From contig UBQX01000030.1 of assembly GCA_900467685.1 (NCBI GenBank), positions 1 through 38,667 of the forward strand: a stretch of 38,667 nt of DNA, read 5' to 3'. Shown here piece by piece: positions 1 through 38,667 of this stretch (position 1 is the first letter of the stretch; every line of letters begins with the position of its first letter). This DNA is from Hyphomicrobiales bacterium. GTDB lineage: Bacteria; Pseudomonadota; Alphaproteobacteria; Rhizobiales; Rhizobiaceae. Below the pieces are notes generated by a model that did no database searches, had not been told where the DNA came from, and was given only the letters and a program-made list of their open reading frames with translations. The position numbers were made by a program, and so were the translations under genes.

Positions 1-4
1 GCTG

Positions 5-23
5 GCGCTCCGCCGTTTTTTAC
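5..23 (+). terminator. possible right half of an intrinsic terminator cut by the window edge
   Basis: GCGCTCCGCC is followed by GTTTTTTAC, which has the look of the descending arm and T-tract of an intrinsic terminator for a plus-strand gene lying left of the window. The matching left arm would be outside the window, so this cannot be confirmed. Confidence 0.25.
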
Positions 24-35
24 TTCTACCAATCA

Positions 36-150
36 GGGCGGCGCGTCAGCGTGGCTCTCCGGAAGCTGGTGCCTAGAGACAGGGGCGGAAGCGATAGAAC
101 CGGAGGCAAACTCGGGAGAGGTTTTTTCCGGGGGTTTTGGTGCGCCGCCC
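36..150 (+). other. leader region of the SbmA-like gene with a perfect 9-bp closing helix
   Basis: GGGCGGCGC at 36-44 is the exact complement of GCGCCGCCC at 142-150. The roughly 100 nt between them contain smaller complementary pairs (CAGC/GCTG near 48-70, CCGGA/TCCGG near 101-130) and a T-run at 122-127. The segment lies directly upstream of the transporter gene at 220, so it could be a folded leader. I could not match it to a known riboswitch class, and GC-rich DNA gives such pairs by chance. Confidence 0.2.
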
Positions 151-219
151 ATCGCCCCGATTGGCAAGCCACCCGCGCCGCGATAGAGCTTGTGCCCGCA
201 TCGCAACAACAGGCAGTTC

Positions 220-1341
220 ATGACCCCGCTCGATCCACCCAGCTCGGCAACGGGCCGCCGCCCGGACAAGGACGCGCTACGCTTCCAGATGCGCACCGTC
301 TTCGGATCGCTCCGCCACACGCGCACTCGGACGCGCATCACGTTCCTCTCCATCGGCCTGGTCATCCTGATCTGCCTGACCTCCTATATCCAGGTACTGC
401 TCAACAACTGGAACGGCCCCTTCTACGACTCGATCGAGAAGCGAAATCTCGCCGAATTCGGCCGCCAGCTGGAAGTCTTCGTGCTGATTGCCGGCGCGCT
501 TCTGGTCTGCAACGTGGTGCAGGCCTGGCTCACCCAGACGGCGACTCTGCTTCTGCGCCGCGGCCTTGCGGTCGATCTTCTGCGCCTCTGGAACAGCTGC
601 GGCCGCGCCGTCCCGCAGGATGCCACGCTGGAAGGTGCGCGAAACCCGGACCAGCGCATCCAGGAAGATTCGCTCAATGTTGCCGACTGGACCGTCTCGC
701 TATCCATCGGCCTCTTTCAGTCGTCGATTCTGCTCCTGAGCTTCGTCGGCATCCTCTGGTCGATCTCGGGGGCCTTTGCCTTCACGCTCTTCGGCTACCA
801 CATCTCCATTCCCGGCTACATGGTCTGGATCGCGCTGATCTATGCCGGCGCCGGCACGTTCCTCAGCGCCGTCGTCGGCCGCCAGCTCGTCGACCAGAAC
901 AACCGCCGCGCCGCGTTCGAGGCCGAGTTTCGCAAGGCGCTGGTGGAGGCAAATACCGCGCGCGGCACAGACACGGTCACGCGCGGGTCCGTCTACGCCA
1001 CAAGCTGGCATCTCTACCGCATCTTCTCGAACGTGCTCGCCTCCACGCGGCTGATCATCGTCTCGCAGACCAACCTCACCTGGATTTCGGCTGGCTTCGG
1101 CTGGGGCGGGCTCGTCGTGCCGGTGCTCGCCGCAGCCCCCGCCTATTTCTCCGGCCAGCTTTCCTTCGGCGGCCTGATGATGGCCGTCGGGGCCTTCAAT
1201 CAGGTCAACACGGCACTCCGCTGGCAGATCAACAACTTCTCCATGATCGCGCAATGGCGCGCCGCCATGCACCGCATCGTGCAGTTCAAGCTGCAGCTGC
1301 AGGTCTTCCGCGAATCCACCGGTCACAACGGCAAGAGCTGA
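220..1341 (+). CDS. SbmA/BacA-like inner-membrane peptide transporter (ABC_membrane_2 domain without ATPase)
   Basis: The protein (373 residues) matches the membrane domain of the SbmA/BacA/YddA group. Hydrophobic segments lie near residues 33-55, 80-102, 163-187 and 195-220, and again near 285-320. The family-type stretches LLNNWNGPFYDSIEKR, NPDQRIQED and IPGYMVWIALIYAG are present. It ends about 15 residues after the membrane domain, and the next gene starts 70 bp later, so there is no nucleotide-binding domain. SbmA/BacA proteins work without ATP, by proton-driven uptake of peptides, and rhizobial BacA is needed for symbiosis and long-chain lipid A modification; whether this paralogue shares those roles is inference. 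ATG at 220 was chosen; an in-frame TTG at 190 would add ten residues. The end may be a natural BacA-type end or an old loss of an ATPase domain. Confidence 0.8.
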   Translation: MTPLDPPSSATGRRPDKDALRFQMRTVFGSLRHTRTRTRITFLSIGLVILICLTSYIQVLLNNWNGPFYDSIEKRNLAEFGRQLEVFVLIAGALLVCNVVQAWLTQTATLLLRRGLAVDLLRLWNSCGRAVPQDATLEGARNPDQRIQEDSLNVADWTVSLSIGLFQSSILLLSFVGILWSISGAFAFTLFGYHISIPGYMVWIALIYAGAGTFLSAVVGRQLVDQNNRRAAFEAEFRKALVEANTARGTDTVTRGSVYATSWHLYRIFSNVLASTRLIIVSQTNLTWISAGFGWGGLVVPVLAAAPAYFSGQLSFGGLMMAVGAFNQVNTALRWQINNFSMIAQWRAAMHRIVQFKLQLQVFRESTGHNGKS

Positions 1342-1412
1342 CATCCGTCAATTGACCTTGTCTCGGCAGGCCCGCGGCCCCATCTTGATTCAGACTTTGA
1401 AAGGACGCCGCG

Positions 1413-2900
1413 ATGCCGCTGATCGGATTCGACAATTCCTATACCCGCCTGCCCGAGCGGTTCTATGCGCCGGCAGCCGCGGCGAGCGCGTCGGAACCCT
1501 TCATGTTCTCCTTCAACGAACCGCTGGCCAAAGAACTCGGGCTCGATGTCGCGTTGCTGAAACGCGAGGGCGCCGCCCTCTTCTCCGGCAATCTGAAACC
1601 CGATGACGCGGCCAATGTGGCGCTTGCCTATGCCGGCCACCAGTTCGGCCATTTCGTGCCGCAGCTCGGCGATGGCCGCGCCATGCTGATGGGCGAAGTC
1701 ACCACGCCGGATGGCCGCCATGTCGATATCCAGCTCAAGGGCTCCGGCCCCACCCGCTTCTCCCGCAATGGCGACGGCCGCGCAGCGCTGGGCCCGGTGA
1801 TGCGCGAATATATCGTCTCGGAAGCCATGCATGCGCTGGGCATCCCCACCACCCGGTCGCTCGCCGCCGTCACGACGGGCGATCCCGTCTATCGCGAACA
1901 GGCGCAGCCCGGCGGCGTGATTGCCCGCGTGGCCGCCAGCCATATCCGCGTCGGCACCTTCCAGTATTTCGCCGCCCGTGGCGACGAGGAGGGCGTGAAG
2001 CTGCTCGCCGATCACGTCATCGCCCGCCATTATCCGGAAATCGAGGGCGAGACGGATCGCTATGTCCGTCTGTTCGAGGCCATTGCCGGAAGACAAGCCG
2101 CCCTGATCGCCAGATGGATGGGCGTCGGCTTCATCCATGGCGTGATGAACACGGACAACATGGCCGTCTCCGGAGAAACGATCGACTACGGCCCCTGCGC
2201 CTTCATGGACGCCTATTCGGCCACCAAGACCTTCTCCTCCATCGACCGCAACGGCCGCTATGCCTATGCCAACCAGCCGGGCATCGGCCAGTGGAACCTC
2301 GCGCGGCTCGCCGAATGCCTTCTGCCGCTCTTCGGAGAGGTGCAGGATGAGGCAATGGAAAAGGCCAATGCGGCGCTCAAGGCCTATGGCGAGCACTTCC
2401 AGGCCGAATGGCTGAAGGTCATGCGGGCAAAGCTGGGATTGGTGCGCGAGCGCGAGGACGATCTGAAGCTGATCCAGTCCTTCCTGTCGCTGATGGAAGA
2501 AGGCGAAGCGGATTTCACCCTCGCCTTCCTCCGTCTTACGGCCGCGGCTGGAGGTCCGACAACCGAGTTGAATGTCGCAGACAGGGATCTGCGGGGAGAA
2601 TTCAGCGCTCCGGATGCGGCACAATTATGGCTCGACGGCTGGCGTCTCTATCTGGAAGGCGATTCCGCCTCGCCGGAAGACCGCAAGGCGCTGATGCAAA
2701 AGGCCAATCCGGTCTACATTCCGCGCAACCACCGCATCGAGGAAGCAATCCGCGCTGCCGTCGATGATGGCGACTTCTCGCTCTTCGAGGCGCTGAACAA
2801 GGTGCTCGCCCGCCCCTACGAGGAGCAGCCGGGCTTCGAGCGCTATAAAGTAGCACCCCTCAACCATGAGATCGTGCCGCGCACCTTCTGCGGCACGTAA
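1413..2900 (+). CDS. selO: SelO family protein adenylyltransferase (YdiU/UPF0061)
   Basis: This 495-residue protein is full length for SelO, a pseudokinase-fold enzyme that transfers AMP from ATP to Ser/Thr/Tyr of target proteins and is linked to redox stress. Family motifs are easily seen: YAGHQFG (73-79), QLGDGRA (84-90), QLKGSGPTRFSR (107-118), GRAALGP (122-128), EYIVSEAMHALGIPTTRSL (132-150), GFIHGVMNTDNM (239-250) and DYGPCAF (258-264). The C-terminus is FCGT, so Cys493 sits third from the end, where human SELENOO carries selenocysteine. The start has AAGGA at 1401-1405, seven bases upstream of the ATG. It lies 71 bp after the SbmA-like gene on the same strand and may share its transcript. 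A MerR regulator follows, separated by its own promoter. Confidence 0.95.
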   Translation: MPLIGFDNSYTRLPERFYAPAAAASASEPFMFSFNEPLAKELGLDVALLKREGAALFSGNLKPDDAANVALAYAGHQFGHFVPQLGDGRAMLMGEVTTPDGRHVDIQLKGSGPTRFSRNGDGRAALGPVMREYIVSEAMHALGIPTTRSLAAVTTGDPVYREQAQPGGVIARVAASHIRVGTFQYFAARGDEEGVKLLADHVIARHYPEIEGETDRYVRLFEAIAGRQAALIARWMGVGFIHGVMNTDNMAVSGETIDYGPCAFMDAYSATKTFSSIDRNGRYAYANQPGIGQWNLARLAECLLPLFGEVQDEAMEKANAALKAYGEHFQAEWLKVMRAKLGLVREREDDLKLIQSFLSLMEEGEADFTLAFLRLTAAAGGPTTELNVADRDLRGEFSAPDAAQLWLDGWRLYLEGDSASPEDRKALMQKANPVYIPRNHRIEEAIRAAVDDGDFSLFEALNKVLARPYEEQPGFERYKVAPLNHEIVPRTFCGT

Positions 2901-2947
2901 TCGTCCCCGCCTGCGGCAGACATGATATCTTCTACGGAAGCCGGCCC

Positions 2948-2989
2948 TTGATTGCGCCGGCAAATCTCCTAAATCTCTAAAGACTAGAG
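2948..2989 (+). promoter_or_regulatory. candidate merR promoter with MerR-type dyad operator
   Basis: A perfect inverted repeat CTCTA-AAGAC-TAGAG lies at 2975-2989. A plausible sigma70 promoter precedes it: TTGATT at 2948-2953, a 16-bp spacer, and TAAATC at 2970-2975. The dyad therefore overlaps the -10/start region, as expected for autoregulation of the MerR gene that begins at 3010. CTCTA...TAGAG half-sites resemble those bound by heavy-metal MerR proteins such as PbrR/CadR; that comparison is from memory. Confidence 0.55.
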
Positions 2990-3009
2990 GTTCAGGAGCG
3001 ATCTTTGAC

Positions 3010-3459
3010 ATGATGACAATCGGCAAGCTTTCCGTCACGGCTGGCGTCAAGGTCCCGACGATCCGCTATTACGAGGACATCGGCCTGATGCCCGAACCGG
3101 AACGAACGGAAGGAAACCAGCGTCGCTATGTCCGCGCCCATCTGGAGCGGCTGAACTTCATCCGCCATGCCCGCGATCTCGGCTTCTCCGTAGAGGCCAT
3201 CCGCGATCTTCTCTCGCTACAGGCAACGCCCGACGCCCCCTGTCACGATGCCGACCGCATCGCCGCCGACAATCTCGCCGATGTCCGCGCCAAGATAGCC
3301 CGGCTGAAGAAGCTGGAGGCGGAGCTGGAGCATATCGTTTCCGAATGCGCCGGCGGGCGGGCGGGCGAATGCAATGTGCTGGCAACGCTGGCCGACCATG
3401 CGCTCTGCATGACCAACCACGGACACGCAAACAATGCTCTTGACAACGGATCGGTTTAG
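3010..3459 (+). CDS. MerR family transcriptional regulator, probably metal-responsive
   Basis: The protein (149 residues) has an N-terminal winged helix-turn-helix (residues 3-70: IGKLSVTAGVKVPTIRYYE, then GNQRRYVRAHLERLNFIRHARDLGFS), a dimerisation coiled coil (about 80-112) and a cysteine-bearing tail. Cys78, Cys113 and Cys121 sit where metal sensors bind: Cys113-X7-Cys121 has the CueR loop spacing, while a Cys near 78 at the start of the dimerisation helix is typical of sensors of divalent metals (ZntR, CadR, PbrR, MerR). A further Cys133 and His137/His139 follow. This suggests metal sensing, but no efflux pump or metal chaperone lies nearby. An AGGAG at 2994-2998 favours ATG 3010 over ATG 3013. 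An alternative is a redox or thiol sensor. Confidence 0.85.
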   Translation: MMTIGKLSVTAGVKVPTIRYYEDIGLMPEPERTEGNQRRYVRAHLERLNFIRHARDLGFSVEAIRDLLSLQATPDAPCHDADRIAADNLADVRAKIARLKKLEAELEHIVSECAGGRAGECNVLATLADHALCMTNHGHANNALDNGSV

Positions 3460-3557
3460 GAGAATGTTGCCCGCCATGATCGCACAGGCACACACCACGG
3501 CTGTATATTTTTGGGGCTACCGTTAACCGGCGGCCGCGATCGATCATATCGACAAGA

Positions 3558-3586
3558 GGCCGCCTTCGGGGCGGCCTTGTTGTTTT
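3558..3586 (+). terminator. intrinsic terminator after the merR gene
   Basis: GGCCGCC (3558-3564), a 5-nt loop and GGCGGCC (3570-3576) form a perfect stem, followed by TTGTTGTTTT. It lies between the MerR gene and the acetyltransferase gene, both on the plus strand, and would separate their transcripts. Confidence 0.8.
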
Positions 3587-3623
3587 CAGCGGCTCTTCCG
3601 AAGGCAAAATGAGGAAGAAGGCA

Positions 3624-4136
3624 ATGCTGAACTTGGAACACACCATCATCATCGAAGAACCGCCCGCAGGACCTGCGTCGGAAGCCGCGCGCGTCAGCGT
3701 GCGTCGCGCCCAGAAATCCGATCTCTTCGCGCTCGCCGCCATGATCGAGGCGCTCGCCGCCCATCACGGCGACAAGACGACGAACAGTGCCACCAAGCTC
3801 GACCGGGACCTCTTCGGCGACCAGCCCTTCGCGACCGCCTTCGTCGCTGAAACGGGCGGGGAACTGATCGGCTACGCCCTCCTCTATCCCGTCTACCGCG
3901 CCACCGAAGGGGAACGCGGAATGGAACTGCACCACCTCTTCGTCAAGGACGGCCATCGCAGCGAAGGCATTGGTCGCCATCTGATCGACCGCGCCAAGGC
4001 GCACGCCCGCACACTCGGCTGCGACTTCCTCTCGCTGGGTGCCGCCACCGGCAATTTCGCCGCCTACAAGTACTACCAGGGTCAGGATTTCAAGGCCTAC
4101 CCGGCAACCGGCATGCGCTTCCGAGCCGGTCTTTGA
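3624..4136 (+). CDS. GNAT family N-acetyltransferase
   Basis: The protein (170 residues from this start) is a single GNAT domain of about 150 residues. The acetyl-CoA pyrophosphate-binding loop appears as HRSEGIGRHLIDRAKAHA, with the usual preceding strand MELHHLFVKD, and the C-terminal AAYKYYQGQDFK fits the family's motif B. The layout is that of small-molecule or polyamine acetyltransferases (spermidine/spermine type), but the substrate cannot be read from sequence. The ATG at 3624 has GAGGA at 3611-3615; an ATG at 3609 with a closer AAGG would add five residues. It is monocistronic, with terminators on both sides. Confidence 0.85.
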   Translation: MLNLEHTIIIEEPPAGPASEAARVSVRRAQKSDLFALAAMIEALAAHHGDKTTNSATKLDRDLFGDQPFATAFVAETGGELIGYALLYPVYRATEGERGMELHHLFVKDGHRSEGIGRHLIDRAKAHARTLGCDFLSLGAATGNFAAYKYYQGQDFKAYPATGMRFRAGL

Positions 4137-4193
4137 AACGTTTATCGGAGGTTTGAGCGGCGGATCCCTGCCCGGCGCTCTCGCCTTATAAAG

Positions 4194-4232
4194 ATTGCCC
4201 GCGCAGGCCTCCGCGCGGGCAATTTCCTTTAT
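4194..4232. terminator. strong intrinsic terminator between convergent genes
   Basis: ATTGCCCGCGC (4194-4204) pairs perfectly with GCGCGGGCAAT (4213-4223) around an 8-nt loop, followed on the plus strand by TTCCTTT. It ends the acetyltransferase transcript and may also serve the minus-strand cytochrome gene that ends at 4256. Confidence 0.85.
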
Positions 4233-4255
4233 AATAAAATAATCCAATAATGGAA

Positions 4256-5170
4256 TTATTTTGCAGGAATGGCCTTCAGATAGGCCGCAATAGCCGCGCG
4301 ATCTTCCTTGGTCAGATGCGCCATGTTCTGCTGCACCGCCACCATCGAGCCGCCAACAGTGTCGAAATCGGGCGTGAAACCCATCTCCAGATAGTTGGCT
4401 ATATCCGCCTCGCTCCAGGAACCGATGTCCTTTGAACCGGGCGTGATATCGGGGATCGTGCCCTTGCCTTCCGGGTTCGGGCCGCCGGCGAGCCACGCGC
4501 TGGTCTTCAACCCGCCAAGAATGTCGCGCGGCGTGTGGCATTCGCCGCAGTGTCCGGGACCTTCCACGAGATACTGTCCGCGCTTCACCTCCGGCGAGGC
4601 ATTCGCCAACTCGACGCGCGGCTGATCGTTCAGATAGAGGAACTTCCAGCCACCCAGCGTGAAGCGCATGTTGAACGGAAATGCCAGATCGTGTTCCGGC
4701 GCCACATTGTCGCTCTTCGGCAGCGTCTTCATATAGGCGAAGAGGTCACGCAGGTCGGTGTCCGACATCCGCGAGTAGGAGGCATAGGGGAAGGACGGAT
4801 AGAGATGACGCCCCTCCTCGTCCACGCCGCGCTTCATGGCCGAGGCAAACTGCGCCAGCGTCCAGTGACCGATCCCCGCCTTCTCGTCGGGCGAGATGTT
4901 CGGCGGATAGAAGGTCCCGAAGGGTGTCGGCAGCGGCGCGCCGCCCGAAAGGATCAGTTTGGCATCGCCCTCGGCGCCCTTGGCCGCGTGGCAGCTCTCG
5001 CAGCCGCCCGCCCAGAAGATCGTCTCGCCGTTCTTCACGTCCGCCGGGCCGAGATTGGCGAATTCGCTCTCCGGCAGCGGCCGTGGCCGCGTGATCCAGA
5101 AGAAGGCGCCCGCGCCGACGATCCCGATGCCGATCAGGGAGAGAAGGGATTTGGTGAGTGCCGAGGCCAT
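4256..5170 (-). CDS. membrane-anchored di-haem cytochrome c
   Basis: This 304-residue protein has an N-terminal transmembrane anchor (about residues 6-26) and two c-type haem sites, CESCH (57-61) and CGECH (208-212), so it has two cytochrome c domains in the periplasm. It resembles the cytochrome c subunits that take electrons from membrane dehydrogenases (gluconate/alcohol dehydrogenase type) and pass them to a terminal oxidase. No dehydrogenase gene adjoins it, so its partner is unknown. The start at 5170 has AAGGAG seven bases upstream; a frame open to 5218 has no better site. The cytochrome c' gene lies upstream on the same strand, but a terminator between the two suggests separate transcripts. 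Confidence 0.9.
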   Translation of the reverse strand: MASALTKSLLSLIGIGIVGAGAFFWITRPRPLPESEFANLGPADVKNGETIFWAGGCESCHAAKGAEGDAKLILSGGAPLPTPFGTFYPPNISPDEKAGIGHWTLAQFASAMKRGVDEEGRHLYPSFPYASYSRMSDTDLRDLFAYMKTLPKSDNVAPEHDLAFPFNMRFTLGGWKFLYLNDQPRVELANASPEVKRGQYLVEGPGHCGECHTPRDILGGLKTSAWLAGGPNPEGKGTIPDITPGSKDIGSWSEADIANYLEMGFTPDFDTVGGSMVAVQQNMAHLTKEDRAAIAAYLKAIPAK

Positions 5171-5200
5171 GTTCGCGCTCCTTAAGCTCTGCCTGAACGG

Positions 5201-5232
5201 AAAAAGGGCGCTCCCCATGACAGGAAGCGCCC
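5201..5232 (-). terminator. intrinsic terminator after the cytochrome c' gene
   Basis: Read on the minus strand, GGGCGCT (from 5232) pairs with AGCGCCC (to 5206) and is followed by TTTTT (5205-5201). It lies between the cytochrome c' stop and the start of the di-haem cytochrome gene, so the latter probably has its own promoter or depends on read-through. Confidence 0.85.
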
Positions 5233-5250
5233 GAAATGCGCCGAAGCGGC

Positions 5251-5688
5251 TTACTTCTTCAGGCGGAAATCCTGGTGGCAGGCCGAGCAGACCTTGCCGA
5301 TGTCGCCAAGCGCTGCGCCAACTGCCTTCTGGTCGGCCGGCGGAGCGGCGATCAGCTTGTCGGTGACCATCGCCAGTTCATCGGCATGGCCCTTGAAGGC
5401 AGCCATGTTTTCCCAGATCTTCGGGCTGGCATGCCCGTCTTCGTCCGGCTTGCCGGCCGGGAAGAGCGCCGGGAATTCCTTGATGGTCGTGTTGATAGTG
5501 GTCAGCGCGGTCTTCACGACGGCGGCGTCATAGGGCTTCTCACCCTTGGCAATACCGGCGAGCTGCGCGGTGGCGCCGCCAATCTTCTTCATGTCTGCTT
5601 CGCGCTTCTCGCCAAACTCGCTGGCGGCAAACACGGCGGTGGCGCCGGCAAGACAGATAAGGCTTGCAGCGATTGTTCTCTTGATCAT
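5251..5688 (-). CDS. cytochrome c' / class II cytochrome c
   Basis: The protein (145 residues) has a signal peptide (residues 1 to about 21, ending VFA-A) and a four-helix-bundle length. Its single haem motif is near the C-terminus, CSACH at 134-138, which is the hallmark of class II cytochromes (c', c-556). These periplasmic proteins bind NO, CO or O2 or carry electrons; cytochrome c' is linked to NO defence. Which of these holds here cannot be decided: a c-556 type would carry an axial Met in helix 1, and Met33 (ADMKKIG) is at about the right place. The gene has GGAGA upstream of the ATG. It is followed by its own terminator and then a di-haem cytochrome c. Confidence 0.9.
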   Translation of the reverse strand: MIKRTIAASLICLAGATAVFAASEFGEKREADMKKIGGATAQLAGIAKGEKPYDAAVVKTALTTINTTIKEFPALFPAGKPDEDGHASPKIWENMAAFKGHADELAMVTDKLIAAPPADQKAVGAALGDIGKVCSACHQDFRLKK

Positions 5689-5862
5689 CAGGAATCTCCA
5701 TTGCTCCCCCCGGAGGGGCTGACCGGGACTTGCACAACAGACTATCCCGGCATCATCAATTCAAAATCACAATCCGGTGAAATTCAGGCGACAAAACCGC
5801 CTCCACGGCCGAAACTTCCAAAATAGCCTGCAAATACCTTCACTTACCCACAACGAAGCGAT

Positions 5863-5881
5863 TGTTCATATATAGTGAACA
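5863..5881 (-). promoter_or_regulatory. inverted repeat TGTTCA-N7-TGAACA upstream of cytochrome c'
   Basis: Six-base arms TGTTCA and TGAACA flank TATATAG. The site lies about 175 bp upstream of the cytochrome c' start and downstream of the sodB terminator, so the cytochrome promoter region is the likeliest owner. The regulator is unknown. The rest of the 5689-5923 gap shows no ORF with a credible start. Confidence 0.35.
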
Positions 5882-5923
5882 CTGTGGTCAGGTTTGTCTT
5901 CATTTGGAATGCGACGAACTCTC

Positions 5924-5958
5924 AAAGAAAAAGCCCGCCGCGCATACGCGCAGCGGGC
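5924..5958 (-). terminator. intrinsic terminator of sodB
   Basis: On the minus strand GCCCGCTGCGC (from 5958) pairs with GCGCGGCGGGC (to 5933) with a single mismatch around a short loop, then TTTTTCTTT follows. It sits 25 bp after the superoxide dismutase stop codon. Confidence 0.85.
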
Positions 5959-5982
5959 CCGTGTTCAGAATGCCTGGAAGCC

Positions 5983-6585
5983 TTACTTCGCAGCGGCTTC
6001 GTACATTTCCAGCACGTAGTCCCAGTTGATCAGGCTGTCGACGAAGGCTTCGAGATACTTCGGACGCGCGTTGCGGTAGTCGATGTAATAGGAATGCTCC
6101 CAGACGTCGACGCCGAGAATCGGCGATGCGCCATGAACCAGCGGGTTCTCGCCGTTCGGGGTCTTGGAGATTTCGAGCTTGCCGTTCTTGACGGAGAGCC
6201 AGGCCCAGCCGGAACCGAACTGCGTCGTACCGGCGGCGATGAAGTCGGCGCGGAACTTGTCGTAGCCGCCGAGGTCGCTGTCGATGGCGGCCTGCAGCTT
6301 GCCCGGAAGCGACTTGCCGCCGCCGTTCTTCTTCATCCACTTCCAGAAATGGATGTGGTTGTAGTGCTGGGCGGCGTTGTTGAAGAGACCGGCGTTCGTG
6401 CCGAAGGACTTCTTGACGACGTCCTCGACCGAGAGATCGGCCATGCCGGCTTCTTCCGCCAGCTTGTTGCCGTTGGTCACATAGGCCTGATGGTGCTTGT
6501 CGTGGTGGTATTCAAGCGTTTCCTTCGACATGAAGGGCACGAGCGCTTCGTAGTCATACGGAAGGGCGGGAAGTTCGAAAGCCAT
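5983..6585 (-). CDS. sodB: Fe/Mn superoxide dismutase
   Basis: The enzyme (200 residues) converts superoxide to oxygen and hydrogen peroxide. The metal ligands are His27 (in YHHDKHHQAYV), His77 (in QHYNHIHFW), Asp160 and His164 (in DVWEHSYY), all in family positions. Gln73 (FNNAAQ) on the N-terminal domain is the iron-type arrangement; rhizobial enzymes of this type are reported to accept both metals, so the true metal is open. The ATG at 6585 has AAGGAG eight bases upstream; the frame stays open to 6747 without a better start. There is no secretion signal, so it is cytoplasmic. Its own terminator follows, and a toxin-antitoxin pair lies upstream on the same strand. Confidence 0.95.
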   Translation of the reverse strand: MAFELPALPYDYEALVPFMSKETLEYHHDKHHQAYVTNGNKLAEEAGMADLSVEDVVKKSFGTNAGLFNNAAQHYNHIHFWKWMKKNGGGKSLPGKLQAAIDSDLGGYDKFRADFIAAGTTQFGSGWAWLSVKNGKLEISKTPNGENPLVHGASPILGVDVWEHSYYIDYRNARPKYLEAFVDSLINWDYVLEMYEAAAK

Positions 6586-6762
6586 CTTGGTCTCTCCTTG
6601 ATGTCCATTGCGGGGGATTGAAACGGATGAAGTGGAACATAGGTGTGTGACACTTGCGAGGCAACCGCAACAGACGGAAAATTTGAAGCTTTTCGCAATC
6701 TGAAGGGGGATGGGGAGCCGATCCGGACCGCCCACCGCCGATGCCAAACGGCAGGTATTGGC

Positions 6763-7149
6763 TCAAATCGGCAGGATGCCTGCCTTATGCGCGATCAGGC
6801 CCGGCTTGGCGCTCATCAGCATCAGACCTTCATAGCGGGCCTGGGCCAGAAGCAGCCGCGCGAAGGAATCGACCGGAAGATCCGCAAACTCCCCGACCGC
6901 CATCGCATGCTCGGAGCGCACAGGCACCTCGCCATAGCCCGCATCCAGCAACCCGCGGCGCAGCAGCCTCACATCGACCGGCGGGCCATCGAAGCTAGAC
7001 GCCCCGCGCAGGCTGATCTCCCAGATGCTTGCCGCGCTGAAATAGAGGTCGTTGCCCTCATCGAGAATCAGCCGCCGCGCCCGGTCATCCAGCTGAACGC
7101 TGTCGGCGGCGACCCAGATCAGAACGGGAGTATCGAGAAGGATCTTCAA
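6763..7149 (-). CDS. PIN-domain (VapC-type) toxin with degenerate active site
   Basis: The protein (128 residues) has the PIN fold signature of VapC ribonucleases: LLDTPVLIW (Asp6), SIWEI (Glu44), and DSFARLLLAQARYEGLMLMSAK near the end. In the usual HRDPFDRLLIAQA...TAD pattern the later acidic residues hold magnesium. Here the Asp before R-L-L is Ala97 (GCG) and the Asp of the T-x-D motif is Lys115 (AAG). Asp6, Glu44 and Asp94 remain. RNase activity may thus be weak or lost; this is inferred. The start is a TTG that overlaps the antitoxin stop (TTGA), so translation is coupled. The sodB gene follows. Confidence 0.85.
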   Translation of the reverse strand: MKILLDTPVLIWVAADSVQLDDRARRLILDEGNDLYFSAASIWEISLRGASSFDGPPVDVRLLRRGLLDAGYGEVPVRSEHAMAVGEFADLPVDSFARLLLAQARYEGLMLMSAKPGLIAHKAGILPI

Positions 7150-7385
7150 AAATAGCCCCCCAGCAGACCATCGGCCGCAGCACTGCCGGAAAACTCGGGC
7201 TGATCGCCGCCCTTCACATGTCCCTTCAGGAAGCCGATCCGACCCGACGAAAGCTCCACCGCGATCGGCACGATCTTCGCCACCGGCTTGCCGGCGCGGG
7301 CAAGGATGACCGTCTCGCCCCGCTCCACCTCCTCGATCAGCCGCGACAGATGCGTCTTGGCCGCATGAACATTCACCTGCCGCAT
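7146..7385 (-). CDS. Phd/YefM family antitoxin
   Basis: The protein (79 residues) has the N-terminal DNA-binding fold of the prevent-host-death family: MRQVNVHAAKTHLSRLIEEV, then ETVILARAGKPVAKIVPI. The C-terminal half (FLKGHVKGGDQPEF...) is the likely toxin-wrapping tail. It should neutralise the PIN protein encoded just downstream, with which it overlaps by 4 nt, and repress the shared promoter. Only a weak G-rich ribosome site precedes the ATG. The pair sits between a superoxide dismutase and an aminotransferase gene, as a mobile cassette might, though no flanking repeats were seen. Confidence 0.88.
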   Translation of the reverse strand: MRQVNVHAAKTHLSRLIEEVERGETVILARAGKPVAKIVPIAVELSSGRIGFLKGHVKGGDQPEFSGSAAADGLLGGYF

Positions 7386-7479
7386 CTTGGGCCCCCCGAG
7401 CGTAGCTTAGTCCGCTTAGGCTAGGCGAGATGGGGAGCGGTTGCAATGGGGTACGGGGAGCCGCTGCCCGCCCCGATAT

Positions 7480-8355
7480 TCACCCGCCATGCGCCCAATC
7501 CATGTAAAGCCCGTAGGCCTTCTCCGTCAGCGGCCCCTTCTGGAAGTGGCGATCATCCAGCTGGATCACCGGCTGGACCTTCGAATAGTTGCCCGACATG
7601 AAGACCTCGTCGGCCGTCATGAAATCATCGACCGAGAGCGTCGCTTCGCGCACCTCAACACCCTCGGCGCGCAAGAGCTTCATGACGCGGGAGCGGGTGA
7701 TGCCGGCGAGGAAGGTGTGGTTCTCGGCAGGCGTATAGGCCACGCCGTCCTTGACCATGAAGATATTGGCCGAGCCCGTTTCGGCGACATTGCCCAGCAT
7801 GTCGCGCACCAGCGCATTGTCGAAGCCGCGCGAGCGGGCTTCCGACAGGATGCGGCCGTTGTTGGGATAGAGGCAGCCGGCCTTGGCATTGGTCGGCATG
7901 CATTCCATCGTCGGGCGGCGGAAGGGCGAGAGCGTCAGCTTCACGCCCGGCTGATCCTTGGGCGGCATGGCGGCTTCGAAGATGACGAGCGCGAACCGGG
8001 TCGATTCCGGATCGACGGCGACCAGCCCGGCAGAGCCGCTTTCGCCCCAATACATCGGCTTGATATAGAGCGGGCTGGAGCCATCGAAACGGGCGATCCC
8101 CTCCCGCGCCAGCGCCTCGATCTCCTGCGGCGTCTTCGTGGGCTTGAGGCCGAGCGCCAGCGCCGAACGGTTGATGCGCTGGCAATGCAGATCGAGATCG
8201 GGCGCCACGCCATCGAACCAGCGCGCGCCATCGAACACCGAGGAGCCGAGCCACATGGCATGGGTCGAAGGACCGGCCACGGGCGGGTTGCCGGGCAGCC
8301 ATTCGCCGTCGATATAGTTCCAGGTGGTGATCTTGGTCTCAGCGCTGCCGTGCAT
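7480..8355 (-). CDS. ilvE: branched-chain amino acid aminotransferase (PLP fold type IV)
   Basis: This 291-residue protein belongs to class IV aminotransferases, which interconvert Val/Leu/Ile and their 2-oxo acids with glutamate as partner. Visible features are GSSVFDGARWF (38-47), the PLP lysine Lys158 in NAKAGCLYPNNGR, Glu192 in AETGSANIF, and FLAGITRSRV (215-224). A related D-amino acid or aminodeoxychorismate lyase role is less likely given the N-terminal motif. AAGGAGG precedes the ATG. It is divergent from a haloacid dehalogenase gene; the shared region holds a TTGACG...CGTCAA palindrome, which could tie expression to branched-chain amino acid metabolism. Rhizobia often have several ilvE-like genes, so the symbol is provisional. 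Confidence 0.85.
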   Translation of the reverse strand: MHGSAETKITTWNYIDGEWLPGNPPVAGPSTHAMWLGSSVFDGARWFDGVAPDLDLHCQRINRSALALGLKPTKTPQEIEALAREGIARFDGSSPLYIKPMYWGESGSAGLVAVDPESTRFALVIFEAAMPPKDQPGVKLTLSPFRRPTMECMPTNAKAGCLYPNNGRILSEARSRGFDNALVRDMLGNVAETGSANIFMVKDGVAYTPAENHTFLAGITRSRVMKLLRAEGVEVREATLSVDDFMTADEVFMSGNYSKVQPVIQLDDRHFQKGPLTEKAYGLYMDWAHGG

Positions 8356-8435
8356 GGCCGCCTCCTTCTTTATCTTGAGGCGGGCAATGAAGGCCTATTT
8401 GCCGGCGGCGTCAACCCGAGGAAAACCCGTGATAT

Positions 8436-8453
8436 ATTGACGCGGACGTCAAT
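8436..8453. promoter_or_regulatory. palindromic operator ATTGACG-N4-CGTCAAT
   Basis: Perfect 7-base arms flank CGGA, midway between the divergent ilvE-like gene (start 8355) and the haloacid dehalogenase gene (start 8525). The same core recurs at 10559-10574. It resembles operators of LiuR-type MerR regulators of branched-chain amino acid catabolism (from memory), but TetR-family sites can look alike. Confidence 0.6.
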
Positions 8454-8524
8454 CTGCCTCATTTTGCGCCGCACAATGGGGAACCCGCAAGCAATTGCGG
8501 CAACTGATAAAAACCGGACGGGAC

Positions 8525-9178
8525 ATGTCATACGCAGCCTATGTTTTCGATGCCTACGGCACGCTTTTCGACGTTCATGCGGCCGTGCGCCGCTACGCCG
8601 GCGACGTGGGTCCGGACGGGCAGCTTTTCTCCGACGTGTGGCGCGCCAAGCAGCTTGAGTATTCCTGGGTGCGCGCCCTGATGGACGGCTATCAGGACTT
8701 CTGGGCGCTGACCGAACAGGCGCTCGACTATGCCTTCTGGCGCGTGCCGAGCGTGAACAAGGGGCTTCGTGACAAGCTGCTGCAGGCCTATTGGAAGCTT
8801 GATTGCTATCCGGAAGTGCCCGCCACGCTGAAAATGCTGAAGGCCGGCGGCGCGCGCATCGCCATTCTCTCCAACGGCTCGCCGGCAATGCTGGCGGCGG
8901 CGGTGAAGAATTCGGCCCTCGACATGATGATCGACGACATCTTCTCCGTCGATGAAATCCGCACCTTCAAGACCGCGCCGCAGGTCTATGACATGGTGAC
9001 GACCAACTATCGGCTCTATCCGGACGCCGTCTCCTTCCAGTCGTCCAACCGCTGGGACGTGGCGGGTGCGACGAAATTCGGCTTCCGCACCGTCTGGATC
9101 AACCGGGCCAACGCGCCCGACGAATACAAGGACTACGGTCCCTCGCTCATCCTGCCCTCCCTCAACGGATTGGAATAG
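8525..9178 (+). CDS. haloacid dehalogenase, type II (L-2-haloacid dehalogenase family)
   Basis: The protein (217 residues) matches L-2-haloacid dehalogenases of the HAD superfamily, which displace halide from short (S)-2-haloacids through an aspartyl ester. Residues equivalent to those of L-DEX are all present: Asp9 (FDAYGTLFD), Thr13, Arg40, Ser116 (LSNGSP), Lys149, Tyr155, Ser173, Asn175 and Asp178 (SSNRWDVAGA). The substrate in this organism is unknown; many genomic members may act on other compounds. ATG at 8525 follows a modest GGACGGG; a frame upstream to 8495 adds ten unconserved residues. tam starts 5 bp after the stop, so the two are one operon. Confidence 0.9.
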   Translation: MSYAAYVFDAYGTLFDVHAAVRRYAGDVGPDGQLFSDVWRAKQLEYSWVRALMDGYQDFWALTEQALDYAFWRVPSVNKGLRDKLLQAYWKLDCYPEVPATLKMLKAGGARIAILSNGSPAMLAAAVKNSALDMMIDDIFSVDEIRTFKTAPQVYDMVTTNYRLYPDAVSFQSSNRWDVAGATKFGFRTVWINRANAPDEYKDYGPSLILPSLNGLE

Positions 9179-9183
9179 ACATC

Positions 9184-9957
9184 ATGGCCTGGTCGCCGGC
9201 GCAGTATCTCAAGTTCGAAGACGAACGCACCCGCCCCGCCCGCGACCTTCTGGCCCAGGTGCCACTCGATGCTCCGGCGCATGCCATCGACATGGGCTGT
9301 GGCCCAGGCAATTCCACGGAGCTGATTGCCGAGCGGTTTCCGAAGGCACGCGTCGAGGGCATGGATAGCGACGAGAACATGCTAACCGCGGCCCGCAAGC
9401 GGTTGCCGGCTCTCAGCTTCTCCCACGGCGATCTCGAAACCTGGCTCCCGGCGGAGAAAGCCGACCTGCTCTATGCCAACGCGGTGTTCCAATGGGTGCC
9501 GGACCAGCTGGCCGTGCTGAAGCGGCTGATGACCCAAGGGCTAAAGGCCGGCGGCGTCCTCGCAATCCAGATGCCGGACAATCTGACCGAGCCGACGCAC
9601 CGGCTGATGGAGGAAACTGCGCTCACCGGTCCATGGGCCTCGCGCTTCGCCGGCGGCAAGGGCAAGCGGCCCCTGCTGCCGAGCCCGGCGGACTACATGA
9701 ACGCGCTCACGCCGCTCTCATCCCGCGTCGATCTCTGGCACACGGTCTACTATCACCCGCTTGCGAATGCGGAAGCGATTGTCGAATGGGTGAAGGGAAC
9801 GGGACTGCGACCCTGGCTGGATCTCCTGGAAGAGAAGGACCGCCAGGCCTATCTCGAAGTCTATACGAATGCGATCAGAAAGGCCTATCCGCCGCTGGAC
9901 GACGGCCGCGTCCTGCTGCGCTTCCCAAGGCTTTTCGTTGTTGCAACGAAGGCTTGA
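9184..9957 (+). CDS. tam: trans-aconitate 2-methyltransferase
   Basis: The enzyme (257 residues) uses S-adenosylmethionine to methylate trans-aconitate, a by-product that inhibits aconitase. The SAM-binding motif I is AIDMGCGPGNSTELIAERF (34-52) with the acidic end of the next strand at GMDSDENM, and NAVFQWVPDQ is the typical Tam motif IV. Length and the N-terminal WSPAQYLKFEDERTRPARDLL are characteristic of Tam. It directly follows the haloacid dehalogenase gene (5-bp gap) and has a weak ribosome site, so it probably relies on coupling. Confidence 0.93.
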   Translation: MAWSPAQYLKFEDERTRPARDLLAQVPLDAPAHAIDMGCGPGNSTELIAERFPKARVEGMDSDENMLTAARKRLPALSFSHGDLETWLPAEKADLLYANAVFQWVPDQLAVLKRLMTQGLKAGGVLAIQMPDNLTEPTHRLMEETALTGPWASRFAGGKGKRPLLPSPADYMNALTPLSSRVDLWHTVYYHPLANAEAIVEWVKGTGLRPWLDLLEEKDRQAYLEVYTNAIRKAYPPLDDGRVLLRFPRLFVVATKA

Positions 9958-10119
9958 AATATATTCGATTATCTGAATCTTCGAAAATCGAGATTTATGA
10001 TAATTGAGATGAGAGCTTATCTAGAGGTTGTCGGCGGGGTCACGGAAAGCTCAGTCACAGCCTTCTCTTCCTAGCGCGAAAACAGCCAAAATTCCGTAAA
10101 CGCCCTTCAGAAACGACGA

Positions 10120-10142
10120 AAGCCCGGCGCAAGGCCGGGCTT
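10120..10142 (-). terminator. intrinsic terminator between tam and the DUF2267-like gene
   Basis: AAGCCCGGC (10120-10128) pairs perfectly with GCCGGGCTT (10134-10142) around GCAAG. On the minus strand it is followed by TTTCGTCG, so it best fits the DUF2267-like gene. It could also stop tam transcripts. The 9958-10119 stretch before it is AT-rich and shows no gene. Confidence 0.7.
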
Positions 10143-10166
10143 CCTTGAAGGTCTTTTACATCCGGA

Positions 10167-10535
10167 TCAGACGAACTGGCTGAGACCGGGGACCGAAGCA
10201 ATCACGTCGTCAACAACCTGATCGCCGGCATATTGACGGGCAACCGACATGGTTTCCTTGGCGAGCTGGGTGATCTCGCCCATGCCGAGACCGGCGCTCA
10301 TCAGCTGCTGGCCGAGTGCCATGATGCCGCCGCCGAGCAGGCCACCGAGGAAACCGCCGCCGCCGTTCTGCGAGGCTGCCAGCTCTTCGGCACCCGGGAT
10401 TGCCGCGATCATGGCGGATACAGCCTGCTCATCGCCTTCCTTCTTCAGGAAGGAGAGCATGAGGCCGATCGCCTTTTCGGCAACAGCAGGCTCGAGACCG
10501 ACAGCATCGGCAACCTTGGAAACCAGTTCGTTCAT
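10167..10535 (-). CDS. DUF2267-like protein of unknown function
   Basis: The protein (122 residues) has a helical N-terminal part (MNELVSKVADAVGLEPAVAEKAIGLMLSFLKKEG) resembling DUF2267, a glycine-rich flexible centre (GGGGFLGGLLGGG, near 58-70) and a helical C-terminal part ending in VPGLSQFV. No catalytic motif or signal peptide is apparent. Similar rhizobial proteins exist, but I know of no proven function. The ATG at 10535 has GGGAGA upstream. Just 24 bp before it lies a TTGACG...CGTCAA palindrome, the same as that in front of the ilvE-like gene, so the two are probably under one regulator. Confidence 0.75.
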   Translation of the reverse strand: MNELVSKVADAVGLEPAVAEKAIGLMLSFLKKEGDEQAVSAMIAAIPGAEELAASQNGGGGFLGGLLGGGIMALGQQLMSAGLGMGEITQLAKETMSVARQYAGDQVVDDVIASVPGLSQFV

Positions 10536-10558
10536 GAAGTTCTCCCGTAGAGTCAATA

Positions 10559-10574
10559 TTGACGTGAACGTCAA
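10559..10574. promoter_or_regulatory. palindromic operator TTGACG-N4-CGTCAA (second copy)
   Basis: TTGACG (10559-10564), TGAA and CGTCAA (10569-10574) repeat the core of the 8436-8453 site. The position just upstream of the DUF2267-like start suggests repression of that gene; herA starts 137 bp away in the other direction. Confidence 0.6.
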
Positions 10575-10710
10575 CGTAATAGAAATCGCGAAGGATGACA
10601 AGAAGCCGTCCGGCTCTTGTTGCCGCCATTGCGCCGTCACCATATAAAATCATGTCTACGATTCAATGAACAGCCACCCGCCTCGACGGGGAAGGCGCAG
10701 GGAGCACCGC

Positions 10711-12270
10711 ATGACGATGCAACAGGACGGCAAGATCTATCTCGGCACCAGCCGCAAACCGGACGACAGCATCAACAAAGGCGAATATCTGGACCTGAAA
10801 TACGGCAACCGCCACGGCCTCGTGACGGGCGCCACCGGCACCGGCAAGACGGTGACGCTGCAGATCCTGGCGGAAGGCTTCTCCAATGCCGGCGTGCCGG
10901 TCTTCTGCGCCGATGTGAAGGGCGACCTCTCCGGCATCGGCGGCAAGGGCGAGCCGAAAGATTTCCTCGAAAAGCGCGCCAGGGAAATCGGCCTCGACGA
11001 TTTCGCCTACAACAAGTTCCCCGTCATCTTCTGGGACCTCTTCGGCGAGCGCGGCCACCGCATGCGCGCCACCGTCACCGAAATGGGCCCTCTCCTGCTC
11101 GCCCGCATGATGGATGCTTCGGATGCCCAGGAAGGCGTGATCAACATCGCCTTCAAGCTCGCGGACGAACAAGGACTGCCGCTTCTGGATCTCAAGGACT
11201 TCCAGGCACTGCTGACCTACATGTCGCAGAACGCCAAGGAGATATCGGGCCGCTACGGCCTCGTCTCCCCGACATCGGTCGGCGCGATCCAGCGGCAATT
11301 GCTGATCCTCGAACAGCAGGGCGCGACGAGCTTCTTCGGCGAGCCGGCGCTGAAAATCTCCGATCTCATGCGCACAACTTATGACGGGCGCGGCTATATC
11401 TCGGTGCTGGCCGCACAGAAGCTGATGCTGAGCCCGAAGCTCTACGCCACCTTCCTGCTCTGGCTGCTTTCGGAGCTCTTCGAGGAACTGCCGGAAGTCG
11501 GCGATCCGGCAAAGCCGAAGCTCGTCTTCTTCTTCGACGAGGCGCATCTTCTCTTCAAGGACGCGCCGAAGGTCCTGCTGGAGCGCATCGAGCAGGTCGT
11601 GCGCCTCATCCGCTCCAAGGGTGTCGGCGTCTATTTCGTCACGCAGAACCCGGCCGACGTGCCGGACACGGTGCTTGCCCAGCTCGGCAACCGTATCCAG
11701 CACGCGCTGCGCGCCTATTCGCCCAACGAGGTGAAGGCGGTGAAGATCGCGGCCGACACGTTCCGGCCCAACCCGGATTTCAACGCGGCGGAAGTCATCT
11801 CCAATCTCGGCACCGGCGAAGCGCTGGTGTCGACGCTGGAAGCCAAGGGCACGCCCTCGGTCGTCCAGCGCACGCTGATCCGCCCGCCGTCTTCGCTGCT
11901 CGGTCCCTTGAGCGATGACGGCCTCGCCGAAGTCCTGTCGCAGACGCCCATTGATGACACCAACGACACCGACCTGGACCGCGTCTCGGCCTATGAGATG
12001 CTGGCCGGTCGCGCGCAGGCCGCAGAGGATAAACAGCAGCAGGGTGCGCCGCATCAGGAAGACATCCAGCCGCCGGAAGGCACGCCGGGCAGCAATCGCT
12101 GGACGCTCCCCGATCTCGGCTCGGTTCTCGGCGGTGGCGGCACGACGAAATCCGGCGGCCGGCAGCGCGAAACAGTGGTGGAAGCGGCGATGAAATCGGC
12201 AGCTCGGTCGGTAGCCAGCTCGCTTGGGCGAGCATTGGTGCGTGGCATTCTGGGAAGTTTGAAAAAGTAG
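10711..12270 (+). CDS. HerA-like ATPase, DUF853 (YjgR family)
   Basis: This 519-residue P-loop ATPase belongs to the HerA/FtsK superfamily. Walker A is GATGTGKT (40-47), Walker B is KLVFFFDEAHLLF (about 270-282), and a sensor-like VYFVTQNPADVP follows. A low-complexity, acidic-to-glycine-rich tail comes after about residue 440 and ends in a basic amphipathic helix (KSAARSVASSLGRALVRGILGSLKK). HerA proteins are DNA translocases; the role of the DUF853 branch (E. coli YjgR) is not known. GGGAG ends seven bases before ATG 10711; an ATG at 10666 would add 15 basic residues and looks less likely. No NurA or restriction partner adjoins it. Confidence 0.9.
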   Translation: MTMQQDGKIYLGTSRKPDDSINKGEYLDLKYGNRHGLVTGATGTGKTVTLQILAEGFSNAGVPVFCADVKGDLSGIGGKGEPKDFLEKRAREIGLDDFAYNKFPVIFWDLFGERGHRMRATVTEMGPLLLARMMDASDAQEGVINIAFKLADEQGLPLLDLKDFQALLTYMSQNAKEISGRYGLVSPTSVGAIQRQLLILEQQGATSFFGEPALKISDLMRTTYDGRGYISVLAAQKLMLSPKLYATFLLWLLSELFEELPEVGDPAKPKLVFFFDEAHLLFKDAPKVLLERIEQVVRLIRSKGVGVYFVTQNPADVPDTVLAQLGNRIQHALRAYSPNEVKAVKIAADTFRPNPDFNAAEVISNLGTGEALVSTLEAKGTPSVVQRTLIRPPSSLLGPLSDDGLAEVLSQTPIDDTNDTDLDRVSAYEMLAGRAQAAEDKQQQGAPHQEDIQPPEGTPGSNRWTLPDLGSVLGGGGTTKSGGRQRETVVEAAMKSAARSVASSLGRALVRGILGSLKK

Positions 12271-12283
12271 TCCGCAGCGTCCC

Positions 12284-12354
12284 TTCTCCCCGTCCGGGGA
12301 GAAAGTGACTCAAGGAACCGGATCAAGAGAGCGAGGGCGCTTCAGAAAAGCGCC
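12284..12354. repeat. two short palindromes between convergent genes
   Basis: TTCTCCCC-GTCC-GGGGAGAA (12284-12303) and GGCGCTT-CAGAA-AAGCGCC (12336-12354) lie between the HerA-like gene (+) and the VOC gene (-). Neither has a T-tract. The first resembles short palindromes found repeatedly between rhizobial genes. They may aid termination or RNA stability. Confidence 0.5.
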
Positions 12355-12403
12355 TGCCGCTAGGCGTGGACTCTGCGGCGCCCGCGGAGAGACGCATCCG
12401 AAA

Positions 12404-13195
12404 CTAACGCTTCCCGGCCGTCAGCGCGAATTTCGCGCCCTGTGGGTCAGAGCCCTCGACGATCCAGGCATCGCCTGGCACGGGATGCGGCCCGTTGGTA
12501 ATCGTTCCGCCGTTGGCGTTCACGCGTTCCACCGCCGCATCGATCGCATCCACGGTGATGTAAAACTGCCAGAAGGGCATCGGAACATGATCGAGTTTCC
12601 GCATCATGCCGCCCGTATCCTGCCCTCCATTGGCAAAGACCTGATAGACGCCCAAATCACCCATCGGCACGGCCGTGGATTTGGTCCAGCCGAACAGAGC
12701 GGAATAGAAGTCGAAAGCCTCGTCCAGATCACCCGCATTCAGTTCGTTCCAGCCGAAGGTGCCGGGCGAACCGGGCTTCGGCATGTCGGGCATCGGCCCA
12801 TCGGGCATATTGGGCTTGAAGAGATAGAAGGTCGCGCCATGCGGGTCGGCGACGACCGAGAAACGGCCGATTCCGGGAATGTCGGTCGGCCCCATATGGA
12901 CCGCCCCGCCCCGCGTCGTCACCTCTGCGGTCTTCGCGTCGACGTCATCGACAAAGATATAGCCGATCCAGGCCGGACGTGCGCCGCCGGCGCGCATTTC
13001 GGGCGTCAGCGCCATCATCCCCGCAGACCCCATGTCATAACCGGGGATCTTGAACAGCGTGTAGTCCATACCTCCGGCGGTCGTGTAATCCGCCTTCTCC
13101 GCGCTCCACCCCGCCACTGCGCTATAAAAATGCCCCGCCGCCGCGGTATCTATGGTCATAAGTTCGTACCAGATGAAATTTCCCTCGCCCGCCAT
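12404..13195 (-). CDS. VOC family protein with two glyoxalase-fold repeats
   Basis: The protein (263 residues) has two tandem vicinal-oxygen-chelate domains, about 5-125 (NFIWYELMTIDTAAAGHFYSAVAGW ... ADPHGATFYLF) and 140-260 (FGWNELNAGDLDEAFDFYSALFGW ... SDPQGAKFAL). Such two-domain proteins form one metal-binding module; members include glyoxalases, dioxygenases and resistance proteins, and the substrate cannot be told. ATG 13195 was chosen because GGAGG lies five bases upstream; an ATG at 13210 lacks a site. It is divergent from a MarR regulator whose gene starts 59 bp away, so that regulator may control it. Confidence 0.85.
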   Translation of the reverse strand: MAGEGNFIWYELMTIDTAAAGHFYSAVAGWSAEKADYTTAGGMDYTLFKIPGYDMGSAGMMALTPEMRAGGARPAWIGYIFVDDVDAKTAEVTTRGGAVHMGPTDIPGIGRFSVVADPHGATFYLFKPNMPDGPMPDMPKPGSPGTFGWNELNAGDLDEAFDFYSALFGWTKSTAVPMGDLGVYQVFANGGQDTGGMMRKLDHVPMPFWQFYITVDAIDAAVERVNANGGTITNGPHPVPGDAWIVEGSDPQGAKFALTAGKR

Positions 13196-13253
13196 GTCAT
13201 CCTCCGCCATAGTGAAAACAAGATATTTGACTATAGGTTGATACCAACATAAT

Positions 13254-13718
13254 ATGACAGACATGTCAAACGCTTCTCCGGTTCCCTACCAGACCACGCT
13301 GCATGTGCGCGATCACTGCCTCTGCCTCCATGCGCAGCGCGCCGCGCGTGCCCTGGCCCGCCGTTTCGACCGCGCCTTCCGGCATCTCGGCATCAACAAC
13401 GGCCAGTTCTCGCTGCTGATGTCGCTGAACCGACCCGAGCCGCCCGCCATGTCACCGGTCGCAGACCTGCTGGCCATGGACCGCACGACGCTGACTGCGG
13501 TTCTCAAGCCACTGACACGCCGGGGACTGGTGGAGATCGTCGCAGGCGAGAAGGATCGGCGTGAAAAGCGCCTGAAGCTGACGCCCGCCGGCCTTGCGCT
13601 TCTGGCCGAGGCAACGCCGATCTGGGTTGCCGAGCACGCGGATGTCGAAACAAAACTGCCGCAGGGCGACGGGGATCGCCTGCGGCAGGATTTGCTGATC
13701 ATTTCAAAGGAAGTTTGA
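13254..13718 (+). CDS. MarR family transcriptional regulator
   Basis: The protein (154 residues) is a typical MarR winged-helix dimer: recognition region SPVADLLAMDRTTLTAVLKPLTRRGLVEI (near 64-92) and wing EKDRREKRLKLTPAG. Four cysteine or histidine residues cluster near the N-terminus (HVRDHCLCLHAQ), which could allow redox or ligand sensing. It is divergent from the VOC gene and probably regulates it. The 58-bp gap contains GTTG-ATAC-CAAC. No clear ribosome site precedes ATG 13254 or the in-frame ATG at 13263; the mRNA may be nearly leaderless. Confidence 0.88.
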   Translation: MTDMSNASPVPYQTTLHVRDHCLCLHAQRAARALARRFDRAFRHLGINNGQFSLLMSLNRPEPPAMSPVADLLAMDRTTLTAVLKPLTRRGLVEIVAGEKDRREKRLKLTPAGLALLAEATPIWVAEHADVETKLPQGDGDRLRQDLLIISKEV

Positions 13719-13728
13719 GCGCGCGGTC

Positions 13729-14148
13729 TCAGGCGAGAACGGCGGACACTTCCTTCGTCGTGCGCATGGCATGGCTGTAGGGGCAGACCTGGTGTGCCTT
13801 GGCAACGAGGTCTTCAGCCTGCGCACGGTCGAAGCCGGGGATCGAAACCGAAACGGCCGGATGGATCTCGAAACCGCCTTCACGCGGGCCGATGCCGACG
13901 CTGACCGAAACGGCAGTGTCTTCCGGCAGCTTCACCTTGGCCTGACCAGCGACATAGCGCAGCGCGCCCATGAAGCAGGCGGCATAGCCGGCAGCAAAAA
14001 GCTGTTCCGGGTTGCTGCCGCGCGCGCCGTCGCCGCCGAGGCCCTTCGGAACCGTCAAGTTCAGGTCGATGACGCCATCGTCAGACTTCGTGTGACCGTT
14101 GCGGCCGCCGCCGGTTGCCGTTGCATTCGCAGTGTAAGCTACAGACAT
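13729..14148 (-). CDS. ohr: organic hydroperoxide resistance protein Ohr
   Basis: The protein (139 residues) is a thiol peroxidase of the OsmC/Ohr family that reduces organic and fatty-acid hydroperoxides using lipoyl groups. The catalytic Cys58 (YAACFMGAL) and resolving Cys122 (HQVCPYSHAMR) are present, with the supporting Arg16 and Glu48 in the expected places. GGAGA lies six bases before the ATG at 14148; upstream in-frame codons are not conserved. It is divergent from ohrR, with a long dyad between them that should be the OhrR operator. It ends 10 bp from the stop of the MarR gene, in convergent orientation. Confidence 0.97.
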   Translation of the reverse strand: MSVAYTANATATGGGRNGHTKSDDGVIDLNLTVPKGLGGDGARGSNPEQLFAAGYAACFMGALRYVAGQAKVKLPEDTAVSVSVGIGPREGGFEIHPAVSVSIPGFDRAQAEDLVAKAHQVCPYSHAMRTTKEVSAVLA

Positions 14149-14189
14149 TTCAATCTCCGTCTTTCCGGGTTGGTGTTGCATTTTAAATA

Positions 14190-14210
14190 GCGCATAATTA
14201 TATTGTGCGC
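14190..14210. promoter_or_regulatory. OhrR operator candidate
   Basis: The arms GCGCATAAT and ATTGTGCGC flank TAT and match at eight of nine positions. The AT-rich core of TAATTATATT type fits known OhrR boxes. The site lies 42 bp upstream of ohr and 66 bp upstream of ohrR, so it can control both. Confidence 0.75.
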
Positions 14211-14275
14211 AATAGGATTTTGCAGAGTTTTTCACCGTCTGTTATCAAGAGGTGGGGAATTTGGGGATTAAGGTC

Positions 14276-14731
14276 ATGAAACCACAGGACAATGTTCTGA
14301 AACTCGAGCAGCAGCTCTGTTTTGCGGTCTATTCCGCGGCGCATGCATTCAACCGCGCCTACAAGCCGCTGCTGGATTCACTCGGTCTCACCTACCCGCA
14401 ATATATCGTCATGATGGTGCTGTGGGAGCGCAACGGGCAGACGGTCAAGGAGATCGGCGCGAAGCTCGACCTCGATTCCGGCACGCTCTCTCCCCTGCTC
14501 AAGCGGCTTGAAAAGCTCGGCATGATCACCCGTACGCGCGACGAAAACGATGAACGGCAGGTGGTTGTTTCGCTTACCGAGCAGGGCAAGGCCGCACGTC
14601 GCCAGGCACTCGACAAGATCGTGCCGGCCATTGGCAATCTGGTGGGCTGCGGTGTCGACGATCTGGATGAGATGCGCAATCGCGTCATCAAGTTGAAGAC
14701 GGCGCTCGATACCGCCGTCCCCCATGGCTGA
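14276..14731 (+). CDS. ohrR: peroxide-sensing MarR-type repressor OhrR
   Basis: The repressor (151 residues) carries the OhrR signature [34 protein letters not shown] in its first 42 residues, with the peroxide-reactive Cys15. A second Cys125 (LVGCGVDD) is placed as in the two-cysteine OhrR of Xanthomonas, so oxidation should form an intersubunit disulfide rather than a mixed thiol. The helix-turn-helix is [28 protein letters not shown] with wing [16 protein letters not shown]. The start was set at ATG 14276; a GTG at 14252 would add eight residues. It represses the divergent ohr. Confidence 0.94.
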
Positions 14732-14758
14732 ATTACAGCCCGCACCCAAAGGGCCAGC

Positions 14759-15103
14759 TTAGCCGGACGCCTTGCAGGCGGCAGAACCGCCCAGCGGATC
14801 GCGGGTCAGCGCCTGCCGCAGCTTTCGAACCTTGCCGGTCTTCTTGGCCGCCTGCGGAACCAGGATTCCAGATTCCACGCAGGCCGAGACGAAAGCCTTG
14901 CGCGCGACCTCGACCGGTGTCAGTCGTGCCAGCGCAGCACCCAGAACCTCGATGGCCTTCTGATGGCGCTTTCCGCGCGGCGACGGCCATTCGTGCTGCA
15001 GGCAATCCAGCGCATCGTGAACGCAATCGAACTGACGAACGGCGCCATTTGCGAACGTGACCAACACGGGCGTCGTCCAACGCACAGAAACCAACAACAT
15101 CAT
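14759..15103 (-). CDS. DUF982 domain protein
   Basis: The protein (114 residues) belongs to DUF982, a family nearly limited to Rhizobiales and often present in many copies. The core runs from about residue 9 to 83 (PVLVTFANGAVRQFDCVHDALDCLQHEWP ... ARKAFVSACVESGILV), followed by a basic tail (KKTGKVRKLRQALTRD). No function is established for the family. GAGGAG lies four bases before the ATG at 15103. It is likely transcribed alone; the L,D-transpeptidase gene lies upstream on the same strand with a 150-bp gap that shows no clear terminator or gene. Confidence 0.8.
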   Translation of the reverse strand: MMLLVSVRWTTPVLVTFANGAVRQFDCVHDALDCLQHEWPSPRGKRHQKAIEVLGAALARLTPVEVARKAFVSACVESGILVPQAAKKTGKVRKLRQALTRDPLGGSAACKASG

Positions 15104-15255
15104 AAAACTCCTCGCATTCTCCAGCGCACAACCGGCGCCAGACGCAAAACGACCGCACGAGACGAATGTTCCGCACCCGCGACCAGAGAAGGGAAGATTT
15201 TATGAAAATTGAGTCGGCGTCTCTGATCTGGGTCAGGTCAGCCGATAACTGATGT

Positions 15256-16251
15256 CTACATCACCACGATGACAGCGCCGTCGCGGACGCGGTTATACAG
15301 GTCGACGACATCCTGATTGTACATGCGCACGCAGCCCGAGGACGCCTGCTTGCCGACCGACTGCCAATCGGGCGTTCCGTGAACGCGGTAAAGCGTGTCC
15401 TTGCCGTCCTTGTAGATATAGAGCGCCCTCGCCCCGAGCGGATTGTCGATACCCGCAACCATGCCGCCGCGGACCTTTATGTTGTTGATATCGGTCGACG
15501 CATCCGCCATGCCGTCCGTCGGGGTCCAGCGCGGCCATTGCTGCTTGTAGCGGATGATGCCGCGTCCGGACCAGGCATAGCCCTGCCGCCCGAGACCGAC
15601 GCCGTAGCGCAGCGCCCGGCCGTTGCCCTCGACAAGATAGAGAAAGCGCGAGCGCGTATCGACAACCAGCGTACCCGGCTTCTCCGTCGTCGGGTAATCG
15701 ACCTTCTGGCGCAACAGCTCGGGGCTCACACGCTCGATCGGTATCGCCGGCAGAAGATGGCCGGCATCGTTCAGCTGCCCGTAGCGATGCCAGACATCCG
15801 GATCGAGTTTCGCAACCCGTGTCTGGGGCTCCGGATCGGAGAGCGTCGGACGCACCGAGGACTGCTCCCCAAGAGGCTGCGGCGCGGACGGATAGTAGGT
15901 TTGCTGCCCCCTGACCCGCGACGGATCAAGGATGGTGGACGTCGCCGGCGCCTGATAGGTCCGTTGCGGCGGCTGCGAACCCTGAGGCTGCAGTGCATAG
16001 GGCGTGCCGGTCGGGCGCATGAAGACCGGAAATGTCTGGTCGCCGAAGCGTTCGGCATTCATCGAGCCGGTGTCGGGAAAGAACGGGATCTTTGAAGGAT
16101 TGCGGGCATCTCCCACCAGTGGCCTGCCGTCCTCGAAATCGACAGGCCGTCCGTCCGCACCGACACAGGCCGAAAGCGACAGAACAAGGCCCACGGCAAC
16201 ACCAAACCTCGGCAATGCAGCTTTCAGCCTTGCAATCACGGGCACAGTCAT
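15256..16251 (-). CDS. L,D-transpeptidase lipoprotein (YkuD domain)
   Basis: The protein (331 residues) starts with a lipoprotein signal peptide ending LSLSAC, so Cys29 should be lipidated. A Pro/Gln-rich linker (about 85-150) leads to a C-terminal YkuD domain (about 195-331). The catalytic motif has His291 (HGTPDW) and Cys307 in SSGCVRMYN. Such enzymes make 3-3 cross-links in peptidoglycan or join proteins to it; in Brucella and Agrobacterium they attach outer-membrane barrels. Either role is possible here. ATG 16251 has GGAG seven bases upstream; an ATG at 16272 is less well placed. Rhizobiales encode many paralogues, so a gene symbol is not given. Confidence 0.92.
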   Translation of the reverse strand: MTVPVIARLKAALPRFGVAVGLVLSLSACVGADGRPVDFEDGRPLVGDARNPSKIPFFPDTGSMNAERFGDQTFPVFMRPTGTPYALQPQGSQPPQRTYQAPATSTILDPSRVRGQQTYYPSAPQPLGEQSSVRPTLSDPEPQTRVAKLDPDVWHRYGQLNDAGHLLPAIPIERVSPELLRQKVDYPTTEKPGTLVVDTRSRFLYLVEGNGRALRYGVGLGRQGYAWSGRGIIRYKQQWPRWTPTDGMADASTDINNIKVRGGMVAGIDNPLGARALYIYKDGKDTLYRVHGTPDWQSVGKQASSGCVRMYNQDVVDLYNRVRDGAVIVVM

Positions 16252-16321
16252 GGGCGGTCTCCGGACAATCATCGTCGTCCGGCTTTATGCACCGCCCGGC
16301 TGGCGCGTGGCTTTCTTCTCG

Positions 16322-16516
16322 TCAGGCATTGCGGGTCAGCGCGAAGAGATGCTTGCCGACGATCCAGGAGACAGGAAACGCGATGACAGCACCCGCCAGT
16401 GCCGAGAGCGCGATATCGGAGCGGCCGAAATGGCCGAGCGACAGCACCGCGGTGACGAAAATGCCGGCAAGAACGGTGGCGACGAGCACATACAGAATGG
16501 CAATGAGCCGGAACAT
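16322..16516 (-). CDS. small two-helix membrane protein
   Basis: This 64-residue protein has two hydrophobic helices, about 2-26 (FRLIAILYVLVATVLAGIFVTAVLSL) and 38-56 (ALSALAGAVIAFPVSWIVG), and a short basic C-terminus. Small alphaproteobacterial proteins of this type are sometimes labelled CTP synthetase in error; no such activity is credible at this size. AAGGAAAGGG precedes ATG 16516, while the frame open to 16588 has no good start. Function unknown. It lies 70 bp upstream of the L,D-transpeptidase gene on the same strand and might be cotranscribed with it. Confidence 0.75.
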   Translation of the reverse strand: MFRLIAILYVLVATVLAGIFVTAVLSLGHFGRSDIALSALAGAVIAFPVSWIVGKHLFALTRNA

Positions 16517-16630
16517 GAAAGGTCCCTTTCCTTGTAAAAACACGAAAAGGTTACGCCGCCCCACCCCGTCGGCGTTGATCCATCTCAACTAAAATATGAT
16601 TATTCTAATATGAGTTGCGGACTATCAAAT

Positions 16631-16650
16631 TCCGGCGTCAGGACGCCGAA
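16631..16650 (-). terminator. hairpin overlapping the stop codon of the TMEM175 gene
   Basis: CGGCGT-CAGG-ACGCCG (16633-16648) spans the stop codon at 16638-16640. Only AATTTGATAG follows on the minus strand, so termination would be weak. A further AT-rich imperfect repeat with arms CAACT and AGTTG is present at about 16587-16618. Confidence 0.35.
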
Positions 16651-17216
16651 AGCGCCCTCTCGAAGCGCCTGTCGGGAATGAACCACACGGCCGCGATCAC
16701 GACATAGATGCCCACCGAAATGAGTGGCGTGACCAGGGCCGCAGGGATCGCAACCACATAGGCGATAGCCGAGAAAATACCCTTCGCGTCACCGCCGAGA
16801 GCCTTGGCGAATTCCGAATCGCGACCATGGATAGCGATGAGGCAATGGGCGAGGATGTAATAGGCAATCGCCGCCATCAGCATGACGACCCCATAGATCA
16901 GCACGGGCGTGGTGGAGAAATGGCTCTCCCCCATCCATTCAGTCGTCACCGGCACCAGGGACAGCCAGAAAAGCAGATGCAGGTTTGCCCAGAGCGCGCC
17001 ACCCGTCACATGCTTCACCGCGTGGATCATGTGATGGTGATTGCTCCAGTAAATGCCGATATGCACGAAGCTGAGCACGTAGGCCAGGAAGACCGGCCAG
17101 AGCGGCAACAGGTCCTGAAAAGTCTCGCCATGCGGCACTTTCAGTTCCAGAACCATGATCGTGATGATGATCGCAATCACCCCGTCGGAAAACGCTTCCA
17201 GCCTGCCTTTTGTCAT
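16638..17216 (-). CDS. TMEM175 family (DUF1211) potassium-channel-like membrane protein
   Basis: The protein (192 residues) begins with the TMEM175 signature RLEAFSDGVIAIIITIMVLEL (5-25). Hydrophobic stretches near 40-60, 72-95, 105-125 and 150-182 complete about six helices. WSNHHHMIHAVKH follows helix 2, as in bacterial members. Bacterial TMEM175 proteins form tetrameric K+-selective channels whose filter differs from the usual TVGYG type. Physiological role unknown. The ATG at 17216 follows GGGGGCAAGAT. It is divergent from creA with a 137-bp gap. Confidence 0.85.
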   Translation of the reverse strand: MTKGRLEAFSDGVIAIIITIMVLELKVPHGETFQDLLPLWPVFLAYVLSFVHIGIYWSNHHHMIHAVKHVTGGALWANLHLLFWLSLVPVTTEWMGESHFSTTPVLIYGVVMLMAAIAYYILAHCLIAIHGRDSEFAKALGGDAKGIFSAIAYVVAIPAALVTPLISVGIYVVIAAVWFIPDRRFERALSAS

Positions 17217-17353
17217 ATCTTGCCCCCAAAACCCCTGCAAACGACTGTAGCAGCAAGCCTTTCCCGCGCAAGCCGGATTGAAAGCTTAGCCAGCGCTTTC
17301 TATGTCAGGGACAAAGGCGACGCGATGTCGCTGAAATCGAGGAAGGATATTCC

Positions 17354-17854
17354 ATGAAGCGCATGGCACAGTTTGCAGCGGCGATCGCGACAGCAATGGT
17401 TCTCGGCAGCCCTGCCGCAAAAGCCGAAACCGTAGGCCAGGTCGGCGTCGACTGGATCGGCAACGACATCATGATCGACGCGGTGACCGATCCGAAGGTC
17501 AAGGGCGTGACCTGCCATGTCACCTATTTCGACCGCTCCGTCATTGACCGCCTGAAGAACGGCAAATGGTTCGAGGACCCGTCCAACAACTCCATCGCCT
17601 GCCGCCAGACCGGACCGATCGAGATCGGCGATATCGAACTCGGCAAGGGCGGCGAAGAGGTCTTCAAGTCCGGCCTCTCGCTCATATGGAAGAAGCTCGT
17701 CGTCAATCGCATCTATGACAAGCAGAACGACACGCTGATCTATCTGATCCATTCGCGCCAGATCGTCGACGGTTCGGCCAAGATGTCGATCTCGACCGTC
17801 CCCCTCTTCGGCCAGAACGTCACCTGGGAAAAGGGCAAGCCGGCCGCGAAGTGA
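17354..17854 (+). CDS. creA: CreA family secreted protein
   Basis: The protein (166 residues) has a signal peptide (1 to about 24, ending AAKAE) and a CreA domain: ETVGQVGVDWIGNDIMIDAVTDPKVKGVTCHVTYFDR and the C-terminal SISTVPLF. Two cysteines (near 54 and 83) could form a disulfide in the periplasm. The name comes from the E. coli creABCD locus; the biochemical function is not known. GAGGAAGGA lies before the ATG. It is monocistronic here, with no CreB/CreC relatives near. Confidence 0.88.
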   Translation: MKRMAQFAAAIATAMVLGSPAAKAETVGQVGVDWIGNDIMIDAVTDPKVKGVTCHVTYFDRSVIDRLKNGKWFEDPSNNSIACRQTGPIEIGDIELGKGGEEVFKSGLSLIWKKLVVNRIYDKQNDTLIYLIHSRQIVDGSAKMSISTVPLFGQNVTWEKGKPAAK

Positions 17855-17891
17855 GGCAAACCGTCTATCCACTGCAGAGGCCATGCTCATA

Positions 17892-17932
17892 AACAAACCC
17901 GCCCCCGGCGCGGCTCACGCGCTGGAGGCGGG
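17892..17932 (-). terminator. intrinsic terminator after cheW, between convergent genes
   Basis: CCCGCC (17898-17903) pairs with GGCGGG (17927-17932), with an inner GCGCG/CGCGC pair. On the minus strand GGGTTTGTTTAT follows, so it ends the mcp-cheW transcript and separates it from creA. Confidence 0.65.
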
Positions 17933-17967
17933 CGATCAGTTCAACCGATCCTGCTATCGCTGACGGC

Positions 17968-18432
17968 TCAGGCCGCCATCGAGAGCTCGTCGGCGATGAC
18001 GGTATCGAGGTTGAGGAAGCAGACCATGTTCTTCTCGAGCGCGACGATGCCGCGGCAGAAGGCGCGCTGGGCTTCCGGAATGATTTCCGGGGCCGGCTGC
18101 AGGTCTTCGGCCTTGATAGACATCATGTCGGATACCTGCTCGACCAGGAGACCGACCAGCTTGCCCTTGATGTCCGTGACGATGATGGCGGAGCGCTCCG
18201 ACGGTTCCGTCATCGGCATGCCGAGACGGCAGGCCATGTCGATGACAGGGATCACCGCGCCGCGCAGGTTGATGAGGCCGAGCACGTAACGCGGCGTATG
18301 CGGCATCGGGGTCACCGGGGCCCAGCCGCGAATTTCGCGGATCGCCATGATGTCGATGCAGAACTCCTGCTCGCCGAGATGGAAGGAGACGATTTCCAGA
18401 TAAGCTCCGGACTGCTTGATAACGTTGGTCAT
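17968..18432 (-). CDS. cheW: chemotaxis coupling protein CheW
   Basis: CheW (154 residues) links chemoreceptors to the kinase CheA on the inner face of the membrane. The single CheW domain spans about 12-148, with SFHLGEQEFCIDIMAIREIRGW, the receptor-binding GLINLRGAVIPVIDMACRLG, and LVEQVSDMMSI. The ATG comes one base after the stop of the upstream chemoreceptor gene, so translation is coupled and the pair works together. No cheA, cheY, cheR or cheB is present here, so they must use an array encoded elsewhere. Confidence 0.96.
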   Translation of the reverse strand: MTNVIKQSGAYLEIVSFHLGEQEFCIDIMAIREIRGWAPVTPMPHTPRYVLGLINLRGAVIPVIDMACRLGMPMTEPSERSAIIVTDIKGKLVGLLVEQVSDMMSIKAEDLQPAPEIIPEAQRAFCRGIVALEKNMVCFLNLDTVIADELSMAA

Positions 18433-18433
18433 T

Positions 18434-20485
18434 TCAGAACTCTTCCCATTGATCGGTTGAAGGAGAAGCCTGCGCGCTGGCGCGCTGGCCGGAAGACTGG
18501 AGAGTGGATTTGGCGGGAGCTCCGCCGAAGGCGTTTTCGAGGCGGCCCATCAGCTTCTGAGCCGGCGAGCTGCGCGGACGCTGGCCCGGCTGTGCGGGCG
18601 CGATCGCGGGCTTGAAGCCGGTGGAAACGACCGGCGCACGCGGCGGGATCGGCGTATTTGCGTGAACCGAGGGACGCTCGGCCTGCGACTGCGCCGGCAT
18701 GCCAAGCTTGATGCGGAACTGCGAGATCACGTTTTCGAGACGCGTCGTATCTTCGTTCAGCGTCTGGCATGCGGCATTGGTCTGTTCGACCATCGCTGCA
18801 TTCTGCTGTGTGACATGGTCCATCTGGCCAATTGCCGTATTGATTTCGGCAAGGCCCGCATTCTGTTCACGCGCCGCGCTGACGATCGAGATCATGTGCT
18901 CGTTGATCTTCACCACATCCGCGCCGATGTCGCGCAGCGCCTGTCCCGTGGCGGTGACAAGTTCGGCGCCAGTCTGCACTTCGGCGCTCGAGCGGGCAAC
19001 GAGCTGCTTGATATCCTTGGCGGCGGTCGCCGCACGGTTGGCCAGTTCGCGCACTTCCTGGGCAACGACGGCAAAGCCCTTGCCCGCCTCGCCTGCACGT
19101 GCAGCCTCGACGCCGGCATTCAGCGCCAGAAGGTTGGTCTGGAAGGCAATCTCGTCAATGACGTTGATGATCTTGCCGATCTCGGCAGACGCGCTTTCGA
19201 TGCGCTCCATGGCCTGCATCGCCTCGCGGACGACGGTGGTCGATTTCTCGGCCTGCACCTTCGTGCCCTCGACCAGCGTACCGGCGGCCTCCGCCTTGCT
19301 GGTGGAACCGCGCATGGTGATCGTAATCTGTTCGAGCGCGGAAGACGTTTCTTCCAGCGATGCCGCCTGCTGCTCTGTGCGCTTGGCGAGGTCGTCTGCG
19401 GCCATGCGGATCTGCACGCTGCTCGAATGAATGGAAGACGATTGATCCGTGATGTTGCCGATGACGGTGCTGAGACGTGTGACGGCCGCATTGTAGTCCT
19501 GGCGCAGGCGCTCGAGATCGGCCCGGAAGGGATCGTCGATCTGCTGGGTCAGGTCACCCTCGGCCAGACGGGCAAGGCCGCCGGCAAGAATGGTGACGCA
19601 ACGGCGGATTTCTTCCTCGTCGCGCTGACGCTCGGTCTCGTTGTCGCTGCGCTCGCGATCGGCATTGAGACGCGCTTCATGAGCGGCAACTTCCACCCTC
19701 TCCTTCTCGACCGTCGCTTTGCGCAGCGTTTCGGCAACGCGCGCAATCTGGCCGATCTCGTCGGCGCGGGCGGTGCCGTCGACAGGCGTGGCGGTATCGC
19801 CTTCGGCAATGCGGTTCATGCTTCGGCGAACGGCGTTCAGCCCCTTCATCACATTGCTGGACTGCCAGGCAATCAGGCCGCCAGCCAGAAGGATGGCGAC
19901 GACACCGATGAGCAACTGCACGAATGCGGACTGCTGAACCTGATCCATGGCGGCAGAGATCTCGCGCTGCTGGGCCTTGCCCGTCGCCGTCGAGACGACA
20001 TCAAGGACCGTCTGGATGCGTCCGCCGGCTGAATCGATCACGTCATCGATCTTGTCGAATTCGGCTTCCGGCGCTCCGCCGGTCACAAGCGCCGGCAATT
20101 GCTCGCCTGCCGCCTTCACGATGAGATCCACGTCGGCGCTCAGCGCACTGGCATCGACGGAAAGGCCCTCGGCCTTCGCGAAAGATGAAACGACCGAGGC
20201 CCCGCCTTTCAGCAGCTTGATGCTCGCCTCCAGCATGGTCTTGCGGTCCGCGGAAATCTGCCGTTCGGCGCGATCGATGATGATGTCCATCGCGGCAAGT
20301 CGAAGCTCTTCATTGGCGAAGCGCAGATCGGTGACCTGCCTGTCGATGCCGTCGATAACCTGCGAATGCTCCAGCGCGCTCGAAACGGCATTGCTGGAAT
20401 ACCAGCCGACGACAACAAGAGAGCCGATACCGATGAACGCCGCGACACCAGACACCCACAATCTCTGGCTGACAGAAAGTTTCAT
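18434..20485 (-). CDS. methyl-accepting chemotaxis protein with C-terminal QWEEF pentapeptide
   Basis: This receptor (683 residues) has a TM helix (11-30), a periplasmic helical sensor region (31-187), a second TM helix (188-207), a HAMP domain (209-262), a charged helix, a second HAMP-like segment (about 297-345) and the signalling coiled coil (about 350-590). The hairpin tip is EIAFQTNLLALNAGVEAARA (445-464) and continues GEAGKGFAVVAQEVRELA. A proline-rich linker (600-675) leads to the end DQWEEF, which fits the xWxxF tether for CheR/CheB. The ligand is unknown; the 4-helix-bundle-like periplasmic part has few clues. The cytoplasmic part starts right after TM2. cheW follows by one base. Confidence 0.95.
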   Translation of the reverse strand: MKLSVSQRLWVSGVAAFIGIGSLVVVGWYSSNAVSSALEHSQVIDGIDRQVTDLRFANEELRLAAMDIIIDRAERQISADRKTMLEASIKLLKGGASVVSSFAKAEGLSVDASALSADVDLIVKAAGEQLPALVTGGAPEAEFDKIDDVIDSAGGRIQTVLDVVSTATGKAQQREISAAMDQVQQSAFVQLLIGVVAILLAGGLIAWQSSNVMKGLNAVRRSMNRIAEGDTATPVDGTARADEIGQIARVAETLRKATVEKERVEVAAHEARLNADRERSDNETERQRDEEEIRRCVTILAGGLARLAEGDLTQQIDDPFRADLERLRQDYNAAVTRLSTVIGNITDQSSSIHSSSVQIRMAADDLAKRTEQQAASLEETSSALEQITITMRGSTSKAEAAGTLVEGTKVQAEKSTTVVREAMQAMERIESASAEIGKIINVIDEIAFQTNLLALNAGVEAARAGEAGKGFAVVAQEVRELANRAATAAKDIKQLVARSSAEVQTGAELVTATGQALRDIGADVVKINEHMISIVSAAREQNAGLAEINTAIGQMDHVTQQNAAMVEQTNAACQTLNEDTTRLENVISQFRIKLGMPAQSQAERPSVHANTPIPPRAPVVSTGFKPAIAPAQPGQRPRSSPAQKLMGRLENAFGGAPAKSTLQSSGQRASAQASPSTDQWEEF

Positions 20486-20704
20486 ATGAACGTCCTTAGT
20501 AAGGGAGCCGCCCCGAGGCTCTTAATAGTGCGACACTGACAAACAACTTTTAAAGATTTGCTAACTCAAACACCCAGCATTCCGGGTGTGTACGGCGCGT
20601 CGGGGCACCAATGTGCCGATGTGACAACGTGCCTGTTTACCGCTTCGCCAAGGCGCACTAAAACGGCGCCTCAAGAAAACGAAACCATTCAGGAGAGCCG
20701 CACC

Positions 20705-21304
20705 ATGAAAAAGGCCAGCCTCATCATCTGGATTGCGATCCTGCTCCTCGCCGGTTTCCTCGGCTGGTTCACGCTGGAATACACGAAAGACAAGCAGCAG
20801 ATCGCTGACGGCCCCTTTGGCGTGCCCTTCCAGCTCGTTGACCAGACCGGCAAACCGATCACCGAGGCCGCCTTCCGCGACAAGCCGACGGCGATCTTCT
20901 TCGGCTACACGCATTGCCCGGATGTCTGCCCCACCACCCTCTTCGAAATGGATGGCTGGCTGCAGAAGGTCGATCCGGACGGGACGAAAATGCATGCCTA
21001 TTTCGTGACCGTCGATCCGGAGCGCGACACGCCGCAGATCATGAACGACTATGTCTCGAATGTCTCGAAGCGGATCACCGGGATTTCAGGCGACCCGGCC
21101 AAGATCGCAGAGGTCGTCAAGGGCTTCCGCATCTATGCGAAGAAAGTACCGATCGACCCCGCCAAGCCCGATGGCGATTATACGATGGACCACACGGCCT
21201 CCGTCTTCCTTCTTAACAATGGCGGTCGCTTCAAGGGAACGATTGCCTATGGCGAGGATGGCGACGTTGCGGTGAAAAAGCTGGAAAACCTGATCAAGGG
21301 CTAG
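20705..21304 (+). CDS. SCO1/SenC family copper chaperone
   Basis: The protein (199 residues) has an N-terminal membrane anchor (about 5-25) and a periplasmic thioredoxin fold. The copper-binding Cys71-PDV-Cys75 and His163 (YTMDHTASVFLL) are all present. SCO proteins deliver copper or reduce the CuA cysteines in subunit II of cytochrome c oxidase; some act in redox defence. No oxidase genes adjoin it. AGGAG lies eight bases before ATG 20705; the frame open to 20558 has no better start. It is divergent from the chemoreceptor gene, and the 220-bp gap shows only short dyads (CACCC...GGGTG and GGCAC...GTGCC). Confidence 0.93.
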   Translation: MKKASLIIWIAILLLAGFLGWFTLEYTKDKQQIADGPFGVPFQLVDQTGKPITEAAFRDKPTAIFFGYTHCPDVCPTTLFEMDGWLQKVDPDGTKMHAYFVTVDPERDTPQIMNDYVSNVSKRITGISGDPAKIAEVVKGFRIYAKKVPIDPAKPDGDYTMDHTASVFLLNNGGRFKGTIAYGEDGDVAVKKLENLIKG

Positions 21305-21361
21305 TAGAGCCTTCCCCTACCAACACCCCCACATTGGGGCCCTTCACAATTGGGGAATGCC

Positions 21362-22249
21362 TTGAGCGAAGTCCGTCTCTACATCCACGCCACCGAAAAC
21401 GACTGCGCCCTCATCCTCGATCGCCTTGGCGCGATCTTCGAGGACGGCGAATATGCCGTGACGACGATGGAGATCGATGAGGCGAACAACGTCTGGGAAA
21501 CCGCCGTCTACACGATGATGGGCGACGAGGACGGCGCGAGAGCAGCTTTTGAACAGGCACTGGCATCGGACTTTGGGCATCTCGAGATCCAGCGCGAAGT
21601 GCTGCCGGATACCGACTGGGTGGCAAAGTCGCTGGATGGCCTGCAGCCGGTGCGCGCCGGCCGCTTCCTCGTGCACGGCTCGCATGACCGCGACCGCGTC
21701 ATGCCGGGTGATGTCGCGATCGAAATCGACGCCGGTCAGGCTTTCGGCACCGGCCATCACGGCACCACCGCCGGCTGCCTCGAAATGCTCGACTGGGTGC
21801 TGCGCTCCCGCAAGGTGAAGAACGCGCTCGACCTCGGCACCGGCAGCGGCGTGCTCGCCATTGCTGCGCGAAAGATCCAGCCTATTCCGGTTCTCGCCAC
21901 CGATATCGATCCGATCGCCACCCGCGTGGCGCAGGAAAATGCCCGCAAGAACGGCGTCGGCGCCGGCCTCCGCTTCGAGACCGCACCCGGCTTTCACCAC
22001 GGCGCCTTCCGCCGCAACGGCCCGTTCGACCTGATCATCGCCAACATCCTGGCCAAGCCCCTGATGAAGATGGCGCCCGATCTCGTTCGGCACCTCGTTC
22101 CCGGCGGCACCGTGATTCTCTCCGGCATCCTCGCCAGCCAGCGCCTGAAGGTTCTCGCTGCCTATAACGGCCAGCGCCTCGCCCACCGCCGCACCATCTG
22201 GCGCAACGGCTGGGTGACGATCGTCCTGGAACGCGGCGCTAAAAAATAA
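21362..22249 (+). CDS. prmA: ribosomal protein L11 methyltransferase
   Basis: PrmA (295 residues) trimethylates several amino groups of ribosomal protein L11 using S-adenosylmethionine. It has the short N-terminal L11-recognition domain (1-60), a linker, and the class I methyltransferase domain from about 115, with AGQAFGTGHHGTT, motif I ALDLGTGSGVLAIAA and the family motif DLIIANILAKPL. I place the start at TTG 21362, with GGGGA at 21352-21356, giving the usual SEVRLYI N-terminus; a TTG at 21350 would add four residues and overlaps that site. The gene is 57 bp after the SCO gene. In rhizobia prmA is often near the aminopeptidase P gene, as here. Confidence 0.94.
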   Translation: MSEVRLYIHATENDCALILDRLGAIFEDGEYAVTTMEIDEANNVWETAVYTMMGDEDGARAAFEQALASDFGHLEIQREVLPDTDWVAKSLDGLQPVRAGRFLVHGSHDRDRVMPGDVAIEIDAGQAFGTGHHGTTAGCLEMLDWVLRSRKVKNALDLGTGSGVLAIAARKIQPIPVLATDIDPIATRVAQENARKNGVGAGLRFETAPGFHHGAFRRNGPFDLIIANILAKPLMKMAPDLVRHLVPGGTVILSGILASQRLKVLAAYNGQRLAHRRTIWRNGWVTIVLERGAKK

Positions 22250-22319
22250 AGCAATTCAAGTGAGTTATGCAAGTTAAGCATGCCATCGGGCACGCACGAT
22301 TGTGCCTGCACGATTGAGA

Positions 22320-22338
22320 TTTGTTGCAATGCAACAAA
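22320..22338. repeat. perfect palindrome TTTGTTGC-AAT-GCAACAAA
   Basis: Eight-base arms flank AAT just beyond the terminator of the minus-strand sRNA unit. A shorter relative, TTGC-ATC-GCAA, lies at 22734-22744 in that unit's promoter region. Each could be a regulator site; the downstream copy could also form a weak terminator for prmA. Confidence 0.5.
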
Positions 22339-22343
22339 ATCAG

Positions 22344-22387
22344 GACAAAGAAAAAGGGCGATGCCGGGAGGAGGTGGCATCGCCCTT
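22344..22387 (-). terminator. intrinsic terminator whose loop carries CCTCCTCCC
   Basis: On the minus strand AAGGGCGATGCC pairs perfectly with GGCATCGCCCTT (12 bp) around a 10-nt loop ACCTCCTCCC, then TTTTTCTTTG follows. It ends the minus-strand DUF1127/sRNA unit and is itself the third motif hairpin. Confidence 0.9.
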
Positions 22388-22487
22388 GGATCAGCTAGGC
22401 TGATCGTGTCCCGGCATTGGGAGGAGGAGGTGCCGGGAACAAACCAGTTTCGACATTGGCGCAGGATCTTGGGAGGAGGAGTGATCC
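22345..22487 (-). ncRNA. CcsR/'cuckoo'-type sRNA array: three hairpins with CCUCCUCCC loops
   Basis: Three stem-loops follow one another on the minus strand, each with CCTCCTCCC in the loop. The first has stem GGATC/GATCC (22483-22487 and 22464-22468), motif 22471-22479. The second has CCCGGCA/TGCCGGG (22431-22437 and 22410-22416), motif 22419-22427. The third is the terminator, motif 22366-22374. A further small hairpin GATCAGC-CTA-GCTGATC lies at 22389-22405 between the last two. Looped CCUCCUCCC hairpins downstream of a DUF1127 gene define the CcsR sRNAs of Rhodobacter (RpoH-dependent, stress-induced), and related 'cuckoo' RNAs occur across alphaproteobacteria. Processing of the DUF1127 mRNA into separate sRNAs is inferred from that model. 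Confidence 0.8.
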
Positions 22488-22515
22488 AACGCGGCCGAAA
22501 CAGGAACTAAAACAC

Positions 22516-22668
22516 TTAGAACGGGCCCCTGGTGAGACCTTCGCGAGATTTGCCGAGAGAGTTCAGGGCGAAATCGTCCATGCCGGCCAGAACGCGGGCG
22601 ACATTGCGCAGCGACTTGCGACCGCGCGGCATGTTCATGCCATTCATCGTCGAGCACAGGATGGACAT
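22516..22668 (-). CDS. small DUF1127-like basic protein (CcaF1-like)
   Basis: This 50-residue ORF reads MSILCSTMNG at the start, then a basic region and LRNVARVLAGMDDFALNSLG, KSREGL near the end. The pattern L-A-x-M-D-D-x-x-L-x-x-L-G-x-S-R matches the core of DUF1127 (YjiS), small arginine-rich proteins thought to bind RNA. In Rhodobacter the DUF1127 protein CcaF1 is made from the same transcript as the CcsR sRNAs and affects their maturation. Here the hairpins follow 29 bp after the stop. AAGG lies nine bases before the ATG. The short length makes the call dependent on this pattern and on context; it is too weak to be found by length alone. Confidence 0.75.
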   Translation of the reverse strand: MSILCSTMNGMNMPRGRKSLRNVARVLAGMDDFALNSLGKSREGLTRGPF

Positions 22669-22689
22669 TTTCACTTACCTTCGTTTCCG

Positions 22690-22790
22690 CAGCACTTCTG
22701 CTTCGTTCGTTGATTTTTTTATAGCTCGAATTATTGCATCGCAACACAACGAATTGCTCATGGGAGCTATGCGTTTTTTGCATGAATTTG
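22690..22790 (-). promoter_or_regulatory. AT-rich promoter region of the DUF1127/sRNA unit
   Basis: On the minus strand this AT-rich stretch contains the dyad TTGCGATGCAA (22734-22744), whose TTGCGA could serve as a -35, then TATAAA 15 bp later (TATAAA at about 22718-22723). I could not fix a transcription start. A CTTGGA near 22819-22824 hints at an RpoH element, but the spacing to any -10 is poor. Confidence 0.35.
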
Positions 22791-22888
22791 ACTATCCGGT
22801 AAAAAAACACCCCCACTTCCAAGACTTGGCGTGTCGAGCAGGAATAGGCTAAACCTCGAAGCGATATCATCGATTGATCGGTCGCATC

Positions 22889-24721
22889 ATGTTCCAGAGC
22901 TTCGAAACCACCGCCAGCCCCGCAAACGGCGCACCCCGCGTTCAGGCGCTGAGAGAGCGCCTCGCAAGCCTGGACGTCGACGGGTTCCTCGTGCCCCGCG
23001 CCGACGATTATCAGGGCGAATATGTGCCGGCCTCTGCCGAACGTCTCGCCTGGCTCACCGGCTTCACCGGCTCGGCGGGCGCAGCACTCGTCGCGCCGCA
23101 CGTCGCCGTGGTCTTCGTGGACGGCCGCTATGTCACGCAACTGGCGCAGCAGACCGATCCGGAAGTCTTCACGCCCGGCGACCTCGTCAAGGAACCGCCT
23201 GCCGACTGGATTGCCCACCATGCCGGCCACGGCTTCCGCCTCGGCATCGATCCCTGGCTCCACACGATTGCGGAGGTCCGCAAGCTGAAGGCCGCGCTGG
23301 AGGCCAAGGGCGGAGCGCTGATCCTCCTTCCCGAAAACCCGCTTGACGCGCTCTGGTCCGACCGCCCCGCCGAACCGCTCGGCCGTGTCACCATCCAGAA
23401 GCACCAGCATTCCGGAACGCTCGCGCGCGACAAAATCGCAACGATTGCCGAAGGTCTCAAGACGCGCGGCACCGATGCCGTGCTGATTGCAGACCCCTCC
23501 TCCGTCGCCTGGGCTTTCAATATCCGGGGGTCGGATGTTCCCCACACGCCGCATCCGCTCGCCCGCGCCATCGTTCATGCCGACGGGCTCGCGGAGCTAT
23601 TCCTGGACGCGCGCAAGACCAGGATCGAGGAAAAGGCCTACCTCACCCAGATCTGCGAAATCCGCGAGCCGGCCGATTTGGCTGACACCCTGACCGCGCT
23701 CGGAAAGCGCGGTGCGTCGGTCGAGGTGGATGCAGGCATTGTCTCCTATGAACTCGTCCGCCTTATCGAAGAGGCAGGCGGCGCGATCAGGGAGGCCACC
23801 GACCCCTGCGCCCTGCCCCGCGCCACCAAGAACGAGGCCGAGCTTGCCGGCACCCGCGCCGCCCACATCCAGGACGGCGTGGCCATGGTCGAATTCCTCG
23901 CCTCGCTTGATCAGGCCGAGCCCGGTTCGCTGACGGAGATCGAGGCCGTCGAGCGTCTGGAAGCCTGCCGCCGCCGCGTGGGTGAGCGCATGCAGAACCC
24001 GCTCGCAGACATTTCCTTCGACACGATCTCGGGCGCAGGTCCGAACGGGGCGATCATCCACTATCGCGTCACCCGCGAGACAAACCGGAACCTGAAGCCG
24101 GGCGAGCTCTTCCTCGTCGATTCAGGCGGCCAGTATCGCAACGGCACGACCGACATCACCCGCACGGTCGCCATAGGCAATGTCGGCGAAACCGAGAAGC
24201 GCTTCTTCACGCTGGTTCTGAAGGGCATGATCGGTATCTCGACGGCCCGTTTCCCGGCGGGCTCCCGCGGCGTCGATCTCGATCCGCTGGCCCGCATCGC
24301 GCTATGGAGGGCGGGCGCAGATTACGGCCACGGCACCGGCCATGGCGTCGGCTCCTATCTTTCCGTGCATGAGGGCCCGCAGCGCATCTCTCGCGCCGCG
24401 ATGCAGGAGCTTCTGCCCGGCATGATCCTCTCCAACGAGCCGGGTTATTACAAGCCGGGCGCCTTTGGCATTCGCATCGAAAACCTGATCGTCGTCGAAG
24501 CCGCCAGCGAGATTGCAGGCGGCGATCGGCCGATGATGGGCTTCGAGACGATCACCTGGTGCCCCATCGACCGCCGGCTCGTCCTGCCGGACCTGATGAC
24601 GCGCGACGAGCTGGACTGGCTGAACGCCTATCACGCAACGACGCGGGAAAAGCTGATGCCCCTGATCGAGGATGCAAAGGTTCGCACCTGGCTGGACGAG
24701 GCCACCCGCCCAATCTCGTAA
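22889..24721 (+). CDS. pepP: aminopeptidase P family protein (M24B, long three-domain form)
   Basis: The enzyme (610 residues) is the long form, like eukaryotic XPNPEP1: two creatinase-like N-terminal domains (about 15-300) and a C-terminal pita-bread peptidase domain. It removes an N-terminal residue before proline. The two-metal ligands are visible: Asp411 and Asp422 (LVDSGGQYRNGTTDITRT), a His in GHGTGHGVGSYLSVHEGP, and two Glu in ILSNEPGYYKPGAFGIRIEN. The start is placed at ATG 22889, since related rhizobial proteins begin MFQSF; a TTG at 22874 would add five residues. Neither has a clear ribosome site. The gene is divergent from the DUF1127/sRNA unit. Confidence 0.93.
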   Translation: MFQSFETTASPANGAPRVQALRERLASLDVDGFLVPRADDYQGEYVPASAERLAWLTGFTGSAGAALVAPHVAVVFVDGRYVTQLAQQTDPEVFTPGDLVKEPPADWIAHHAGHGFRLGIDPWLHTIAEVRKLKAALEAKGGALILLPENPLDALWSDRPAEPLGRVTIQKHQHSGTLARDKIATIAEGLKTRGTDAVLIADPSSVAWAFNIRGSDVPHTPHPLARAIVHADGLAELFLDARKTRIEEKAYLTQICEIREPADLADTLTALGKRGASVEVDAGIVSYELVRLIEEAGGAIREATDPCALPRATKNEAELAGTRAAHIQDGVAMVEFLASLDQAEPGSLTEIEAVERLEACRRRVGERMQNPLADISFDTISGAGPNGAIIHYRVTRETNRNLKPGELFLVDSGGQYRNGTTDITRTVAIGNVGETEKRFFTLVLKGMIGISTARFPAGSRGVDLDPLARIALWRAGADYGHGTGHGVGSYLSVHEGPQRISRAAMQELLPGMILSNEPGYYKPGAFGIRIENLIVVEAASEIAGGDRPMMGFETITWCPIDRRLVLPDLMTRDELDWLNAYHATTREKLMPLIEDAKVRTWLDEATRPIS

Positions 24722-24724
24722 GCT

Positions 24725-24767
24725 TTGATTGCCGGATAATCAGATCAATGAATTATCTGACAATCAA
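24725..24767. terminator. AT-rich hairpin between convergent pepP and azlD
   Basis: TTGATTG (24725-24731) pairs with CAATCAA (24761-24767), and GGATAAT/ATTATCT pair inside, giving about 15 bp with one mismatch and an 11-nt loop. There is no T-tract. It directly abuts the azlD stop codon and is probably a shared terminator. Confidence 0.55.
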
Positions 24768-24769
24768 TA

Positions 24770-25081
24770 TCAGAGAACGAAATGCCGGAGCGCCATCGCC
24801 ACGGCCCAGCCGATGACGATCAGTGTCAGACCGGATACTCTCAGTCCGGCCACGAGCGAAACGACAAGCGCGATTGCGGTTTCCGGCCCGCCCGTCAGCG
24901 CCGCCGGCGCAACCAGCGTGGTCAGGACCGCGGCAGGCACGGCATTCAGCCCGGCTTCGACGCGCGGCGGTATCGTCTTGAACCGCTTGATCAGAAGATA
25001 GCCGCCGATGCGGGTCAGATAAGTCGCAACGGCACCACCCAGGATGATGAGCAGCATTTCGGGCCGAAACAGCGTCTCCAT
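24770..25081 (-). CDS. azlD: AzlD family branched-chain amino acid exporter subunit
   Basis: The protein (103 residues) is the small subunit of AzlCD, which exports branched-chain amino acids and their analogues (for example 4-azaleucine). It shows about four hydrophobic segments (8-24, 48-65, 68-84, 86-100) with the family stretch LGGAVATYLTRIGGYLL and the central NAVPAAVLTTLVAPAAL. The ATG at 25081 follows the azlC stop by one base (TGAGATG), so the two subunits are coupled. Confidence 0.92.
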   Translation of the reverse strand: METLFRPEMLLIILGGAVATYLTRIGGYLLIKRFKTIPPRVEAGLNAVPAAVLTTLVAPAALTGGPETAIALVVSLVAGLRVSGLTLIVIGWAVAMALRHFVL

Positions 25082-25082
25082 C

Positions 25083-25790
25083 TCAACCCTCCTCGATTTC
25101 GGAATGTGTGCCGGCTGGCAGCGGCATGAGCGCGGCAACGATGATGCCGGCGACTGCACCGATGCTGACATGCCAGGGCGAGCCGACGAACGTGACGGCG
25201 GCCATCGAGGCAAGCGAGCTGGCAATCACGACCGGCAGCCAGTTCGGCCGCTTGCGGAAACCCATGACGAGACCGAGGAAATAGATGGGCAGCAGCACGT
25301 CAAGCCCGATGGACTTCGGATCGCCGATGAAGGCGCCCAGCACGCAACCGGCATAGGTCAGCACCATCCACGGAATATAAAGCCCGATGCCGAGCCCCAG
25401 GACCCAGCCGAAGGTGACGGGCTGGCCCGAATGGGCCTGCCGTTCGATCTCGGCATAATGCGGGTCGGTCAGCAGAAAGAAGTTGATCGCCTTCTGCCAG
25501 GGATTGAGACGTTCGATATGGCGTGCAATCGCCGCCGAATAGAGGATGTGGCGGAAGTTGACAGCCAGGATCGACAGGATCACCACCCAGGCCGGCAGGT
25601 GCTGGTCGAAGAGATTGACCCCGACGAGCTGGCTGGCGCCCGCATAGACGACGCCGCTCATCAGCACCGCCTCGCCAATGCTCATGCCGTGCTGGACGGC
25701 AACCGCGCCGAAAAGCACGCCGAAGGGAGAGGCGGAAATGATGATGGGCGCTATGCGCTTCAAACCCGCCTTGAAGTCATCGATGAACAT
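25083..25790 (-). CDS. azlC: AzlC family branched-chain amino acid exporter subunit
   Basis: AzlC (235 residues) is the large membrane subunit of the AzlCD exporter. Typical features are PIIISASPFGVLFGAVAVQHGMS (near 15-37), YAGASQLVGVNLF and NFRHILYSAAIARHIERLN (near 78-97), with about eight hydrophobic segments. Substrate specificity within branched-chain or related amino acids cannot be read. It forms an operon with azlD. No AsnC/Lrp regulator adjoins it, although such regulators control azlCD in other bacteria. Confidence 0.93.
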   Translation of the reverse strand: MFIDDFKAGLKRIAPIIISASPFGVLFGAVAVQHGMSIGEAVLMSGVVYAGASQLVGVNLFDQHLPAWVVILSILAVNFRHILYSAAIARHIERLNPWQKAINFFLLTDPHYAEIERQAHSGQPVTFGWVLGLGIGLYIPWMVLTYAGCVLGAFIGDPKSIGLDVLLPIYFLGLVMGFRKRPNWLPVVIASSLASMAAVTFVGSPWHVSIGAVAGIIVAALMPLPAGTHSEIEEG

Positions 25791-25881
25791 GCCGCCCCCT
25801 GCTGGAAAGCTTTCTTAAGACAACTCATCCAACGCAGGCGCAAGTCAAATTGTTTGATGACCATACAAAAATTATTGAGCC

Positions 25882-26955
25882 TCAGGCGGCACTCAGCGTG
25901 AAACGGAAGATGCTGCCGCCTTCCGGCGCGCTCTCGCACCAGATGCTGCCGCCATGCCGCTCGACGATCTTCCGGCAGATCGCCAGCCCGAGCCCCGTCC
26001 CCTCGATCTCCGACTGTCGGTGCAGCCGGCGAAAGGGCTGGAAGATTGCCTGATGCTGGACGAGCGGCACGCCGATCCCGTTATCCGCGATCGAGACCGT
26101 GACCTGCTTTCCGACAGCTTCCGCCGAAATGCGGACCTCCGGCCGGGCCTCCCCGCAATATTTAAGGCTGTTGCCGATGAGGTTCTGGAACAGTTGCGTC
26201 AGCAGCGCCAGGTTGCCCCGCACCATCGGCATGTGATGGTAATCGATCCGGGCGTCACGCGCGGCAATTTCCTCCGCCAGATTCGAAATACATCCCTCCA
26301 CCGCACCGTCGAGCGGGATAACCGAGACGTCGATTGGCTTGTCGCTGACCGTATAGTGCTGCAGCGTATTGATCAGGTCTTCCATGCGCCGCGCAGTCGC
26401 CAGCAGCCGGTCGCGATTGGTGCGCAACCGTTCGTGATTGCCCTCGTCCAGATCGCTCTCGATGAACTCCACGAGGTAGCGGATCTGGTGGATCGGCGTC
26501 TTCAGGTCATGGGCAAGGACATGGCCGAAGCGCTCCAGCTCCTCGCGCTGGTCGGCAACGATCCGCTCCAGTTCGGCCTTGCGCAACGCACTCTGGATGA
26601 CATGGGCGATATAGCTTTCGGAGAGTTGCGATTTCGGCACATAGTCGGCCGCGCCAAGCTTGATCGCTTCGGTCGCGATCAACTCGTCCCCCTGCCCCGT
26701 CACCATGATGATCGGAAGATGAGGATGCCGCTCCCGCAGCGCAACGATGCCCTTGAGGCCGTTTCCGCCGGGCATGCGATAGTCGATGATGGCACAGTCA
26801 TAGGCGCGTGAGGCACAGGCCGCCTCCGCCTCGTTGAGATCCAGCGCCTCATCGATCTCGCAGACGAGGCCGCAGGCGCGGATCAGCCGCCGCAACTGCA
26901 TGCGGTCGCCGTCGTCGTCGTCAGCAATCAGCAGCCGAAGCTTTCCACCCGTCAT
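25882..26955 (-). CDS. response-regulator/histidine-kinase fusion (REC-HisKA-HATPase)
   Basis: The protein (357 residues) puts a receiver domain first (5-125; acidic pocket 12-15, Asp58 in IIDYRMPGG, Lys108), then a helix, a HisKA domain with His149 (VLAHDLKTPIHQIRY), and a HATPase domain (N-box Asn262, DNGIG 291-295, GTGLGLAI 319-326). It lacks TM helices and so is cytoplasmic. A receiver before the kinase suggests that it is controlled by phosphotransfer, probably from the upstream kinase via the single-domain regulator. It overlaps that regulator by 4 nt. Confidence 0.93.
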   Translation of the reverse strand: MTGGKLRLLIADDDDGDRMQLRRLIRACGLVCEIDEALDLNEAEAACASRAYDCAIIDYRMPGGNGLKGIVALRERHPHLPIIMVTGQGDELIATEAIKLGAADYVPKSQLSESYIAHVIQSALRKAELERIVADQREELERFGHVLAHDLKTPIHQIRYLVEFIESDLDEGNHERLRTNRDRLLATARRMEDLINTLQHYTVSDKPIDVSVIPLDGAVEGCISNLAEEIAARDARIDYHHMPMVRGNLALLTQLFQNLIGNSLKYCGEARPEVRISAEAVGKQVTVSIADNGIGVPLVQHQAIFQPFRRLHRQSEIEGTGLGLAICRKIVERHGGSIWCESAPEGGSIFRFTLSAA

Positions 26956-27398
26956 GTCGGCAATTCCACGATCTTCCAGAAGCTGTCGATCATTCCGACC
27001 AGGTTGAGAAAATCCACACCCGCATTCTGCTTCACGATATAGCCTGCAACGTTGAGGTCATAGGCCGCCGCCATGTCTTCCTCGCGCTTCGAGGTGGTCA
27101 ACAGGAAAACCACGGTTCGGCGCAGGTCCGGATGCGCGCGCAGCGCCCGCACGAACTCGATGCCGTTCATGCGCGGCATGTTCAGGTCGACCAGCAGAAG
27201 GATCGGCGGGCGCGCCAGCGCGCTCCTGCCCTCGCCCGTCAGATAGGCCAGCGCCTCCACACCATCCTGCGCACGAATGATCGGATTGCCGATATTCGCC
27301 TTGGAGAAGGCCCGGATGACTGCCTTGGCGTCACCATCGTCATCTTCCACGAGAAGGATCTTGATGTCGGTCGTACCCGACCTTGCATAGAGCGTCAT
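26952..27398 (-). CDS. single-domain response regulator (Rcp1-like)
   Basis: The protein (148 residues) is only a receiver domain: acidic residues Asp20/Asp21 (LLVEDDDGD), phospho-acceptor Asp71 (LLLVDLNMPRMNG), Thr101/102 and Lys123. It has no output domain. The long loop between strand 2 and the acceptor and the DLNMPRMNG motif resemble Rcp1, the partner of bacteriophytochrome-type kinases. It overlaps the upstream kinase gene and the downstream REC-kinase gene by 4 nt each (ATGA), so all three are coupled and likely form one phosphorelay. Confidence 0.94.
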   Translation of the reverse strand: MTLYARSGTTDIKILLVEDDDGDAKAVIRAFSKANIGNPIIRAQDGVEALAYLTGEGRSALARPPILLLVDLNMPRMNGIEFVRALRAHPDLRRTVVFLLTTSKREEDMAAAYDLNVAGYIVKQNAGVDFLNLVGMIDSFWKIVELPT

Positions 27399-29572
27399 GC
27401 TCCCGGCTCCTTCCTGAACATGCCCGGCAGAGGCCGAGGATAGGTGAATTCAAATATGCTTCCCCGCGCGCCGGCTCGCTCGACCGAGAGGCTCATGCCC
27501 AGCACGTCGACATGTTTGCGGACGATAGCAAGCCCCATGCCGCTTCCCTCCACCCGGTCGCGCGGACGCAATGTCTGGAACATCTTGAATATCTGCTCGC
27601 GATATTCGTCCGGTATGCCCGGCCCGTCGTCAATCACGCGGATCAGGTAGGTCTTCTCCCGCGCCTCGGCCGCAACCACGATCTCGCCCTGCTCAAGGTC
27701 GTGGTGTTTCAGCGCATTGCCGATCAGGTTGATCAGGATCTGCTGTAACGGCATGCGCGCAGCGGAAATCGCATTGAAGGACGGATCGAAGGTCACTTGG
27801 AAGCCATCGCGCAGCGGCACCAATGCCATCACGTCGTCGCGCAACTGCGCCCCGGTGACGACCTCCCGCCATTGCTCGTTGGTCTTGCGGCCAATGCGGG
27901 AATATTCGAGCAGGTCGTCCAGCAGCCTGTCCATGCGACGCACGCGGCTGCGCAGCAGGCCGAGATTCTCGCGGCTTTCGTCGTCGAGCTTGTCGGCAAG
28001 ATCCTCCGCCAGCCACATCGAGGCGTTGTCAATGACGCGAAGCGGCGCCTTCAGATCATGCGAGGCAACGAAGGCGAACTCGTCCAGCTCGCGGTTGGAG
28101 CTTGCCAGCGCCTCGATCAGTCGTTCGCGCTCCGCGTCGGCCGCCTTGCGGGTGGAAATATCGCGCACATTGCCTGTGAAAATGCGTTGACCGTTGATGA
28201 TGGTCTCGCTGACGGAGAGTTCGGCCGGAAACACGGACCCGTCACGCCGCCGCGCGGTCACCTCCCGGACATGCCCGATGACCCGACGGATGCCCGTCTC
28301 CTTGTAGTGGCCGAGATAGACATTATGCGCGCCCGGCCCTCCGACCCCCATCAGCTTGTCGATGCTCTGGCCGACCAGCTCGCCCGGCATGTATTGAAAG
28401 ACCCGCTCGACCGCCGGATTGTCCGAAAGGATGCGGCCATCCTCGTCGATGGAGATGATGACATCGAGCGCACTGTCGATGACCGCGCGGGATCGGGCCG
28501 CCACATCCACGACGTAATCGGCAAAACGGCGCGAGGCCAGGAACGAGACGAGCACCACGACGACCAGAATGGCAGCCCCGATCACCAGCGTCTCGCGCCG
28601 TGCCTCCCAGGCCTGCGCCAGCAACCGGCTTTCCGGCTCGCGCAGCGCCACACCGACAAATCCGTAGGGCTGCTGCGCATCGAAGTAGCGGCGAACCGCG
28701 AAGGAAATCGCGCCACCCTGGCGCACTGCCGCCTCAGCGAGACCGGGCGCCATTTGCCGCGGATCGACAAAGCTCGGCTGCCCCATCTGATCGCGCCGAA
28801 GAAAACGCATCGTTTCTTCCCCGGCAAGACGCTCGAGCCCGTCGCCATCGCTGTTGAACACAAGGATGTCGCGGTTCGGCGGCGCGTCCTTCAGTGCGCC
28901 GGCGAGCATCTTCACGTAATCGACGTCGATGACGGCAAGGCCGATGGGCTTGCCTGCTGGATCCGGTATCGGATAGACGACCCGCCACACGGCCTCGGGA
29001 GCGGCATTTCCGCCCGCAGACATGTCCTGAATCTCGACATGCGTGTAGTGGGCTGTGCCGGGGAGCAGGCCGGACGACGCTTCGCGGAAGAACCGCTCTC
29101 CCTCAACCGAGGCAAGTTCCGCCGCCGGCACGCTCCGGCTTCCAGACCCTGCGCGAACGACCCGAACCACCTCGCGCCCGCCATCGAGCGCAATGACGCG
29201 CACCTGCAGATATTCCGCGCGGCGCATCACGATGCGACCGAAGACCAGCGCTGCGGCGGACTGATAGCGGGCATTGCCGGGATCCTGCACCAGCCCGGCG
29301 GCAAGCGGAGATTCGCCTGCGAAGGCAGCATCACGCTCGACGGCACCGTTTGCAAATTCGACATGCTGCGCCAGAAGCCGCGTCTCCGACGCAAGCCGCT
29401 CCATCGCCATGCTGATCAGCAACTCGGTGGCGCGCCGGTCATAGAAGAATGCGACCGCAGACACCGCGACAAAGGCAATCCCCACTGACAGGACCATGAT
29501 CCTCGTCCGCAGCGAACGCGACACCTTTAAAGCGCGATTTGGCAAGCCATCCGCCCCCACGGCACGACGCAA
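27395..29572 (-). CDS. membrane sensor histidine kinase with PAS domain
   Basis: The kinase (725 residues) has TM1 (about 25-44), a large periplasmic sensor (45-327, dCache-like; with VWRVVYPIPDPAGKPIGLAVIDVDY), TM2 (328-347), a PAS domain (362-475), HisKA with His505 (FVASHDLKAPLRVI) and a HATPase domain (about 600-720; DDGPGIP, GSGMGLAI). The phytochrome-like HisKA fits the Rcp1-like regulator that follows. The ligand is unknown. A TTG at 29572 is the longest start, without a ribosome site; TTG 29545 or a GTG a few codons later are alternatives, so the exact N-terminus is uncertain. Confidence 0.92.
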   Translation of the reverse strand: MRRAVGADGLPNRALKVSRSLRTRIMVLSVGIAFVAVSAVAFFYDRRATELLISMAMERLASETRLLAQHVEFANGAVERDAAFAGESPLAAGLVQDPGNARYQSAAALVFGRIVMRRAEYLQVRVIALDGGREVVRVVRAGSGSRSVPAAELASVEGERFFREASSGLLPGTAHYTHVEIQDMSAGGNAAPEAVWRVVYPIPDPAGKPIGLAVIDVDYVKMLAGALKDAPPNRDILVFNSDGDGLERLAGEETMRFLRRDQMGQPSFVDPRQMAPGLAEAAVRQGGAISFAVRRYFDAQQPYGFVGVALREPESRLLAQAWEARRETLVIGAAILVVVVLVSFLASRRFADYVVDVAARSRAVIDSALDVIISIDEDGRILSDNPAVERVFQYMPGELVGQSIDKLMGVGGPGAHNVYLGHYKETGIRRVIGHVREVTARRRDGSVFPAELSVSETIINGQRIFTGNVRDISTRKAADAERERLIEALASSNRELDEFAFVASHDLKAPLRVIDNASMWLAEDLADKLDDESRENLGLLRSRVRRMDRLLDDLLEYSRIGRKTNEQWREVVTGAQLRDDVMALVPLRDGFQVTFDPSFNAISAARMPLQQILINLIGNALKHHDLEQGEIVVAAEAREKTYLIRVIDDGPGIPDEYREQIFKMFQTLRPRDRVEGSGMGLAIVRKHVDVLGMSLSVERAGARGSIFEFTYPRPLPGMFRKEPGA

Positions 29573-29647
29573 AGGATGACAGTGTTAATCGAGCCGCGCG
29601 GTAATGGGTATCGCGTATTCTAGGGGTTATACATTTCCGGAACCTTA

Positions 29648-29667
29648 TATTTCAAAGACTTGAAATA
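29648..29667. repeat. AT-rich perfect hairpin downstream of ligA
   Basis: TATTTCAA-AGAC-TTGAAATA lies 5 bp after the ligA stop (minus strand). It lacks a T-tract but is the best candidate for a ligA transcript end or a stabilising hairpin. It could also be an operator for the kinase gene starting at 29572, 76 bp away. Confidence 0.45.
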
Positions 29668-29671
29668 GAGA

Positions 29672-31840
<2,169 letters not shown>

Positions 31841-31863
31841 TCAATTGCTGCGCTTTTCTTAAA

Positions 31864-31908
31864 GCGCCGGGCGAAAAAGTGGAGTCCGGTTTTTCGCGAA
31901 CCCGGCGC
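31864..31908. repeat. rhizobial REP-like palindromic element
   Basis: GCGCCGGG and CCCGGCGC (31864-31871, 31901-31908) enclose a second palindrome GCGAAAAA...TTTTTCGC (31871-31878, 31890-31897) with core GTGGAGTCCGG. Sequences of the type GCGAAAAAGTGG-N-TCCGGTTTTTCGC are common dispersed repeats in Rhizobiaceae (recognised from memory). It lies in the ligA upstream gap. Confidence 0.7.
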
Positions 31909-31963
31909 GGCAAACAAGAAATCAAATCCTGAAGAATGAAAAGTGCCTTGCACCATTCTCCCG

Positions 31964-32788
31964 TCACGTCGTGGCAGCATCGAGATCCACAACCGCCGCC
32001 AACGGCAGATGATCCGACGCCAGCCGCGCCAGCGGGGTGTCATGCACGGCAATGTCGGCGATCATGCCACGGCGATTGCCGATGATGCGATCGAGCGACA
32101 GGATAGGCATCCGCGCCGGAAAGCTGGGCAGCGCGGGCGGCAAAGGCCCGACAACCGCCTCGAAATGCTTGAGCGCCGAGCGTTTGCCAAGCCGCCATTC
32201 GTTGAAGTCGCCCATCAGAAGTGTCGGACTGTCACCGCGCCGGGACATGAGGTCGAGCAGGAATTCCGCCTGTTGCTGACGCGAGCGGCGCAGAAGGCCG
32301 AGATGTGCGGCGATGATGCGCAGGTTGGCGCCGTTGTCCAGTTCCAGTTCGGCCACCAGCGCGCCCCGCGGCTCAAGCCCCGGCAGCGCCACCTCATGCA
32401 CATCCTTGAGCGCGCCCTTGCGCACAAGAATGACGTTGCCACGCCAGCCATGCGACTTGGAAACGGTCTTCATCGGCACGGCGACAAGCCCCGTCTCCAG
32501 CCGCAGACGGGTGAGATCGAGCAGCCCGGCGCGCTCGCCGAAGCGCATGTCGGCCTCCTGCAGCGCCATGACGTCCGGGCCGATCTCGCGGATGACATCC
32601 ATGATCCGCCCCGGATCGAACTTGCCGTCCGTTCCGACGCATTTATGGACATTGTAGGAGGCGACCACCAGCCTCTCCTCCGCCTCGCCGAAGGCATGGC
32701 GTACCGACGCCTCCGTCCGCTTGCGCCGGATGGAGGAGACAAGAGCTTCTGCCAGATTTCGATGAGTTTTCAGGACGGGATCACGCAT
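31964..32788 (-). CDS. endonuclease/exonuclease/phosphatase (EEP) family protein
   Basis: The protein (274 residues) has the metal-dependent EEP fold: ASYNVHKC (Asn46), LQEADMRFG (Glu78), AAHLGLLRRSRQQQ, GDFNEW (Asp/Asn) and the terminal SDHLP (Asp/His). The family spans DNases, lipid phosphatases and sphingomyelinases. It starts 6 bp after the cardiolipin synthase stop; EEP proteins are often encoded beside PLD-type cardiolipin synthases, so a lipid headgroup role is plausible but unproven. No secretion signal is seen. Confidence 0.88.
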   Translation of the reverse strand: MRDPVLKTHRNLAEALVSSIRRKRTEASVRHAFGEAEERLVVASYNVHKCVGTDGKFDPGRIMDVIREIGPDVMALQEADMRFGERAGLLDLTRLRLETGLVAVPMKTVSKSHGWRGNVILVRKGALKDVHEVALPGLEPRGALVAELELDNGANLRIIAAHLGLLRRSRQQQAEFLLDLMSRRGDSPTLLMGDFNEWRLGKRSALKHFEAVVGPLPPALPSFPARMPILSLDRIIGNRRGMIADIAVHDTPLARLASDHLPLAAVVDLDAATT

Positions 32789-32794
32789 GGGGCA

Positions 32795-34237
32795 CTAGAG
32801 ATAAGGTGAGGCAAGCCAGAAGATACGGTCGAGAAGCCGGATCGGAAAGGGCCGCCGCCGCAGGGTCTCCTGCGTCACCTCGCCTGCCCCCTCCATAGCT
32901 TCGTCAAAGCGCGCGTGAAGGTCGCGCACAAATGCGCGGTCATGCACTTCCATGTCGATCTCGAAATTCAGCCTGAGCGAGCGGGAGTCGATGTTCGAGG
33001 AGCCGATATAAGCCCATTTGTCATCGACGATCATCAGCTTCGAATGGTTGAACACAGCGCCGGCCTTGAAGATGCGAACACCGCTACGGATCGTCTCGCC
33101 GAACTGCGCGGTCATGGCGCGCGCCACGACACCCAGATTGTTCTTCGCCGGCACGACGATCTCCACCGCCACGCCACGCAGCGCGGCGGTCGCAATCGCC
33201 CCTAATAGAATACCGTCCGGCAGGAAATATGGTGACATGATGCGAACCGAACGCTCGGCAACCGAAATTGCTCCCATCATGACCTTGTGATTGGTCTCGA
33301 GATTGGCATCGGGCCCGGAAACGACCACGCGCGCCATCATGGAGGCTTCGTCGGCTGGCTCCGTCGAGGCGCGCCAGGCATCGCCCTCCAGCAGTTCGCC
33401 GGTGTCGAAATGCCAGTCATCCGCCGCAACGGCCAGAAGATCCCCGACGATCGGCCCGGTGACACGAAAATGCGTATCGAGCGCCGCACCCGGCCCGCTG
33501 AAGGCCGCGCGGATATTCATGCCGCCCATGAAGCCGATCTTGCCGTCGATCACCGCAATCTTGCGGTGGGTGCGCAGGTTCGCATAGGGCAGCCGTAGGC
33601 CGACAATGACCCGACCATTGAAGTCGGCCACGCGAATCCCCCGGTCGCGCAGAGTGGGCACGATGCTCGGCACCGAGTAGCGCGCGCCGACCGCATCGAT
33701 CAGCACCCGGACCTCGACCCCGCGCGACACCGCCGCCGCCAGCCGTTCTGCAATGCGCAGGCCGACGCGGTCGCGGTCGAAGATATAGGTCTCAAGGATA
33801 ATGCTCCGTTCGGCGGTATCTATGGCCGCGCAGAGCGCGTCATAGGTCTCGTCGCCGCTTGCCAGAACCGTGACGAGATTGCCCTCGCGCAGAGGCCCGG
33901 CCACCCTGTCGCCCAGCGTCTTCAACGCGCCGAAATGCGGCCCGAAGGCCGTCTCGTAATCTTCTTGCGACACCGGCTGGGACACATGCTCGCCCCGAAG
34001 CCGCTCATTGCGCAGCGTGCCGCGCCCGATGATCGTCTGCCGCCGCATGCGGTTGATGCCGGCCACCGCATAGATCACCGCACCGAGAATGGGAGACAGA
34101 AGAATGACGCCGACCCACCCGACCGCCGAGCGCACATCCCGCTTGCTCATCGTCGCATGAACGGCCGCCACGCCGCCCATGACGATCGAAAGCACGAGCA
34201 GGATATGCGGCCAGTAGGTCGTCAGAAGGGCATACAC
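32795..34237 (-). CDS. cls: cardiolipin synthase (phospholipase D type)
   Basis: The enzyme (480 residues) joins two phosphatidylglycerols to make cardiolipin. Two N-terminal TM helices (about 8-27, 38-60) are followed by two HKD motifs: His224-x-Lys226-x4-Asp231 (THRKIAVIDGKIGFMGGMN) and His398-x-Lys400-x4-Asp405 (NHSKLMIVDDKWAYIGSSN). The length and the N-terminal hairpin are those of ClsA-type enzymes. It leads a two-gene unit with the EEP protein. Confidence 0.95.
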   Translation of the reverse strand: MYALLTTYWPHILLVLSIVMGGVAAVHATMSKRDVRSAVGWVGVILLSPILGAVIYAVAGINRMRRQTIIGRGTLRNERLRGEHVSQPVSQEDYETAFGPHFGALKTLGDRVAGPLREGNLVTVLASGDETYDALCAAIDTAERSIILETYIFDRDRVGLRIAERLAAAVSRGVEVRVLIDAVGARYSVPSIVPTLRDRGIRVADFNGRVIVGLRLPYANLRTHRKIAVIDGKIGFMGGMNIRAAFSGPGAALDTHFRVTGPIVGDLLAVAADDWHFDTGELLEGDAWRASTEPADEASMMARVVVSGPDANLETNHKVMMGAISVAERSVRIMSPYFLPDGILLGAIATAALRGVAVEIVVPAKNNLGVVARAMTAQFGETIRSGVRIFKAGAVFNHSKLMIVDDKWAYIGSSNIDSRSLRLNFEIDMEVHDRAFVRDLHARFDEAMEGAGEVTQETLRRRPFPIRLLDRIFWLASPYL

Positions 34238-34285
34238 ACGCGAACTCCCCGTGGATGGACGCTGACGGCGGACAGTGCCAAGAGA

Positions 34286-34645
34286 CTAGCTTGTGGCAGG
34301 TGGGTGGGCAAGCAAACCTTCCACCCATTCGGTCGCGTCTGCTTCCCGCATTTCATCTGATGCCATCTCTTGATACCCTCTATCCAAGGCATCGACCTCA
34401 ACAAAATCAGCCAAAGGAGATATGCGCGAGATCAACGCATCGGGATCAAGGTCGGCACCGTTGGGCCAGACGATAGCCCCATATGCATCAATGGAGACAC
34501 GCGCAAACAGCTCAGGATCAAGCAGCGGCGCGAACACCGGGCCGAAAAGCCTGTGCTTGATATCAACTAAGCCCGACAGCCCATCTTCAAAAAGCAGTTC
34601 GAGCCGATAGTCCGGTCTTGCAATCACGCGCTTGAGCTTTCTCAT
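34286..34645 (-). CDS. DUF2442 domain protein
   Basis: The protein (119 residues) contains DUF2442 (about 3-75; YRLELLFEDGLSGLVDIKHRL and IDAYGAIVWPNGADLDPDAL), then an acidic C-terminal extension. DUF2442 genes often pair with DUF4160 genes in small, mobile, TA-like modules, but no DUF4160 gene is adjacent here, so this one may be a solitary remnant. GGAGA lies eight bases before the ATG. It stands between recN and cls. Confidence 0.8.
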   Translation of the reverse strand: MRKLKRVIARPDYRLELLFEDGLSGLVDIKHRLFGPVFAPLLDPELFARVSIDAYGAIVWPNGADLDPDALISRISPLADFVEVDALDRGYQEMASDEMREADATEWVEGLLAHPPATS

Positions 34646-34692
34646 CGTCCCAATCTCCGGTCATGCCCCAGGATAGCACGAATCGCTTGCAA

Positions 34693-36357
34693 CTACCCGC
34701 CCAGCAGGCTGGCAGCCGCCGCCCTCGCCTCGTCGGTCACAGTCGCACCGGCCAGCATGCGCGCGATTTCCTCGCGGCGGGCGGCTTCGTCCATGCGGTG
34801 GACGCGGGTGGCGATCGTGCCGGCGTCGCCGGTCGGGCCCTTGGAGATGAGGAGATGCGTGGCCGCGCGGGCAGCAACCTGCGGCGCGTGGGTGACGGAG
34901 AGAACCTGCACTTTTTCCGACAACCGCTTCAGGCGCTGGCCGATGGCGTCCGCCACGGCACCGCCCACTCCAGTGTCGATTTCGTCGAAGACGAGCGTCG
35001 GTGCCGAGCCACGATCGGCAAGCGCCACCTTCAGCGCCAGCAGGAAGCGCGAGAGTTCGCCGCCCGATGCGACCTTCATGATTGGACCGGGCCGTGTGCC
35101 GGGATTGGTCTGCACATGGAATTCCACAAGGTCGATGCCGGAGGAGGCCGCGTTGGCATCGTCGCTGGCGACATTGGCGAAGAACCGCGCGCGTTCAAGC
35201 TTCAGCGCCGGCAGTTCCGCCATGACAGCCTCGGCAAGTGCCACCGCGCCGTTGTGACGCTTGTCGGACAGCGCGCGGGCCAGAACGAAATAATGCTGCT
35301 TCGCCTCCGCAACGGCGGCTTCCAGCTTGCCGAGCTTTTCCTCGCCTGCGTCGAGATCGGCCAGATCGCCGATCATCCGCACGGCGAGCGCCGGGAGCTC
35401 CGACACCGGGACGTTATACTTGCGAGAGGCGGCGCGAAGCGCAAACAGGCGCTCCTCGACACGCTCCAGTTCACGCGGATCGAATTCCGTCTTGCGCAGT
35501 GCCGCCTCGACGGCCATCTGCGCGTCGGAAAGCTGGTTCAACGCGCCGTCGAGCAGCGCGACCGTGTCTTCCAGAAGGCCCGGCACCTCGTGGCTCTTGC
35601 GCTCCAGCCGGCGCAGCATTGATGCAATTTCGGGCACGGGCGAATGGTTGCCGTTGAGGAAGTCGGAAGCCTCGGAAATATCGCCGGCGATCCGCTCGGA
35701 TTTCTGCATGGCGGTGCGGCGCTCCGCCAGCACGTCCTCTTCGCCATCCTCGGGGCCAAGCTTCTCCAGCTCTTCGACCGCAGATCGAAGGAAATCCGCC
35801 TCGCGCGCTGCAGCCTCAACCCTTTGACGATGCGTTTCGAATGCCTTCTCGGCCTGCTTCCAGCTCCGCCACGCCTGCCCGACACCCTCCGCCTCCGCGG
35901 ACAATCCGGCAAAGGCATCGAGCAGCAGGCGATGCGCATGCATGTCCACCAGTGCCCGGTCGTCGTGCTGGCCGTGGATTTCCACAAGCCGCGCGCCGGC
36001 GTCGCGCATCAGTTGCACGCTCACGGGCTGGTCGTTCACATAGGCCTTGGTGCGGCCGTCGGCCGATTGCTGGCGGCGGAAAATCAGATCGCCATCGTCG
36101 TCGATGCCGTTCTCGCGCAGCAGGAGACGCGCGGGATGATCCATCGCAACATCGAACGAAGCAGTCACCTGCCCCTTCTCCATGCCATGGCGCACAAGCG
36201 AGCCGTCGCCGCGCCCACCAAGGGCCAGCGACAGGCTGTCGAGAAGGATGGATTTGCCGGCACCCGTTTCGCCGGTCAAAACCGACAGGCCGGCAGAGAA
36301 CTCGAGGTCCAGCCGTTCGATCAGAACGATATCGCGGATCGACAACTGGGCAAGCAT
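34693..36357 (-). CDS. recN: DNA repair protein RecN
   Basis: RecN (554 residues) is an SMC-like ATPase for double-strand break repair. Walker A is GETGAGKS (29-36); a long coiled-coil region (about 165-365) follows; the signature is VASGGELSRFLLALK and Walker B is TLVFDEIDTGVGG. The D-loop and His-switch (SVTHAPQVAA) complete the C-terminal half. The ATG at 36357 lies five bases after the bamD stop, so the two are coupled; a frame open to 36438 lies inside bamD. Confidence 0.97.
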   Translation of the reverse strand: MLAQLSIRDIVLIERLDLEFSAGLSVLTGETGAGKSILLDSLSLALGGRGDGSLVRHGMEKGQVTASFDVAMDHPARLLLRENGIDDDGDLIFRRQQSADGRTKAYVNDQPVSVQLMRDAGARLVEIHGQHDDRALVDMHAHRLLLDAFAGLSAEAEGVGQAWRSWKQAEKAFETHRQRVEAAAREADFLRSAVEELEKLGPEDGEEDVLAERRTAMQKSERIAGDISEASDFLNGNHSPVPEIASMLRRLERKSHEVPGLLEDTVALLDGALNQLSDAQMAVEAALRKTEFDPRELERVEERLFALRAASRKYNVPVSELPALAVRMIGDLADLDAGEEKLGKLEAAVAEAKQHYFVLARALSDKRHNGAVALAEAVMAELPALKLERARFFANVASDDANAASSGIDLVEFHVQTNPGTRPGPIMKVASGGELSRFLLALKVALADRGSAPTLVFDEIDTGVGGAVADAIGQRLKRLSEKVQVLSVTHAPQVAARAATHLLISKGPTGDAGTIATRVHRMDEAARREEIARMLAGATVTDEARAAAASLLGG

Positions 36358-36361
36358 GGGA

Positions 36362-37234
36362 TCAGCCTTCGCCGAGCACCAGCTTCTTGGCAGCGCGTGC
36401 GATCCACGAGCCGGAATTCTCGCGCGGCTCAAGGCCACCGGACTTCAGGAGCTTGTAGCTATCGGCGTACCATTCGCTGTCCGGATAGTTCGCCCCCAGC
36501 ACGGCGGCAGCCGTCTGCGCCTCGGTCGTCACGCCCATCGCATAGTAGCATTCGACGAGACGGGCCAGCGCTTCCTGAACCTGATTGGTGCTCTGGTAGG
36601 TTTCGACCACGTTGCGGTAACGCGAAACGGCGGCGATGTATTCCTTGCGCTCCTGATAGTAGCGCCCGACCTGCATTTCCTTGCCGGCCAGCTGGTCCTT
36701 CGCCATGCGGATCTTGGAGCGCGCATCGTCGGCATATTCGGAGGTCGGATAGTTGTCGACGACAGCCTGCATCGCCTTCATCGTTTCAGCCGCGTAGCGC
36801 TGATCCTGCGTCACGTCCGGGATCTTCTTGTAGAACGACAGGCCCACGAGATACTGAACGTAAGCCGCATCCTTGGATTCCGGATAGAGCTTCATGTAGC
36901 GGTTGCCGGCTACGATTGCTTCGTCAAACTGGCCATTGCGATAGTTGAGAAAGGTGCTCATGACGAGCGCCTTGCGGGCTTCTTCCGAGAAAGGGTCCTG
37001 CTTGTCGATGGCCGCAAACTTCGCCTTCGCCTCACCGACATTGCCGGAATTCAGGTTGGCAAGGCCTTGCGCATAAAGCTTGTCCGCCGGATCCGTGTTC
37101 GCCTTGATCTTGGTGATGTCGATATCCGGATCGCTGTTGCAGGCCGAAAGACCGGCGCCGGCCACGGCAAGCGCAACAGACAGCAGGGCAAAGCGTACTT
37201 TCTTGTTCAGCGCAGCGGTATTCGCAAATTCCAT
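36362..37234 (-). CDS. bamD: outer membrane assembly lipoprotein BamD
   Basis: BamD (290 residues) is an essential lipoprotein of the BAM machine that inserts outer membrane beta-barrels. A lipoprotein signal ends in LSAC (Cys32), and five TPR-like repeats cover about 50-240 ([45 protein letters not shown], and so on). The length is typical. It is followed directly by recN. The lpxC gene lies upstream on the same strand with a terminator between, so bamD probably has its own promoter in the 37235-37366 gap. Confidence 0.95.
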
Positions 37235-37360
37235 CGGAAAAGTCCCATTTGAAGCGGCCCTGCCAAAGGTGCCAGAACCGCCAGTGACGCGTTTCTATCT
37301 CCAAACGCATGCCAAGAGCAACGCCATGATAGGCCTTTGCCGCAAATTTGTGGCGTTCCT

Positions 37361-37388
37361 AACAAAGAACAGCCCGATTGGGCTGTTC
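37361..37388 (-). terminator. intrinsic terminator of lpxC
   Basis: GAACAGCCC-GATT-GGGCTGTTC (37367-37388) is a perfect 9-bp stem; on the minus strand TTTGTT follows. It lies downstream of lpxC, upstream of bamD. Confidence 0.75.
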
Positions 37389-37436
37389 ATCAAGCAAGAA
37401 TTTTTGAGATGAAGTCGATTGTCTGAAATCAAGTCC

Positions 37437-37463
37437 CCGCCCCGGCAAGTCTGCGTGGGGCGG
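37437..37463 (-). terminator. second hairpin just after lpxC
   Basis: CCGCCCC (37437-37443) pairs with GGGGCGG (37457-37463), 13 bp after the lpxC stop. No T-tract follows on the minus strand, so it may add to the stronger hairpin at 37367-37388 or protect the mRNA end. Confidence 0.4.
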
Positions 37464-37476
37464 CAAGCTGTTTAGC

Positions 37477-38433
37477 TCAGGCGCTCCAGGGCGCAAATTC
37501 CGGAGCGTTAACCGCGATCATCTCGAAAGCACGGACGCGCTGACGGCTGACGGGCGCTTCCACAACTTCATAGGCAGACGGATCCTGAAGCAGTGCCTTG
37601 AGCGCAAGCGCGTTCATCTTGTGGCCGCCGCGATAGGAGCGGTAGCAGCCGATGAACTGCGCGCCGGCCAGCGCCAGATCGCCGACGGCATCCAGCGTCT
37701 TGTGACGCACGAACTCGTCGCCCTTGTAGCGCAGGCCTTCCGGGTTCACGATCGTGTCGTTGTCGGAGATGACGACGGAGTTCTCAAGCGACGAACCGAG
37801 CGCGAGGCCGGCAGCCCACAGGCGCTCGACATCACGCATGAAGCCGAAGGTGCGGGCGCGCGACAACTCGTTCTTGAAAGACGCAGCCGTCAGCTCGCCC
37901 TTCCACGACTGCCTGCCGATCAGCGGCGTCGGAAAATCGATATCGACTTCGAATCGCGTGCCGTCATGCGGAACGAACTCGCTCCAGCTGTTGCCGGCTT
38001 CGATCCGCACCGGCTTGATGACGCGAATGTAACGGCGCTTGACGCCGAGCGTCTGCGTTCCGGCCAGTTCCATCGCTTCGATGAACGGTGCGGAGCTGCC
38101 ATCCATGACCGGGATTTCAGCGCCCGTGACCTGGATAACGACATTGTCGACGCCCATCGCGTAAAGAGCGGCCATCAGATGCTCGATCGTGGCAACGGAA
38201 GTTGCAGGCGAGAAGCCAAGCATGGTGCAGAGATCGGTATTGCCGACCTGCGAGGACACCGCCTTCAGTTCGGTGACATCACCATTCTCATGCATGCGGT
38301 GGAAAACGATACCCGTACCGGCTTCGGCGGGAAGAAAGGTAACGCTGACCTCCGACCCCGAATGGACGCCTACGCCCTCCAGCGTAAAAGAGTTTGCAAT
38401 CGTTGTTTGCAAGCCCAGGAAATCAACGCCCAT
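37477..38433 (-). CDS. lpxC: UDP-3-O-acyl-N-acetylglucosamine deacetylase LpxC
   Basis: LpxC (318 residues) does the first committed step of lipid A synthesis, a zinc-dependent deacetylation. His85 (TSVATIEHLMAAL), His244 and Asp248 (HKTLDAVGDLALAG) bind or act at the metal, with His271 (RGGHKMNAL) as the general acid. The ATG at 38433 has GGAAGG six bases upstream; the frame open to 38511 has no better start. In rhizobia ftsZ usually lies upstream, past the window edge. The 38434-38667 stretch holds no gene that I can support. Confidence 0.98.
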   Translation of the reverse strand: MGVDFLGLQTTIANSFTLEGVGVHSGSEVSVTFLPAEAGTGIVFHRMHENGDVTELKAVSSQVGNTDLCTMLGFSPATSVATIEHLMAALYAMGVDNVVIQVTGAEIPVMDGSSAPFIEAMELAGTQTLGVKRRYIRVIKPVRIEAGNSWSEFVPHDGTRFEVDIDFPTPLIGRQSWKGELTAASFKNELSRARTFGFMRDVERLWAAGLALGSSLENSVVISDNDTIVNPEGLRYKGDEFVRHKTLDAVGDLALAGAQFIGCYRSYRGGHKMNALALKALLQDPSAYEVVEAPVSRQRVRAFEMIAVNAPEFAPWSA

Positions 38434-38667
38434 CAGAACCTTCCGATCATTACCTGCGGCCACTGCCGCCACTACGCATACTCGCTGACACAAGGAGCAT
38501 TCCCGGCTCATGTCTGCGCGGACTCACATACATGAGACCCTTGTCATGGAACTAGATAGTCCCCTCGCCGGAAAAGGCCAAATCACTGTTTCTATCGCTT
38601 TGTAACGTTTTGAACCGAACCCGAGATCGAAATGTTTCCAATGCGTTAAAAGTCACGACCTCCACCA

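Follow-up and report, generated by a model that had tools for sequence, protein, structure and literature searches.

Does the interval between two plus-strand genes encode a regulatory RNA on its minus strand, and if so, to which family would that RNA belong? In the window, by which we mean the whole 38,667-nucleotide stretch of DNA analyzed, a box, a -10-like element, a 50-aa ORF and four hairpins lie on the minus strand between prmA (21350-22249, plus strand), which was matched by NCBIfam at 454.8 bits with a cut-off of 244, and a gene termed pepP here (22874-24721, plus strand), which is Xaa-Pro peptidase-like and scored below every NCBIfam cut-off. A terminator-like hairpin was also seen on the plus strand after prmA (22297-22316).

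Loop motifs and predicted fold of the minus-strand RNA

The original prediction had described three successive minus-strand hairpins with CCUCCUCCC in their loops, and this description was borne out. The window holds just three exact matches to the 9-nt motif CCTCCTCCC, each of them minus-strand (22479-22471, 22427-22419 and 22374-22366) and located in a hairpin loop of the predicted fold. The number expected by chance in the window was 0.37, and three matches were reached in 0 of 100 shuffles. Across the genome, 53 matches to the motif were counted versus 64 for the reversed control, so that there is no genome-wide enrichment and it is the clustering which is the notable feature; other clusters were found on contigs C13 (three motifs), C34 (four) and C41 (three).

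Folding of the minus strand from 22515 to 22340 gave -70.1 kcal/mol, compared with -43.3 +/- 3.5 kcal/mol for shuffled sequences (z -7.7). Hairpin 1 (22444-22504, minus strand) is predicted to have a long bipartite stem, composed of an inner stem of 5 bp, a further 4 bp and an outer stem of 10 bp (22504-22444), with CUCCUCCUCCC in its loop, and hairpin 2 (22406-22440, minus strand) has 10 bp with a bulge and CCUCCUCCUCCC in its loop. The extra hairpin without the motif that had been proposed is present as GATCAGC-CTA-GCTGATC at 22405-22389 (GAUCAGC-CUA-GCUGAUC in the RNA; 22389-22405, minus strand), and directly precedes the terminator hairpin (22345-22387, minus strand), which carries the third CCUCCUCCC in its loop and is followed by a U-tract. 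While the proposed length of 12 bp was correct for the terminator stem (22387-22354), those of 5 and 7 bp given for the other two were too short, hairpin 1 being longer and hairpin 2 having 10 bp with its bulge. A terminator scan of the minus strand, which accepted loops of up to 8 nt, found none, the terminator loop here being 10 nt. In hairpin 1, the 5' arm together with the loop (22490-22471, minus strand; UUGGAUCACUCCUCCUCCC) bears what we take to be a likeness to the 3' end of 16S rRNA. Among congeners this 5' arm was observed to vary.

With respect to loop conservation in close relatives, which had been set beforehand as one of two checks on which the proposal should stand or fall, each of the three 9-nt motifs was found in six of six species of the genus. 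Invariant columns in the genus alignment, a comparison of six sequences only and therefore of small counts, amounted to 25 of 27 in the loops versus 54 of 96 at paired positions, and to 27 of 27 versus 82 of 96 when the most divergent (sixth) species was left out. Changes on both sides were observed in 9 of 48 pairs, a number as high as this being obtained in 0 of 500 shuffles, with 2 to 5 such pairs in the slid controls. In hairpin 1, compensatory change was seen at five of nine pairs of the inner helix, which had 75.9% of cells paired; the outer helix had 96.7% of cells paired, and the values for all helices other than the inner one ranged from 89.8 to 100%. Hairpin 2 is near-identical in five species and has another stem in the sixth, the seven pairs of the motif-less hairpin are all invariant over the six species, and 12 of 12 terminator pairs are formed in each.

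Relation to ar14 copies and to RNAs beside prmA

At gathering scores no Rfam family matched in the window. At lax thresholds the ar14 model (RF02344) aligned end to end with 52.8 bits (E 1e-8), below its cut-off of 58.8, and the predicted folds contain the three hairpins with CCUCCUCCC unpaired in each that ar14 is recognized by. A plain ar14 copy was rejected on this score. Three loci of the genome, on C13 (109.8 bits), C34 (108.5 bits) and C41 (96.5 bits), are over the cut-off and true ar14 loci. One of these (C34, 66108-66574) is a cluster of four motifs with a true DUF1127 gene upstream, an arrangement of the CIN1 type, and another (C13, 52071-53159) is located upstream of two consecutive DUF1127 genes.

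It is unlikely that the window RNA is a decayed or extra ar14/NfeR1 duplicate which came to lie here by chance, as might be supposed from the end-to-end alignment to the ar14 model, from the ar14-like loops and motif-bearing terminator, and from the presence of true ar14 loci in the same genome. Against such a duplicate, each of the six genomes of the genus has ar14 loci that pass the cut-off, two or three in number, plus one sub-threshold copy (49.9 to 55.5 bits with the ar14 model across the six species), and in the five congeners this copy is found between prmA and pepP, both on one strand. The additional hairpin with its seven invariant pairs likewise argues against a duplicate, as does the distribution of the RNA beyond the genus. 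A scan with PrmA gave 299 relatives, of which the best 80 were used, four of them from the window's genus (L060-L063). prmA and pepP lie on one strand in 78 of these 80 loci, with prmA alone in L098 and L130. Among these best 80 of 299, an RNA with changed stems was found beside prmA in 73 of the 76 named rhizobial loci outside the genus, 66 by the signature of hairpin 2, six by a full-length match to the model R1 and one (L113) by a partial R1 match; the other three were L120 and L130, where R1 gave no match, and L098, a short contig outside the R1 search. Hairpin 1 is without the motif in one of the 66 signature loci (L086).

R1 is a covariance model built from 24 prmA loci of other genera, none of them from the window's genus. 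It found the window at 22517-22349 with 56.8 bits (E 7.7e-13) and five of five congeners with 52.5 to 68.1 bits, but in the same search none of the three ar14 loci of this genome was matched at E <= 10. These data indicate that the window RNA is kin to the RNA of prmA loci and is not a recent ar14 copy. Judged from its sequence, that is from the R1 score, the place adjacent to prmA, the motif-less hairpin and a box at about -71, it is an orthologue of the prmA-adjacent rhizobial RNA. S. meliloti 4H41 also carries the RNA (L064), the ar14 model giving 15.3 bits there. On 20 of the 80 prmA loci, Rfam at gathering scores returned no sRNA family, the lone match being a tRNA. When 41 genomes of the GTDB family, which is wide as drawn by GTDB, were searched with R1 under strict filters, matches were obtained in seven, of which one without the motif (G174) was judged false, leaving six, two of them of this genus. 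An order-wide search of 150 genomes gave three matches, one judged false, and as only 19 candidates per genome were scored these numbers are no evidence of absence.

The form of the RNA differs outside the genus. There it consists of a long-stem motif hairpin, a motif hairpin with the arms CCCGCUUGAGC...GCUCGCGGG, a motif-less hairpin and a terminator of the form GGCGGUGC-loop-GCACCGCC. Other genera thus have two anti-SD hairpins and a motif-free terminator, and the window's genus adds a third motif in the terminator loop. In all 66 signature loci outside the genus (among the best 80 of 299), the stretch of 95 nt that follows hairpin 2 was free of any anti-SD 7-mer, so the earlier claim that loops are kept while stems are free to change was upheld across genera for hairpins 1 and 2 but not for the terminator. 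In the alignment of other genera, compensatory change was observed at 13 of 26 modelled pairs, and the counterpart of the motif-less hairpin in 24 loci of other genera showed it at six of six pairs. Hairpin 1 could not be aligned across these genera and was for this reason omitted by RNAalifold; its presence there is predicted from single-sequence folds. Such folds were made for 69 RNAs (64 of the 66 signature loci, four of the genus and the window) and left 98.8% of motif bases unpaired versus 30.8% for the rest, with 136 of 143 motif runs in hairpin loops; as the loci were picked by the arms of hairpin 2, that hairpin is partly there through their selection. The terminator stem of the genus (GGGCGAUGCC/GGCAUCGCCC) resembles that of S. 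meliloti (AGGCGAUGC/GCAUCGCCU), the UUCG loop being replaced by ACCUCCUCCC. On the PrmA tree, where the window's genus branches first, the terminator-loop trait corresponds to one change, of either direction. At one locus near pepP (L145, G014), CACCTCCTCCC was seen directly after a terminator-like hairpin and is a possible single-stranded third motif.

Promoter region, small ORF and proposed function

In excerpts of PMC10746234, the LsrB-binding motif TGCA-N6-GCAT is placed at -72 to -60 of the NfeR1 promoter. An exact match, TGCA-AAAAAC-GCAT, is located at 22769-22782 on the minus strand, about 71 nt before the predicted start, and a predicted -10 element, CTATAA (22719-22724, minus strand), follows with no good -35. 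A sigma-70 consensus scan found no promoter on either strand, which would be compatible with an activator-dependent promoter. All six species of the genus have the TGCA-N6-GCAT box, as do 49 of the 70 RNA-bearing loci, where 0.86 would be expected; four of these 49 are of this genus. [CT]TATA[AT] occurs 43 or 44 nt after the box in 46 of the 49 box-bearing loci and nowhere else within 80 nt. The pattern GCATnnCnnCnATG was present in 64 of the 70 loci with 0.23 expected, an excess which is descriptive, the pattern having been drawn up after the sequences were viewed. The VtlR form GCAT-N3-TG-N3-T (PMC7486931, in part) is matched in the window with one mismatch and was not enriched, with three of 70 loci versus 2.0 expected.

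Genome-wide, the box with its flank had 29 matches versus four for the reversed control, so that the box pattern alone is unspecific, and two more of the 29 lie elsewhere in this window. Four of the matches precede anti-SD RNAs, namely the window RNA, two of the three ar14 loci (no box was found upstream of the C13 locus) and a match to the ar15 (AbcR-type) model. The latter (C17, 145091-145190; 109.4 bits) starts 71 nt after the same TGCA-N6-GCAT box. AbcR1 is named as a target of LsrB/VtlR in the excerpts consulted of PMC10746234 and PMC7486931. When lsrB was sought beside the ar15 gene, as in S. meliloti, inspection by eye gave no LysR-like ORF there. By its match to the motif, the window box is a putative LsrB site.

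The 50-aa ORF (22516-22668 including the stop, minus strand) lies upstream of the hairpins on the same predicted transcript. In six of six species of the genus the reading frame is retained with a length of 48-50 aa, and dN was lower than dS in 14 of 15 pairs. DUF1127 was not matched in the window protein by Pfam or NCBIfam, nor in nine relatives by Pfam, and a genome-wide DUF1127 search gave nothing at the place of this ORF. An hhalign comparison with three DUF1127 proteins of the genome (probability 51, E 1.6e-4, 23 C-terminal columns) is a weak hint of what may be remote kinship. The ORF not being DUF1127 by Pfam or NCBIfam, its likeness to CIN1 is one of arrangement. Among 67 loci with box and RNA, an ATG ORF of at least 25 aa lies between the two in 46 and none does in 21, of which 18 are from Sinorhizobium/Ensifer and the others are L088, L105 and L110. 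In S. meliloti no ORF was detected. Conversely, a similar ORF apparently lies between prmA and pepP in three distant genera (L038, L039 and L040; E 0.02 to 0.07), and CTCCTCC is absent from both strands of these three loci. RNA and ORF are therefore each separable from the other.

Most likely, the locus encodes an LsrB-activated sRNA which is made together with the 50-aa ORF and silences mRNAs through base pairing to their Shine-Dalgarno sequences, a reading built on the sequence, predicted structure and compensatory change, on synteny and covariance-model orthology, on the box with its spacing, on ORF conservation, and on analogy to NfeR1. An LsrB-type activator-dependent promoter would start a minus-strand transcript of about 365 nt, predicted to run from about 22711 to 22345, which would encode the 50-aa small protein and end at the intrinsic terminator. 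Its 3' part, presumably released by cleavage from the mRNA and further processed, would act in trans as an anti-Shine-Dalgarno sRNA whose three hairpins offer CCUCCUCCC unpaired, the third seed lying, in this genus, in the terminator loop. Each loop would pair with the Shine-Dalgarno region of an mRNA, block the ribosome and bring about decay, as in NfeR1, and by the same analogy several mRNAs would be expected to be blocked. For NfeR1, excerpts of PMC10746234 describe three redundant loops which silence ntrB by covering its start region.

Perfect Shine-Dalgarno complements before an ATG numbered nine in the genome versus two for the reversed pattern. As leads only, four of the nine (GGGAGGAGG) lie 6-8 nt before ORFs of more than 200 aa (L152, L153, L154 and L156) and are candidate targets; two of these ORFs look, by eye, like an enoyl-CoA hydratase and an AMP-dependent ligase.

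Structure at the 3' end gives mRNAs protection. The main product could accordingly be imagined to be the 50-aa protein, with the hairpins as a stabilizing 3' UTR and terminator that have no function in trans, and the weak purifying selection on the ORF and the similar ORF apparently present in three distant genomes without the motif would agree with this. We consider it improbable, as 21 of the 67 loci with box and RNA have no ORF of at least 25 aa in between, and as a protective hairpin needs no constant loop, whereas all three motifs persist across six species with varying stems. Very improbable indeed is a role of the loops as mimics of the 16S rRNA 3' end which, instead of pairing with mRNA, bind a protein or titrate it, for while the motif is the anti-SD sequence and CcaF1, a small DUF1127 protein made with the CcsR RNAs, binds RNA (PMC10253847, in part), NfeR1 mutated at its three loops lost ntrB silencing (PMC10746234, in part), and here there was no sign of a protein partner, the local ORF not being DUF1127 by Pfam.

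Comparison with known anti-SD RNA systems

Returning to the anti-SD sRNA as the preferred reading, a broader proposal is put forward tentatively, with slightly less than even confidence: the RNAs beside prmA in many rhizobia may constitute an undescribed family of their own, consisting of anti-SD sRNAs under LsrB control and separate from both alpha-r14 and CcsR, in which the ORF can be lost and, in one genus, the terminator doubles as a third regulatory arm. A literature search by gene name, sequence and regulator found no description of the locus; supplements lay outside its scope, and a name may exist. One sRNA catalogue checked for the neighbor genes had no mention of them, and a term search of PMC2780559 gave no matches. 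The literature basis also comprised parts of PMC3927594 (section 2.7), PMC12218461, PMC11975290, PMC12501420 and PMC2873474.

NfeR1 and AbcR are described in excerpts of PMC10746234 and PMC7143759 as anti-SD sRNAs that control rhizobial uptake and nitrogen metabolism. If the proposal is true, at least three structurally different anti-SD families, the present one together with AbcR and alpha-r14, would be under one redox-linked regulator. If there is a further family with the same type of box, S. meliloti included, knock-outs of NfeR1 or AbcR would keep a partly redundant arm. A natural comparison is also on offer, between RNAs with two and with three seeds and between loci with and without the ORF, for the roles of seed number and of the small protein.

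The closest resemblance is to known rhizobial and Rhodobacter RNAs of the same kind. With alpha-r14/NfeR1 (Smr14C2, SmelC397; RF02344) the window RNA shares three hairpins with CCUCCUCCC in the loop, divergent stems, a motif in the terminator loop and an LsrB-type box. In contrast to alpha-r14/NfeR1, it scores 6 bits below the gathering score, has an extra motif-less hairpin, follows an ORF and adjoins prmA, and the prmA-locus model R1 misses the genome's own ar14 loci. CcsR1-4 of Rhodobacter sphaeroides (RF02791), which are made with CcaF1, are alike in having multiple CCUCCUCCC hairpins after a small ORF. The label of CcsR/cuckoo RNA given in the original prediction held for the kind of RNA, a multi-hairpin anti-SD RNA, but not for CcsR proper: the CcsR1 model scored 24.2 and 13.1 bits on the window with a cut-off of 65.3, and the ORF is without Pfam DUF1127. 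A plain CcsR/CIN1 locus was rejected as a candidate on these two grounds, the score being far under the cut-off. As to promoters, CcsR is transcribed from an RpoHI/RpoHII promoter according to excerpts of PMC10253847, and the window has an LsrB-type box. As regards the cuckoo family, the window RNA has consecutive anti-SD hairpins with variable stems, as the family is defined in the parts consulted of the papers that describe or cite it; SmelA075 and SmelA099 (Reinkensmeier 2011, in part) are alike in that the anti-SD hairpins vary in number and in their stems and that a genome holds several copies. Finally, AbcR/alpha-r15 (RF02345) is alike in that the ar15 match of this genome has the same box at 71 nt and one CCTCCTCCC, but its structure differs, and the local ar15 gene fits its own Rfam model at 109.4 bits.
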